In this document: piece by piece, positions 1 through 64,000 of the stretch
Layout of the letters: each line of letters opens with the position of its first letter
Position numbering within the stretch: position 1 is the stretch's first letter
Assembly (NCBI GenBank): GCA_001458075.1
Contig: LN899469.1
Span: 744,001-808,000, forward strand
Direction of reading: 5' to 3'
DNA length: 64,000 nt
DNA from: Idiomarinaceae bacterium HL-53
GTDB lineage: Bacteria > Pseudomonadota > Gammaproteobacteria > Enterobacterales > Alteromonadaceae
Notes under the pieces: generated by a model
Told to the model about the DNA's origin: nothing
Databases searched by the model: none
Seen by the model: the letters and a program-made list of their open reading frames with translations, nothing else
Made by a program: the position numbers and the translations under genes

Positions 1-227
1 TCAACATCGTCAGCAAGTTGCCCCGCTACCTCTTTCAAAGGCAGGGTAAAATTGGCACCCGCGCCGCCTTGCCCTAGAAATTCTCGGAAGCGCTCCGGCA
101 ATTCCTCGGCAGATGATAGAATACGCAAGTACTCAAGCTTTAGCCCCGCTTGACGTGCAAACTGGCCATGAATGAGTGGCGATAAACTATGTTTAATTGG
201 ACTACCAAATACAGCGAATCTAATCAT
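1..227 (-). CDS. aroE: Shikimate dehydrogenase, N-terminal part (cut by window edge)
   Basis: Reading the minus strand from the ATG at 227 gives about 75 residues that begin MIRFAVFGSPIKHSLSP. The SLSP segment is the shikimate-binding serine motif of AroE, and the later GANFTLPLKE matches the family's conserved N-T-x-P-x-K region with the catalytic lysine. AroE reduces 3-dehydroshikimate to shikimate with NADPH in aromatic amino acid synthesis. The NADP-binding C-terminal half lies beyond the window. A GAGAG stretch just upstream of the ATG is a plausible ribosome binding site. The start overlaps the start of the divergent globin gene. Synteny with hemF and tsaC is usual for gammaproteobacteria. 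Confidence 0.88.
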   Translation of the reverse strand, partial: MIRFAVFGSPIKHSLSPLIHGQFARQAGLKLEYLRILSSAEELPERFREFLGQGGAGANFTLPLKEVAGQLADDV

Positions 228-648
228 GTTCTCTCGTTTCTTTCAGCGCGCAACGAAGCTACCCGCAAGCCCTTTCGAACAGCTCGGTGGAGAACCCGCC
301 GTGCGAGCTATGGCCGATCGATTTTATGACATTATGAGCACAGATCCCGCCGCACAGGAACTCTTTGATCTTCATCCTCAGCCGTTAACTGCGATTCGTC
401 AAAAGTTTTTTGAATTTTTGTGTGGTTGGTTAGGTGGGCCTCAGTACTATGAACAGAAATATGGGCACCCTCGTTTACGGGCTCGCCACTTACCCTTTGC
501 TATCGACATCAAGATGCGAGACCAGTGGCTACACTGCATGTATCAGGTGCTAGAGGAACAAGTTCAAGAGCCTGCGCTCAAGCATGAATTGCGCCAGCGC
601 TTTACTGCGCTCGCGCATCACATGATTAACCAGCCTTATTCTGCTTAG
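226..648 (+). CDS. Group II truncated haemoglobin
   Basis: This 140-residue cytosolic protein carries the truncated-globin (2-over-2) fold. After a short leader, SPFEQLGGEPAVRAMADRFYD matches the family start. The segment GHPRLRARHLPFAI holds the proximal haem histidine, and RDQWLHCM carries the tryptophan typical of group II (trHbO) proteins. Such globins bind O2, NO or peroxide; the physiological role here is not visible. I chose the ATG at 226 because it begins just before the conserved domain; an in-frame ATG at 172 would lie deep in aroE and has no ribosome binding site. The 3' end overlaps the convergent downstream gene by 23 bp. Confidence 0.85.
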   Translation: MFSRFFQRATKLPASPFEQLGGEPAVRAMADRFYDIMSTDPAAQELFDLHPQPLTAIRQKFFEFLCGWLGGPQYYEQKYGHPRLRARHLPFAIDIKMRDQWLHCMYQVLEEQVQEPALKHELRQRFTALAHHMINQPYSA

Positions 649-1195
649 CGCGAATTCTTTGAATTCGCCCTTCAAAACCAGTCTGAGTTTTGTCGTCTAA
701 GCCAAACTCAAGCGCTTGTTCACACACCTTGATTGCATCTTCAAACTGTTCTAATTCTAGCAAAAGATTCGCGTAATTCTGGAAGGTCATCACCTGAGGA
801 AGCTTCCCACCACTTGCTTCTTTCAACGGCTCAACAATCTCTTCGAATTCTTGAATGTGCAGCGCTGAGAAGTGAATGCAAGCTTTTCTGTACTCTTCGT
901 CTTTTCGGTGTTTGTAACTTTTCTCAGTAAGCTGGCTCAACATTCGGTGGCGAACCAACGGGTCGCTCTCACCTTCAAGTTCACTCGCAATTTCCTCAAG
1001 CGCTTCGGGTACTGTTGGAGAGAGAGGAGTTTGCTCCGCTTCTGGAAGTGGCTCTGGTACTTGTTCAGAATCTTTTGCTGACTCACTTTCACTCGCGCTG
1101 TTTGTCTTTTCTTGAGGTTTTTTATTGGCTGCGCGATAAACAAGAACCGCTATAAAGATCACCACCACAATAATAATAAAAAGAATGGAACCCAT
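626..1195 (-). CDS. Membrane-anchored protein with TPR-like C-terminal part
   Basis: The 189-residue product begins with a very hydrophobic segment (residues about 3-21), followed by a basic stop-transfer stretch and a long acidic, Glu/Pro/Ser-rich linker (about 28-75). The C-terminal part (about 80-185) is helical. The stretch around NYANLLLELEQFEDAIKVCEQAL resembles a tetratricopeptide repeat. A single-pass inner-membrane protein with a cytoplasmic protein-interaction domain is likely. I do not recognise a named family. The ATG at 1195 is preceded by a strong AGGAGAGG ribosome binding site. It lies downstream of hemF on the same strand, about 80 bp away, and its end overlaps the globin gene convergently. 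Confidence 0.7.
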   Translation of the reverse strand: MGSILFIIIVVVIFIAVLVYRAANKKPQEKTNSASESESAKDSEQVPEPLPEAEQTPLSPTVPEALEEIASELEGESDPLVRHRMLSQLTEKSYKHRKDEEYRKACIHFSALHIQEFEEIVEPLKEASGGKLPQVMTFQNYANLLLELEQFEDAIKVCEQALEFGLDDKTQTGFEGRIQRIRAKQNKAG

Positions 1196-1275
1196 GTCCC
1201 TCTCCTGTTTGTTTTTTAGTCAAGCAAGCTTAATACGGAAGCCAAGAGATCACAACTCACATTGAGAACAGAGAC

Positions 1276-2199
1276 TTAAAGCCAATCTCGGGGATTCAAA
1301 TATGCATACAACTTCGCCTCTTCGGAACCTTCGTCAGGCGTGTAAGCATACTCCCACCGAGCCAACGGCGGCATCGACATCAGAATTGATTCTGTACGTC
1401 CACCGGTTTGCAACCCAAACAGAGTGCCGCGATCGTAGACCAAATTGAACTCCACATAACGCCCTCGACGGTATAGCTGAAATTGTCGCTGCCGTTCACC
1501 ATAAGGAGTATCTTTGCGCTTTTGCGCGATAGGAAGCCAGGCAGGTAAAAAATGCTCACCTACCGACCGCATGAGCCCGAACGCATGCTCGAAATCTAAC
1601 TCTCCTTGCAAATTGGTGTTCAAGTCATCAAAGAAAAGGCCCCCCACACCGCGCGTTTCCTCTCGATGCTTCAAGTAGAAGTATTCATCGCACCACTTTT
1701 TGTATTGCGGGTAATAATCGTCACCAAAGGACTCCACTGCTTGTTTCGAAATTTCGTGCCAATGCCGAACATCTTCCTCGAATGGATAGAACGGGGTCAG
1801 ATCAAAACCCCCGCCAAACCACCAAACTGGCGGAGCACCTTCCTTCTCAGCAATAAAAAATCGCACGTTCGCGTGGGTCGTCGGAATATAAGGATTATGG
1901 GGGTGTAGAACTAATGAAACGCCACATGCGTGGAAACTTCTACCCGCCAACTCGGGTCGATGCGCGGTGGCCGACGCTGGCATTTGTTCTCCGAACACAT
2001 GAGAGAAATTCACACCGCCCTGCTCAACTAGCGCTCCGTCCTTTAATACTCTTGAGCGCCCACCGCCGCCACCCGGCCGATCCCATGCATCTTCCGCAAA
2101 ACTGCCTTTACCATCGAGAGACTCTACACCGGTGCAAATGGTGTCTTGTAAGTTCATGAGGAATGCTTTCACTTGCTCCAAATATGCATGTTCACTCAT
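1276..2199 (-). CDS. hemF: Oxygen-dependent coproporphyrinogen III oxidase
   Basis: The 307-residue enzyme performs the aerobic oxidative decarboxylation of coproporphyrinogen III to protoporphyrinogen IX in haem synthesis. Recognisable blocks are [12 protein letters not shown] near residue 45, [14 protein letters not shown] near 100, [23 protein letters not shown] near 125, and the C-terminal [23 protein letters not shown]. Length matches E. coli HemF (299). The ATG at 2199 overlaps the tsaC stop by 4 bp, so the two are translationally coupled. A GAGAG motif lies just before the start. Confidence 0.96.
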
Positions 2200-2768
2200 G
2201 CTCTCAATACCTCGCTTGTCAGTGGATTAATAATCTTGCTGGGCGCCGTTGACGCTCCAACAGGCACATTCATGTACCATTGAATTTGTTCACCAAATAC
2301 AGATTTAACCGCCTCTGCAGATCGCAACTCCGGTTCCCCCGCACGATTAGCACTCGTTGATACTAACGCCATACCCAAAGATTTACACAAGCTGCGTACT
2401 GGCTCAAATGCAGTCACACGCACAGCAATCGTGTCATGCTCACCTCTTAGAAATGAGGGAACGGAAGGCTTCGCTGGGAGAACAAGCGTGGTCGGGCCCG
2501 GCCAATGAGAAAATACGGTGAATCGTTTATCTTGGGGAATTTTCGAATCATCCACATAATCGAGCAGTTGGCTGTAATCAGCCGCTATGAGAATCAACCC
2601 CTTTTCCTGAGGCCGAGCTTTTAGCTGTAATAACTTTCTGACAGCTATCTCGTCGTATGGCGCGCACCCCAAACCAAAGACCGCCTCAGTGGGGTAAGCA
2701 ATAAGACCATGCTCGGCAAGTGTCGCTCGGGCGTCTTCAAAATTAATATTTGGGTATTGAGGCGTCAT
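2196..2768 (-). CDS. tsaC: Threonylcarbamoyl-AMP synthase
   Basis: This 190-residue YrdC/Sua5-family protein makes L-threonylcarbamoyladenylate from threonine, bicarbonate and ATP, the first step of the t6A37 modification of ANN-decoding tRNAs. It shows the YrdC-domain blocks [12 protein letters not shown] near the N-terminus, [25 protein letters not shown] and [12 protein letters not shown] place the start at the ATG at 2768, seven bases after AAAGG; the GTG at 2774 would nearly touch that site. It is followed by hemF with a 4-bp overlap and preceded by a zinc-ribbon gene. Confidence 0.94.
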
Positions 2769-2792
2769 TACCACACCTTTCGTTCTATTGAT

Positions 2793-3374
2793 TTAGCATG
2801 TGTCTGTGCGATAACCACAGCTCTTCTGCGGGCACTTATAGCAAGTTCTACCGTGTTGCTTATGTTTTACCAAAACCCCCCAGCCGCATTCGGGACAAGC
2901 TCGAGGAATGGGTTGTTCATTCAGCGAATATTTACAATTTGGATAAGTATCGCATGCATAAAAAGACTTACCATAGCGACTCGCGCGTTGCACTAGATGG
3001 CCCTTTTGACAACTTGGGCATGCCGGCGCCTCTTCCTCAGCCGGGGCATTTGGGTCCAACATGTAATGACAGTCTGGAAACGCACTACAACCAACAAAGA
3101 AACCGTAGCGCCCCTTTTTTAACAATAATGGCGACTCACATTGCGGGCAGAACTCACCCGGTAAGGATTGCGGCTCAAAATCGCTTTTCTCATGCAACGG
3201 CTGTACGTGGTCACACTGAGGGTAAGCGGTGCAACCCCAAAAGGCGTTACTTTGGCTCTGTCCGGGCTTCTTTTTTGCGTGACGAAGTTGCATGGGAGCC
3301 CCGCACTTCGGGCAAGGCTCTCTATGTTCAGACAAGTTCCGGTTCATTCCCGGAATGAGTTCACGATCCGTCAT
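2793..3374 (-). CDS. Topoisomerase-type C4 zinc-finger protein (YrdD-like)
   Basis: The 193-residue protein is almost entirely made of four zinc ribbons, each with a CPxC start and a distal Cys pair: CPKCGAPM, CPQCESPL, CPSCQKGHL and CPECGWGVL, with partner motifs such as CTAYPQC, CSAFPDC and CDTYPNC. These match the C-terminal zinc fingers of bacterial DNA topoisomerase I (zf-C4_Topoisom), but no catalytic domain is present. E. coli YrdD in the same neighbourhood is the likely counterpart; its role is nucleic-acid binding of uncertain purpose. The start at 3374 lacks a clear ribosome site. An in-frame ATG at 3347 sits just before the first ribbon and is an alternative. Confidence 0.85.
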   Translation of the reverse strand: MTDRELIPGMNRNLSEHREPCPKCGAPMQLRHAKKKPGQSQSNAFWGCTAYPQCDHVQPLHEKSDFEPQSLPGEFCPQCESPLLLKKGRYGFFVGCSAFPDCHYMLDPNAPAEEEAPACPSCQKGHLVQRASRYGKSFYACDTYPNCKYSLNEQPIPRACPECGWGVLVKHKQHGRTCYKCPQKSCGYRTDTC

Positions 3375-3383
3375 GGCATAACG

Positions 3384-3860
3384 CTAATGCATTAAACCTT
3401 CGGGCTCCTCGAATAAGAGCTCTTCCATACGTGAATAGGCGTCTTCGTGGCCAGGCACGTTGAATAACACCATGAGCACCACCCATTTCAAATCTTCCAG
3501 CGCGAACTGCGGAGTATCTAACTCCATCACGCGGTCAATTACCATTTCACGGGTTGTGAAGTCGAGCACTCCGATCTGCTCCAAATACATCAGAAAGCCT
3601 CGACAACCGCTATCGAGCCGCGCCACTTCTTCGGGCATGTACGCACGAAATGAAGTAATTGGAGCCGCTTGCACTAAATACGGTTTATCTTGGCTATCTT
3701 GCAGATCTGCAAGGCGCTCAAGCCACGCCAATGCCTTACTGATTTCTTGTTGATGAAATCCGGCACGGGTTAACTCATCGGTTAGTTCGTCGTGGTCGAC
3801 AACGACTTCCATTTCCGAATGGATAAAGTTCTCAAATAAATACATGAGGATATCAAACAC
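3384..3860 (-). CDS. smg: Smg family protein (DUF494)
   Basis: The 158-residue product opens [16 protein letters not shown] and includes [19 protein letters not shown] and [17 protein letters not shown], which are typical of the Smg/DUF494 family (about 157 residues in E. coli). The gene lies directly after dprA, the classical smf-smg order, only 4 bp from the dprA stop, so it is surely in the same operon. Biochemical function is not established; it is acidic and probably cytosolic. Confidence 0.93.
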
Positions 3861-3864
3861 GTCA

Positions 3865-4971
3865 TTACCTCCTCACTCTGACGTAGCCGCCAGGAACTGC
3901 TTTGATCCATCCATCTATTTCAAGACTCACTAAAGCATTCATCGTTTGTGCGACAGTCTTCCCGCTGCGCTCCAACACGCGCTCTAACGGCGTGGTCTCA
4001 AAGCCTACGTTAGCTAACATTTCCGGCTTTGCCAAGCCTGCAAACAATATTTCTTGCTGAGGACTTCCTTCCACCTCTGAAATGGTAGCATTTTTATTAA
4101 ATTCAAGTGTGTCCCACTCTTCTAGAATATCGGCGGCACAAGTCACTAACTTAGCTCCTTGCTGAATTAAATGATTACATCCCCGCCCTACACTTTCGTA
4201 CATATTATACGGAATAGCGAACACATCTCGGTTTTGTTCAAGTGCAAGGCGCGCAGTAATCAACGAACCACTTCGCATGGCGGCAGCAATAACACACACA
4301 CCTTTGCTTAATCCACTTATTATACGGTTTCGCAGCGGAAAATGTTCAGTTTTCGCAGGCATTCCGGGCAAATACTCACTCACTACCAAACCCTGTACTT
4401 GTATTTCTTGCCAGAGCGCCCGAGCGCGTGAAGGATAACATTGATCAATACCACAGCCGAGCACGGCAATGGTGTTGCCATGAACTGATAACACAGTTCT
4501 GTGAGCGCAATTATCGACCCCAGCAGCTAACCCACTGGTAATGGTGTATCCCTCAGAAACCAAAGCTGGAACAAGATCGTAAATGGCTTGTAGCGCAAGC
4601 TCAGGCGCATTGCGGCTTCCTACGAAGGCGATTTGTGTACTTTTCAGCAAGCTGGTTTTTCCAGAACAGAAGAGCAAAAGTGGCGCATTTGCAACGGCTC
4701 GAAGTTGCTCGGGGTAGTCCTCACAAAACCGCGTAATAATTGTTCGCTCGCTGTCGCTATCCGCGTTTAGCCAACGTTCAGCGCGCTGCCTAGCAATGTG
4801 CTCAACCATTGGCAATTGCTGACGCCAAAACTTCGGAAGATGCGCCAATGGCTCGGCTAAATTCGCTGGCTTTCCCTGCCGCCACTGCTCAAAGATTAGT
4901 TTTCGCAACTTTACGGGCGCAAAATAGAGTTGAAGCCAATCGGTAATGGCCTCTGAATTCCAATGTAACAT
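3865..4971 (-). CDS. dprA: DNA-processing protein DprA/Smf
   Basis: The 368-residue protein is a DprA homologue: an N-terminal helical region, a central Rossmann-like fold (about residues 90-290) and a C-terminal winged-helix segment. Diagnostic stretches are [54 protein letters not shown] and [24 protein letters not shown]. DprA binds incoming single-stranded DNA and loads RecA during natural transformation. The start at 4971 has AAGGA nine bases upstream. It heads the minus-strand dprA-smg-zinc ribbon-tsaC-hemF run and diverges from def across about 130 bp. Confidence 0.95.
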
Positions 4972-5099
4972 TCGTTCTCATCCTTGAAATCGGTGCTAAA
5001 GAGCATAGATCATGAACCAGAACCATACGACAGGGGTTCTATGATTTCAGCCATAAACCCGTTAAAATATGAACCTCACAAGTATTAAGGAGTTCACCC

Positions 5100-5618
5100 G
5101 TGGCCACCATGACAATTTTGCGCTATCCCGATGAGCGCTTGCGTACCGTTGCAACCCCCATCGAAACGGTGGACGATGCATTGCGCCAAACAATCGACGA
5201 CATGTTTGAAACCATGTATAGCTCGCAAGGCGTGGGTTTAGCCGCAACGCAAGTAAATGTGCACAAACGCCTATTTATTGCCGACTGTAGTGAGAATCAA
5301 GACGAGCCACTGGTATTTATTAACCCAGAAATTATTGAGCAAGAAGGGCACTTCGAGAATGAAGAGGGTTGCCTGAGCTTTCCAGGTGTTTATGCGAAAG
5401 TAGAGCGCGCAGGTACCATTACGGTGAAGGCACTCGATCGCAATGGTGAAGAATTCACTCGCAGTGCAGATGGCCTCTTAGCAATCTGCATTCAGCATGA
5501 ACTTGATCATCTCAACGGCAAACTGTTCGTAGACTACCTTTCTCCGTTAAAGCGCGATCGGATTCGTAAAAAGCTAGAGAAAGAAGCGCGTATCGCAGAC
5601 AAGGTTGCACAAGCATAG
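5100..5618 (+). CDS. def: Peptide deformylase (GTG start)
   Basis: This 172-residue metalloenzyme removes the formyl group from nascent N-termini. All three family motifs are present: GVGLAATQV (I), EEGCLSFPG (II) and QHELDHLNG (III, the HExDH metal-binding motif). The GTG at 5100 is chosen because a perfect AAGGAG lies seven bases upstream; the ATG at 5109 would be sixteen bases away. It is followed by fmt with a one-base overlap, so formylation and deformylation enzymes are made together. Confidence 0.96.
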
Positions 5619-6568
5619 TGCGTGTTGTTTTTGCCGGAACACCAGATTTCGCCGCCCAACACTTAAAAGCGTTGGTTACAGACCAGAGCTTTGAAGTGGT
5701 TGCGGTGTACACTCAACCTGATCGCCCCGCTGGGCGTGGAAAGAGGCTACAACCCTCCGCCGTAAAGCTTGCAGCCGAGGCATACGGCCTTCCTGTAGAG
5801 CAACCCGTGTCACTTAAAGACCCAAGTGCACAAACCACGCTTGCTGGCTATCAAGCCGATATCATGGTGGTGGTTGCCTATGGTTTATTGTTGCCAAAAG
5901 AAGTACTAACCATACCCGCACGTGGCTGTATTAATGTGCACGGTTCTATTCTACCCCGTTGGCGGGGTGCGGCTCCAATTCAACGCGCCATTTGGGCAGG
6001 AGACAAGGAGTCAGGGATTACGATCATGCAAATGGATGAAGGCCTCGATACCGGCCCGATGCTCAAAGTAGCGCGCATTCAACTCACAGCAGAAGAAACC
6101 AGTGCCTCACTTTACGAAAAGATGGCAGATTTGGGCCCTCGCGTGCTCATTGACACGCTAACGGAGCTCGACCAAATCACGCCTATTCTGCAACGCAATG
6201 AAGACGCTACTTACGCTCACAAGCTCAGTAAAGAGGAAGCTCGTATCGATTGGCAACGACCTGCCGAGGAAATTGAGCGCCATTTGCGCGCGTTTACGCC
6301 ATGGCCCGGCACAGAAATGTGGGTTCAAGAGGAGCGTATTAAAGTACTCGCAGCCCAAGTAGAGCGAACCCACTCAGAACGACCCGTGGGTGAAATTTTA
6401 GCAGTGAAGAAAGACGCAATCACTGTTCAGTGTGGTAGCAATGCACTCACCATTACGCAGGTTCAATTGCCAGGCAAGAAGCCAATGGCTATTCACGAAT
6501 TGTTGAACGCCCGCAAAGATATGTTCGTACAGGGCGTGTCGCTCTTGGAAACCTCGAATGACGAATGA
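5618..6568 (+). CDS. fmt: Methionyl-tRNA formyltransferase (GTG start)
   Basis: The 316-residue enzyme formylates Met-tRNAfMet with 10-formyl-THF for translation initiation. The N-terminal Rossmann domain begins MRVVFAGTPDFA; the catalytic block INVHGSILPRWRGAAPIQRAI follows near residue 105. The C-terminal OB-like domain contains RAFTPWPGTEMW. Length equals E. coli Fmt (315). The stop of def and the GTG start share a base (TAGTG at 5616-5620). The 3' end overlaps rsmB by 11 bp. Confidence 0.96.
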   Translation: MRVVFAGTPDFAAQHLKALVTDQSFEVVAVYTQPDRPAGRGKRLQPSAVKLAAEAYGLPVEQPVSLKDPSAQTTLAGYQADIMVVVAYGLLLPKEVLTIPARGCINVHGSILPRWRGAAPIQRAIWAGDKESGITIMQMDEGLDTGPMLKVARIQLTAEETSASLYEKMADLGPRVLIDTLTELDQITPILQRNEDATYAHKLSKEEARIDWQRPAEEIERHLRAFTPWPGTEMWVQEERIKVLAAQVERTHSERPVGEILAVKKDAITVQCGSNALTITQVQLPGKKPMAIHELLNARKDMFVQGVSLLETSNDE

Positions 6569-7889
6569 AGCGACCCCGCCGAAATCAGCAAAAGGCGCCT
6601 CTCGGGCCGTCGCGGCCCAAGTACTTTTCGCGGTACTCGATCAAGGTCGCTCTCTCGCGACTGTATTACCTGAAGCCCAAGCCAAAGTTGCACCCGCAGA
6701 CAAGGGGTGGGTGCAAGCCGTTTGCTATGAAGTACTCAGAGAGCTCCCCCGCTACGAGTGGTTATTAAAGCAACTACTCGACAAACCACTGAAAAAGAAA
6801 GTGCGCATAGTGCACTCTTTATTGCTGGTCGGGTTATGTCAGTTTCGCGGCCTTGGCACACCCCCTCATGCGGTGCTAGCGGAAACCGTAGAAGCCACTA
6901 AAAGGCTCAAACACAAAGCACTCACGGGGCTGGTAAATGGGGTGTTACGAAGTTATCAGCGCCAGCAAAACTCCCTAGAAACACAGGTTAAACAGAAAAT
7001 AAACGACGCCGAATGCTTTCCTCGATGGATTCAGCAGGCATTGAATGACGCTTGGCCAGAAGAGCGCGAGAATATTTTAAGCGCATGCCAACAACGTCCC
7101 CCACTATGGCTGCGCGTAAATGTTCGAAAAGTAGTGCTCGCAGATTATCTCGCGTTATTAAAAGCACACAACATTGAATATGAACAACATCCTATTTTAA
7201 CGGCCGCCATTAAGTTGCCAAAGGCAACCGATGTGCGAGGCTTACCGTATTTCTTAGACGGCTATGTGTCTGTTCAAGACATCAGTGCGCAATGGGCTGC
7301 TCATCTGCTACAAGCAAAAAACCAGCATCGTGTTCTCGATGCTTGTGCCGCTCCCGGTGGCAAAACCTCCCACATATTCGAGCTCGCGCCACAGGCCTAC
7401 ATTGACGCTATTGAAATAGAGGCGTCTCGAATTCCGCGCATGGAAGAAAATTTTGCTCGATTAGGCGTAGAAGCCACTATTCACTGCGCTGATATGCTCG
7501 AGTCAAGTACTTGGTGGGATGGCGAACTCTACGATCGTATTTTACTCGACGCGCCCTGCTCAGCGACCGGTGTCATTCGTCGACATCCGGACATCAAATG
7601 GCTTCGCCAAGCTGCCGACATTGACACCTTGCAACATACACAAGCCGATATTCTTGAACACAGTTGGAAGCTCTTAAAACCTCTAGGGCGGCTGGTATAT
7701 GCCACGTGTTCTATTTTGCCAGCAGAAAACGAAGCGCAGATAAACCAGTTTCTCTCCAGTCACAAAGACGCCTTACGCATTCATGAACCTGTTTTTAACG
7801 AACGGCATCCACGTTCGGGGCAAATACTTCCGGGAGAAGACGATGGAGACGGGTTTTACTACGCCATACTTGAAAAACATGAGGGTTAG
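6558..7889 (+). CDS. rsmB: 16S rRNA m5C967 methyltransferase
   Basis: The 443-residue protein pairs an N-terminal NusB-like RNA-binding domain (about residues 10-140) with a SAM-dependent methyltransferase domain. Motif I is DACAAPGGKTSH, motif IV is LLDAPCSATGVIRRHPDIKW with the PC catalytic cysteine, and motif VI is YATCSILPAENE with the nucleophilic cysteine. RsmB methylates C967 of 16S rRNA. The ATG at 6558 overlaps fmt by 11 bp and is the third gene of def-fmt-rsmB; trkA follows after 82 bp, as in many gammaproteobacteria. Confidence 0.96.
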   Translation: MTNEATPPKSAKGASRAVAAQVLFAVLDQGRSLATVLPEAQAKVAPADKGWVQAVCYEVLRELPRYEWLLKQLLDKPLKKKVRIVHSLLLVGLCQFRGLGTPPHAVLAETVEATKRLKHKALTGLVNGVLRSYQRQQNSLETQVKQKINDAECFPRWIQQALNDAWPEERENILSACQQRPPLWLRVNVRKVVLADYLALLKAHNIEYEQHPILTAAIKLPKATDVRGLPYFLDGYVSVQDISAQWAAHLLQAKNQHRVLDACAAPGGKTSHIFELAPQAYIDAIEIEASRIPRMEENFARLGVEATIHCADMLESSTWWDGELYDRILLDAPCSATGVIRRHPDIKWLRQAADIDTLQHTQADILEHSWKLLKPLGRLVYATCSILPAENEAQINQFLSSHKDALRIHEPVFNERHPRSGQILPGEDDGDGFYYAILEKHEG

Positions 7890-7971
7890 CCAATAATCTA
7901 GCAAGCATTAAGTTGAGAATCGCCCCAGAAATGACGCATACTGAACCGAATATTAAGAGACTGGTTTTCAC

Positions 7972-9348
7972 ATGAAAATAATCATTATTGGTGCCGGGCA
8001 AGTGGGCGCAACCCTTGCTGAAAGTTTGGTGTCGGGTCGAAATGAAATTACCGTAATTGACCAAAATCGCGCACTACTTGACGAGCTTCAGGATAAATTC
8101 GATCTCAACGTAGTGCATGGGAATGGCGCATACCCCGACATCCTTGAGCGCGCGGGCGCTGCAGAGGCCGACCTTTTGGTCGCAGTAAGCAGCATGGATG
8201 AAGTGAACATGATGGCTTGCCAAGTGGCGCATTCGGTATTCAAAGTGTATCGAAAAATCGCTCGAATCCGGTCTCCGGAGTATATCCGTTATGCCGACAC
8301 ATTGTTCCATAAAGACCAAATGCCTGTGGATCATGTCATTGCACCGGAACAACTGGTCACTGCCTATATTAAACGCTTGATAGACTACCCTGGTGCACTG
8401 CAAGTCATTGAGTTTGCTGAAGGGCTCGTAAGCCTCGTCGGGTTGAAAGCCTACTATGGCGGCAAACTAGTAGGACATGCTATTTCCACATTACGAGATC
8501 ATATTCCAAACATTGATGCGCGCGTGGCTGCTATTTTCCGTCAAGGCCATGCTATTAAGCCGCTCGGTACCACCATTATTGAAGCCGATGACGAAGTTTT
8601 CTTTGTTGCCGATACACGCCATATTCGCGCAGTTATGGAAGAGTTACAGCCGCTAGAGCAAAAATACAAACGTGTCATGATCGTTGGCGGGGGGCATGTT
8701 GGCTCCGGCTTAGCACGCGCTTTAGAGCACGATCATCGAGTGAAGTTGGTAGAGTTGAGCCAACACCGCGCCGAGGAGTTAAGCGCTGAGTTGGAAAATA
8801 CACTTGTATTGCAAGGCGACGCGGCAGACCAGCGCCTATTGAGCGAAGAGCGCATTGAAGAAATCGACGTATTCATTGCCGTAACTAACGACGATGAAGC
8901 CAATATTATGTCGGCGATGTTAGCGAAGCGGATGGGTGCAGGCAAGACACTCGTACTTATTCAACGCACAGCTTATGTCGACCTCGTTCAAGGAGGAGAT
9001 ATCGACATTGCGATCTCACCTCAACAAGCAACCGTATCGGCGCTGCTGCGCCACATTCGTCGCGACTTTTTTGTGAACGATTATTCTTTACGTAAGGGTG
9101 CGGCGGAAGCTATTGAATTGATAGCAAAAGGTGATGAAAACACCTCGAAAGTCGTTGGTAAAGAAATTCGCGAATTGAACCTACCACCAGGCACCACGGT
9201 AGGAGCACTGGTGCGAGGCAACGAGGTACTCATTGCGCACGACGACACCGTAATTCAAGACGATGATCATGTCATTCTATTTTTGGTCGACAAAAAATAC
9301 GTTGAAGATATCGAGAAGCTATTCACTCCGGGGGCGCTATACTTCTAG
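7972..9348 (+). CDS. trkA: Trk potassium-uptake regulatory subunit TrkA
   Basis: The 458-residue peripheral cytoplasmic protein contains two RCK units. Each starts with a Rossmann nucleotide site ([13 protein letters not shown] at residue 3, and [14 protein letters not shown] about 230), and each is followed by a TrkA-C domain. It binds NAD(H) or adenine nucleotides and gates the TrkH channel. Length equals E. coli TrkA (458). Its membrane partner trkH lies immediately downstream on the opposite strand, tail to tail, which is unusual compared with genomes where the two are apart or co-directional. Confidence 0.96.
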
Positions 9349-9366
9349 CGCCGCGACCGTTTTTTT
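9333..9366 (+). terminator. Possible terminator at the trkA end
   Basis: A 7-bp stem GGCGCTA / TAGCGCC (9333-9339 and 9346-9352, loop TACTTC) spans the trkA stop, and a run of seven T follows at 9360-9366. The seven-base gap between stem and T-run is longer than usual, so strength is uncertain. Confidence 0.4.
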
Positions 9367-10813
9367 AATGTTTCCAGAACGCAGGTGTAAACAATACCAG
9401 CAAGGTGAACACTTCCAGACGACCGAACAGCATCGCGAAAATAGCAACCCATTTACCACCATCGCTCACACTTTGAAAGTTTGCAGCAACGTCACCTAAG
9501 CCGGGGCCCAAATTATTCAACGTTGCTGCGGTCGCGCCAAACGCAGAGTAATCGTCTAGCCCTGTAGCAATAAAACCAAGCATGAGCACCACAAAAATCA
9601 ACGCATAAGAGGCAAAAAATCCCCAAACCGCCTGTACAACGCGATCAGGCAAAGCACGCTTACCCCACTTTACGGCGAAGGCGCCTTTAGGATGAATTAA
9701 ACGATTTATCTCGCGTTTTCCTTGACGATAAAGAAGCGCAACGCGAATTACTTTTAGTCCTCCGCCCGTAGAGCCCGCACTGCCGCCAATAAAACTAGCA
9801 AAAATTAGCATAATCGGTAAAAACACAGGAAAAAGCGTATAATCTGCCGTCGTAAACCCTGCCGTCGTACTCAATGACACCGCTTGAAACAGTCCGTCAA
9901 TCCAGGCCTCAGACAACGGCACATCGGATTTCCACCAGAGCACTGCAACGGTGACTAATGCAAGCGTACCTTGAATTGCAATGAGCGCTCTGAATTCAGG
10001 ATCTCGCCAATAGCTCTTGATGCTTTTACCACGATACGCGGCAAAGTGAAGAGAGAAATTAACCGCTGCAATAAGCAAAAATACGACAATGATGAGATCG
10101 ATTACCCAGCTATTAAAATATCCGACGCTCGCGTCATACGTGGAGAACCCTCCAATCGAGACGGTCGAGAAGGCATGGCCAATGGCGTCAAAAGGTCGCA
10201 TGCCCGCAAGCCATAACGCGACCGCACAAGCAATGGTCATACTCAGATAGATATACCAAAGTTGCTTCGCGGTGTCGGCAATACGCGGTGTAAGCTTGTT
10301 GTCTTTCATAGGCCCTGGGGTTTCAGCACGATAAAGCTGTAACCCACCAATACCCAATAAAGGTAATATCGCCACCGCCAGCACAATAATTCCCATACCG
10401 CCCATCCATTGCAGTTGTTGGCGGTAAAAGCGGTAAGAATGGGGTAACTCTTCGATTTGAGTTAATACCGTAGCGCCTGTAGTTGTGAGCGCAGAAAAAG
10501 ATTCGAACATCGCGTCGGTAAAGGTCAGCGTGTATTCATCAGGCATCCAAAATGGTATTGCACCTACGGTTCCAAGCACCACCCAGAATAAAACGACAAT
10601 TAAAAAGCCCTCTCGGGTTTTTAGTTCCCGTTTTTGATCTCGGTTTGCAAACCAGAGAAGAAAGCCAACGCCAAGGCTCAACGCAAAAGAGAACGTAAAC
10701 GCCCAACCACCGCCGTCTTGATAAAAGTAGGCAATGAGTGCCGGTGGTAAAAGTGACACACTAAAAACTGCAATTAATAGCCCGAGCATTCGCAGAATCG
10801 TACGGTATTGCAT
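9365..10813 (-). CDS. trkH: Trk potassium transporter membrane subunit TrkH
   Basis: The 482-residue protein has about ten to twelve membrane segments arranged as the four M1-P-M2 repeats of the SKT superfamily. The four pore-loop filters are visible in order: SALTTTGATV, STVSIGGFSTY, SLSTTAGFTTA and TLNNLGPGLGD, each with the conserved glycine. With TrkA it forms the Trk K+ uptake system. The ATG at 10813 overlaps the pepQ stop by one base, so trkH is translated from a slt-pepQ-trkH message. It converges on trkA with a 16-bp gap. Confidence 0.96.
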   Translation of the reverse strand: MQYRTILRMLGLLIAVFSVSLLPPALIAYFYQDGGGWAFTFSFALSLGVGFLLWFANRDQKRELKTREGFLIVVLFWVVLGTVGAIPFWMPDEYTLTFTDAMFESFSALTTTGATVLTQIEELPHSYRFYRQQLQWMGGMGIIVLAVAILPLLGIGGLQLYRAETPGPMKDNKLTPRIADTAKQLWYIYLSMTIACAVALWLAGMRPFDAIGHAFSTVSIGGFSTYDASVGYFNSWVIDLIIVVFLLIAAVNFSLHFAAYRGKSIKSYWRDPEFRALIAIQGTLALVTVAVLWWKSDVPLSEAWIDGLFQAVSLSTTAGFTTADYTLFPVFLPIMLIFASFIGGSAGSTGGGLKVIRVALLYRQGKREINRLIHPKGAFAVKWGKRALPDRVVQAVWGFFASYALIFVVLMLGFIATGLDDYSAFGATAATLNNLGPGLGDVAANFQSVSDGGKWVAIFAMLFGRLEVFTLLVLFTPAFWKH

Positions 10814-12144
10814 TAGTTGAGGCCCAACTCTCGAGTTATGTTTTCGTTTCTATCTCGGTGCAATGCAATGTTGTCCTCAATGCGAATGCCCCCATACGGT
10901 TGGAATTCCGCAATACGATTCCAATTCATATATTTTGAGTTCGCCGAATCTTGTAATTTATTCAGCAATACATCAATAAAATAAAGACCCGGCTCAATAG
11001 TAAACACCATTCGAGGCTCAAGTAACCGAGTTGTTTTCAATGTTGGATAAGACTCGGGCGCCGGCGCAATCGTACCTCTCTCGTCACTCAGTTGCCCGCC
11101 GACATCGTGCACTTGCAAACCGAGCAGGTGCCCAATGCCATGGGGCATGAACACCTGGCTAATCTTGTTCTTCACAATATCTTCTGGATCCATTTGGCAG
11201 AAACCAAATGCGAAAATTAATTGCGCAATTTGCAAATGAGCCTGTTGATGAAGGTCACCGAACGACATGCCTGGACGTACTTCTTGTGCTAAAGCTTGAG
11301 TAATTTGATCGATAGCGACGACCAACTCGGCAAATTCATCATGGGCGTCCTTTCCTGCGTAGCTGCGGCTGATATCGGCGGCATAACCATGCCAACTTGC
11401 GCCAGCATCGATCATGAGGCTGCGGTGAAACCCAGGTGCAAGTTGTTTTCTCGACTTGCCTCGATAATGCAAAATAGCCGCATGCTCGTTTTGCCCAATA
11501 ATGTGAGTGTAAGGGACTTCATTTTCACCCTGTTCGGTTTTCTGCAAATAAGCAAGTAAGCATTCGAACTCACTCGCACCCGCTTGCCATGCCTCGGCTA
11601 CCGCTCGGTGTCCACGTATGGCAACTTCGTTTGCTCTACGAATACACTGTAATTCATAGTCGGTTTTCAATGCTCGATGATAATTTAAGAAGCTAATGAC
11701 CGGTTCGGGATTAAATTGGGTAAATCCGAGGGCTTGGGCCACTTCGATATGCTCACCCAAATACACCGTGCGCTGCTTGTCGTAGGGTAATAACTTATCA
11801 ATTTCATCGGGGCGCGAAATAAGTTCTACATGGAACATGCTGAGCCAAAGTGCCGCTTCAAGCGCCGGCTGCTCAACCCAAAACTCGTCGCTATGTAACA
11901 CTACGAGTGTCGGCTTCACTTTTTGTGGCGAGAACAACACCCAACTATGCTCTAATGAATCGAGTGGACACCAACTCTTGAAGTGTGGGTTCGCCTTAAA
12001 CGGATATTCCATATCATCAAGAAAGAGGCGTTTTGGCTGACCTGCATGAATTGCGAGCAAGTCGATATGCTCACGCTCGCACAGACGTGACGCGCGCTCT
12101 TTTAATACCCGCAAATGCTCTGGAAATAAAGAATGAAAATCCAT
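10813..12144 (-). CDS. pepQ: Xaa-Pro dipeptidase
   Basis: The 443-residue metallopeptidase (M24B) cleaves X-Pro dipeptides; bacterial prolidases of this type also hydrolyse organophosphate esters. The pita-bread domain shows the dinuclear metal ligands: Asp in LMIDAGAS, Asp in YAADISRSY, His in MPHGIGHLLGLQVHD, Glu in FTIEPGLYF and Glu in GGIRIEDN. Length equals E. coli PepQ (443). It sits 3 bp after slt and overlaps trkH by one base. Confidence 0.95.
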   Translation of the reverse strand: MDFHSLFPEHLRVLKERASRLCEREHIDLLAIHAGQPKRLFLDDMEYPFKANPHFKSWCPLDSLEHSWVLFSPQKVKPTLVVLHSDEFWVEQPALEAALWLSMFHVELISRPDEIDKLLPYDKQRTVYLGEHIEVAQALGFTQFNPEPVISFLNYHRALKTDYELQCIRRANEVAIRGHRAVAEAWQAGASEFECLLAYLQKTEQGENEVPYTHIIGQNEHAAILHYRGKSRKQLAPGFHRSLMIDAGASWHGYAADISRSYAGKDAHDEFAELVVAIDQITQALAQEVRPGMSFGDLHQQAHLQIAQLIFAFGFCQMDPEDIVKNKISQVFMPHGIGHLLGLQVHDVGGQLSDERGTIAPAPESYPTLKTTRLLEPRMVFTIEPGLYFIDVLLNKLQDSANSKYMNWNRIAEFQPYGGIRIEDNIALHRDRNENITRELGLN

Positions 12145-12147
12145 AGT

Positions 12148-14178
12148 TTATGACTCGGAATCAGCAACAATCTGTATATTCACTAATCGTTCTAATACGT
12201 TAGCATTTTTACCTTGCAGCGTTGTATATATTTGCTGATATGCCAATACATTTTTTACATAATCGCGGGTTTCACCGTATGGAATCGTCTCAACCCAGAT
12301 ATCAAATGCGACTGGCTCCTCAGGCAACCAGGTTTCTACGACGCTCAAACCGGCATTATAAGCAGCTGTTGCAATTACCCAGTTATTGCTCGTTCGTCCG
12401 AGTAGGTCAGAAAGATAGCGAGTCCCTATTTTCACGTTCTCATCAGGTTGCATCAACCGGCGAGTCGTAATTCTTCCCAAGTTTGGACCCGGAGTTCGGT
12501 TACTCACATAATTCGCAGTTGCGGGCATCACCTGCATGAGCCCTCTTGCACCAACACGGGAGATCGCGTCGGGACGAAATGCACTTTCTCTCCGAGCTAT
12601 TGCATAGACCCAAGCAGAATCTAAGTCATGACTCGCCGCGAAGGACTCAATTAAATCTTGGAACGCAATCGGAAACCGCTTTTCTACATCATTAAATTGG
12701 CCCGTGTGAGCCAATCCAAAAATCGCTTGGTCATGCCAACCCGCTTCATATGCCGCAACTGCACTCAATACCTGCTCGTCATATGTCCCCCGGTAACCCA
12801 ATATGTTCCATTCGCGCCGAGCCGGGAGTGCGCGACCAAGCGCAAATAATTCAAACGCGCGTTGCACTGACGGTTTTGCTTTGAGTTGAGCCATCGCACT
12901 CGGCTCATAAGTCACTGGCACATGAGCCATGCTGGGCTGTATGCCGAGCTGTGCGCTCGCTAAAAAGCCGTAATAATTACGTTCTTGCGCTAGGGCCTGC
13001 CACACTGCCTCACTGTCTTCCGTGAAATCTAAAAACTTTAACGCTCGACCCCGCCAATACTGCCATTGTGCCTTTTCTTGCTCCTCGGCAGGTAGCGCAT
13101 TAATAAACATAACTACACGGTCAAACCGACCTTCTCTGAGTAAAGTGGCAAGTAGCCATTGGTGTCCTGATTCGGAAAGCTTAGATGCTGGAACGCGATC
13201 AAACCATGCGAGAGCTCCCGCTTCATTTCGCACCGCTCGAGTAATACCGAAACGTTCACTCATATCCCAATCTACCTCGGGAGAAAAGCTGTAAGTCTCT
13301 TGGAAATGGGCCCAAGCCACTTCGGCGCTATCGGTGTCTCGCCAAATTAAGTTGTGCATACCCGCAACGACAATTTCACTTTCTCTCGCGTCTTTATTGA
13401 CGAACTCTTGAAAACGCATCAAGGTCATGGGGTTTGCTTTTACCCGCCGCAACAATTCACCTAAGTATTGCTTTTGCTCTGGTAGTTGCCGAGTAAGAAA
13501 CCTTGCTAAGCCCCACTCACGCGCCTCGATAGCAAGCTTTAATCGTTGCCACACTAAGTCTTCGGTACGATGCCCAGCATTTTGCCAAGCAGCAAATACA
13601 CCGTCGCATTTACGAGGCTGAGAACTGCCATTCAGCCATTGATTAGCAACCTGTGGCCATAACGCCGATTCGTTATCTGAAGTTTTCCACAAGTAGTCGA
13701 GATAAGTACATTGCAACTCATTACCACCACCGCCCTGATAGTAGTTAAGAAACCGCTCCATGTCGTTTTGCCGCACTAAAAATTCTAGCCATGGGCGCCG
13801 GAGTTCTGCATCGAGAGGGGTTCCTTCAAAAGCAGACAGAAACTCTGCAATTACAGGCTCATTGGCGTAACTCAGGTTTTGCTTGAGGAAATCGGCTTCT
13901 AAATACGGGTATAGTGGGTAGCTTTGTAGGCGCTGCATTCCATCGCGCGCTTCGCGAAATCGCCTTTCTTGAATTGCTTGCTCGGTTTCCAAAAAAAGCT
14001 CTCGTTTTTGCTCAATCGACATCGACGGGTTAAGCTGTGTCTCCTGTGCAAACACGGTTTGGTTAATTGCAGACACGGCAAACGTGAGCGTGACCAGTGC
14101 AACTGAACACGCTATTCTTAGAAATAGAAGGCGCGGGTTGCGCCGCTTTTTAAACACCTGTTTAATTTTATTTCGCAT
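12148..14178 (-). CDS. slt: Soluble lytic murein transglycosylase
   Basis: This periplasmic enzyme cleaves peptidoglycan glycan strands, forming 1,6-anhydro ends. Starting at the ATG at 14178 gives 676 residues, with a basic N-terminus and a hydrophobic core (FLRIACSVALVTLTFAVSA) as a signal peptide ending near VFAQ. A longer frame open to 14253 would add 25 residues that spoil the signal sequence. The long superhelical U/L domain fills the middle. The C-terminal SLT domain has ARRESAF with the catalytic Glu, then GARGLMQVMPATA and ATAAYNAG. No strong ribosome site precedes either start. It is the first gene of slt-pepQ-trkH and diverges from fadB. Confidence 0.93.
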   Translation of the reverse strand: MRNKIKQVFKKRRNPRLLFLRIACSVALVTLTFAVSAINQTVFAQETQLNPSMSIEQKRELFLETEQAIQERRFREARDGMQRLQSYPLYPYLEADFLKQNLSYANEPVIAEFLSAFEGTPLDAELRRPWLEFLVRQNDMERFLNYYQGGGGNELQCTYLDYLWKTSDNESALWPQVANQWLNGSSQPRKCDGVFAAWQNAGHRTEDLVWQRLKLAIEAREWGLARFLTRQLPEQKQYLGELLRRVKANPMTLMRFQEFVNKDARESEIVVAGMHNLIWRDTDSAEVAWAHFQETYSFSPEVDWDMSERFGITRAVRNEAGALAWFDRVPASKLSESGHQWLLATLLREGRFDRVVMFINALPAEEQEKAQWQYWRGRALKFLDFTEDSEAVWQALAQERNYYGFLASAQLGIQPSMAHVPVTYEPSAMAQLKAKPSVQRAFELFALGRALPARREWNILGYRGTYDEQVLSAVAAYEAGWHDQAIFGLAHTGQFNDVEKRFPIAFQDLIESFAASHDLDSAWVYAIARRESAFRPDAISRVGARGLMQVMPATANYVSNRTPGPNLGRITTRRLMQPDENVKIGTRYLSDLLGRTSNNWVIATAAYNAGLSVVETWLPEEPVAFDIWVETIPYGETRDYVKNVLAYQQIYTTLQGKNANVLERLVNIQIVADSES

Positions 14179-14258
14179 TGTGGGATGATTACTGCCATCT
14201 GTTTGCCATACTCTTGTACCACAGTGTGGCAACAACTCAAGTGAAATACGCATTTGTA

Positions 14259-14273
14259 AGCAGATTTTCTGCT
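14259..14273. promoter_or_regulatory. Inverted repeat upstream of fadB
   Basis: AGCAGA-TTT-TCTGCT is a perfect 6-bp inverted repeat 20 bp before the fadB ATG, in the slt/fadB divergent region. It could be an operator or a 5'UTR hairpin. It does not match the FadR consensus I know, so no regulator is assigned. Confidence 0.3.
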
Positions 14274-14293
14274 CGCATTTCAGGAGACCGAAG

Positions 14294-16435
14294 ATGATCT
14301 ACCAAGGTGATAACCTAAGCGTAAACGTAATTGAGCCGGGAATTGCCGAGCTCAAATTTGACGCTCAAGGTTCTGTAAATAAGTTTGATGAGTATACGCT
14401 CAACCAATTCAGTGAAGCGCTTGATGCGCTTGCACAGAGCTCTGAAGTAAAAGGATTAATCGTAACCAGTGGTAAATCTACATTTATTGTGGGCGCTGAC
14501 ATTACCGAATTCCTCACGCTTTTCGCAAATGTAGAAGAAACCAAAACATGGGTTCATAAAGCATCTCGAGTTTTCGATAAATTGGAAGATCTTCCATTTC
14601 CAACAGTTGCAGCCGTTAACGGTTTCGCGCTGGGCGGTGGCTGTGAAACCATTCTAGCCTGCGATTTCCGAGTAGCCGATGCCACAGCGGTAATTGGTTT
14701 GCCGGAAGTAAAACTCGGGCTTATTCCAGGTTTCGGTGGAACCGTTCGCATGCCACGCTTGGTAGGCCCAGATAACGCATTAGAGGCCATTACAACAGGA
14801 ATGAATTACAAGCCTGAGAAAGCTTTGGCGATTGGTTTAGTCGACGCTGTGGTAGCGCCAGACGACTTGCGTGACGCAGCACTTACCATGGTTCGAGACG
14901 CGATTGCAGGCGAGTTAGATTGGAAAGCCGCCCGCCAGCCCAAGCTTGAAGCATTAAAAGCCAATGAAACTGAACGTTTGATGACCTTTAGCACGGCGAA
15001 AGGCATGGTTTTCGCCAAAGCGGGCAAGCATTACCCTTCCCCACATGCCGCCGTTGAAGTAGTGGAACGCGGCGCAGGCGAAGCGCGTGAAGGCGCTTTG
15101 CTGGTCGAGAATGAGCTATTCGTTAAACTCACACAGACCGACGCCTGTCGCGCGCAAGTTGGAATTTTCTTAGCGGACCAAGTGGTCAAAGGAAAGAGCA
15201 AGAAACTCGCCAAAGCGTCTGAGCTGAACCTGCGCAGAGCAGGTGTGTTAGGGGCGGGAATCATGGGTGGTGGTATCGCTTATCAGTCTGCAGTTAAAGG
15301 CGTACCGGTGGTTATGAAAGATATCCGCCAAGAAGCACTCGACTTAGGCATGAAAGAAGCCTCTAAAATTCTTGGTAAGGGAATGGAACGAGGCAAGTTA
15401 GATGCGAAAAAGATGGCCGCAACCCTAACCAGCATTACACCTACTTTGCACAATAATGAGCTCGAGGGTGTGGATATTGTTGTTGAAGCCGTGGTGGAAA
15501 ATCCAAAAGTAAAAGCATCTGTTTTGTCTGAAGTTGAGAAAGTGGTTAGTGAGAATGCGATTATCACCTCGAACACTTCAACCATTTCGATTAATCAACT
15601 GGCGCAAAGCTTAGAAGACCCATCTCGCTTCTGCGGTATGCACTTCTTCAACCCGGTGCACAAAATGCCACTCGTTGAGATTATTCGCGGTAAGCACACC
15701 ACCGACGAGACTATTGCCGCGGTAACAGCGTACGCGCTACAAATGGGTAAAACACCGATTGTCGTGAATGATTGCCCCGGTTTCTTAGTGAACCGTGTGT
15801 TATTCCCTTATTTTGCAGGCTTTAGTAAGTTGCTCGACGATGGTATCGACTTCCCAGCTATCGACAAAGTGATGGAAAAGCAATTTGGTTGGCCAATGGG
15901 GCCCGCTTACCTTTGTGATGTGGTCGGGTTGGATACTGCAGATCACGCTACCGACGTGATGGCTGCGGGCTTCCCTACGCGCATGCCTCGTGACGACGAG
16001 GGTGCAATTGCAAAACTTGCGGCTGCGAAGCGCTACGGTCAGAAAAATGGTAAGGGCTTCTACGCCTATGGTGTTGATAAAAAAGGCAAGCCGACGAAAG
16101 AAGTACAAGCCGATGTTTATGAAATTATCGGAGAGAAGGCAAACTCTGCCGAGGCAGACGAGATCATTGCACGCTGCATGATTCCAATGGTGAACGAAAT
16201 GGTTCGCTGCTTAGAGGAAGGGATCGTCGACTCTGCTGAAGAAGCGGATATCTCGCTCATTTACGGCCTTGGGTTCCCTCCATTCCGAGGAGGCGCCTTC
16301 CGCTACCTAGAAACTGTTGGATTACAAAAGTTTGTTGAGCTTGCCGACCAATATGCGCATCTAGGTGAAATTTATGAAGTGACCGACGGCTTACGCGAGA
16401 AAGCGGCAGCTGGCGGAACTTACTTTAAAAGTTAA
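14294..16435 (+). CDS. fadB: Fatty-acid oxidation complex alpha subunit
   Basis: The 713-residue multifunctional protein joins an enoyl-CoA hydratase/isomerase domain (about 1-190; [18 protein letters not shown] and [16 protein letters not shown] carry the catalytic Glu region) to an NAD-dependent 3-hydroxyacyl-CoA dehydrogenase domain (about 310-710). The latter shows [29 protein letters not shown] and the catalytic-His segment [15 protein letters not shown]. Length is close to E. coli FadB (729). It acts with FadA in aerobic beta-oxidation. CAGGAGA lies eight bases upstream of the ATG. fadA follows 18 bp later. Confidence 0.97.
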
Positions 16436-17617
<1,182 letters not shown>

Positions 17618-17636
17618 GGCTACAAACGATAAGCAG

Positions 17637-17665
17637 AAGGCGATTCAGTTTGAATCGCCTTTTTT
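17637..17665 (+). terminator. Rho-independent terminator of fadBA
   Basis: A perfect 10-bp stem AAGGCGATTC / GAATCGCCTT with a five-base AGTTT loop is followed directly by a T-run. Confidence 0.92.
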
Positions 17666-17720
17666 ATTCTCGACTAGATTGGTATATTTTGGCTGATTAG
17701 ACCTAAAGAGAGTAAGAACA

Positions 17721-17960
17721 ATGGCGCCACATCCACCCGCAGATTATGAGCTCGATACTTTGGGTTTAAGATGCCCAGAGCCGGTAATGTTGATTCGGGG
17801 TAAAGTGCGAAAAATGGAAGCGGGTCAGACGTTGCTCGTGATTGCCGACGACCCGGCAAGTACGAGAGATGTGCCCGCTTTTTGTAAATTTATGGAGCAT
17901 TCGCTACTGTCCATGAATATTGAGCAAGCGCCTTACCATTACTTGATACAGAAAGGTTAA
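17721..17960 (+). CDS. tusA: Sulfur carrier protein TusA
   Basis: The 79-residue protein has the SirA/TusA fold, with the active-site cysteine in [14 protein letters not shown] (about residue 19) and an acidic D-x-x-S/T segment. TusA receives persulfide sulfur from IscS and passes it to TusBCD for 2-thiouridine synthesis in tRNA. Length matches E. coli TusA (81). It is monocistronic, after the fadBA terminator. Its stop overlaps the stop of the convergent acetyltransferase gene by 4 bp. Confidence 0.93.
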
Positions 17961-18436
17961 AGCTTGAATTCCCAGAACTCGGCTTTGCCCATTTCAGGAT
18001 CAAGTTCATAAGGTTTAAACCCATATTTCAAGTAGGCCAAACGCGCCGGTTCATTTCCTGAGAGTACTTCGAGGGTGAGCTTGCAACAACCGCGGGTGGC
18101 TGCTTCTTGCTTTACCGCATCGAACAATTGTTGTGCAATACCTTTGCCACGATACCCATCGCGAACCGCAATATCATGAACATTGCACAATGGCTTCGCT
18201 GCAAAAGTCGAAAATCCTTCTACGCAATTGACTAAACCGATCGCTTGCCCTTGTTCATTCCAAGCAATAAAACTAAAGACCGTAGGACGTTTCGCCATTT
18301 CCTGTATAAGTGTGGCTCGCGTGTTTTCGCTCAATGATTCGCCGCCGCCCATCGGATCTTCGGCATAATGATTCAGCATCTCAATCACTGCAGCGGCATG
18401 GGTCGGATTCTGATAGTCCACACGTTCAATATTCAT
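17957..18436 (-). CDS. GNAT family N-acetyltransferase
   Basis: The 159-residue protein shows the GNAT fold. Motif A is [18 protein letters not shown], the R/Q-x-x-G-x-G/A pyrophosphate loop for acetyl-CoA. It is preceded by the beta4 strand NVHDIAV and followed by [24 protein letters not shown], the usual late motif with tyrosine. The acceptor substrate cannot be told from the sequence. The start at 18436 has no near competitor. It is convergent with tusA. Confidence 0.88.
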
Positions 18437-18709
18437 GTATATCGGCTCCTGTATTCGTTTGCAGCCATTCTATCACACGCTCCCGAAGTGGCTACGGCAC
18501 TAATCCCATTTCGAAGTGTGTGTAACGCTCAAACGCTGCGACCTCGTATTGCCCTTCCTCAATGCTTTCGAATACTGCTTTTTTGGTTCGTAACCTCATC
18601 ATCTTCCGAACTCAGCACAAGCGTTTGTGTTGGCAATTGGCCGAATAAATCAACCCATGCCAAATTATACGTAGCCCCATCTTCTAAATACTCAAGTGTG
18701 CTTTTGAAG

Positions 18710-18949
18710 ATGACCAATCGCACAGATCCAGAGATAATGATGCTGCCCACGTCTCGCGGTCGTCTTTTCAATGTGCCTATTGAAAGCTCAGCCGGACACT
18801 CTCGAACTTACTATTCAGACGGGATACTCAGTATTGCTCAACCCATCAACGCCTGGCTGCAAGCCATTGGACTCTTCTTAGCGGTGCTAGGTGCACTCGG
18901 CTTGATACTCCAAAAAAGGATTATTTGGGATAACGAAAGCAGCTTGTAA
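18710..18949 (+). CDS. Uncertain ORF with a C-terminal membrane segment
   Basis: Between the GNAT gene and tag there are about 480 bp with no convincing gene. One plus-strand frame stays open from 18368 to 18949, but its 5' third is antisense to the GNAT gene. From the ATG at 18710 it would encode 79 residues ending in a hydrophobic stretch (WLQAIGLFLAVLGALGLIL) and a short charged tail. A membrane-protein remnant or a tiny membrane protein is possible. No family is recognised and there is no clear ribosome site. The 3' end overlaps tag by 29 bp. Confidence 0.25.
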   Translation: MTNRTDPEIMMLPTSRGRLFNVPIESSAGHSRTYYSDGILSIAQPINAWLQAIGLFLAVLGALGLILQKRIIWDNESSL

Positions 18950-19508
18950 GGTGATCGTTCACCATGCCAACCGCTTGCATAAACGCATAACAAATTGTGG
19001 GGCCTACGAAATTGAAGCCCCGCTTTTTTAAGGCTTTCGACATTGCTCGAGAAACATCCGTTTCTGTTGGTACATCTTGCATCGTTGAAAACTGATTTAA
19101 TATGGGCGTACCACCTACAAAGGACCAGAGAAACTCCGAGAAATCGCTCCCCTCTTCTTGCATGCACATATATGCGTCTGCGTTTAAAAAAATAGATTCA
19201 ATTTTCAATCGGTTTCTAACAATGGCTGGATTCTGCATTTGTGACTCAATAAATGTAGCTCTCGCGTCTCCTTTGATTTGGCTTAGTTTTGAAGGCTGGA
19301 AATCAAGGAATGCATCTTCGTATGCGGTTTGTTTTCGCAAAATGGTAATCCAAGACAAGCCCGCTTGTTGGCCATCTAAACAGAGCTTTGCAAACAACGC
19401 TTCTGCGTTGTATTCGGGCACCCCCCAAACTTCGTCATGGTATTTTACGTAGTCTGGCGCGTTGCCACACCAAGGGCATCGACTTGAAGTTCTTTCGAGG
19501 TTAACCAT
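18921..19508 (-). CDS. tag: DNA-3-methyladenine glycosylase I
   Basis: The 195-residue base-excision enzyme removes 3-methyladenine from alkylated DNA. It shows the Tag signature: an N-terminal zinc-binding Cys in RCPWCGN, YHDEVWGVP, LDGQQAGLSWITILRKQ, the ALKKRGFNFVGPTICYAFMQA block with catalytic surroundings, and the C-terminal NDH...C zinc ligands. Length is close to E. coli Tag (187). It diverges from glyQ. Confidence 0.95.
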   Translation of the reverse strand: MVNLERTSSRCPWCGNAPDYVKYHDEVWGVPEYNAEALFAKLCLDGQQAGLSWITILRKQTAYEDAFLDFQPSKLSQIKGDARATFIESQMQNPAIVRNRLKIESIFLNADAYMCMQEEGSDFSEFLWSFVGGTPILNQFSTMQDVPTETDVSRAMSKALKKRGFNFVGPTICYAFMQAVGMVNDHLTSCFRYPK

Positions 19509-19626
19509 ACGCTATGATTCCTCTGTTGATTTGGCTTCTTGCCTGTAAATATAAAGCGTTGTCGGGGTATAATCGCATAGTTTCGATACATTCCCTCATA
19601 AAGCGGATTAAATTGAGAGATCTCCC

Positions 19627-20550
19627 ATGGAAAAATTCGACGTAAAAACGTTTCAGGGCCTTATTTTAGCCCTTCAAGACTTTTGGGCTCAGCAAGGCTG
19701 TGCGGTCGTGCAGCCTCTTGATATGGAAGTAGGAGCTGGAACCTTTCACCCTATGACGTTTTTACGCTCTATCGGACCAGAGCCAGCGAGCTTTGCGTAT
19801 GTTCAACCCTGTAGAAGACCAACAGACGGTCGCTATGGAGAGAACCCAAATCGTCTGCAGCACTATTATCAATTTCAGGTCATCATGAAGCCCTCGCCCG
19901 ATAATATTCAAGAGCTATATTTAGAGAGCCTTAAAGTACTTGGCTTTGATCCGGAAGAGCATGATATTCGCTTTGTTGAAGATAATTGGGAATCACCAAC
20001 ATTGGGAGCATGGGGCCTAGGTTGGGAAGTTTGGTTAAACGGTATGGAAGTCACACAATTTACCTACTTCCAGCAAGTGGGAGGGCTCGAGTGCAAGCCG
20101 GTCGCTGGAGAGATAACCTACGGTCTAGAACGGCTTGCAATGTACATTCAAGGTGTTGAGAGTATCTACGACTTAGTATGGACAGATGGACCACGTGGCG
20201 TCATTAAGTATGGTGATGTTTTCCATCAGAATGAGGTAGAACAATCTGCGTATAATTTCGAACATGCGGATGTAGAAGTTCTATTCTCACGATTTGATTC
20301 AGCAGAAAAGGAATGTGAGCACTTACTATCTTTAAACCTCCCGCTTCCTGCCTATGAACAAGTAATGAGAGCGTCTCATGCGTTCAATCTACTCGACGCA
20401 AGGCACGCTATTTCTGTCACCGAGAGGCAGCGGTACATTTTGCGCGTGCGCACGCTCGCCAAAGGATGTGCTGAAGCCTATTACGCGGCTCGAGAGGCAC
20501 TCGGTTTTCCACTTGTTAATAGTAAAGCAATTCAGCAGGAGGCTAAGTAA
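19627..20550 (+). CDS. glyQ: Glycyl-tRNA synthetase alpha subunit
   Basis: The 307-residue class II catalytic subunit of the bacterial alpha2-beta2 GlyRS begins with [41 protein letters not shown], the conserved aminoacylation core, and contains [28 protein letters not shown]. It is close to E. coli GlyQ (303). A TATAAT at 19568-19573 is a good -10, but no clear -35 is seen. The stop overlaps the glyS start by one base (TAATG). Confidence 0.97.
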
Positions 20551-22637
20551 TGACGGTACATACGTCTGATTTGTTAATTGAGCTGAGCACAGAAGAGCTG
20601 CCCCCTAAATCATTAAAGAAGCTTAGTGATAGCTTTTCTAGCAGCATTCAAGAGGCATTGCAAAAGGCCGGGTTGCTTATTACCGGCAGTTCAGTTGAAT
20701 CTTTCGCGACCCCTCGTCGACTCGGCGTTCGTATTACTGAAGTTCTAGCAAAACAACAAGACGAACAAGTCGAACGGAAAGGTCCTGCGGTGTCTGCAGC
20801 TTTCGATGGCGAGGGGAATCCGACTAAGGCCGCCCTGGGCTGGGCGCGCGGGCAAGGAATCGATTTAAGTGAAGCAGAACGCGTTAGCACTGATAAAGGC
20901 GAGTGGCTCGTTTACAACGCGTTCGTAGCCGGTCAAGCCATTCATTCGTTACTTCCTAAGATCGTTGAGAACGCAGCAAAGAGTTTACCTGTCCCGAAAA
21001 TGATGCGTTGGGGAGAAGGAATCCACAGTTTTATTCGGCCTCTTAAACACCTAACTGTGCTTCTGAATGACGAAGTGGTTCCTATGGAGCTTTTCGGTAT
21101 ACATAGCGATCGTATTGTTCTCGGTCACCGTTTCCACGGTGAGCGCACTATATCTATTGAGAACGCAGCAAGTTATGCCAAACAACTCTCGGAGTCATTC
21201 GTAATCGCCGATTTCGAAGCGCGTCGAGCCTTGATTAAAGCAGCAACACTCGATAAGGCGAGCGCTTTAAATGCCTTACCAGTGTGGGACGAGGCATTGC
21301 TTGATGAGGTGACCGCACTCGTGGAATACCCAGTAGCCATGCAAGCGTCATTTGATAAAGCGTTTCTACAAGTACCCAAAGAAGCGCTCATTTATACCAT
21401 GAAAGACGATCAGCGGTATTTCCCTCTTACCGATCATCATGGGGAGCTTCTTCCTCAATTTATCTTTATCTCTAACATCGATAGCTCGAATCCAAGAGCG
21501 GTGATTAGTGGGAATGAGAAGGTAATTCGCCCCCGACTTGCAGATGCTCAATTCTTTTTCGAGACCGATAAAAAGCAAACACTCGCGAGTCATGTTGAGA
21601 AGTTAGACAGCATTTTGTTTCAGAAGCAGCTCGGTACCGTGGGTGACAAAGCGCGCCGGTTGTCCAGTGTTTCGAGAGAGATTGCTAGCGCTTTGGGTGG
21701 CGACGAGACGATCGCCGGTAGAGCCGGTCTTTTGGCAAAAGCCGACTTGGTTTCGAACATGGTCACAGAGTTTCCAGAAGTACAGGGCATCATGGGTATG
21801 CACTATGCCCGCCATGACGGTGAAGGTGAAGAGATAGCAACTGCGATTGAAGCCCACTACCATCCCCGTTTCGCCGGCGACAGCCTCCCCACCACAAAAG
21901 AGGGTGCTGCCGTCGCACTTGCCGATAAGCTCGACACATTAGTTGGGATCTTTGGTATTGGGCAAACTCCGAAAGGAGATAAGGACCCATTTGCATTGCG
22001 CCGTGCTGCGATTGGTTTATTAAGAATCTTAATTGAAGGTAAGTATGCGGTTTCCCTTGATGAATTAGTTCGTATCGCGAGCCATCATTACGCTGGTACC
22101 ATCGATATTACGGACGCGATTCAGGGTGATATCTTAGAGTTCCTCTTTGGGCGCTTCCGTGCATACTATCAAGAGCAAGGGGTTGCAGTTGACGTTATCC
22201 AAGCTGTGTTAGCGCGCAAACCCATGGTGCCCTTTGACTTTGAGCAACGCGTGAAAGCTGTTGAGGCGTTCAAATCTCATGAGTCGGCGGAGTCTTTAGC
22301 CGCAGCGAATAAGCGAGTAGGCAACATTTTAAGTAAGGTTGACGAGAGTTTTGAATTCAATGATATTGATGTCTCATTGCTAACCGCAAGCGAAGAGATT
22401 GTACTGAACGAGACTCTTTCTAGTGTTCAAGACAAAATACAACCTCTTGTAGACACAGGAGAATACAGAGAAGTGCTGACCGCGCTCGCTGAGTTGCGCG
22501 AACCTATCGATGCGTTTTTTGATAACGTGATGGTGAATGCTGAAGATGAGAAGGTGCGTTTCAATCGGTTGGCCTTATTACAACGCTTACGAAATGTGTT
22601 TCTCGGTGTAGCAGACATAAGTTTGCTTCAGTCTTAG
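20550..22637 (+). CDS. glyS: Glycyl-tRNA synthetase beta subunit
   Basis: The 695-residue beta subunit supplies tRNA recognition for the tetrameric enzyme. It opens DLLIELSTEELPPKSLKKL and contains the family block KMRWGEGIHSFIRPLKHL-like segment near residue 150 and MGMHYARHDGEGEEIATAIEAHYHPR near 415, with a C-terminal anticodon-binding-like (DALR) region. Length is close to E. coli GlyS (689). AGGAGG precedes the start, within the glyQ end. A bidirectional terminator separates it from gyrB. Confidence 0.97.
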   Translation: MTVHTSDLLIELSTEELPPKSLKKLSDSFSSSIQEALQKAGLLITGSSVESFATPRRLGVRITEVLAKQQDEQVERKGPAVSAAFDGEGNPTKAALGWARGQGIDLSEAERVSTDKGEWLVYNAFVAGQAIHSLLPKIVENAAKSLPVPKMMRWGEGIHSFIRPLKHLTVLLNDEVVPMELFGIHSDRIVLGHRFHGERTISIENAASYAKQLSESFVIADFEARRALIKAATLDKASALNALPVWDEALLDEVTALVEYPVAMQASFDKAFLQVPKEALIYTMKDDQRYFPLTDHHGELLPQFIFISNIDSSNPRAVISGNEKVIRPRLADAQFFFETDKKQTLASHVEKLDSILFQKQLGTVGDKARRLSSVSREIASALGGDETIAGRAGLLAKADLVSNMVTEFPEVQGIMGMHYARHDGEGEEIATAIEAHYHPRFAGDSLPTTKEGAAVALADKLDTLVGIFGIGQTPKGDKDPFALRRAAIGLLRILIEGKYAVSLDELVRIASHHYAGTIDITDAIQGDILEFLFGRFRAYYQEQGVAVDVIQAVLARKPMVPFDFEQRVKAVEAFKSHESAESLAAANKRVGNILSKVDESFEFNDIDVSLLTASEEIVLNETLSSVQDKIQPLVDTGEYREVLTALAELREPIDAFFDNVMVNAEDEKVRFNRLALLQRLRNVFLGVADISLLQS

Positions 22638-22679
22638 GTTTCGTTGCTCAAAGAGTCTATTAGAGCAATTGTTGAAAAG

Positions 22680-22712
22680 AAAAAGAGGTGCATTAAATTG
22701 CACCCCTTTTTT
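22680..22712. terminator. Bidirectional terminator between glyS and gyrB
   Basis: The GGTGCA / TGCACC stem (from about 22687) has a T-run after it on the plus strand (22707-22712) and an equivalent T-rich run on the minus strand (complement of the A-rich 22680-22684 stretch). It can stop both convergent operons. Confidence 0.85.
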
Positions 22713-22728
22713 AGTTCCACGTGGAACT
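22713..22728. promoter_or_regulatory. parS: parS site 1 (ParB-binding palindrome)
   Basis: AGTTCCACGTGGAACT is a perfect 16-bp palindrome carrying the GTTCCACGTGGAAC core seen in gammaproteobacterial parS sites. It lies just past the gyrB stop, abutting the terminator. parA and parB are in the same window at 46.7-48.3 kb. Confidence 0.9.
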
Positions 22729-22734
22729 TATTAG

Positions 22735-26263
<3,529 letters not shown>

Positions 26264-26278
26264 TCAATCGGTATTCAG

Positions 26279-27379
26279 TTACAGACGCATTGGCATAATC
26301 ACATAAAGCGCACTGTCATCTGAATTATCTTCTACAAGCGCACTACTATTCTCGTCGGTAAGCGTAAATTTGACGCCCTCTCCATCGATCGAATTCAAAA
26401 CATCGACCACGTAATTAATATTAAAACCTATTTCCATTTCAGCGCCGCTGTATTCTATTTCGACACGTTCTTCCGCTTGCTCTTGCTCTTGGTTATTCGT
26501 TGTTAACCGCAGTTCATTTTCACTCAATTGAACACGAACTCCTCTGAATTTTTCATTCGAGAGAATTGCTACCCGCTGGAAAGATTGTTTCAACAAGTCC
26601 CTGTCGCCCACCACTATACGATCGCCACCGCTTGGTAGCACTCGGCGATAATCAGGGAAGCGACCGTCGAGCAACTTCGTGGTAAAGGTCATGCCGCCCG
26701 TTACTATACGAAGGTGGTTTTGACCTACTGATACCTCTACAATTGAATCGTTATCGTCCAGCAAGCGCAGCAGTTCTGTCACCCCTTTTCGAGGTACAAT
26801 CACTTGCTTATGAGGCAGCGCGCTCTGCTCTAAAGAAACCGACGCCATCGCCAAACGGTGCCCATCGGTTGCTACTGTGCGCAAGAGGTTGTCATTCACT
26901 TCGAAGAGCATGCCGTTAAGGTAATAGCGTACATCTTGGTTGGCCATCGAGAAATGGGTTCTTTCAATCACATGCTTCAATTGACCCTGAGGAACCTGAA
27001 ATTGAATCTCACTTTGCCAGTCCTCAATGTTTGGGAAATCTACAGATGGTAAAGTGCTTAACGTAAAACGACTTCTTCCGGCACGCACGATGACCTTATC
27101 GTCGCTCCCCTCCAACGTCACGTCTGCTCCCTCTGACAATGTTCTTACAATATCGAGCAGCTTCTTTGCTGGAACCGTCAAGTCCCCGGCTTGCGCATTC
27201 TCTAATGTCACCGACGAAACCAACTCAACCTCTAAATCCGTGCCCGTCATGCGAAGTGAGTCTTCACTTACTTGCAACAGTACATTCCCCAAAATAGGAA
27301 GGGTTGAACGTTTCTCAACTGCACCGCTTACAATTTGTAGTGGCTTTAACAAAGCGTCACGGCTAATGGTTAGTTTCAT
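26279..27379 (-). CDS. dnaN: DNA polymerase III beta sliding clamp
   Basis: The 366-residue clamp has three repeated domains. It starts MKLTISRDALLKPLQIVSGAVEKRSTLPILGNVLL and ends YVIMPMRL, the conserved clamp C-terminus that forms part of the partner-binding pocket. Two adjacent ATGs (27382 and 27379) are possible; AGGAG is better spaced (7 bases) for the second. E. coli DnaN has 366 residues. It lies between dnaA and recF in the canonical order. Confidence 0.97.
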   Translation of the reverse strand: MKLTISRDALLKPLQIVSGAVEKRSTLPILGNVLLQVSEDSLRMTGTDLEVELVSSVTLENAQAGDLTVPAKKLLDIVRTLSEGADVTLEGSDDKVIVRAGRSRFTLSTLPSVDFPNIEDWQSEIQFQVPQGQLKHVIERTHFSMANQDVRYYLNGMLFEVNDNLLRTVATDGHRLAMASVSLEQSALPHKQVIVPRKGVTELLRLLDDNDSIVEVSVGQNHLRIVTGGMTFTTKLLDGRFPDYRRVLPSGGDRIVVGDRDLLKQSFQRVAILSNEKFRGVRVQLSENELRLTTNNQEQEQAEERVEIEYSGAEMEIGFNINYVVDVLNSIDGEGVKFTLTDENSSALVEDNSDDSALYVIMPMRL

Positions 27380-27420
27380 CATGGCTCTCCTATTGTTATT
27401 CTTCTCGCGTACCTTAACAA

Positions 27421-28788
27421 TTAAACCGATAGCGTTCGGTTAAGGTTCCGGTAATCCTGTTGAATTTCATGATCTTCTTCAATTAACTCTTTCACTTTCC
27501 GACAAGCATGCAGCACCGTCGTATGATCTCTTCCGCCAAACGCATCGCCAATTTCAGGCAAACTATGGTTTGTCAGTTCTTTCGCAAGTGCCATCGCCAC
27601 TTGCCGTGGCCTCGCAATGGAACGACTTCTGCGCTTCGACGTTAAATCCGTTACTTTAATGTTGTAGTACTCTGCGACCGTACGCTGAATATTATCCATG
27701 GTGATCATTTTATCTTGTGCCATCAATAAATCGCGCAGTGCATCTTTTACAAACTCTATCGTAACTTCTCGCCCGGTCAGGTTTACATTCGCGACCACGC
27801 GGTTTAATGCGCCCTCTAACTCGCGAACATGCGTACGTAAACGCTTTGCTATGAAGAACGACACCTCTGGCGGTAGCTTAATTTTCCGTTCCTCAGCCTT
27901 TTTCTCTAAAATGGCAACTCGAGTCGGCAAGTCTGGCGGTTCGATGGCAACCGTGAGACCCCAACCAAAGCGACTTTTCAAACGCTCGTCTAAGCCTTCA
28001 ATTTCTTTGGGGTAAACATCGGAGGTAAGAATGACTTGCTGGTTTCCTTCCAGCAACCAATTAAACGTATGGAAAAACTCGTCTTGAAAGTGTTCCTTTT
28101 TCGCGAAAAATTGAACGTCATCAATTAACAACGCTTCCACCGAGCGATAACTATCCTTAAATACGTCTATTTTATTGTGCTTCATGGCGTACACCATATC
28201 TTGCACAAACCGCTCTGCACGAAGGTAATAAACCTTCGCATCGGGCTTATTCTGCAGAATCGCGTTTCCCACCGCATGCAACAAATGGGTTTTACCAAGC
28301 CCCGTACCCCCATAAATAAAAAGTGGGTTATATGCCTTTCCGGGGTTTTCAGCGACCTGGGCTGCCGCTGCTCGCGCTAATTGATTCGAACGACCCTCGA
28401 CAAAGTTCTCAAAACGATGATTCGTAACCAAGTTACTATTTTGTAGGGAAATGGGACGGTCGACATGATTCGTTTTGCTCGTTGGTGAAGTATTCGCCCC
28501 AGCGGGCTTAGAGATTGGCGGAGCAACTTCTTCGTTAGATTCTTTAAGAGACCCAACTTTAAGCTCTACATTCGGAGCTTTGTCGCCCGCATGTTCACGC
28601 AAAAAACTGATGATTTGTTTCAGGTACTTATCTTTTACCCAATCCATTACATACGGGTTAGGCGCATACAAGAACAATGTGTTCTCTTGCACCTTAGCTT
28701 GCAGCGGACGAATCCACGTATTGAATTGCTGCAACGCCAATTCACTTTGTAATCGAGATAGACATTGCTGCCACAAGCTCGTACCCAC
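27421..28788 (-). CDS. dnaA: Chromosomal replication initiator DnaA (GTG start)
   Basis: The 455-residue AAA+ initiator has domain I ([25 protein letters not shown]), a variable linker (about 88-120), the AAA+ domain with Walker [15 protein letters not shown] and Walker [10 protein letters not shown], and C-terminal domain IV with the DnaA-box signature [16 protein letters not shown]. The GTG at 28788 has AGGAG at correct spacing and gives the usual N-terminus. It diverges from rpmH, and a consensus DnaA box lies in its upstream region, suggesting autoregulation. oriC is about 15 kb away. Confidence 0.97.
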
Positions 28789-28910
28789 TTACCTCTCCTA
28801 GTAACCCTTCTCTTTCTATTTTCGAGGGCTCAGATCATCGCGAAAAACATCTGTTCATGATACGAAATTCATAGGGTATAAGCCACCTTTTTACCCGCAT
28901 TTTGTCGCAG

Positions 28911-28919
28911 TTATCCACA
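28911..28919 (+). promoter_or_regulatory. DnaA box in the dnaA/rpmH intergenic region
   Basis: TTATCCACA is an exact high-affinity DnaA box, 123 bp upstream of the dnaA start and next to the rpmH promoter. It probably serves autoregulation of dnaA. Confidence 0.8.
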
Positions 28920-28940
28920 GGGAAAAGATCGTTTCCACGT

Positions 28941-28969
28941 TTGACACAGATCCGTTTTAAGGGTAGAAT
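28941..28969 (+). promoter_or_regulatory. Sigma-70 promoter for rpmH-rnpA
   Basis: TTGACA (28941-28946) and TAGAAT (28964-28969) are separated by exactly 17 bp, about 90 bp upstream of rpmH. A second TTGACA occurs at 28981 but lacks a good -10. Confidence 0.82.
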
Positions 28970-29059
28970 CCGCGCTCATTTTGACACACGGTTCAACCAC
29001 GTAATTTTTATTCACGTGAACGAACGTGATTAAGTAGTTAACCAAGCGGAATTAGAGCA

Positions 29060-29194
29060 ATGAAAAGAACATTTCAACCGAGTGTATTAAAGCGTAAGCG
29101 TGACCACGGCTTCCGTGCGCGGATGGCCACCAAAAACGGACGTAAAGTTCTTGCGCGCCGTCGTGCTAAAGGGCGCAAAGTACTGACCGCCTAA
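29060..29194 (+). CDS. rpmH: 50S ribosomal protein L34
   Basis: The 44-residue protein starts [20 protein letters not shown] and ends KVLTA, unmistakably L34, and is very basic. The usual family length is 44-46. It diverges from dnaA and leads rnpA-yidD-yidC. A strong promoter and a long leader precede it. Confidence 0.98.
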
Positions 29195-29217
29195 TCGCGG
29201 TCAGCTCAGGTTTCTGA

Positions 29218-29607
29218 GTGAAGCAGTTTGCCTACCCTCGGGAGTTACGTCTGTTAACTCCCGCGCACTTTCAAAAAGTTTTCCAACAGCCTCCAGTGAA
29301 AGCAGTGAGTAAGCAACTCACCTTGCTCGCGCAACCTAATGAACTCTCACACCCGCGTCTCGGCGTTACCGTTAGCAAACGAAACGCAAAGAAAGCCGTG
29401 CAACGAAATCAAATAAAAAGAATAATTCGTGAATCTTTTAGGTTAAAGCAGCACAAACTGAAAGGCTTTGATATTATCGTCATCGCCAAACCTGGGGTTA
29501 CCGAGCTAGACAAAGCTGCGCTTCGAGATCTTAGTGATTATTTATGGCGAAAATTAAGCACGCGTTGCGATCAGTATTTATCGGCCTTATCCGACTCTAC
29601 CAGTTAA
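29218..29607 (+). CDS. rnpA: Ribonuclease P protein component (GTG start)
   Basis: The 129-residue basic protein is the RNase P protein, which assists the catalytic RNA in tRNA 5' maturation. Its family motif is [18 protein letters not shown] (about residues 60-77). The GTG at 29218 lies 23 bp after rpmH and gives the expected N-terminus, [18 protein letters not shown]. The 3' 64 bp overlap yidD in another frame, a known arrangement. Confidence 0.95.
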
Positions 29608-29813
29608 TTATAAGCCCGTTATTAGGGCCTCGGTGTCGATTTGTGCCAACCTGCTCCGAATATGCAATTCTTGCAATTCGCGAGCATGGTATTATGCGGG
29701 GCTGCTGGTTAGCTGCAAAACGAATAGGTAAATGTCATCCAGGGCATCCCGGTGGATTTGATCCGGTCCCTGAAAAGAAGTCATTAGCAAACACGAAAGA
29801 AGAGAACCAATAA
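29544..29813 (+). CDS. yidD: Membrane protein insertion efficiency factor YidD
   Basis: The 89-residue protein has an amphipathic N-terminal region ([21 protein letters not shown]) followed by the YidD core with three conserved cysteines: [11 protein letters not shown] and [17 protein letters not shown]. It supports YidC/Sec membrane insertion at the inner membrane. It overlaps rnpA by 64 bp and ends 2 bp before yidC. Confidence 0.95.
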
Positions 29814-29815
29814 TT

Positions 29816-31513
29816 ATGGATTCGCGTCGTACAATACTAATCATACTCCTGCTCGTGTTGTCATTCTTTATGTACCAACAATGGTTAATAGAGAATCCGA
29901 GCAACACACCTGGCGTTAACGCTTCATCCCAAACGCAACAAACCTCAGGTGAAACAGTTGCCGAACCGCAAGGAGACGCAGGCGAGTTTTCTGTTCCACA
30001 AGCAGGTGCGCAAGAATCAACCTTACCTGTAGCCGATGCGAGTGGAACTCCGAGCAGCGAAGCGGTTCGCGGTGATACCATTCAGGTACGGACCGACGTA
30101 TTTTCCGTGGAAATCGCGCTTCGTGGTGGTGACATTATCCACAGCGAACTTCTCGAACACGCTGAAACACTGGGCGAAACCGAACGTTACACAATTTTAT
30201 TTCAAGAGCCGGGCCGCATTCACATCGCTCAAAGCGGGTTAATTGGGCCTGACGGCGTAGATACCGCTCAGAGTCGCCCATTGTATAACGCCGCACAAAC
30301 CGAATATGTGATGAACGGTGAAGATCGATTCTCAGTACCGCTCACCTATACCACCGATACGGGCGTTGAAATTGTCAAAACCTTCACGTTCGATCGCGGC
30401 GATTACTCCATAGAAGTCAGCCATGAGGTTCGTAACAACACATCAGATGCCTTACAAATGGCAGCTTATGGACAGCTCAAACAAACTGTGGCGAATGCTG
30501 ATGGTGGCAGTATGTTCATGCCCACCTATCGTGGTGCTGCTTTTTCATCGACTGAAGATCGGTATAAAAAATACAACTTCAAAGATATCGAGAAGCGTAA
30601 CTTAAACCAACAAACACCGGCAGGTTGGATAGCGATGCTCGAGCATTACTTTGTAACGGCCTGGGTGCCAGACCAAAGTACGACCAACCGTCTGTATACA
30701 ACCAATCTCACTCGTTCAGGCGACGCATTAATCGGATACGTCGGCCCTACAACACCGGTGGCAGCGGGTACAACTGAAACTTTTGTCAGCCACATTTATA
30801 TGGGACCAAAAGATCAGGAAAACCTTGCGTTACTTGCTGAGCATCTAAACCTCACCGTTGATTATGGTTTCTTATGGTGGCTCGCACAGCCTATTCACTG
30901 GCTCCTATCGTTTTTACATGGTTTTGTGGGTAACTGGGGCTTTGCGATCATCCTAGTGACACTCGTTGTGAAAGGCGCGCTCTATCCGCTTACCAAAGCG
31001 CAGTACACCTCCATGGCGAAAATGCGCAAAATTGCTCCGCGTATGCAAGAGCTGAAAGAGCGTTATGGCGACGACCGCCAGAAAATGTCTCAAGCCATGA
31101 TGAAAATGTATCAGGAAGAGAAGGTTAATCCGCTCGGTGGCTGTTTACCGATGTTACTACAATTGCCTATTTTCCTTGCACTTTACTGGGTACTACTCGA
31201 AAGCCCAGAAATTCGTCATGCCGACTTCATGCTTTGGATAAACGATCTTTCGAGTCGCGACCCGTACTTCATTCTGCCACTGCTGATGGGCGCGAGCATG
31301 TACCTAATGCAACGCTTGCAACCTACACCTATGACCGACCCGATGCAGCAAAAGATCATGCAAATGATGCCAATTCTGTTTACGGTGTTCTTCCTGTTCT
31401 TCCCAGCCGGATTGGTATTGTATTGGTTGGTGAGTAACCTCATATCAATTGCACAAATGTTGTGGATTTATCGCCAGCTCGATAAAAAAGGCTTGAGCAG
31501 CAAAAATAAGTAG
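29816..31513 (+). CDS. yidC: Membrane protein insertase YidC
   Basis: The 565-residue insertase has an N-terminal membrane anchor (about 5-25), a linker rich in Gln, Ser and Ala, the large periplasmic P1 domain (about 80-345), and the conserved five-segment core, including FLHGFVGNWGFAIILVTLVVKGALYPLTKAQYTSMAKMR and GGCLPMLLQLPIFLALYWVL. It inserts proteins such as the ATP synthase c subunit, whose gene is also in this window. It ends the rpmH-rnpA-yidD-yidC operon with a terminator. Confidence 0.97.
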   Translation: MDSRRTILIILLLVLSFFMYQQWLIENPSNTPGVNASSQTQQTSGETVAEPQGDAGEFSVPQAGAQESTLPVADASGTPSSEAVRGDTIQVRTDVFSVEIALRGGDIIHSELLEHAETLGETERYTILFQEPGRIHIAQSGLIGPDGVDTAQSRPLYNAAQTEYVMNGEDRFSVPLTYTTDTGVEIVKTFTFDRGDYSIEVSHEVRNNTSDALQMAAYGQLKQTVANADGGSMFMPTYRGAAFSSTEDRYKKYNFKDIEKRNLNQQTPAGWIAMLEHYFVTAWVPDQSTTNRLYTTNLTRSGDALIGYVGPTTPVAAGTTETFVSHIYMGPKDQENLALLAEHLNLTVDYGFLWWLAQPIHWLLSFLHGFVGNWGFAIILVTLVVKGALYPLTKAQYTSMAKMRKIAPRMQELKERYGDDRQKMSQAMMKMYQEEKVNPLGGCLPMLLQLPIFLALYWVLLESPEIRHADFMLWINDLSSRDPYFILPLLMGASMYLMQRLQPTPMTDPMQQKIMQMMPILFTVFFLFFPAGLVLYWLVSNLISIAQMLWIYRQLDKKGLSSKNK

Positions 31514-31539
31514 CAAGCAACACAACTAACCATACTACA

Positions 31540-31572
31540 AGCCCCTGTTTCTAAAAGAGACGGGGGCTTTTT
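31540..31572 (+). terminator. Rho-independent terminator after yidC
   Basis: A GC-rich stem (GCCCC at 31541-31545 with GGGGC at 31563-31567, extended by six more pairs including two G-T) with a TAAAA loop is followed by T5. It sits 27 bp after the yidC stop. Confidence 0.9.
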
Positions 31573-31712
31573 ATATCTATTCACACAACTTTCAAGCAAT
31601 GTCTTTACGGAATTGAGAATGACAGCTATTATTCTCTGAGTTACAATTAAATAACATTAATTCAAGTCAAACTAACAACTAATTCACATTATCTAGTTTA
31701 AAGGAAGCGAAA

Positions 31713-32507
31713 GTGGTACGTGCAAGGAAAGTATTAATTATCATGAAAGTCATCTTAGCGGCTGTTCTGCTGGCTTTTGTGGTGAGCGCGGCACAACTTC
31801 ATTCCAATTCCTCTGGCACATCCAACGACACCGAGTCACTCACAAATTCAGGAAGCTTATCGGTAAGTTTACGAGCGCAAAATGATGCACGTACATTGGT
31901 AGTCAGCACCATGTCTGAGGTAACAACCGACCACCCTACTTACCAAATTGTGCATGAGGCGTATGCCCAACTCGGCTACGACGTTTCATTGCTCAACATG
32001 CCTTATGCTCGCAGCTGGTATGAAAGTAATCGCGGCAAAGTAATCGACGCAGAACTTGCACGAACAGACGAAGTGACTTCTGAAGACATGATTCGCATCG
32101 AAGTTCCATTTCACGAGACGTCTGCAACCGTTTATACGAACGATCCCAACTTCTCTCCAGAGAGCTGGGAGGCACTGCGTGGGAAGCGAATCGATATTAT
32201 CGAAGGCACCAATATTATAGCGGGGCGTTTAGGAGATATTCCATTCAATAGCGTTACCACCATGGAGCAAGGGTTTAGACGCCTAGAACATAACCGCTCT
32301 GATGCATTCATTGTTCCGGGCGATATTGCAGAGGTTATCTTTGATAAAATGACACTCAACAATGTGTATCGTGTAAGCCCCGACCTCGAACACTGGCTCC
32401 TCTATCATTACATTAATAAAAACCATGCCGACTTAGCCGAGCCCTTGGCCAGAGAAATCGCGCGCATCGTTGCACGTGACAATATTCGTCTACGGGTTCA
32501 AAATTAA
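31713..32507 (+). CDS. Orphan periplasmic solute-binding protein (SBP_bac_3-like)
   Basis: The 264-residue product has an N-terminal hydrophobic segment (VLIIMKVILAAVLLAFVVSA) acting as signal peptide or anchor, then a type II periplasmic-binding-protein-like domain (about 60-260). Sequence such as YQIVHEAYAQLGYDVSLLNMPYARSWYE and LRGKRIDIIEGTNIIAGRL resembles the amino-acid-binding SBP_bac_3 family. No permease or ATPase gene is nearby, so it may be a sensor-like or enzyme-associated binding protein; the ligand is unknown. AAGGAAG lies five bases before the GTG at 31713; the ATG at 31743 is an alternative. It stands alone between yidC and mnmE. Confidence 0.72.
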   Translation: MVRARKVLIIMKVILAAVLLAFVVSAAQLHSNSSGTSNDTESLTNSGSLSVSLRAQNDARTLVVSTMSEVTTDHPTYQIVHEAYAQLGYDVSLLNMPYARSWYESNRGKVIDAELARTDEVTSEDMIRIEVPFHETSATVYTNDPNFSPESWEALRGKRIDIIEGTNIIAGRLGDIPFNSVTTMEQGFRRLEHNRSDAFIVPGDIAEVIFDKMTLNNVYRVSPDLEHWLLYHYINKNHADLAEPLAREIARIVARDNIRLRVQN

Positions 32508-32600
32508 GAATCCGCTGCACCTTTGGCCTATCACCGTTATACTATACCTGCTCTATTTTTCACGTAACTCAATGCGCAAGGCATAGAAAGCAGGTTTTCA

Positions 32601-33986
32601 ATGAATGCAGACGCTTTAAGCTCACAAGACTTCGACACTATCGTGGCGCAAGCGACACCGCCGGGAAAGGGTGGCGTTGGCATTGTTCGCGTGAGCGGCG
32701 TGAACGCTAAATCAATCGCCAAGCAAATTATCGGCTTCGCACCCAAACCTCGCTTTGCACATTACACAGAGTTTAAAGATTTAGAAGGAAACCTGCTCGA
32801 CCAAGGTATCGCCCTCTTTTTTGAAGGCCCTAACTCTTTCACCGGCGAAGACGTTCTCGAGCTTCAAGGCCACGGAGGCCCTGTGGTGATCGACATGTTA
32901 ATTCGCGCCATTTTAGCAACTACGCATGTACGTTTGGCTCGCCCAGGTGAGTTCAGTGAGCGCGCATTTCTTAATGACAAACTCGATCTAGCTCAAGCGG
33001 AGGCAATTGCCGACCTAATCGATACAACCTCAGAACAAGCGGCTAAAATGGCCTTACAAAGCCTTCAAGGTGCATTTTCACATCGTATTGACCAACTTGT
33101 CGACGCCATCATTCAACTTCGCATGTATGTTGAAGCCGCTATCGACTTCCCAGAAGAAGAAATCGACTTCCTTGGTGATGGTAAAGTTGCAAGCGATCTA
33201 CAAGAAATTCTCAATGCATTAAAGCAAGTAGAGAAGGAAGCCAAACAAGGCCAGTTGTTGCGAGAAGGTATGCGTGTAGTCATTGCTGGCCGGCCCAATG
33301 CAGGTAAGTCGAGCTTACTCAATGCACTAGCCGGTCGAGAATCCGCCATTGTCACCGATATCGCGGGTACCACCCGAGACGTGCTAAGAGAGCATATTCA
33401 AATCGACGGCATGCCACTTCATATTATCGACACCGCCGGCTTACGAGAAAGCCCTGATAAAGTAGAACAGATCGGGATAGAGCGTGCATGGGCCGAAATT
33501 GAACAAGCCGACCGCGTCTTGTTTATGGTGGACTCTACCGACACTGACGCCATTCACCCGAACGACATATGGCCGGAATTCTTTCACCGACTTCCGCCTA
33601 ACCTGCCGTTTAGCGTAATTCGCAACAAAGTTGACCTTACCGGCGAGGCCGTTGGGTTTGCTGAGTACGAGAACATTCCAGTGGTTTCGCTCTCAGCTTC
33701 AAGTGGACAAGGGATAGAAACCCTGCGCGAGCATTTAAAACTGAGCATGGGTTTAAATACCAACCTTGAGGGCGGTTTCATGGCCCGAAGACGGCATTTA
33801 GAAGCGATTGAACGGGCAAAATCACATTTGTTGAACGGCCAAGAACAACTCCATGAATACGCAGCTGGCGAACTGCTCGCGGAAGAACTACGTTTAGCTC
33901 AATCACACCTGAATGAAATCACTGGCGAGTTCACTAGTGATGATCTTCTTGGGAAGATTTTTGGGTCGTTTTGTATCGGGAAGTGA
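32601..33986 (+). CDS. mnmE: tRNA U34 modification GTPase MnmE
   Basis: The 461-residue K+-dependent GTPase works with MnmG to make cmnm5U34 in tRNA. The N-terminal folate-binding domain starts [22 protein letters not shown]. The inserted G domain shows [28 protein letters not shown] and NKVDL. The C-terminus is FGSFCIGK with the catalytic cysteine. Length is close to E. coli MnmE (454). Its partner mnmG lies 10 kb downstream, on the far side of oriC. Confidence 0.97.
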
Positions 33987-33996
33987 AGGAAAAACC

Positions 33997-34635
33997 ATGA
34001 AATCACTCATCACCATGATTCTTGCGATCACCCTTGCCGGGTGTTCCAGCGTGTATTACGACACCATGGAAAAGTTTGGTGTGGAAAAGCGAGATATTCT
34101 CGTTGATCGTGTGGAGCACGCACGAGATTCACAAAATGACGCGCAAGAAACTTTCCGGTCTGCTTTGGAGCAATTTCAAACCGTTGTCGGCACACCTGAA
34201 ACTGAGTTAAGTCGGACTTATCGCCAACTTTCAAACGCCTTCGAAGACTCCGAGAGCGCTGCAGAGGAAGTAAGCGATCGTATCCGCGACGTAGAACGCG
34301 TTGCCCGAGATTTATTTCGTGAATGGGAGAGTGAACTTGACCAATACGAGAGTCAGTCGCTTCGCCAAACCAGTGAGCGCCAGCTGCGCGATACACAGCG
34401 CCAGTACGACACACTCATTACTCGGATGCGCAATGCGGAGTCTCGAATGGAGCCCGTATTAAACGCCTTTCGTGACCAGGTTTTATTTTTGAAACACAAC
34501 TTAAATGCGCAAGCTATTGGTGCACTGGAGGGAGAGTTGGGCCGTATTGAAAGCGATGTCGCATCGCTCATCGCGAATATGGAAGCTTCCATTGCAGAGT
34601 CGGAAGCCTTTATTGCACGCTTTCAGCAACCTTAA
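33997..34635 (+). CDS. DUF2959 family lipoprotein
   Basis: The 212-residue product begins MKSLITMILAITLAGCSSVYYD, a lipoprotein signal with the lipobox LAGC (cysteine at residue 15). The remainder is highly charged and helical, with long coiled-coil-like stretches. The pattern matches proteins annotated DUF2959, of unknown function, common in marine gammaproteobacteria. The true start is 33997; the frame extends upstream into mnmE in a different reading frame. GAAGGA lies before the ATG. It ends exactly where the convergent arsJ stop begins, with no spacer. Confidence 0.8.
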   Translation: MKSLITMILAITLAGCSSVYYDTMEKFGVEKRDILVDRVEHARDSQNDAQETFRSALEQFQTVVGTPETELSRTYRQLSNAFEDSESAAEEVSDRIRDVERVARDLFREWESELDQYESQSLRQTSERQLRDTQRQYDTLITRMRNAESRMEPVLNAFRDQVLFLKHNLNAQAIGALEGELGRIESDVASLIANMEASIAESEAFIARFQQP

Positions 34636-35886
34636 CTAAGCCTCGCTCGCGAGCGCCGACGGCAACGCAGCTACCAATAGCGTTGCCGTAACTAGCAACC
34701 CACTTGAAACCAACAAGCACGGAATAAGTCCACCCACTTGATAAACCCAGCCCGAGAGCACCGTACCGAGTAAACGTCCAGCAGCATTCGCCATGTAGTA
34801 AAAACCCACATCAAGCGATACTCCGTCGGCCCGTGCTGAGGCAACAATTAAGTAACTGTGTAAAGACGAATTAATGGCAAACAACACACCAAAAACGCCC
34901 AGCCCGATCATCAGAATGGGTCCGATGAATATCGATTCTGTAACGGGAAACTCCCACAGCAGATAGGCAATCAGTGCCGGTGAAAACGCCAACAGGCCGC
35001 CCCAAAGGGTCGCATGTCGCGCTTGTTGAACTTTGCTCGCGTTAGCGTCCCCTGCGTTTACCATAAAGCGAGGTGCAAGCGCCTGCACAAAACCATAGCC
35101 AATAACCCACAGCGCCAGAAAACTGCTCACTTGCCAATGCGGCCATTGGAGCTGACTGGCCAAAAATACCGGAAGTGCAATCACAAACCACACATCACGG
35201 GCGCCAAAAAGAAACAAACGTGCGCCAGAAAGTACGTTAATTGCTCTGCTTTTAGAAAATACGTCGGAAAATTTCGGCTTAAACTTTGCCTTCCCACTCT
35301 CCCCTTTGAGCATAAATAAACTCAACACCCAAACCAAAGCAAGCACAAGCGCCATCGCCAGCACCGCCCCCTGAAAGCCAAGCCAAGAAAGTAATGCACC
35401 CCCAAGAAAGAAACCCACACCCTTTAGCGTATTTTTTGATCCTGTCAGCACCGCAACCCACTTGAAGAGCTTGCCTTGCTCTGTGTCACTCACCAAGGTT
35501 TTGATCGTGCTTTTGGCGCTCATTTTGTTTAAATCTTTGGCAATGCCCGACAGTGCTTGCGCAGCCATCACCCAAACTACCGTGAGCCAAGCCGCTGGCA
35601 CCAGCAGCATTGCAAGCGCAAACACTTGCAATGCCAAACCAATGTTCATAGTTCGGTTTAAACCCCAACGGGCACCAAGCCAGCCACCCACAAGATTCGT
35701 GACCACGCCAAAAAACTCGTAAAACACAAACAACATGGCCACTTCGAGCGCGCTATAACCGAGTTGGTGAAAATGCAGCACTACCAGCATCCGCAACGCA
35801 CCGTCGGTGAGTGTAAATGCCCAGTAATTTCCGGTCACTAGCATATATTGCCGAATGGCTGGCGTAAGCGAAGCGGCGGTATTCAT
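34636..35886 (-). CDS. arsJ: ArsJ-like organoarsenical efflux permease (MFS)
   Basis: The 416-residue protein has about twelve hydrophobic segments in two MFS-like bundles. It starts SLTPAIRQYMLVTGNYWAFTLTDGALRMLVVLHF and contains LNKMSAKSTIKTLV, features typical of ArsJ. ArsJ exports 1-arseno-3-phosphoglycerate made by a partner GAPDH. The ATG at 35886 gives the usual N-terminus, 7 bp after the GAPDH stop; a 24-residue extension would overlap GAPDH. Its place after gapdh and an ArsR protein supports the call, which rests on context plus these family-like stretches. Confidence 0.88.
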   Translation of the reverse strand: MNTAASLTPAIRQYMLVTGNYWAFTLTDGALRMLVVLHFHQLGYSALEVAMLFVFYEFFGVVTNLVGGWLGARWGLNRTMNIGLALQVFALAMLLVPAAWLTVVWVMAAQALSGIAKDLNKMSAKSTIKTLVSDTEQGKLFKWVAVLTGSKNTLKGVGFFLGGALLSWLGFQGAVLAMALVLALVWVLSLFMLKGESGKAKFKPKFSDVFSKSRAINVLSGARLFLFGARDVWFVIALPVFLASQLQWPHWQVSSFLALWVIGYGFVQALAPRFMVNAGDANASKVQQARHATLWGGLLAFSPALIAYLLWEFPVTESIFIGPILMIGLGVFGVLFAINSSLHSYLIVASARADGVSLDVGFYYMANAAGRLLGTVLSGWVYQVGGLIPCLLVSSGLLVTATLLVAALPSALASEA

Positions 35887-35893
35887 CTGAGTG

Positions 35894-36895
35894 TTATCCC
35901 TGCGCCACTTTGCGGGCAAGTTCAACAGCTCGATTGGCATAACCCCATTCGTTGTCATACCACGCGTAAATTTTCACATGCGTGCCGTTAATCACCTTGG
36001 TTGAAAGCGCATCGATGATACTCGAACGGGGATCGGTCCGGTAATCGACCGAAACCAACGGGCGTTCTTCATAGCCTAAAATACCCTGCAACTCTCCTTC
36101 CGCGGCTTCCTTCAGCCATTGATTTACTTCCGTTACCGAGGTTTCACGATTTACCTCAAAGACACAGTCGGTCAGAGAGGCATTCGCTAAAGGAACACGC
36201 ACCGCATGCCCATCTATTTTTCCTTTCAGTTCAGGAAAAATTTCTACAATAGCAGTCGCCGATCCGGTACTGGTTGGAATCAGGCTTTCTCCGCATGCGC
36301 GCGCTCGGCGCAAATCCTTATGGGGAGCGTCTAGAATAGATTGAGTATTCGTAATATCGTGAATTGTTGTAATCGAGCCATGCTTAATTCCTACCTTGTC
36401 CATAAGCACCTTCACTACGGGCGCTAAACAGTTGGTAGTGCACGAAGCCGCAGTTACAATTTGATGTTGCGCGGGATTAAACAAGTGATCGTTCACTCCC
36501 ATCACCACATTCAGCGCACCCGCTTCTTTCACCGGTGAAGAAACAACCACCCGCTTTACGCCCTGCTGCAAATAGGGCTGCAATGCCGCGACGGTTTTGA
36601 ATTTTCCAGAACATTCGAGCACTATGTCGCAACCACTCCAATCGACCTTCTCAAGCTCTTTTTGGGCGCTGAATTTGACTTCTCGCTCTTCAAAATAAAG
36701 GGCATTTTCAGTGGCGGTCATATCGCAATTCCACTTTCCATGCACAGAGTCGAACATGAGTAAATGCGCAAACATCGAAGCCGGCCCCGCAGGATCGTTC
36801 ACTTGTACTATTTCAACTGCAGGGTTTTGCGCAGCAATTCGAAATGCCAGCCGCCCAATTCTTCCTAGGCCGTTTATGCCAAGTTTAATGGCCAT
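35894..36895 (-). CDS. Glyceraldehyde-3-phosphate dehydrogenase of the arsenic operon
   Basis: The 333-residue protein is a phosphorylating GAPDH: the NAD site is [16 protein letters not shown], the active-site Cys is in [14 protein letters not shown], and the C-terminal [15 protein letters not shown] is intact. In operons with arsJ this enzyme (GapArs type) uses arsenate in place of phosphate to form 1-arseno-3-phosphoglycerate, which ArsJ expels. The residues cannot by themselves separate this from a glycolytic role; the neighbours do. It lies 44 bp after the ArsC-ArsR fusion. Confidence 0.92.
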
Positions 36896-36939
36896 TCTTG
36901 AACTCCTTTAAGTTTTGCTTTTGAGACCAAACTTTAGTT

Positions 36940-37740
36940 CTATTCATTATCCAAACTAACGACAGCATCACAGGTACCTCCACCAACACACCCATTAGAC
37001 TCAACTCCCTGTAGTTTGGGTATGAGACTGGGGTTATGGTGCGCGGTCACCTGCAGTGTCTTGCGAACCCAATCGGGTATGGCGGGGTTAATTCGATAAT
37101 AAACCCAACGCTTATCTCTTCTATCAACTAACAACGCATATTCTCGCAATTGCGCTAAATGCCTAGACACTTTGGGTTGCGACATCCCTGTGATCGCAAC
37201 GAAATCGCACACGCAAAGTTCCGCACGTTGAGTTAATGCCAATACCAAAGACAATCGCAGCGGGTCCGCCAACACTTTGAATAAATCCGAAGGAGAATTC
37301 AAAATATGAGCGTGAGAGGTTGGGGTGCTGTGTTGCTTCTCAATGATGAGTAATAGCATACGAATACGCTCACTGAGCTCATTCGCTGTTGTCAAAAAAG
37401 CGTTTGCCTCATTTTTCTCGACCGGGTCCGGAAAGTCCCAAACAATATGGTGGTTGTCCGAGAAACTCTCCCTACATTCGGTACTCGCTTTTTCACAGAG
37501 TGTAATTACATAGTCAAAAGACTTTTGTGAAAATTGCTCCAACGATTTTGACACTAACCCCTCGTTGCTTACACCGAGTTTCGTGAGAGCAAGCAATGCA
37601 CCCTGCGCCACTTCACTTGGGTTTGTGCCGGCACTAAAACAATCAACCGTATGGCGGCCAAGATGGCGCATAATTGCTTCTGCCATAATCGATCGCGCTG
37701 AATTTTCCGTACACACAAAAAGAATCGATACTTTACTCAT
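36940..37740 (-). CDS. Arsenate reductase-ArsR repressor fusion
   Basis: This 266-residue protein joins two arsenic functions. Residues 1-135 are a low-molecular-weight phosphatase-type arsenate reductase: the P-loop CTENSAR (Cys10, Arg16), two more cysteines at 82 and 89 (C-x6-C) and the DFPDP segment match thioredoxin-coupled ArsC such as that of pI258. Residues about 148-235 are an ArsR winged helix with the As(III)-binding ELCVCDF motif and recognition helix SQPKVSRHLAQLR. A Cys-containing tail (NGCVGGGTCD) follows. It heads the operon with gapdh and arsJ. An inverted repeat lies just upstream. The reductase could make the As(III) sensed by the attached repressor (inference). Confidence 0.9.
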   Translation of the reverse strand: MSKVSILFVCTENSARSIMAEAIMRHLGRHTVDCFSAGTNPSEVAQGALLALTKLGVSNEGLVSKSLEQFSQKSFDYVITLCEKASTECRESFSDNHHIVWDFPDPVEKNEANAFLTTANELSERIRMLLLIIEKQHSTPTSHAHILNSPSDLFKVLADPLRLSLVLALTQRAELCVCDFVAITGMSQPKVSRHLAQLREYALLVDRRDKRWVYYRINPAIPDWVRKTLQVTAHHNPSLIPKLQGVESNGCVGGGTCDAVVSLDNE

Positions 37741-37748
37741 GATCTTCT

Positions 37749-37772
37749 CATATATGATTTTTAATATATATG
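37749..37772. promoter_or_regulatory. Candidate ArsR operator
   Basis: CATATAT and ATATATG form a 7-bp inverted repeat separated by 10 bp, 9 bp upstream of the fusion gene, in a very AT-rich intergenic stretch shared with the divergent patatin gene. Size and position fit an ArsR operator. A TATAAT on the plus strand (37783-37788) could serve the patatin gene. Confidence 0.55.
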
Positions 37773-37838
37773 GTAAATCAGATATAATTGACGTACAACA
37801 ATTTCAATGCTTTTCTTATAGAAACAAGGAAGATTCAT

Positions 37839-38741
37839 ATGGCGAACCCTACAGTTCAAACCACGCAAACCCCTGTTGATTCACCTCGCAAGCATACGCT
37901 CGTTATTGAAGGGGGTGCGATGCGTGGTATTTTTGCCGCGGGAGTGCTCGATGCATTTATCGAGAGTCACTTTTATCCTTTCGACGCTGCTATTGGGGTA
38001 TCTGCAGGCTCCACGAATGGCATTGGTTACCTTGCCGGTAACTTTCAACGTAGCTACCAAATTATTACCGATTATGCGCGCCGTGATGAATTTATGAACC
38101 TTCGGCGATATCTCAAGGGCGGACACTTCTGCGACGTGAGTTGGCTTTGGCATAGCTCGCTCGATGAACTACCGCTCGATGTAGAGACATTCCTCAAACG
38201 CAATATCCCGCTCACGGTAGTCACTACTAGTGTACGTACTGGAAAACCTTGCTATTTTGAGGCAACGAAAGAAAACCTGGTCGATCTATTCCCAGCCTCG
38301 TGCGCCATGCCCGTGGTATTTAGAGAGTTCCCCCCAATTAACGACGAGCCAATGACCGACGGTGGCTTAGCGGATTCAATTCCAGTGATTCACGCTTACG
38401 AACAAGGTGCAAAGCAAATTACGGTCGTTCTCTCGCAACCACTCGGATTCAAGAAAGATGTTTCGCGATTTCCAGGCCTTCTCAAACCCCTATTTAAAGA
38501 CCATCCAGAGCTATTCGAAGCAGTTGCTCGCCGTGGTGTGCAGTATAACGACGCATTAGAATTCATCGCTCGCCCGCCGAAAGACTGTGACGTTAACATT
38601 ATTGCACCTCCAGCAAATTTTCCCGTTTCCCGTTTCACGACCGACCTTCCATCACTCAATATGGGTTATCGGCAAGGAGTGAACGCAGGAAATCGCTTTA
38701 TCGCCGAAAGCTTGATCAGGTCGGATGCGACGCACGCATAA
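37839..38741 (+). CDS. Patatin-like phospholipase
   Basis: The 300-residue cytosolic or peripheral lipase shows the patatin catalytic layout: oxyanion loop GGAMRG near residue 25, nucleophile elbow GVSAGS (about 52-57) and the aspartate of the dyad in DGGLAD (about 182). Family members hydrolyse acyl esters of lipids; the substrate here is unknown. The ATG at 37839 follows AAGGAAG with six-base spacing; a TTG further upstream has none. It is divergent from the arsenic operon and may share its regulatory region. A DAACS symporter follows after 48 bp. Confidence 0.88.
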   Translation: MANPTVQTTQTPVDSPRKHTLVIEGGAMRGIFAAGVLDAFIESHFYPFDAAIGVSAGSTNGIGYLAGNFQRSYQIITDYARRDEFMNLRRYLKGGHFCDVSWLWHSSLDELPLDVETFLKRNIPLTVVTTSVRTGKPCYFEATKENLVDLFPASCAMPVVFREFPPINDEPMTDGGLADSIPVIHAYEQGAKQITVVLSQPLGFKKDVSRFPGLLKPLFKDHPELFEAVARRGVQYNDALEFIARPPKDCDVNIIAPPANFPVSRFTTDLPSLNMGYRQGVNAGNRFIAESLIRSDATHA

Positions 38742-38789
38742 GGCGTGTTATGCTTGCCTCACTCTGCTCACTACAACGAGAATAAAGCG

Positions 38790-39941
38790 ATGGGGTTAAT
38801 TCTAAAATTAGTTATCGGTATTGTATTAGGTACTTTGGTAGGGCTTTTTGCACCCGAAGTGCTGACTCGTTTACTACTCACCTTTAAGGCACTTTTTGGC
38901 GAGTTCTTGTTTTTCATTATTCCTCTTTTAATCCTGTTTTTTATTACCAGCGGTATTGCTGGCCTGCCAAAAAACTCGGGTAGGCTTTTGGGAAGAACCT
39001 TAGGCATTGCGTACGTTTCCACAATTATTGCGGGTATTGGTGCATTCTTCGTTGCATCTCTCGTGGTGCCCATGTTGGCAAGTGAGAGCCGCGAGCTGAC
39101 CCAAGCTGCCGCCTCGGCGCTCACGCCACTGATTACAATTGATGTGGATCCACTCTTCAGCGTGATGACGGCCCTGGTGCTGGCATTTATTCTAGGATTA
39201 GGAATCAACGCGACGAATGCAAGCTCGTTACATGGCCTGAGTGATGAAGGTCGCAACATTATCGAGCGTATTCTAGTAAAAATAATTATTCCGCTTCTCC
39301 CGGTATACATTGCCGGTGTGTTCGCAGAAATGGCTTCTGCGGGAACCGTTTTTGAAACCTTGAAAACCTTCGGCATTATTTTAGTGTTAGCGGTTGCTCT
39401 GCATTGGGTCTATCTCACGGTCATGTTCATTGCTGCAGGCGCAAAATCGGGGCAGTCGCCAATTTTCTTAATCAAGAACATGTTGCCAGCATATTTTACT
39501 GCACTAGGAACCATGTCGAGTGCGGCGACTATTCCAGTAACACTGCAAGCGGTTAAAAATAATAAAGTAGACGACGATATTGCGAACTTTACCGTTCCTC
39601 TTTGTGCTACTACGCATCTTGCTGGCTCTACCATTACTATTGTGAGCTGTACGGTTGCGGTGATGGTATTACATAGCAGTCTTGCCATTCCCTCGTTCTT
39701 TACCGTATTGCCTTTTATTCTCATGTTGGGCTTAGTCATGCTTGCGGCACCTGGTGTCCCGGGCGGTGCGGTCATGTCCGCAGTGGGTTTACTGGGTTCA
39801 ATGCTTGGCTTTGGTGAGAGTGCTATCGCGCTGATGATCGCACTCTACATGGCGCAAGATAGCTTTGGAACCGCCTGTAACGTAACGGGCGACGGTGCAA
39901 TTGCATTGTTTGTGGATAATGCTGCCAAAAATACTGCATGA
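38790..39941 (+). CDS. Dicarboxylate/amino acid:cation symporter (DAACS family)
   Basis: The 383-residue inner-membrane protein has about eight membrane segments and two re-entrant regions, with family landmarks LGTMSSAATIPVTLQ (the serine-rich motif), FTVPLCATTHLAGSTI and APGVPGGAVMSAVGLLGSMLG. It should import a dicarboxylate or amino acid with Na+ or H+. It is somewhat shorter than E. coli GltP (437). The ATG at 38790 gives a proper membrane N-terminus; the 15-residue extension is polar. It is probably transcribed with the patatin gene. Confidence 0.88.
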   Translation: MGLILKLVIGIVLGTLVGLFAPEVLTRLLLTFKALFGEFLFFIIPLLILFFITSGIAGLPKNSGRLLGRTLGIAYVSTIIAGIGAFFVASLVVPMLASESRELTQAAASALTPLITIDVDPLFSVMTALVLAFILGLGINATNASSLHGLSDEGRNIIERILVKIIIPLLPVYIAGVFAEMASAGTVFETLKTFGIILVLAVALHWVYLTVMFIAAGAKSGQSPIFLIKNMLPAYFTALGTMSSAATIPVTLQAVKNNKVDDDIANFTVPLCATTHLAGSTITIVSCTVAVMVLHSSLAIPSFFTVLPFILMLGLVMLAAPGVPGGAVMSAVGLLGSMLGFGESAIALMIALYMAQDSFGTACNVTGDGAIALFVDNAAKNTA

Positions 39942-39984
39942 CCTTTAAAATACGCCAACTGAGTTGGTATAAACGCAGAACGGT

Positions 39985-40018
39985 AAAAAAGGAACCTCAG
40001 CCCATTCGGGTTGAGGTT
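39985..40018 (-). terminator. Terminator of the SulP-Usp operon (minus strand)
   Basis: An 11-bp stem (39993-40003 with 40008-40018, one G-T) with an ATTC loop is followed, reading the minus strand, by a T6 run (complement of 39985-39990). It lies 40 bp past the stop of the small membrane protein gene. Confidence 0.85.
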
Positions 40019-40058
40019 GCTAAACTGGGCAAAGTGTTTCTTTGCAATATATAGAAGA

Positions 40059-40469
40059 TTAGAAGTTATTTTGCGGAGGTTTTAGTTCTGGCCGTTGATA
40101 GCGACGACGAATCCAATTAAGCCCCTTGAGTACTCCGGGTTTCATCACTAACCAGCGTTCCACATAGAACTTTCCGGGTACATCCGACACCAACAATGCC
40201 ACAAAAATAGTCAGGAGTCCTTGCCCGGGTAAAACAAGCATTGCAATACCCGCAATTAACAATACCAGAGCCAGTAAATTTCGGACCAAATAGAGTAATC
40301 TGCGAGACAATGTCCAGCGACGAGGTCTGCGCTTACCAACAAAATAATGCGTAGGCATTCGCACTACCAAAAAAGGTACCAGCGCGAGTGAGAGAAGCGC
40401 TAGGAGCACACTACCACTCACTATCCACGGTAACCAAGACTCGATTGCATTAATGAGCGCTTCAATCAT
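40059..40469 (-). CDS. Small membrane protein, PGPGW-like
   Basis: The 136-residue product has an N-terminal hydrophobic segment (WIVSGSVLLALLSLALVPFLVV), a basic middle and a second pair of hydrophobic stretches with LPGQGLLTIFVALLVSDVPGK, resembling the PGPGW putative transmembrane family. Function is unknown. The ATG at 40469 lies just before the stop of the upstream Usp gene; an 11-residue extension would enter it. It ends the minus-strand SulP-Usp operon. Confidence 0.72.
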   Translation of the reverse strand: MIEALINAIESWLPWIVSGSVLLALLSLALVPFLVVRMPTHYFVGKRRPRRWTLSRRLLYLVRNLLALVLLIAGIAMLVLPGQGLLTIFVALLVSDVPGKFYVERWLVMKPGVLKGLNWIRRRYQRPELKPPQNNF

Positions 40470-40470
40470 G

Positions 40471-41322
40471 TTAGCGCAGCAATAAAAGTGGCACTCTCGC
40501 ACTACTGATCAGTGCATTGGTATGGCTTCCAACCAAGAATTCGCGAATGCGCGAATGCCCATATGCGCCCATCACCAGAGCGCCAATTTGATGTGCCTCG
40601 GCATATTCATTCAATGTAGTTTCAACTTCACCGGCAATAATCGCGGTCGTCACCTCAAAATTTTCTTCTCTTAGCTTTTGTGCAGCGCTTTCGAGTTGTG
40701 CTTCATGATCACCGGTTTCAGCACCCACCATGACCACATCGATCGGTAAACCTCGAAACAGCGGACTACCTGCCACCATTTCAACCGCCTTTTTCGCCGT
40801 TGGGCTATGATCATAGGCAATCATAATTCGATTCGGTTCTGAGAATTCACCATGTACCACCCAGACCGGCTTGGTCATAGCACGAATCACACGTTCTACT
40901 TGATGGCCAATTTTCTGGCCTACACCATTGCCACGTTTACCTTGTTTACCGATCACGAGCAAACGTATTTCATCTTCTATTTCAAGAAGTGCGTCTACTA
41001 AATCACCGTGGCGTTGACGTAAAAGAGGCTCTGTAACCACACTCTTAACACGTTTCTCAGCCGCCTCTAAGAAAGTGTGCCCTTGCTGCCGTGACAACTT
41101 CGCGCGCTTCTCTTCAAGTTCGGCAAGTTCAGATAACAGACGCTGGCGCTCATCCATGCCAATACTACCGCTAAAATCAGCCTCATCCATGCCACGTACG
41201 TCGTCAAGTACATTTAATAGTACGAGTGAATTGTTTAAACGCTTTGCCGACCAAGCCGCATAATCTGCAACCACATCACTCAGTGCAGAACCGTCAATAC
41301 AAGCAACTGTATGTGTTGTCAT
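40471..41322 (-). CDS. Tandem universal stress protein
   Basis: The 283-residue cytosolic protein holds two Usp domains. The second ends with VMGAYGHSRIREFLVGSHTNALI, the G-x2-G-x9-G-S/T ATP-binding signature. The first ends with VIGKQGKRGNGVGQKIGHQVERV, a looser version. The ATG at 41322 has GAGGAG at seven bases. It begins 11 bp after the SulP gene and touches the next gene, so the three form one operon. SulP-Usp pairing suggests a linked role in anion uptake or stress, but this is inference. Confidence 0.9.
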   Translation of the reverse strand: MTTHTVACIDGSALSDVVADYAAWSAKRLNNSLVLLNVLDDVRGMDEADFSGSIGMDERQRLLSELAELEEKRAKLSRQQGHTFLEAAEKRVKSVVTEPLLRQRHGDLVDALLEIEDEIRLLVIGKQGKRGNGVGQKIGHQVERVIRAMTKPVWVVHGEFSEPNRIMIAYDHSPTAKKAVEMVAGSPLFRGLPIDVVMVGAETGDHEAQLESAAQKLREENFEVTTAIIAGEVETTLNEYAEAHQIGALVMGAYGHSRIREFLVGSHTNALISSARVPLLLLR

Positions 41323-41333
41323 TTTTATGCTCC

Positions 41334-42812
41334 TCAATGGCCCATTAGGCGATCAATTGCGTCAGGCTTATCTGCCACACCAAACTTATCAACAACTGTC
41401 GCTGTGGCTTTATTCATGCCCTGCACATTCACTTCGGTCCCCTCACGGCGGAATTTCAAGACCACCTTATCGAGCGCTGCCACCGACGTAATGTCCCAGA
41501 AATGTGCACGATCTAAGTCAATCGTCACCTTAGCAAGTGCTTCTCCAAAATCAAAGGAGTCGACAAACTTCTCTGACGAACTGAAGAATACTTGGCCGAC
41601 CACTTTATATTCTCGATGTTCACCGTCTTTAGAAAGCTTAGATGAAATATGCATGTAGTTGCCGACCTTTGCCGCGAAAAACAGAGCCGCAAGTAAAACA
41701 CCCACAAACACGCCCAATGCTAAGTTATGTGTCCATACAACAACGACAACCGTGGCGATCATCACTACATTCGTGCTCATTGGGTGCTGTTTTAAATCTT
41801 TCAAAGACTGCCAACTAAAGGTTCCTATCGAAACCATAATCATCACTGCTACCAAGGCTGCCATGGGAATTTGCGACACCCAGTCACTCATGAACACCAC
41901 CATAAGAATGAGACCGGTACCCGCTATAAACATAGAGAGCCTGCCTCGACCACCCGATTTCACATTAATCACCGACTGACCGATCATGGCACACCCTGCC
42001 ATACCACCCATAAAGCCCGTACCAATATTAGCAATACCTTGGGCACGACATTCCTTGTTACGGTCTGATTTGGTATCGGTTAGATCATCCACGATAGTTT
42101 GCGTCATCATCGACTCCAACAGGCCTACAATCGCCAGTGGGAATGCGTAAGGGAGAATAATTGCCAAAGTTTCAAAATTAAGTGGAATATCTGGTAAAAA
42201 GAACACGGGTAAACTATCAGGTAATTCACCCATATCGCCGACGGTACGAACATCAATACCGAAGTACATAACAAAGCCTGTGATCAATACAATGGTTACC
42301 AATGGTGATGGCACGGCTTTGGTAAAATAAGGTAAGCCATAAATAATTCCCAAACCGGCCGCCGTGAGCGCATAAACATGCCATGTAACATTCGTAAGCT
42401 CTGGAAGTTGGGCCATGAAAATTAAAATTGCGAGTGCGTTTACAAACCCTGTCACCACCGAGCGAGACACAAATCGCATGAGGCTACCAAGTTTAAGAAG
42501 TCCAAACACAAGCTGAATAACACCGGTCAGAATAGTTGCAGCAAGCAAATATTCAAGCCCATGCTCTTTAACCAGCGTGACCATTAATAAAGCCATCGCA
42601 CCGGTTGCAGCAGATATTTGACCCGGTCTGCCTCCTAAAAATGCAGTAATCACACAGATTGAAAAAGAGGCATATAAACCTACTTTTGGATCTACCCCTG
42701 CAATTATCGAGAAGGCAATAGCTTCTGGAATCAACGCCAATGCCACAACGAGACCTGCCAAAATGTCGGCACGTATGGTACCGAACCACTCTTTTTTCCA
42801 ATCGCTCTTCAT
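41334..42812 (-). CDS. SulP family anion permease with STAS domain
   Basis: The 492-residue inner-membrane protein starts [35 protein letters not shown], the SulP signature, and has about twelve to fourteen membrane segments. A STAS domain occupies about residues 395-490 ([29 protein letters not shown]). Members carry sulfate, bicarbonate or dicarboxylates. The substrate is not decided by the sequence, but marine homologues of BicA type carry bicarbonate. It is the first gene of the operon. Confidence 0.92.
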
Positions 42813-43162
42813 ACTAAATATCCATCAACAAAGGGTGATACACTACATTGAGGCGTTGCATAAATTATAGCCAAGCCATAAATATAGCTGAAATGAAGCA
42901 TGAGTAAGCGCTGCGAGTTCATACCCAAGTTATAATCTTGAGTCTCATTCACACTTTCTTATGTTTCAATTAAATTTCATTAAAAATGTGCAAAAATAAC
43001 GACTTTTATCAGTTATTTTGGCGCTAAAAGACCGTGAGAACCACGAGTGTGGTTAAAAATAGAGCGCAATAATACGCATTAAAAGCGGTATTCTCAATCT
43101 AAAACATAATAAAAACAGACCTTTTAACACTATCGAAACAAAAGAACGCTTTAGGATAAGTT
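42813..43162. other. AT-rich intergenic region between the SulP gene and mioC
   Basis: These 350 bp hold no ORF I trust. Two small inverted repeats are visible: AATAAC / GTTATT (42995-43000 with 43012-43017) and AACCAC / GTGGTT (43039-43044 with 43049-43054). A TATAAT at 42931-42936 lacks a good -35 partner. It must contain the divergent promoters of the SulP operon and mioC. Confidence 0.5.
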
Positions 43163-43606
43163 ATGACTCGAAAATTTGAGCTTTTAGTGGGTACCACAGC
43201 AGGGAACACCGAATTTTTAGCTTCAGAACTGGAAGCTGAACTTCAAACAAAGGGCTTTTTAACTCATTTTCAAGATGTACCTGAGTTCAAACAAACTGCA
43301 TTAAACGCCATCTGGTTACTCTGTGTCGCCACCCACGGAGCAGGCGAATACGCTGAAAGTATCCAAGCTTTTATCGAAGACATTACGCAAGAACAGCCTC
43401 AACTCGATGGCATTCAATATGCCGTAGTTGCAGTGGGTGATTCGAGTTACGACACTTTTTGTCAAGCTGGAAAAGATGTCGATGCACTTTTACAAAGTTT
43501 AGGGGCGAGGCCAATCACCGACATGTTGATGATCGATATGATGCTTAATGCCGAGCCAGAAAAGACAGCTAAATTGTGGCTTTCGCGCTGGATCGAACAA
43601 ATCTAA
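43163..43606 (+). CDS. mioC: Flavodoxin-like protein MioC
   Basis: The 147-residue FMN protein has the phosphate-binding loop GTTAGNTEFLASEL near the N-terminus and the family stretches CVATHGAGEYAES and VVAVGDSSYDTFCQAGKDVDALL. MioC is an electron carrier; its E. coli counterpart (147 residues) sits beside oriC, and its transcription runs towards or through the origin. Here too it abuts oriC, transcribed into it. Confidence 0.94.
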   Translation: MTRKFELLVGTTAGNTEFLASELEAELQTKGFLTHFQDVPEFKQTALNAIWLLCVATHGAGEYAESIQAFIEDITQEQPQLDGIQYAVVAVGDSSYDTFCQAGKDVDALLQSLGARPITDMLMIDMMLNAEPEKTAKLWLSRWIEQI

Positions 43607-44050
43607 TAAAAGCTTATCCACAAATTACTGAGATCGTTATCCCCAGAGATCAGATCCTGTGTATAACCTACGATCAAAATTGTGATCTGATCATAGGATA
43701 ATTTTGGGGATAACTTTGAGTGTGAATAACTCAAGAGTTGTCCCACTGGATAACCATACTGATCATCGCTGTTTGATCACAGGAATCAGAAGCTCTTAAC
43801 TAACTGATAAATATTTAATAAATTGACTTAACCACAGAAAATCAGCTCGCTAATAATAGAACTAATAATCTTTCTTTAATTAAATATATAGATATATTTA
43901 TTACCGAGCACGACTCAAAAAACCAAAACAGTATTTGCTATGATCAACATGATTGATCGTTTCTTCTCATGCCTGATCCGAGGTATACTGTCGGGCTCAA
44001 CAAGTTTTAAATTTAAGCTTGTGCTTTAACAGTTTTAAAAAGGTTAGATT
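43607..44050. other. oriC: Chromosomal replication origin oriC
   Basis: The mioC-mnmG intergenic region has the makeup of a gammaproteobacterial oriC. Consensus DnaA boxes (TTATNCACA) lie at 43614-43622 (plus), 43658-43666 (minus) and 43721-43729 (minus). Near-boxes are at 43637-43645 (TTATCCCCA, plus), 43705-43713 (minus) and 43745-43753 (minus). Eleven GATC sites occur within about 350 bp, most in the first 150 bp, fitting Dam/SeqA control. An AT-rich stretch follows on the mnmG side, the same polarity as in E. coli. A weak mnmG promoter (TTCTTC and TATACT, 17 bp apart, -10 at 43984) lies near the end. Confidence 0.93.
43801..43903. other. DNA-unwinding element of oriC
   Basis: This stretch is strongly AT-rich (long runs of A, T and TA steps, for example TTTAATTAAATATATAG near 43875) and lies beside the DnaA boxes, on the side nearest mnmG. 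The position and composition match a duplex-unwinding element; exact 13-mer repeats of the E. coli type were not evident. Confidence 0.7.
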
Positions 44051-45970
44051 ATGAATACAGATATGCGTTTTGATGTAATTGTGATCGGTGGTGGCCATGC
44101 GGGCACCGAGGCCGCACTTGCAGCTGCGCGTATGGGTCAACAAACGCTTCTGCTCACTCATAACATCGACACCTTAGGGCAAATGTCTTGTAATCCAGCT
44201 ATTGGTGGTATTGGTAAAGGGCATTTAGTGAAAGAGATTGATGCACTCGGCGGAATAATGGCACGCGGTGCAGATCATGCGGGTATTCAATTCCGTACCC
44301 TTAATGCGTCTAAAGGCCCAGCGGTAAGAGCGACGCGTGCTCAAGCAGATCGAGCACTGTATAGAAATTACATTCGTAAAACGCTCGAGAACCAACCTAA
44401 TCTGAAAATATTTCAACAAGCCTGTGACGATTTAATTGTCGCTGAAACGGGACAAAGCCCGCGGGTCGAGGGTGTTGTAACCCAAATGGGGCTGAAGTTT
44501 TATGCTGCCAATATTGTGCTTACAGTAGGTACTTTTCTTGGGGGTCAAATTCATATTGGCTTGTCTCAATACCGAGGCGGTCGTGCAGGCGATCCACCAT
44601 CAATTGCACTCGCTGAACGTTTACGTGCATTACCGCTACGTGTCGATCGTTTAAAAACTGGAACTCCACCAAGAATTGATGCGAAGTCTATCGATTTTAG
44701 TGTGATGCAAGAGCAACCTGGTGATGATCCACGCCCTATTTTTTCTTACATGGGTTCACATGCTGATCAACCAGAACAAATTAGTTGCTGGATCACGCAT
44801 ACCAATGAGCAAACGCATGATGTGATTCGCGGTGGTCTTGATCGCTCACCCATGTACTCTGGTGTGATTGAAGGTGTGGGCCCACGGTATTGTCCATCGA
44901 TCGAAGACAAAGTGATGCGTTTTGCCGACAAAAACTCGCATCAAATCTTTGTTGAACCAGAGGGTTTGAATACTCAAGAAGTTTATCCGAACGGGATCTC
45001 TACGAGCCTACCTTTCGATGTTCAGGTAGCGCTTGTGCACTCAATACGTGGCTTTGAAAACGCGCATATTACCCGCCCAGGCTACGCTATCGAATATGAT
45101 TTCTTCGATCCCAGAGATTTGAAACAGTCTTTGGAGTCGAAATTTATTCAAGGGCTTTATTTTGCAGGCCAAATAAACGGTACCACCGGTTATGAAGAAG
45201 CGGGTGCACAAGGTTTAATCGCGGGCATGAATGCTGCGCTCGCTGCACAAGGAAAAGAGCCTTGGTCGCCGCGCCGAGATGAAGCTTACATGGGTGTTTT
45301 AATTGACGATTTGGCAACGCTGGGTACGAAAGAGCCCTACCGTATGTTTACGTCTCGTGCGGAGTATCGATTATTGCTGCGCGAAGACAATGCCGATATT
45401 CGGTTAACCGAGAAAGGTCGTGAACTTGGCTTAGTGGACGATGTACGTTATGCCCGTTTCCAAGAAAAAATGGAACGCATTGAGCAAGAGAAACAACGCT
45501 TGCGCAGCACCTGGGTACATAAAGATCACATAGCGGTAAATACGTTGAATCCGCTTTTGAAAAGCCCAATTACGCGTGAGGCGAACTTAGAAGAATTGAT
45601 TCGACGCCCCGAAATGACTTACAACCAACTGATGTCAATCGACGCGTTCGGCCCCGGTTTGCATGAAATTGATGTGCAAGCGGCGGAGCAAGTTGAAGTG
45701 CAGATTAAGTACGCAGGTTACATTTCGCGCCAACAAGATGAAATTGCGAAGGCAATTCGTCACGAAAATACCCGCCTACCGGCAGAATTCGATTATGCGA
45801 CTATTTCAGGTCTTTCAAATGAAGTGATTAGCAAATTGAAAACACATCGCCCTGAAACGGTGGGTCAAGCAGCTCGAATTTCAGGTATTACACCTGCAGC
45901 CATTTCAATGTTGCTCGTACACTTGAAAAAACAAGGGTTATTGCGTAAATCTGAGAAGAAACTCGCCTAA
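44051..45970 (+). CDS. mnmG: tRNA U34 carboxymethylaminomethyl modification enzyme MnmG
   Basis: The 639-residue FAD enzyme, partner of MnmE, begins with the Rossmann motif [21 protein letters not shown] and contains [45 protein letters not shown] and [17 protein letters not shown]. Length is close to E. coli MnmG (629). Its ATG at 44051 follows a modest AAGG. It is the first gene rightwards of oriC, and rsmG overlaps its stop by one base, as in E. coli. Confidence 0.97.
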
Positions 45971-46638
45971 TGGGAAGATCCGCACACTTTCCAAAGGAAC
46001 GCATTGCCGCGCAATTGAAAGTAGCGCTTGCAACCCCTGAGTTGTCAGCTTTGAGTGTTTCAGAAACGCAACAAGAAGCACTCGTTGCACTCCTCGAGCA
46101 ACTCCACAAATGGAATCAAGCCTACAATCTCACATCGGTTCGAAACCCCGAAGAAATGCTGACTCGTCACATTTTAGATAGCATTGCTGTGAGTCCATTT
46201 TTACATGGTAAAGCAGTCATTGATGTAGGCACAGGCCCGGGTCTTCCGGGGCTCCCGTTGGCTATCTTAAATCCAGATAAAGAATTTGTACTACTCGATA
46301 GCTTAGGAAAACGCATCTCGTTTATTCGTCAGGTGGTGCATACGCTTAAATTAACGAATGTAAAAGCCGTGCAATCACGTGTTGAAGACTTCTCGCATGA
46401 AGGTGGTTTCGATAGTATTGTGAGTAGAGCCTTCGCTTCGCTTGCAGACATGCTCGGCTGGTGTCATCATTTGCTTTCAGCTCAGGGGCAATTTATTGCG
46501 CTCAAAGGTCAGCTTGATCCAGAAGAATTGGCGCAAGTATCTGCCCCCTATCAGATTGAAGAGAAAATTCCGGTCGCCGTGCCGGGGCTCGACGCAGCAA
46601 GGCATATAGTCAAGCTTTCAGTTGCTAACGCAGAATAA
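45970..46638 (+). CDS. rsmG: 16S rRNA m7G527 methyltransferase
   Basis: The 222-residue SAM enzyme has the conserved [27 protein letters not shown] and motif [16 protein letters not shown], then [15 protein letters not shown]. RsmG makes m7G527 in 16S rRNA; its loss confers low-level streptomycin resistance in E. coli. The ATG at 45970 overlaps the mnmG stop. It slightly exceeds the E. coli protein (207) at the N-terminus. Confidence 0.95.
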
Positions 46639-46666
46639 TAAGAAGTCCTTTGAAAGGTATTCGATT

Positions 46667-47449
46667 GTGGGAAAAGTCATTGCTATTGCGAACCAAAAAG
46701 GGGGTGTTGGTAAAACAACAACCGCGGTAAATCTTGCTGCCTCCATGGCTGCAACGCGTCGTAAAGTACTCTTGATTGATCTCGATCCACAAGGGAATGC
46801 CACAATGGGCAGTGGCGTGGATAAGTATGAAGTGGAAAAAACCATATTCGACTTACTTGTCGAAGACGACCCGTTCGATACGGTGGTTGAAAAAGAAACT
46901 TCAGGTAAATATCACCTAATTGCCGCAAATAGTGACGCGACTGCAGCGGAAATTAAACTCATGGACATTTTCGCCCGTGAAACCAAGCTTCGTAGGGCGC
47001 TTGAGCCTGTTCGTGACCAATATGATTATATTTTTATTGATTGCCCACCTTCTTTGAACCTACTCACAGTGAATGCCATGGCAGCAGCCGACTCGGTGCT
47101 TGTGCCAATGCAATGCGAGTACTATGCGCTTGAAGGCTTAACAGCACTTATGGATACCATTGAGCAGTTGGCGGCGGTGGTGAATCCGGCATTAGAAATT
47201 GAAGGGTTGTTACGCACTATGTACGATCCGCGCAATCGATTAGCAAACGACGTTTCTGAGCAATTGAAAAATCATTTTGGCGATAAAGTTTATCGTACTG
47301 TGATTCCAAGGAACGTACGCCTAGCGGAAGCACCCAGTTTTGGTGCTCCGGCCATGTATTACGATAAGGGTTCAACAGGCAGTCGAGCCTATTTGGCGTT
47401 AGCGGGCGAAGTGATTCGACGCGACGAGAAAACCCAGAAAGCTTCTTGA
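46667..47449 (+). CDS. parA: Chromosome-partitioning ATPase ParA (GTG start)
   Basis: The 260-residue Walker-type ATPase starts GKVIAIANQKGGVGKTTTAVNLA with the deviant Walker A. It also has LLIDLDPQGNATMGSG and YIFIDCPPSLNLLT. The GTG at 46667 has AAAGG nine bases upstream and gives the family N-terminus; the frame open to 46622 lies in the rsmG end. With ParB it moves origin regions apart. It is transcribed from mnmG-rsmG into parB, 11 bp away. Confidence 0.95.
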   Translation: MGKVIAIANQKGGVGKTTTAVNLAASMAATRRKVLLIDLDPQGNATMGSGVDKYEVEKTIFDLLVEDDPFDTVVEKETSGKYHLIAANSDATAAEIKLMDIFARETKLRRALEPVRDQYDYIFIDCPPSLNLLTVNAMAAADSVLVPMQCEYYALEGLTALMDTIEQLAAVVNPALEIEGLLRTMYDPRNRLANDVSEQLKNHFGDKVYRTVIPRNVRLAEAPSFGAPAMYYDKGSTGSRAYLALAGEVIRRDEKTQKAS

Positions 47450-47460
47450 GGGAAAACCAC

Positions 47461-48339
47461 ATGAGTACTAAAAAACGTGGCTTAGGACGAGGATTAGACG
47501 CACTTTTAACCACTAGTGCCAATGCCGCTGCACGCCAAGAATCTGCCCAAAGTTCACAAGCAGCGAAAGGTGATTTAAGAAAACTTCCTGTTGAATTCTT
47601 ACGCCCTGGTCGCTACCAGCCACGCAAAGACATGTCGCCAGAAGCGCTTGAAGATCTCGCGAGCTCGATTAAAGCACAAGGTATTATTCAACCCATTGTC
47701 GTGCGGCCTATCGGTCCAGACCAATATGAAATTATTGCTGGAGAGCGCCGCTGGAGAGCGTCTCAATTAGCACGTCTCGAAGTAGTGCCTTGTATAATTA
47801 AAGACGTACCTGATGAAGCGGCGGTTGCTATTGCCCTGATTGAGAATATTCAGCGCGAAGATCTCAGTGCGTTAGAAGAGGCGATTGCTTTACAACGGCT
47901 GATCGATGAGTTTGATATGACGCATCAAGCAATTGCTGAGGCAGTGGGTAAATCTCGCACAACCGTCACGAATCTCTTGCGCATTATGCAACTTAACGAA
48001 GACGTGAAAACACATCTCGAGCGTGGCGATATAGAATTGGGCCATGCAAAAGTATTACTTGCGGTAGACGGAGAGTTGCAAAGTGAGTTAGCGCGTACCA
48101 TCGTGGCAAAAGGACTCACCGTTCGTGAAGCGGAGAAGCTCGTAAACAAATCGTTAACAGCTCCCGTAAAGAAGGAAGCGGAAAAGCCAGACGCAGATGT
48201 ACAAAAGCTTGAGCAAGATTTAGGCGATCGTCTGGGTGCTAAAGTAAGTATTAACCATAATCGTAAAGGCAAAGGCAAGTTAGTTATTAATTACAATAGC
48301 CTCGATGAACTCGATGGTATATTGCAGCACATTTCCTAG
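47461..48339 (+). CDS. parB: Chromosome-partitioning protein ParB
   Basis: The 292-residue CTPase/DNA-binding protein begins KKRGLGRGLDALL, has the ParB box IIAGERRWRASQLARL (about residues 95-110) and ENIQREDLSALEEA, then a helix-turn-helix (TMTHQAIAEAVGKSRTTVTNLLRIM-like, about 158-182) that contacts parS. The C-terminus is the dimerisation region. Three parS palindromes in and beside recF are its likely targets. The ATG at 47461 follows GAGGG. Confidence 0.95.
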   Translation: MSTKKRGLGRGLDALLTTSANAAARQESAQSSQAAKGDLRKLPVEFLRPGRYQPRKDMSPEALEDLASSIKAQGIIQPIVVRPIGPDQYEIIAGERRWRASQLARLEVVPCIIKDVPDEAAVAIALIENIQREDLSALEEAIALQRLIDEFDMTHQAIAEAVGKSRTTVTNLLRIMQLNEDVKTHLERGDIELGHAKVLLAVDGELQSELARTIVAKGLTVREAEKLVNKSLTAPVKKEAEKPDADVQKLEQDLGDRLGAKVSINHNRKGKGKLVINYNSLDELDGILQHIS

Positions 48340-48370
48340 GTGCTGTTCGCCGAAATCGGTACGACTTTGG

Positions 48371-48398
48371 TTGCAATTTAATGTTAAAACTTTATAAT
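48371..48398 (+). promoter_or_regulatory. Promoter of the atp operon
   Basis: TTGCAA (48371-48376) and TATAAT (48393-48398) with a 16-bp spacer lie about 50 bp before atpI, in the 109-bp gap after parB. Confidence 0.75.
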
Positions 48399-48448
48399 CG
48401 GCGCAGTTTTTAGTACGTGTAGCCGAAACGCAGCAGATAGGTTTAGCG

Positions 48449-48847
48449 ATGACAAACAAGCAATTCAGTCCACTTACAAGTGGCGGTCGTCGCATTGCAG
48501 TACACGTACTCAAGGTACAGTTGGTTGCAGCCTTAGTGTTAATCGCAATCATGTATCTGATTTATGGAGTCTCTGGTGTGCTTACCGCAGCTGCGGGCGC
48601 TTGTATCGGATTGATTCCCAACATAGTTTTTGCTCGCTACGCTTTTCGTTATGGCGGAGCGCGCTCTGCATCAAACGTGGTGCAAAGTTTTTATGCCGGT
48701 GAAGCACTGAAAATGGTGTTAACGGTAGTACTGTTTACTATATCTTTTGTAATACTCAACGGCCCATGGTTACCTCTTTTTGCCGTGTTTATTACCGTCA
48801 CAGTACTCCAATGGCTGGCGCCGTTTTTAAATCTTAAAATTAACTAA
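48449..48847 (+). CDS. atpI: ATP synthase protein I
   Basis: The 132-residue small membrane protein has four hydrophobic segments and matches AtpI: VLKVQLVAALVLIAIMYLIYG, GACIGLIPNIVFARYAFRYGG and AGEALKMVLTVVLF. AtpI assists c-ring assembly or Mg2+ supply. It begins the atpIBEFHAGDC operon; atpB follows after 15 bp. Confidence 0.92.
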   Translation: MTNKQFSPLTSGGRRIAVHVLKVQLVAALVLIAIMYLIYGVSGVLTAAAGACIGLIPNIVFARYAFRYGGARSASNVVQSFYAGEALKMVLTVVLFTISFVILNGPWLPLFAVFITVTVLQWLAPFLNLKIN

Positions 48848-48859
48848 CTTGGGTTGTGA

Positions 48860-49786
<927 letters not shown>

Positions 49787-49793
49787 TAATACA

Positions 49794-49813
49794 AAGCCGA
49801 GTTCGCTCGGCTT
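49794..49813 (+). other. Hairpin between atpB and atpE
   Basis: AAGCCGAG and CTCGGCTT form a perfect 8-bp stem around a TTCG loop, just after the atpB stop. There is no long T-run, so it is more likely an mRNA stability or processing element ahead of atpE, the subunit needed in most copies. Confidence 0.6.
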
Positions 49814-49820
49814 ACTTTAA

Positions 49821-50126
<306 letters not shown>

Positions 50127-50163
50127 TTTCACTCGACGGTCACCAACATAGAGGAGATCCGTT

Positions 50164-50634
50164 GTGAATATCAACGCAACTCTGATTGGTCAGTCTATCG
50201 CGTTTGTGGTTTTTGTGATCTTCTGTATGAAGTTCGTATGGCCACCGCTGATAAGCGCTATTGAAGAGCGTCAGAAGAAAATCGCTGACGGTCTAGCGGC
50301 ATCAGAACGTGCTGAGAAGGACCTAGAAGACGCTCGAGCGAAAGCCGACGAAGAACTCAAAGCTGCAAAAACACAAGCAGCTGAACTAATTGAGCAAGCG
50401 AAGAAACGCGCTGCTGCATTAGTGGAAGAGGAAACTCAACGCGGTCACGCTGAGCGCGAAAAAATTATCGCTTCCGGTTATGCCGAAGTGGAAGCTGAGC
50501 GCAGTCGAGTTCGTGAAGAATTGCGTAAGCAAGTTGCTGTATTGGCAATTGCGGGCGCAGAGAAAATCATCGAGCGCGAGATTGATGCACAGAAGCAAAG
50601 CGACATTGTTGAAAAACTTGTCGCTGAATTGTAA
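50164..50634 (+). CDS. atpF: ATP synthase F0 subunit b (GTG start)
   Basis: The 156-residue peripheral-stalk subunit has one N-terminal membrane helix ([26 protein letters not shown]) and a long charged coiled coil. Length equals E. coli AtpF (156). The GTG at 50164 has AGAGGAG upstream. Confidence 0.96.
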
Positions 50635-50651
50635 TCACGGGGGTTGAGCAA

Positions 50652-51185
50652 ATGTCCGAATATACAACGGTCGCTCGCCCCTATGCTAAAGCAGCTTTTG
50701 ACTTTGCTGTTGAGCAGGGTGCGATCGAGAAGTGGCACGAAATGTTATTGTTTGCTGCAGAAGTGGAGCAACACGGTGACATGCGCACGTACATGAAAAG
50801 CGCCTTGAATCGCGACCACGCTTTGGAAGTTTTCCTAGGTGTGTGTGGCGAACAACTCAACGAGAACGGCCAAAACTTAGTAAAAGTAATGGCTTCCAAC
50901 GAACGTATTCATGCGTTACCAGAGGTCGCACGTTTATTTAGCGAACTACGCGCAGATTACGAAAAAGAAATTACTGTTGATGTTACTTCAGCAGTGAAAT
51001 TGAGTAAGGCACATGAGAAAAGTCTCGCTCAAGCGTTGGAAAAACGACTCGAACGTAAAGTTAAGCTCAATTGCAGTGTCGACCCAACCACAGTGGGTGG
51101 GTTGCTAATTAAAGCCGGTGACTTAGTCATCGACAGTACATTACGCAGCAAGCTCGCAAGGCTTGCCAATACACTGCAGTCATAA
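50652..51185 (+). CDS. atpH: ATP synthase F1 subunit delta
   Basis: The 177-residue stator subunit starts [15 protein letters not shown] and has the OSCP-like C-terminal [29 protein letters not shown]. It links the b dimer to the top of F1. Length equals E. coli AtpH (177). It begins 17 bp after atpF. Confidence 0.97.
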
Positions 51186-51199
51186 TCGGGGACGAGAGC

Positions 51200-52741
51200 A
51201 TGCAACTGAATTCAAATGAAATTGCCGAGCTGATCAAAAAACGAATCGACCAGTTCGAAGTTGTCAGTGAAGCTCGCAATGAAGGAACCATTACGGCTGT
51301 AACAGACGGGATTATCCGTATTACCGGATTAGCCGACTGTATGCAGGGTGAGATGGTTGAGCTTCCTGGAAATCGCTACGCTATTGCACTAAACCTTGAG
51401 CGCGACTCAGTAGGTGCGGTAGTTATGGGTCCGTACGCGGATCTACAAGAAGGCGTAAAAGTTAAATCTACTGGCCGTATTCTTCAGGTGCCTGTAGGAC
51501 GCGCGTTGTTGGGCCGAGTAGTAAACACGCTCGGTATGCCAATCGACGGTAAAGGTGCAATCGATGCAGAAGGCTTCGAGCCAGTGGAGAAAATTGCACC
51601 AGGCGTTATCGAACGTCAATCGGTAGATCAACCAGTACAAACTGGTTATAAAGCGATCGACTCGATGATTCCAATCGGCCGTGGTCAGCGTGAGTTAATC
51701 ATCGGTGACCGTCAAACGGGTAAAACCGCAATGGCTGTCGACGCAATTATTAACCAAAAAGGTACAGGCATTAAGTGTGTGTATGTAGCGATTGGTCAGA
51801 AAGCTTCTACCATTGCTAACGTAGTGCGCAAGCTCGAAGAGCACGGTGCACTCGATCACACCATTATTGTTGCTGCATCGGCTTCCGAGTCTGCTGCACT
51901 TCAATACTTGGCCGCCTACTCTGGCTGTACTATGGGTGAGTTTTTCCGTGATCGCGGTGAAGACGCGCTCATCGTATACGATGATTTGTCGAAGCAAGCG
52001 GTTGCTTACCGTCAAATTTCATTGTTGCTACGTCGTCCACCAGGACGTGAAGCATTCCCAGGTGACGTTTTCTACTTACACTCTCGCTTGCTTGAACGTG
52101 CAGCGCGGGTAAACGCTGACTACGTTGAAAAGTTCACCAATGGTGAAGTGAAAGGTAAAACCGGTTCATTAACGGCATTGCCAATCATTGAAACCCAAGC
52201 AGGTGACGTTTCAGCGTTCGTACCTACCAACGTAATTTCGATTACTGATGGTCAGATCTTCTTAGAAACTGACTTGTTCAACGCGGGTATTCGCCCCGCC
52301 GTGAACGCAGGTATCTCGGTATCTCGTGTAGGTGGTGCAGCACAGACCAAAATCATCAAGAAATTGGGCGGTGGTATTCGTCTAGCATTGGCTCAGTATC
52401 GTGAATTGGCAGCATTTGCGCAGTTCGCTTCTGACCTCGACGAAGCAACACGTTCACAGCTTGAGCACGGTCAACGTGTCACCGAGTTAATGAAACAGAA
52501 TCAATACGCGCCAATGAGCGTTGCAGACATGGCATTGTCCATTTTTGCGGCGGAAAAAGGCTTCCTGAAGGGTGTTGAAATTAACAAAATTCAGGATTTC
52601 GAAGAAGCATTATTGAGCTACTTTAACAGCGAGCACGCTGAACTCATGGCGAAAATCAATGAAACAGGCGATTACAACGACACCATCGAAGGTGAACTGA
52701 AAGCCGGTCTTGAGAAGTTTAAATCAACTCAAAGCTGGTAA
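51200..52741 (+). CDS. atpA: ATP synthase F1 subunit alpha
   Basis: The 513-residue nucleotide-binding subunit has Walker [15 protein letters not shown] (about 169-182) and the alpha signature [24 protein letters not shown]. Length equals E. coli AtpA (513). A stable hairpin follows before atpG. Confidence 0.98.
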
Positions 52742-52747
52742 GGGTTG

Positions 52748-52767
52748 GGCCGCAGGTTACTGCGGCC
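52748..52767 (+). other. Hairpin between atpA and atpG
   Basis: GGCCGCAG and CTGCGGCC form a perfect 8-bp stem around GTTA, 6 bp after the atpA stop, followed by only TTT. A partial terminator or RNA-stability element is possible, which could shape alpha versus gamma stoichiometry. Confidence 0.6.
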
Positions 52768-52796
52768 TTTCAACGTTGTAACGCGGGAGATTAATT

Positions 52797-53657
52797 ATGG
52801 CCGTTGGTAAAGAGATAAAAACTCAGATCGCGAGTATTAACAATACTCAAAAGATCACCAGCGCAATGGAAATGGTTGCTGCGTCGAAAATGAAAAAGGC
52901 GCAGGAGCTGATGGCGAAAAGCCGTCCGTACGCCGATTCCATTCGGGAAGTGATCGGCCATATTGCCCAAGGTAACCTCGAATACCGCCATGCTTGGTTG
53001 GAAGAACGCGAGGTTAAACGCGTGGGTTACATCATCGTTTCTACCGATCGCGGGTTATGCGGCGGTTTGAACTCGAACGAATTCCGTAAGGTGATTCGCG
53101 AAGTTCAGGATTGGAAAGAAAAAGGCGTTGATGTGAGCTTCGCTGCTGTGGGCAGTAAAGCGTCGGGTTTCTTCAAGCGGTTAACAGGCAGTATTTTGTC
53201 GCAAACGTCGGGTTTGGGTGACAAGCCAAAACTAAACGACTTAATCGGCACAGTGTCTGTCATGTTAAAAGCATACGAGAATGGCGAAGTTGATCGCTTG
53301 TTCCTCGTATATAACCGTTTTGTAAACACCATGACGCAAGAGCCGGTTGTGAACCAGCTATTGCCTTTGCCGAAATCAGAAAATGTCGAGCGTAATCACG
53401 CGTGGGATTATCTGTATGAGCCGGATGCAAAGTCTATTCTAGACGTGTTGTTGCGTCGGTTTATTGAAAGCCAAGTGTATCAGGGTGTAGTCGAGAACTT
53501 GGCCAGTGAGCAAGCAGCGCGCATGGTAGCTATGAAAGCCGCAACCGATAACGCGGGTCAGCTGATTGACGATTTGCAGTTGGTATACAACAAAGCGCGT
53601 CAGGCAGCGATTACCCAAGAGATTTCAGAAATTGTTTCGGGTGCAGGTGCGGTTTAA
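52797..53657 (+). CDS. atpG: ATP synthase F1 subunit gamma
   Basis: The 286-residue rotor shaft starts [33 protein letters not shown] and ends with the conserved [36 protein letters not shown] helix pair. Length equals E. coli AtpG (287). GGGAGA lies before the ATG. Confidence 0.97.
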
Positions 53658-53699
53658 TACCGGGCAAAGGTCAGAAAGATTTTGCAATTTAGAGGATAA

Positions 53700-55088
<1,389 letters not shown>

Positions 55089-55106
55089 TCGAACGGGAGG
55101 TTTGTG

Positions 55107-55535
55107 ATGGCGGTATCAACAGTACGTCTGGATGTAGTAAGTGCGGAAGACCAGTTATTTACTGGTAACGTGCAGTCTATCCAGGTGACAGGTAGCGAAG
55201 GTGAGCTGGGTATTTTACCAGGCCACATTCCTTTGCTGACCGCCTTGAAACCTGGCATGGTTCGCATTGTTACTGAAGCAGGTGAAGAAGAGTTCTTTTA
55301 TGTCGCTGGCGGCGTTATGGAAGTGCAACCTGATACAGTAACCGTGTTGTCGGACACCGCAGTGCGCGGTGACGATCTAGACGAGCAGGCCGCAGAAAAA
55401 GCGATGCAGCAAGCACGCGAAGCGCTAGCCGATTCCTCTCCGGACATGAGCTACGCAGAAGCGGCGGCCGAACTAGCCCGCGCGATTGCACAGTTGCGAG
55501 TACTTCAGCAACTTCGGAAACGTAAAGGCAAATAA
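55107..55535 (+). CDS. atpC: ATP synthase F1 subunit epsilon
   Basis: The 142-residue subunit starts [25 protein letters not shown] and has [17 protein letters not shown], with a C-terminal helical hairpin (about 90-140) that can inhibit F1. The ATG at 55107 is six bases after GGGAGG; a GTG one codon earlier is too close. It ends the atp operon before a strong terminator. Confidence 0.96.
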
Positions 55536-55563
55536 CAGGTTCGCAAAGGCGATCAACCGAACG

Positions 55564-55592
55564 AAAAAACCCGGCAAATGCCGGGTTTTTTT
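55564..55592. terminator. Bidirectional terminator after atpC
   Basis: ACCCGGC / GCCGGGT with an AAAT loop is flanked by A6 on the left and T7 on the right, so it can stop the atp operon and, on the other strand, the OMP gene. Confidence 0.95.
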
Positions 55593-55610
55593 ATTGGGAA
55601 CAGGTTACGC

Positions 55611-56147
55611 TTAGAAGCGATAACTTACGCTAATTGCTGCAGTAGCAGCACCATCGGCTTCTTCACCACCGATTTCGTATGCGCTACCGTTGCGCGCGTT
55701 AACTGTTAAATCAACCGCGAAGCGCTCGAAGTTATAACCAACCCCACCGGTAATTTACGCACCGGAGAAGGTTTCTGAAAAGCCGTTTGTAGACCATTTC
55801 TCATTAAAGAAACCGCCACCCACATAATATTTGAAGCCGTATTGCGTAAGGTTATAGCCCCACAGCAAACTCACATCGACATTGTCTACATCCAATTGGC
55901 TGAAAGTATCGTGCTCCATCATGGCAAAATTGCTTATAAGCGCCAAGTGGCCTTTGCCCAATTCATTGAGCACTGCGGTTGCAGTTACACCAATACCTGT
56001 TGCATCGTCAGTACCACCGACGAAATCAACCGAAGTTGCGAATGAACTCAAGCCCACGCTATATTTCTTTTCATCCGTGTTCGCTAAGGCTGAGGTGCTG
56101 ATTAATGAAGCGGCGCTTAATGCCAATACTAAAATAGATGTGCGCAT
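55611..56147 (-). pseudogene. Outer-membrane beta-barrel protein interrupted by an in-frame stop
   Basis: The minus-strand frame from the ATG at 56147 begins with a signal peptide (SILVLALSAASLISTSALA) and runs as alternating beta-strand sequence for 130 residues to a TAA at 55755-55757. The same frame then stays open for 47 more codons (ITGGVGYNFERFAVDLT and so on) and ends ISVSYRF, a C-terminal phenylalanine as expected of barrel proteins assembled by BAM. The intact product would be 178 residues. A single substitution would restore it. It may be a fresh pseudogene or a sequencing error. Function unknown. Confidence 0.82.
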
Positions 56148-56288
56148 AAATTCTCCTTATCTGTATATGCGCGGCGATCATAGGGTTTTCCCTTCAATTA
56201 TGAAATGGCATAAGCGTTTCAAGATGTAACAAACACTGATAAAATGTCAGTCTATGTCTATAAAATGAACGTCCGAAGGATTTGGCTC

Positions 56289-57668
56289 ATGCACCACCCC
56301 GCTCTTAACGTTGTAATTCTTGCTGCCGGTAAAGGCACAAGAATGCGGTCTAACTTACCTAAAGTTTTGCACCCTATTGCGCAGAAACCCATGGTTTCTC
56401 ACGTGATTGATAGCGCTATGGCGCTAGGGGCTCAGAAAATTCAACTCGTTTATGGGCACGGTGCAAACGCGTTAAAAGCTAGATTAAATGACTATTCGGT
56501 GAATTGGGTGGAACAGGCGCAGCAGTTGGGTACCGGCCATGCTGTGCAGCAAGCCATTCCTCATATTGCAGATGAAGACACGGTGCTCGTGCTTTATGGA
56601 GACGTGCCGCTAACTCGAGTTGAAACGTTGCGAGCATTATTAACAGCGAAGGGTGACCAAGCGTTGGCATTGCTCACTGCGAATTTACCCGATCCAACGG
56701 GTTATGGACGTATTATCCGAAACGCAGAGGGTTCGGTTACAGGCATTGTAGAGCATAAAGACGCAACTTCAGAGCAACATGTCATTCAGGAAGTCAACAC
56801 AGGCATTTTGGCTGCCAGTGGAAAACATTTGAAAAGCTGGCTTGAAGCACTCGACAACAACAACGTGCAGGGTGAATATTACCTTACTGATATCGTGGCA
56901 ATGGCGGCCCGAGATGGGGTCGCGATTGCGACTGCACAACCGCAGAGTAGTGCAGAAGTCGAAGGCGCCAATAACCGGGTGCAGTTAGCCGCACTCGAGC
57001 GTGCATTTCAAGCTCGCAAAGCCGAAGAACTCATGCTCGCGGGCGCTACCTTAATCGACCCAGCGCGCGTTGACGTTCGTGGTGAAGTGCATATTGCCAA
57101 CGATGTGATTGTCGACGTAAATGTAGTGTTTGAAGGTAAAGTGGAATTGGGTGAAGGAGTAGTTATAGAGCCAAACTGCATTTTAAGAGATTGTAAGATT
57201 GGTGATGGCGCGCGCATTAAGGCAAACAGTATCATTGAAGGTGCAGAATTAGCCGAAGGTGCACAAGCAGGGCCATTTGCACGTTTGCGCCCTGGCGCGA
57301 AATTAGAGAAGAAAGCAGCCGTTGGCAACTTTGTTGAAATGAAGAAGTCTACGTTAGGCGAAGGTGCAAAAGCAGGTCATTTAACGTATTTAGGCGACGC
57401 CATTGTGGGCGCCGGTGCGAATATTGGCGCTGGCACCATTACTTGTAACTACGACGGTGTGAATAAGCATGTTACTCGCATTGGTGCAAACGCATTCATT
57501 GGTTCGAATAGCTCATTAGTTGCCCCTGTAATTATCGGTGATTTTGCTACAACGGGTGCAGGCTCAGTAATCACAAGTGACATTCCAAACGCCACGCTAG
57601 CAGTCGGTCGCGCTAAACAAAAGAATATTACGGGTTGGAAACGCCCACAAAAGAAGAACGGAGAATAA
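56289..57668 (+). CDS. glmU: UDP-GlcNAc pyrophosphorylase / GlcN-1-P acetyltransferase
   Basis: The 459-residue bifunctional enzyme makes UDP-GlcNAc. The N-terminal uridyltransferase has [23 protein letters not shown], and the C-terminal left-handed beta-helix (hexapeptide repeats, about 250-440) contains the acetyltransferase site [24 protein letters not shown]. Length is close to E. coli GlmU (456). The ATG at 56289 has AAGGA eight bases upstream. glmS follows after one base. Confidence 0.97.
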
Positions 57669-57669
57669 T

Positions 57670-59499
57670 ATGTGTGGAATTGTAGGCGCAACGGCTGAAC
57701 GCCGGGTAGCGGGAATTTTGTTAGAAGGTTTGCGCCGTTTGGAATATAGGGGTTACGATTCTGCCGGTATTGCGGTACTAAATGACTCTGGGCTTCACCA
57801 GCTGCGCCGTGTGGGTAAAGTAAAAGCGCTTGCCGATGTACAGGAGGTAAGTGGTTTAAATGGTTTTGCCGGCATCGCGCACACGCGTTGGGCAACACAC
57901 GGTGGGGTTACCGAAGCGAATGCGCACCCGCATATCTCAAATGACACTATTGCTGTTGTGCACAATGGAATTATTGAAAACCACGAGAAACTTCGTAAAG
58001 AGTTACAGGAAAAGGGTTATATCTTTTCATCTGATACTGATACGGAAGTAATTTGCCATCTTGTTCATGAAGAATTGAAAACGGCAGGTGGTTTACTCGC
58101 GGCGGTGAAAGCAGCGGTTCAGAAATTAGAAGGTGCTTATGGCACTGTCATTATGGACCAACGCGATCCTGGACATTTAGTAGTAGCGCGCTCAGGTAGC
58201 CCGTTGGTGATCGGTTTGGGTATCGATGAGAATTTTGTTGCTTCAGACCAACTCGCATTGTTGCCTGTAACTCGAGAGTTCATTTATTTAGAAGAAGGCG
58301 ATGTCGCTTCTGTCACTCGCACCGAAGTGAAGATTTTTGATCATGAAGGGAATGCAGTTGAGCGGGATACCATTACTTCTGATCTGCAATACGACGCGGG
58401 TGGAAAAGGAGAATACCGTCATTACATGCTCAAAGAAATTCATGAGCAGCCCATCGCCGTGCGTAACACATTAGAGGGTCGTGTGAATGGTGATCACATC
58501 ACACTAGAAACCTTTGGTGAAGCTGCAGAGTCTATTTTTAAAGACATCCGTCATGTTCAAATTGTTGCGTGTGGCACCAGCTACCATGCCGGTATGGTAG
58601 CTCGCTATTGGCTTGAAGAATTTGCAGGCGTTTCATGTAACGTGGAAATTGCCTCGGAGTTCCGTTACAGAAAATCACATGTGTTTCCAGGCAGTTTGTT
58701 GGTGACTATTTCACAATCAGGTGAAACGGCAGACACACTCGCGGCACTGCGGTTAGCAAAAACCCTAGGTTATCGCTCTACGTTGACTGTTTGTAACGTG
58801 GCGAGCTCCTCTATGGTGCGTGAGTCCGACCTTTCATTTTTAACGAAAGCTGGCGCTGAAATTGGAGTGGCTTCAACGAAAGCATTTACCACGCAGCTCG
58901 TCGGTTTACTCATGCTCACAGCGGCGCTTGGCCGAGCCAACGGAGTACCGAAAGAAGTGGAAGCGCGTATCGCGCGAGCATTGTCTTCGCTACCGAGTAA
59001 GCTCGAAGAGGCACTGGGTATTACCGAAGAAATTGAAGCACTCGCGGAAGAATTTGCCGACAAAGATCACAGCTTATTCCTCGGCCGAGGCGATCAATAC
59101 CCAATTGCTATGGAAGGTGCTCTAAAGCTGAAAGAAATCAGCTACATTCATGCGGAAGCTTATGCGGCAGGTGAATTGAAACATGGTCCGTTAGCACTCA
59201 TCGACGCAGAAATGCCGGTGATTGTGGTAGCACCGAACAACGAGCTGCTAGAAAAGCTCAAATCGAACGTAGAAGAAGTACGCGCTCGCGGCGGTATTAT
59301 GTATGTATTCGCCGATCGTGACGCCCACTTCGAAAGCGACGATACCATGCGTGTCATTAACATCGCACACGTAGACACGCTCATCGCCCCCATACTCTAC
59401 ACCCTGCCATTACAGTTGCTCAGTTACTACGTTGCCATTATCAAAGGCACCGACGTAGACCAACCGCGTAACCTCGCCAAGTCAGTGACAGTGGAGTAA
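57670..59499 (+). CDS. glmS: Glutamine-fructose-6-phosphate aminotransferase
   Basis: The 609-residue enzyme makes glucosamine-6-phosphate. The N-terminal amidotransferase starts with the catalytic Cys in [12 protein letters not shown]. The C-terminal part has two SIS domains, including [18 protein letters not shown] and [40 protein letters not shown], and ends [13 protein letters not shown], the conserved sequence recognised by Tn7 at attTn7. Length equals E. coli GlmS (609). An IS begins about 20 bp past the stop. Confidence 0.98.
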
Positions 59500-59586
59500 C
59501 AAATTGGGGTCAGATTCTGAGTTATCCCCACAAATAATATTTTAGATTGAGGCACTTAAGGATTTTATTAAAAATAAGGGAACATT

Positions 59587-59642
59587 CATGGCGTTTGGTG
59601 ATCTGAAATTTCGCCAAAAACCACAGAAGGAGAAACGCCATG
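59587..59642 (+). promoter_or_regulatory. Hairpin enclosing the transposase start codon
   Basis: CATGGCGTTT (59587-59596) pairs perfectly with AAACGCCATG (59633-59642), which contains the transposase ATG (59640-59642); the AAGGAG ribosome site (59627-59632) is at the base of the loop. In an RNA read in from glmS this would hide the start codon. Internal transcripts beginning after 59596 would not form it. A competing TTTGG / CCAAA pairing lies inside. Confidence 0.65.
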
Positions 59643-60839
59643 AATGCCCAATCTATTTTGAACAATCTCATTTCGTTTGTCAGCCTTAAAATGCATAAAA
59701 AGCGGCAAAATGCTGTAATCGCATGCGTTCAAAGCCTACTCAAAGGCAGCTCAACTTCAGTGACAAGTATGGGGCGCGGGATTGCAAATTCTGCTTATGA
59801 AAAACATCGAATTAAACGAGCTGACCGCTTGTTATCCAATGATAATCTGCATTATGAAGCGCCTTTTATTTATGCTTCCATTTGCAAAATTTTTTGTACC
59901 AGTGCGCAGCCTGTCATTGCTGTCGATGGGTCTGATTTAGACGCATATCAACGACACTTTCTATTGAGAGCTGCGCTGACCGTTAAGGGCAGAGCCATCA
60001 CTCTATACCAAGAAGTTCACACGAAACAAACCAAGGAAAAACCGGCAACACATAAAGCTTTTCTCGATAACTTATATCGCATGATTCCCAAACATTCCAA
60101 ACCGATTATCGTGACAGATGCGGGCTATAAATCCCCTTGGTTTCGTCAAGTCAGAGCGCTAGGTTGGGATATTGTTGGGCGCATTCGCAAACCACATTTT
60201 TATTCTTTAAATGAAGGAAATACCTGGCAATCCATTGCGCATTTATATGCCCAAGCGACCCACCGTCCCAAGCTATTTGAACACGCACATATCTCCCGAC
60301 ATCAACCTTTTCAATGCACTTTAACTCTTATAAAGCATAAAGAGAAAGGTCGTCATGCATTCAATACCAACGGGCGACGTAAGTGCTCTGGGCATTCTCT
60401 CAGTCACGCAAAAAGCGCGAAAGATCCATGGCTTCTTGCCACTTCACTTCCGGCTCATCGCAATTTAGCTAAGCAGGTTGTTTCAATTTATAGGCAGCGT
60501 ATGCAAATTGAGGAGAGCTTTAGAGATATGAAAAGTCGGCAGTTTGGGCTTGGCTTAGAGCACAATAGGAGCTTCAAGTGCAAAAGATTGGCTATTCTTA
60601 TTTTGCTTTCTACGCTTGCCTCGCTCGTGGCGTTTCTTATGGGAATGGCCGTAAATGTTGCTAATATACATCGCCGTTTCCAAGCAAACACCAGCAGCTT
60701 CCAGGTATTATCCTTTCATACATTAGGCTTGAGAGCGCTAGCAACTGGCGTCAAAATCACTCGACGGCAATGGTCTCAAACGTTAATCTGGTTGGAGAAA
60801 TTAATCAAAGAGGCTTGCCATGCCGAAGCATGGCATTAA
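59640..60839 (+). CDS. IS4-family DDE transposase
   Basis: The 399-residue protein has the IS4-type triad: Asp in VIAVDGSDLDAY (about residue 100), Asp in IIVTDAGYKSPWFRQ (about 159) and Glu in the YREK signature YRQRMQIEESFRDMK (about 280-294, Y-x2-R-x3-E-x6-K). It is full length and uninterrupted, so may be active. AAGGAG lies seven bases before the ATG. A hairpin covers the start. Confidence 0.93.
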   Translation: MNAQSILNNLISFVSLKMHKKRQNAVIACVQSLLKGSSTSVTSMGRGIANSAYEKHRIKRADRLLSNDNLHYEAPFIYASICKIFCTSAQPVIAVDGSDLDAYQRHFLLRAALTVKGRAITLYQEVHTKQTKEKPATHKAFLDNLYRMIPKHSKPIIVTDAGYKSPWFRQVRALGWDIVGRIRKPHFYSLNEGNTWQSIAHLYAQATHRPKLFEHAHISRHQPFQCTLTLIKHKEKGRHAFNTNGRRKCSGHSLSHAKSAKDPWLLATSLPAHRNLAKQVVSIYRQRMQIEESFRDMKSRQFGLGLEHNRSFKCKRLAILILLSTLASLVAFLMGMAVNVANIHRRFQANTSSFQVLSFHTLGLRALATGVKITRRQWSQTLIWLEKLIKEACHAEAWH

Positions 60840-60851
60840 ACTTGTGGGGAT

Positions 60852-62648
60852 CTATCAGGGTTTGTACCGGAGTTTGGGGTGGAAACAGATGAAGTTTTTG
60901 GTTCGAATATCGCTGCTGGAGAAGGTTTTGTGTTGTTGCACTCTACGACTGTAGGCGATGAGGGTGGAGTCGTTCGAGTGATAGCACCTGATAGTCGAGG
61001 GATTTGGCAGGAAATTGAGGTGTTGAGAGAAGGATCGAGCGCATTTGGTTATAGGGTTGCTATTGACCAAAATAGATTCTTCATTGGTGATGCTGGAATA
61101 GGAGATGGTGATGAAGCATCTATTTTTGCATCCGGTGAAATATATGAGTATCGCTTTAACGAGAGAACTCAGGATCTTGAGTTAGTGAATACCATCGAAA
61201 GACCAAAGACAGGTATAAGTAGCTTTGGACAAACGGTTGCTTATTCTAATGGATGGTTCGCAGCAGGAGCACCCCTTGATCAAAATGGCACCGCAGGTGG
61301 ATTAGAAGGAGGCAAGGTATTCTTATTTCGTGAGAGCGAAGAGGGAGATTGGGCATTTCATCAAGAGATAGAGCCGTTCGATGTCGATATGAAGGCGAGT
61401 CGAATGAATTACTTCTCCGATAAATTGACTTTGAATTACCCGTGGATGGCCGTTTTCTCATCGGTCGGCTACAACTCGCTAGCGGAAGAGCAGAGTGCAA
61501 GTTCAGTTTATCTATATCGATTTAATGAGCTATCTGGTGAGTGGGAAATTAACCATAAGATAGAAACGGTCGGATTACCTAGCCCAACCGATGGGTTCGG
61601 TGGAATTAGTGAGCTGGTGTTAGCTGAAAATGAACTTATCTTTAGTGGCAGCGATGATGAAGGTGTCCGATATTTATCACACTTCCAATATGACGAAGAA
61701 ACCGATCAATGGTCGATGGTGGATCAGTTCGACTATGGCGAAATTGACGATAGTGTGGAAGATACAAATGAGCAACTCAGATTCTTGGGGAACTTTGCGA
61801 ATCATATAGAGCTGCATGAAGATAAGCTTTATGTGGGCGGTGCTTCGGGAAGAGGAGAGATCATAGATGGTATCCAATACAGCTATGGTCAGGTTCGTAT
61901 TTACGAGCGAGCGAGTTTTAGTTCGCCTTGGGAAGAAATTGAGCGTATAGAGCCTCCGATGCTCACTGAGCATGAGTATCCACCGAACCCTAGACGAACC
62001 AATTCTTTTGGAGATGAGTTTAGTTTCACTGCGCAAGGTGAGCTATTTGTCTTCGTTGGTGGTCGCGTTTACGGTGAGCGTGGTAACGGCAACGTGTTGC
62101 TTTTAACAACGGAAAATAACGAGAAAAGCATACAAATTGAACATGCTGTAGAAACTTCCAACGTGCAAACCGGTGATGAGATAACAGTGGAGTTTATCGT
62201 CGATAATTTATCGTCTACACAAGTGACAAATGTGAACTTAGCCATCGACCTTTTTGCGGGTACATCTTCGGCAAAATTGGTTCCTCAGAGTTCAAGTCAC
62301 AATTGCTGGTATGAAGATTACAATCGCTTTTTCCGTTGCAAAATAGACAGTATTGGTGGCAATGCCAACGAAACCGTAGAGCTTACTTTTAGCGCACCAA
62401 CGGCGGGTGACTACGATTTTGATGTGGAAGTGTTAGCGGCGCCACAGGATTCCGTGCCAGAGAATCGTCAAACCACGTTTGATGTCACGGTTGCCTCCGC
62501 ACCGCCCTCCACAACGCCCGAAAGCAGTGGAGGAAGTTCCGGATCTAGCGCAGGGCTCGGTAGCTTGTTAGCACTACTACTCATGCTCATCGCTCAGCGG
62601 CTTACCTCTCAAAATCGCTGGCGTCGTGGCGCTCGGGGAGTTGTGTAG
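60852..62648 (+). pseudogene. FG-GAP-like extracellular protein gene lacking its 5' end
   Basis: The frame is open from the IS right end (no signal peptide or start) to 62648; a GTG at 60879 gives 589 residues. Repeated units such as GSNIAAGEGFVLLHS, SSFGQTVAYSNGWFAAGAP and LFRESEEGDWAFHQEIE resemble FG-GAP/integrin-like beta-propeller blades (about 1-420). A CARDB/DUF11-like domain (about 430-545) and a Ser/Gly-rich linker follow, then a hydrophobic segment (LGSLLALLLMLIA) and a basic tail, resembling the GlyGly-CTERM sorting signal. The missing 5' end was probably lost at the IS. The 3' end overlaps yghU by 47 bp convergently. Confidence 0.7.
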
Positions 62649-63441
62649 CCGGGTCGCCCCAAACGCGGTTGACTCGTTGGCCGCGTTTGACTGCTTCGCG
62701 CTTGCCAATGTCTTCGCACCAGCGCAGCACATTGGTGTAGGTGTGTGCTTCAATAAACTCAGCTGCTTCATATACTTCGTTTTTTACTAATGCGCCATAC
62801 CACGGCCAAATCGCCATATCGGCTATCGTGTATTCTTCACCGGCAATGTAGGGTACGTGCTCTAATCGGCGGTTCAACACGTCGAGCTGGCGTTTAATTT
62901 CCATGGTGTAGCGGTTTATGGGGTATTCGTATTTTTCTGGGGCATAGGCGTAGAAATGACCGAAACCACCGCCGAGAATTGGGGCGCTCCCCATTTGCCA
63001 AAAAAGCCAATTCAAGCATTCGGTGCGAGCGGCGGGATCTTTCGGTATGAATTGGTCAAATTTTTCGGCTAAATAGAGCAAAATGGAGCCCGACTCAAAC
63101 ACTCGAGTTCCGGGTGTGGTGCTTTGATCTAGCAATGCCGGAATTTTCGAGTTCGGGTTTAGCTCCACGAATCCGCTACCGAATTGCTCTCCCTCCATAA
63201 TGTTAATCACCCAAGCGTCGTATTCCGCTTCTTTCACCCCTCGCGCTAAAAGCTCTTCTAGTAAAATAGTGATTTTCACACCATTGGGCGTGGCAAGAGA
63301 GTAAAGCTGTAGCGGGTGTTTACCAAGCGGGAGATCCTTATTATGCGTTGGGCCTGCTATGGGGCGATTAATATTGGCAAATTTTCCCCCACTTTCGCGA
63401 TCCCATTTCCAAACCTTCGGTGGTGTGTACTCCTTACTCAT
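62602..63441 (-). CDS. yghU: Glutathione transferase, YghU type
   Basis: The 279-residue protein begins with the long N-terminal extension typical of Nu-class/YghU enzymes (YTPPKVWKWDRESGGKFANINRPIAGPTH), then the thioredoxin-like domain LQLYSLATPNGVKITILLEE with the N-P-N-S-K-I-P-A-L segment, and a helical C-terminal domain (YTIADMAIWPWYGALV). These reduce disulfides with two bound glutathiones. It overlaps the next gene upstream by 8 bp. Confidence 0.92.
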   Translation of the reverse strand: MSKEYTPPKVWKWDRESGGKFANINRPIAGPTHNKDLPLGKHPLQLYSLATPNGVKITILLEELLARGVKEAEYDAWVINIMEGEQFGSGFVELNPNSKIPALLDQSTTPGTRVFESGSILLYLAEKFDQFIPKDPAARTECLNWLFWQMGSAPILGGGFGHFYAYAPEKYEYPINRYTMEIKRQLDVLNRRLEHVPYIAGEEYTIADMAIWPWYGALVKNEVYEAAEFIEAHTYTNVLRWCEDIGKREAVKRGQRVNRVWGDPATQLPERHDASDFER

Positions 63442-64000
63442 AAAACCCTCTCACTTCTTTGGCTATTTTCGCTAGTGCTTGTTTTGCGTCTTCACTCTTC
63501 AACTCACCATTTTCATGGAAAGCGTCGTTGGCTTTACTTAGTGCAAATTGGCTAGGCGCGACCCATAAACTGAGCTTGGCAAGTTGATCACGAAGGGCGA
63601 GTAATGCACGAAGCCCCCCTAACCCACCGGGAGAAGCCGCTGCGATTCCGCATACCTTACCTTTCAACACAGTAATGCCCGAATCGCCGTTTTCTAACGG
63701 GCGGCTGATCCAATCAAGCGTATTTTTAACCAGTGCGGGAACTGCACCATTATATTCGGGAGTCACCATTAAATACCCGTCGTGCTGCGCGAATAAACTT
63801 TGTAATTCTCGCACTGCATTAGGCACCGCTTCTGCTTCAATGTCGCCGTTATACATGGGCACGTCATAATCGTTCAGCTCAATAAGCGTTACTGTAATTC
63901 CTTCGGCTTCGGCAATACGTTGCCAAGCACGCGCCAATTTCTTGTTTAAGGAGTCTTTTCTCAGGCTGCCGGCAAAGGCTAATAATTTGATTTCTTTATG
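63434..64000 (-). CDS. NADPH-dependent FMN reductase, N-terminus outside the window
   Basis: The minus-strand frame is open to the window edge and reads HKEIKLLAFAGSLRKDSLNKKLARAWQRI, the flavodoxin-like FMN phosphate loop (GSLRKDSLN), continuing to VTPEYNGAVPALVKNTLDWISRP, the family's second motif. It is a quinone or azo-type flavin reductase family member (NADPH_dep_FMN_red). 188 residues are visible; only the first one or few residues are missing. It overlaps yghU by 8 bp, so the two form an operon with redox functions. Confidence 0.88.
   Translation of the reverse strand, partial: HKEIKLLAFAGSLRKDSLNKKLARAWQRIAEAEGITVTLIELNDYDVPMYNGDIEAEAVPNAVRELQSLFAQHDGYLMVTPEYNGAVPALVKNTLDWISRPLENGDSGITVLKGKVCGIAAASPGGLGGLRALLALRDQLAKLSLWVAPSQFALSKANDAFHENGELKSEDAKQALAKIAKEVRGFYE

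What the first reader, a model, noticed from the sequence alone, without database searches (positions are those of the whole stretch)
36940..37740. Arsenate reductase fused to an ArsR repressor, controlling a GAPDH-ArsJ operon
One protein contains a complete thioredoxin-type ArsC (Cys10, Arg16, Cys82, Cys89 at the positions of pI258 ArsC) and an ArsR domain with the ELCVC As(III) motif. The operon it heads disposes of arsenate as 1-arseno-3-phosphoglycerate and has no ArsB or Acr3 pump nearby. The fused reductase may therefore serve mainly to turn arsenate into the arsenite its own repressor domain senses, making a self-contained arsenate sensor. Known: ArsJ/GAPDH pathway, ArsC and ArsR families. 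Inference: the sensing role.
Basis: partly seen in the sequence, partly recalled or inferred. Interest (0 to 1): 0.78.

Follow-up and report, generated by a model that had tools for sequence, protein, structure and literature searches.

The report
Arsenate reductase fused to arsenic repressor
A bacterium carries one protein that joins an arsenate-reducing enzyme to an arsenic-responsive gene switch at the head of an arsenate-disposal operon, and relatives suggest that the enzyme part may help the cell sense arsenate.

Summary
Window 36940-37740 (-) is one uninterrupted 266-aa ORF with an LMW-PTP-type ArsC domain first and an ArsR domain second, heading a GAPDH-ArsJ operon. The one-contig 2.74-Mb genome has no hit to the Acr3, ArsB or aquaglyceroporin models. 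The fusion is common: 38 of 147 genomes of its family (own included) carry it, almost always beside ArsJ (36 of 39 fused ArsC places, against 4 of 65 unfused). I found ArsR-first proteins heading gapdh-arsJ in a separate ArsC lineage, so two fusions in opposite order converge on one operon. New here: the reversed order, the pumpless setting, and a dissociation: 62 of 62 ArsC-first fusions that lost one or both ArsR cysteines keep the reductase residues, and 35 of 52 Vibrionaceae-like fusions have no cysteine in the repressor half. Some of these repressors may read the reductase itself. The window protein keeps both sites, so sensing by in-cis reduction remains its best, untested reading. A Grx-type ArsC homologue in the genome weakens "self-contained".

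The parts
36940..37740 (-). ArsC-ArsR fusion gene, 266 aa
37351..37725 (-). ArsC (LMWPc) domain, residues 6-130; C10, R16, C82, C89 and D105 present
   Evidence: C10/R16/C82/C89 intact in 63 of 66 ArsC-first fusions
37078..37290 (-). ArsR/SmtB winged-helix domain, residues 151-221
   Evidence: NF033788, 84.2 bits; AF2 pLDDT block means above 90 over residues 151-240
37207..37221 (-). ELCVC motif (C176, C178), the putative As(III) pair of the ArsR domain
   Evidence: both Cys kept in 38 of 39 family fusions and 54 of 66 ArsC-first fusions overall
37750..37785 (-). operator-like AT-rich inverted-repeat block just upstream of the fusion start, resembling blocks before the fusion genes of the seven other members of its tree group
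   Evidence: regulation inferred, not shown
35894..36895 (-). ArsJ-associated GAPDH (expected to make 1-arseno-3-phosphoglycerate)
   Evidence: NF033735 557.7 bits over cut-off 450
34636..35958 (-). ArsJ MFS exporter; the longest ORF starts at 35958, a start near 35886 is more likely because the family match begins at residue 36
   Evidence: NF033734 599.1 bits over cut-off 400

Best explanation
The protein is the autorepressor of its own three-gene operon (fusion-GAPDH-ArsJ). Without arsenic the ArsR half sits on the AT-rich block before the gene. When arsenate enters, the attached ArsC half reduces some of it to arsenite, the arsenite binds the CVC pair of the ArsR half (same chain, dimer partner or neighbour), the repressor lets go, and GAPDH plus ArsJ then dispose of the bulk as arsenate or 1-arseno-3-phosphoglycerate. 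The reductase is thus used mainly to turn arsenate into a signal, because the disposal chemistry never makes arsenite and the genome shows no recognised way to export it. Shown: domains, residues, operon layout, absence of matches to the pump models, conservation. Inferred: autorepression, reduction activity, arsenite as the inducer.
For: Intact two-domain ORF and operon. No Acr3, ArsB or aquaglyceroporin match in the one-contig genome. In the family, 36 of 39 fused ArsC places lie within 8 kb of ArsJ against 4 of 65 others (Fisher p 6e-20, not corrected for kinship). C10/R16/C82/C89 intact in 10 of 11 fusion genomes without Acr3; the window and its two nearest relatives without Acr3 keep them over path lengths of 1.24 and 1.45 changes per column. 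ArsR-first fusions, outside the ArsC-first clade, also head gapdh-arsJ. The Grx-type ArsC homologue of this genome lies beside a gene that reads like bepA (my reading); in V. cholerae an E. coli-type ArsC homologue (VC2165) was found inactive (PMC9601151, passages), and the stray arsC of Halomonas GFAJ-1 had no effect (PMC5930303, passages). Operator-like block.
Against: No activity or induction data. 37 of 37 standalone ArsRs recognised in ArsJ loci keep CVC with no fused reductase (3 of these loci have a separate ArsC). 62 of 62 distinct ArsC-first fusions that lost one or both CVC cysteines still keep the reductase residues, so arsenite binding at CVC is not what preserves the reductase there. 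The AF2 model gives no fixed domain arrangement (pTM 0.58, residues 141-143 under pLDDT 50), so channelling is not supported by structure. A TIGR00014 ArsC homologue over its cut-off exists in the genome. Other arsenite exits (unrecognised exporters, ArsP, ArsK, ArsM) were not searched.
Confidence: 0.6

Rival explanations
1. The reductase domain is itself the receptor: arsenate bound or being turned over at Cys10, or the Cys82-Cys89 disulfide that follows, changes the repressor half directly, with no need for arsenite at CVC.
For: 62 of 62 distinct ArsC-first fusions that lack one or both CVC cysteines have an intact C10/R16/C82/C89 set. 35 of 52 Vibrionaceae-like fusions have no Cys at all in the repressor part, and 15 of these have ArsJ in the fetched locus. 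3 of 12 ArsR-first fusions of family f55 (L204, L207, L213) lost most or all of the CC..C cysteines yet keep the ArsC cysteines, and all 3 head gapdh-arsJ. Linker length is exactly 26 in all 52 Vibrionaceae-like fusions against 26-67 in the 66-row set.
Against: The window protein and 54 of 66 fusions keep both CVC cysteines. Two fusions with a wholly broken reductase (L081, L235) and one with C82 lost (L077) keep CVC and the repressor half, so the repressor can persist without catalysis. V. cholerae ArsR, a standalone protein with an altered motif, controls an As(V)-inducible operon without a fused reductase (PMC9601151), so Vibrionaceae repressors may sense something else. 41 of 47 of these genomes searched have acr3, so the reductase may simply serve detoxification there. 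The linker of 26 is shared by 9 CVC-keeping fusions too and may reflect kinship. 17 of the 52 keep other cysteines in the repressor half.
Confidence: 0.18
2. Ordinary detoxifying reductase that happens to be fused to its regulator; arsenite leaves by an exporter that the models miss, or the operon lost Acr3 recently and the reductase is a leftover.
For: 27 of 38 fusion genomes of the family have Acr3; Acr3 has come and gone in these loci (42 of 66 with it in the fetched locus; at least 10 changes forced by starred branches). One SBF-family transporter of unknown substrate is in this genome.
Against: Reductase residues kept over long branches in the group of the window and two relatives without Acr3 (support 90, not starred). 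ArsC genes outside the fusion are rare in ArsJ loci (4 of 65), which plain detoxification does not predict.
Confidence: 0.17
3. The LMW-PTP-type domain acts as a phosphatase or arsenatase on 1-arseno-3-phosphoglycerate, like VarH of V. cholerae.
For: Same broad chemistry; no VarH-like gene was found near the window fusion.
Against: A VarH-like phosphatase occurs in 18 fusion loci of the first set (22 of its 91 loci), so the roles look separate; the C82/C89 redox pair is kept in 63 of 66 fusions and is not needed by a phosphatase.
Confidence: 0.05

Closest known systems
ArsRC fusion of Paracoccus (Chen, Galvan, Nadar, Yoshinaga, Rosen 2022, Environ. Microbiol. 24:1977; not held; known through a passage and the reference list of PMC9479143, and recall of its abstract)
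   Same: Repressor and arsenate reductase in one chain, proposed to raise arsenate sensing; operon with gapdh and arsJ (recalled)
   Different: There ArsR is N-terminal and ArsC C-terminal (recalled); here the order is reversed. 9 of 12 ArsR-first proteins of family f55 that I fetched carry CC..C near residues 90-99 and all 12 have ArsC cysteines at 10/86/94; here ELCVC and 10/82/89.
ArsR-ArsC fusions of L. ferriphilum, Microbacterium and Sinorhizobium (PMC6205960, passages) and of Actinobacteria clusters C4 and C7 (PMC6514093, passages)
   Same: Fusion of the same two families
   Different: The passages give no tested function; domain order and operon were not compared here
GAPDH-ArsJ pathway of P. 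aeruginosa DK2 (as told in PMC6205960 and PMC5930303), and var operon of V. cholerae (PMC9601151: abstract, passages, sections 9 and 12)
   Same: GAPDH and ArsJ deal with arsenate; ArsR-controlled in V. cholerae
   Different: V. cholerae ArsR is a separate protein with an altered motif; the var operon has VarH and no reductase
Unfused arsC-arsR neighbours in Pseudomonas, Stutzerimonas and Salinicola (L127, L135, L141, L142, L144)
   Same: Same gene order, arsC then arsR; their ArsC lies in the same 80-row clade as all 66 ArsC-first fusions
   Different: Two genes

Membership tests
LMW-PTP-type arsenate reductase (pI258 / Synechocystis ArsC class) | P-loop CX5R with Cys10 and Arg16, plus the redox pair Cys82 and Cys89 | tested here: met
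   sequence relatives in PDB include 1lju, 1ljl, 2l19
Thioredoxin-coupled pI258 subclass | Score over the curated model TIGR02691 | tested here: not met
   54 bits against cut-off 174.3; TIGR02689 (glutaredoxin type) also below its cut-off (59.5 of 157.6)
ArsR/SmtB repressors with the ELCVC As(III) site | Winged-helix domain with ELCVC | tested here: met
ArsR/SmtB repressors | Binds operator DNA and releases it with As(III) | not testable with these tools
   operator-like block only
GAPDH-ArsJ arsenate resistance operon | ArsJ-associated GAPDH next to ArsJ | tested here: met
   both over curated cut-offs
ArsRC (Chen 2022) sensor fusion | ArsR N-terminal, ArsC C-terminal (recalled) | tested here: not met
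   ArsC at 6-130, ArsR at 151-221; a different ArsC lineage from the ArsR-first proteins fetched. The Paracoccus protein itself was not in the tree.
ArsRC (Chen 2022) sensor fusion | Arsenate induces through in-cis reduction | not testable with these tools
   needs bench work
ars operon with reductase plus arsenite pump | ArsB or Acr3 in operon or genome | tested here: not met

The most novel reading that the evidence does not exclude
The arsenate reductase domain is the receptor. In this family of fusions the repressor reads the catalytic state of the attached reductase (arsenate-loaded or disulfide), so an enzyme has become the ligand-binding domain of a transcription factor. The classical arsenite cysteines are then dispensable, and were lost wholly or in part in every member read of a Photobacterium-like genus and of a Vibrio-like one, in some Marinobacter and in some ArsR-first fusions of another class, while the reductase residues stayed intact.
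Probability: 0.2. Interest if true: 0.82.

Novelty: new variant of a known kind. Interest (0 to 1): 0.56.

Why it matters
ArsR repressors classically see arsenite, yet GAPDH-ArsJ operons handle arsenate; how they are switched on is an open question, raised explicitly for V. cholerae (PMC9601151). Two fusions in opposite order, from separate ArsC lineages and both found at the head of gapdh-arsJ operons, suggest that tying a reductase to the repressor is one answer. The relatives with an intact reductase and a cysteine-free repressor half make a clean test between 'product sensed' and 'enzyme sensed' possible with existing natural proteins. Arsenate-specific biosensors are a practical use.

Tried and rejected
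Idea that standalone ArsRs of reductase-less ArsJ loci would have lost CVC: rejected in this family, 37 of 37 recognised ones keep it (two further weak ArsR-like ORFs, in L092 and L093, were not looked at). Idea that reductase decay tracks loss of the pump: rejected, the two wholly dead reductases (L081, L235) sit in loci with Acr3. VarH-like role of the ArsC domain: disfavoured. Channelling through a fixed interface: no support from AF2. Search of the defence library: only Csa3 winged-helix matches, irrelevant. Promoter scan: 4 sites against 3.9 expected, no excess. Structure-library search: not accepted.

Rows dropped and gaps: L123 and L138 were left out of the trees as duplicates of L090 and L121. 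Of 63 matching Vibrionaceae-like genomes, 47 were read, 5 more (other strand), two (G486, G385) had been read as L233 and L234, and 9 were not fetched. The script cut sequences wrongly where the P-loop lies close to the start; its cysteine columns were discarded and redone. L137 and L143 are the same contigs as two of the 52 and are counted once (12 + 52 - 2 = 62). In 'unfused' means not among the 39 fusions read; 20 of the 65 were fetched for the tree. ArsR-first row L221 was labelled by length and position only and is doubtful. 'No Acr3' means no match over the model's cut-off; some of these genomes have weak SBF-type matches. In the table 'operon' means Acr3 anywhere in the fetched locus.

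Full report
WHAT IS THERE. The ORF at 36940-37740 (-) encodes 266 aa in one frame. Pfam places LMWPc at 6-130 and HTH_5 at 159-200. C10, R16, C82, C89 and ELCVC are all present. GAPDH (35894-36895) and ArsJ (34636-35958) follow on the same strand and pass the curated ArsJ-pathway models. AlphaFold2 on a 16-row alignment gives two well-folded domains (mean pLDDT 86.7), a weak linker and a disordered tail, with pTM 0.58, so no reliable mutual placement.

GENOME CONTEXT. The window lies in a single contig of 2,740,021 bases rated 100% complete. It has no match to Acr3 TIGR00832, none to ArsB PF02040, none to aquaglyceroporins PF00230, and one SBF protein at 905392 that the Acr3 model does not match. 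The fusion is its only LMWPc match. It does have a Grx-type ArsC homologue at 2332056-2332391, next to a gene that reads like bepA (M48 peptidase; my reading). That neighbourhood is that of E. coli yfgD (recalled). In V. cholerae an E. coli-type ArsC homologue was inactive (PMC9601151, passages), and in Halomonas GFAJ-1 a stray arsC had no effect (PMC5930303, passages). So it is a weak, not an excluded, second source of arsenite. All 147 family genomes have a TIGR00014 match (144 over the cut-off).

RELATIVES IN THE FAMILY. The fusion was searched in 147 genomes, own included, and ArsJ, Acr3 and ArsB in the same set (88, 89 and 3 genomes over the cut-off). ArsJ loci were fetched and mapped. 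There are 39 fusions in 38 genomes; 11 of the 38 have no Acr3 over the cut-off and no ArsB. Common layouts are fusion-Acr3-(small ORF, often a VarH-like phosphatase)-GAPDH-ArsJ, fusion-GAPDH-ArsJ and ArsR-GAPDH-ArsJ. Reductase residues are intact in 37 of 39 and both CVC cysteines in 38 of 39. Exceptions: L081 (reductase dead, Acr3 present), L077 (C82 to E, no Acr3), L104 (CVC to CVN, no Acr3).

FUSION GOES WITH ArsJ. Of 104 ArsC places in the family, 39 are the fusions and 65 are not. ArsJ lies within 8 kb for 36 of 39 fused and 4 of 65 other places. Two of the three fused exceptions have their ArsJ on another contig of the same draft genome (G008, G138). The Fisher p of 6e-20 ignores kinship; the tree shows that the fused ArsC rows belong to one lineage, so this is one or few events kept together, not 39 independent ones.

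AGAINST NECESSITY. 46 of 88 ArsJ genomes have neither Acr3 nor ArsB over the cut-off. Eleven of these carry the fusion (ten in the ArsJ locus) and one (G042) a separate ArsC in the ArsJ locus; 34 have neither. All 37 standalone ArsRs recognised in the ArsJ loci keep CVC. How those are induced is unknown. In some ArsJ loci no ArsR was recognised at all.

TWO FUSIONS, OPPOSITE ORDER. A phylum-wide search with the ArsC domain (398 genomes) and fetched loci gave ArsR-first fusions of about 280 aa in a family f55 of another class (unnamed; presumed alphaproteobacterial). Ten proteins were scanned with Pfam: nine show an HTH domain before LMWPc, one (L231) shows LMWPc only. Nine ArsR-first genes are followed by GAPDH and ArsJ (L204, L205, L207-L213; L211 with Acr3 between). 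In the ArsC tree (164 rows, quick method) all 66 ArsC-first fusions fall in one starred group of 80 rows with 14 unfused rows; none of the 14 rows labelled ArsR-first lies inside it (one of the 14, L221, is doubtful). So the two orders most likely arose separately. The published ArsRC of Paracoccus has the ArsR-first order (recalled; PMC9479143 says only that ArsR is translationally fused to ArsC) and was not in the tree.

DISSOCIATION OF THE TWO SITES. In 66 ArsC-first fusions, C10/R16/C82/C89 are intact in 63 and both CVC cysteines in 54; the 12 that lost one or both CVC cysteines all keep the reductase residues, and the 3 with a damaged reductase all keep CVC. In a Vibrionaceae-like family (f4; 296 genomes searched, 63 matching) 52 fusions were read (47, 5): 52 of 52 keep the reductase residues, 0 of 52 keep both CVC cysteines, and 35 of 52 have no cysteine in the part aligned after window residue 131. 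Of these 35, 15 have ArsJ in the fetched locus, 11 do not, and 9 were read from short loci in which this was not looked at. The ArsJ ones are mostly fusion-phosphatase-GAPDH-ArsJ (maps). Named members are Photobacterium alginatilyticum (L137) and Vibrio harveyi (L143; no ArsJ in its locus). The DNA-reading segment is kept in L137 and L143 (SQPKVSRHLA). Among 12 ArsR-first fusions of f55 (L203-L213 and L218), 9 keep CC..C and 3 (L204, L207, L213) do not, yet all 12 keep the ArsC cysteines. Loss of arsenite-type cysteines with retention of the reductase thus happened in both fusion types. Acr3 is present in 41 of the 47 Vibrionaceae-like genomes searched for it, so a detoxifying role of the reductase is open there.

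EVOLUTION OF THE WINDOW COPY. The path lengths to them are 1.24 and 1.45 changes per column, and the four reductase residues and CVC are unchanged. The organism's own genus is not named by the tools.

CONTROL DNA. An AT-rich block directly before the fusion gene aligns with those of L079 and L075, and similar blocks precede L076, L080, L083, L090 and L104. This fits autoregulation but is not proof; no promoter excess was found.

LITERATURE. Searches. Seen as passages: PMC6205960, PMC6514093, PMC9479143, PMC5930303, PMC10138600, PMC6947025. PMC9601151: abstract, passages, sections 9 and 12. Chen et al. 2022 itself was not seen. In these searches I found no paper on an ArsC-first fusion heading gapdh-arsJ, nor on fusions with a cysteine-free repressor half; PMC6514093 uses both 'ArsC-ArsR' and 'ArsR-ArsC' for actinobacterial clusters, without a tested function in the passages seen. 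The library holds open-licence papers only.

VERDICT. The finding is real and the mechanism plausible, but its core idea is published for what I recall as the mirror-image protein. The additional value lies in the reversed, separately evolved form, its tie to ArsJ loci in this family, the genome without recognised arsenite exporters, and the natural series of relatives that separates the arsenite site from the reductase.

Noticed in passing
L261-L330 (Vibrionaceae-like family f4), e.g. L137:5992-6780: ArsC-ArsR fusions with intact reductase residues but no cysteine in the repressor half (35 of 52 read), 15 of them with ArsJ in the fetched locus, mostly as fusion-phosphatase-GAPDH-ArsJ.
   Followed up: partly
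L233:5334-6992: A fusion without cysteine in its repressor half sits directly downstream of a pstB-like phosphate transporter gene on the same strand, with pstA- and pstC-like genes beyond (my reading); a possible link between the sensor and the arsenate uptake route.
   Followed up: no
L081:6311-7069 and L235:5380 onward: Fusions whose reductase half has lost its catalytic residues while the ArsR half and CVC are kept; both loci also hold Acr3.
   Followed up: partly
L032-L121, 22 of 91 loci: VarH-like phosphatase genes in ArsJ loci of this family, although PMC9601151 calls VarH rather exclusive to the Vibrionaceae.
   Followed up: partly
L300, L304, L305, L308, L309: Standalone ArsRs next to gapdh in Vibrio-like genomes also lack the CVC pair (CVN or VSVN); altered motifs are reported for V. 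cholerae ArsR.
   Followed up: no
all 52 Vibrionaceae-like fusions: The linker between conserved R125 and D159 is exactly 26 residues in every one, against 26-67 in the 66-row set; pairwise identity among 47 of them is 0.33-0.99.
   Followed up: partly
L204, L207, L213: ArsR-first fusions at gapdh-arsJ that lost most or all of the CC..C cysteines of the repressor half but keep the reductase cysteines.
   Followed up: partly
window 37836-38741 (+): Patatin-like phospholipase with DUF6363, divergent from the fusion and sharing its upstream region; may be affected by the same operator.
   Followed up: no
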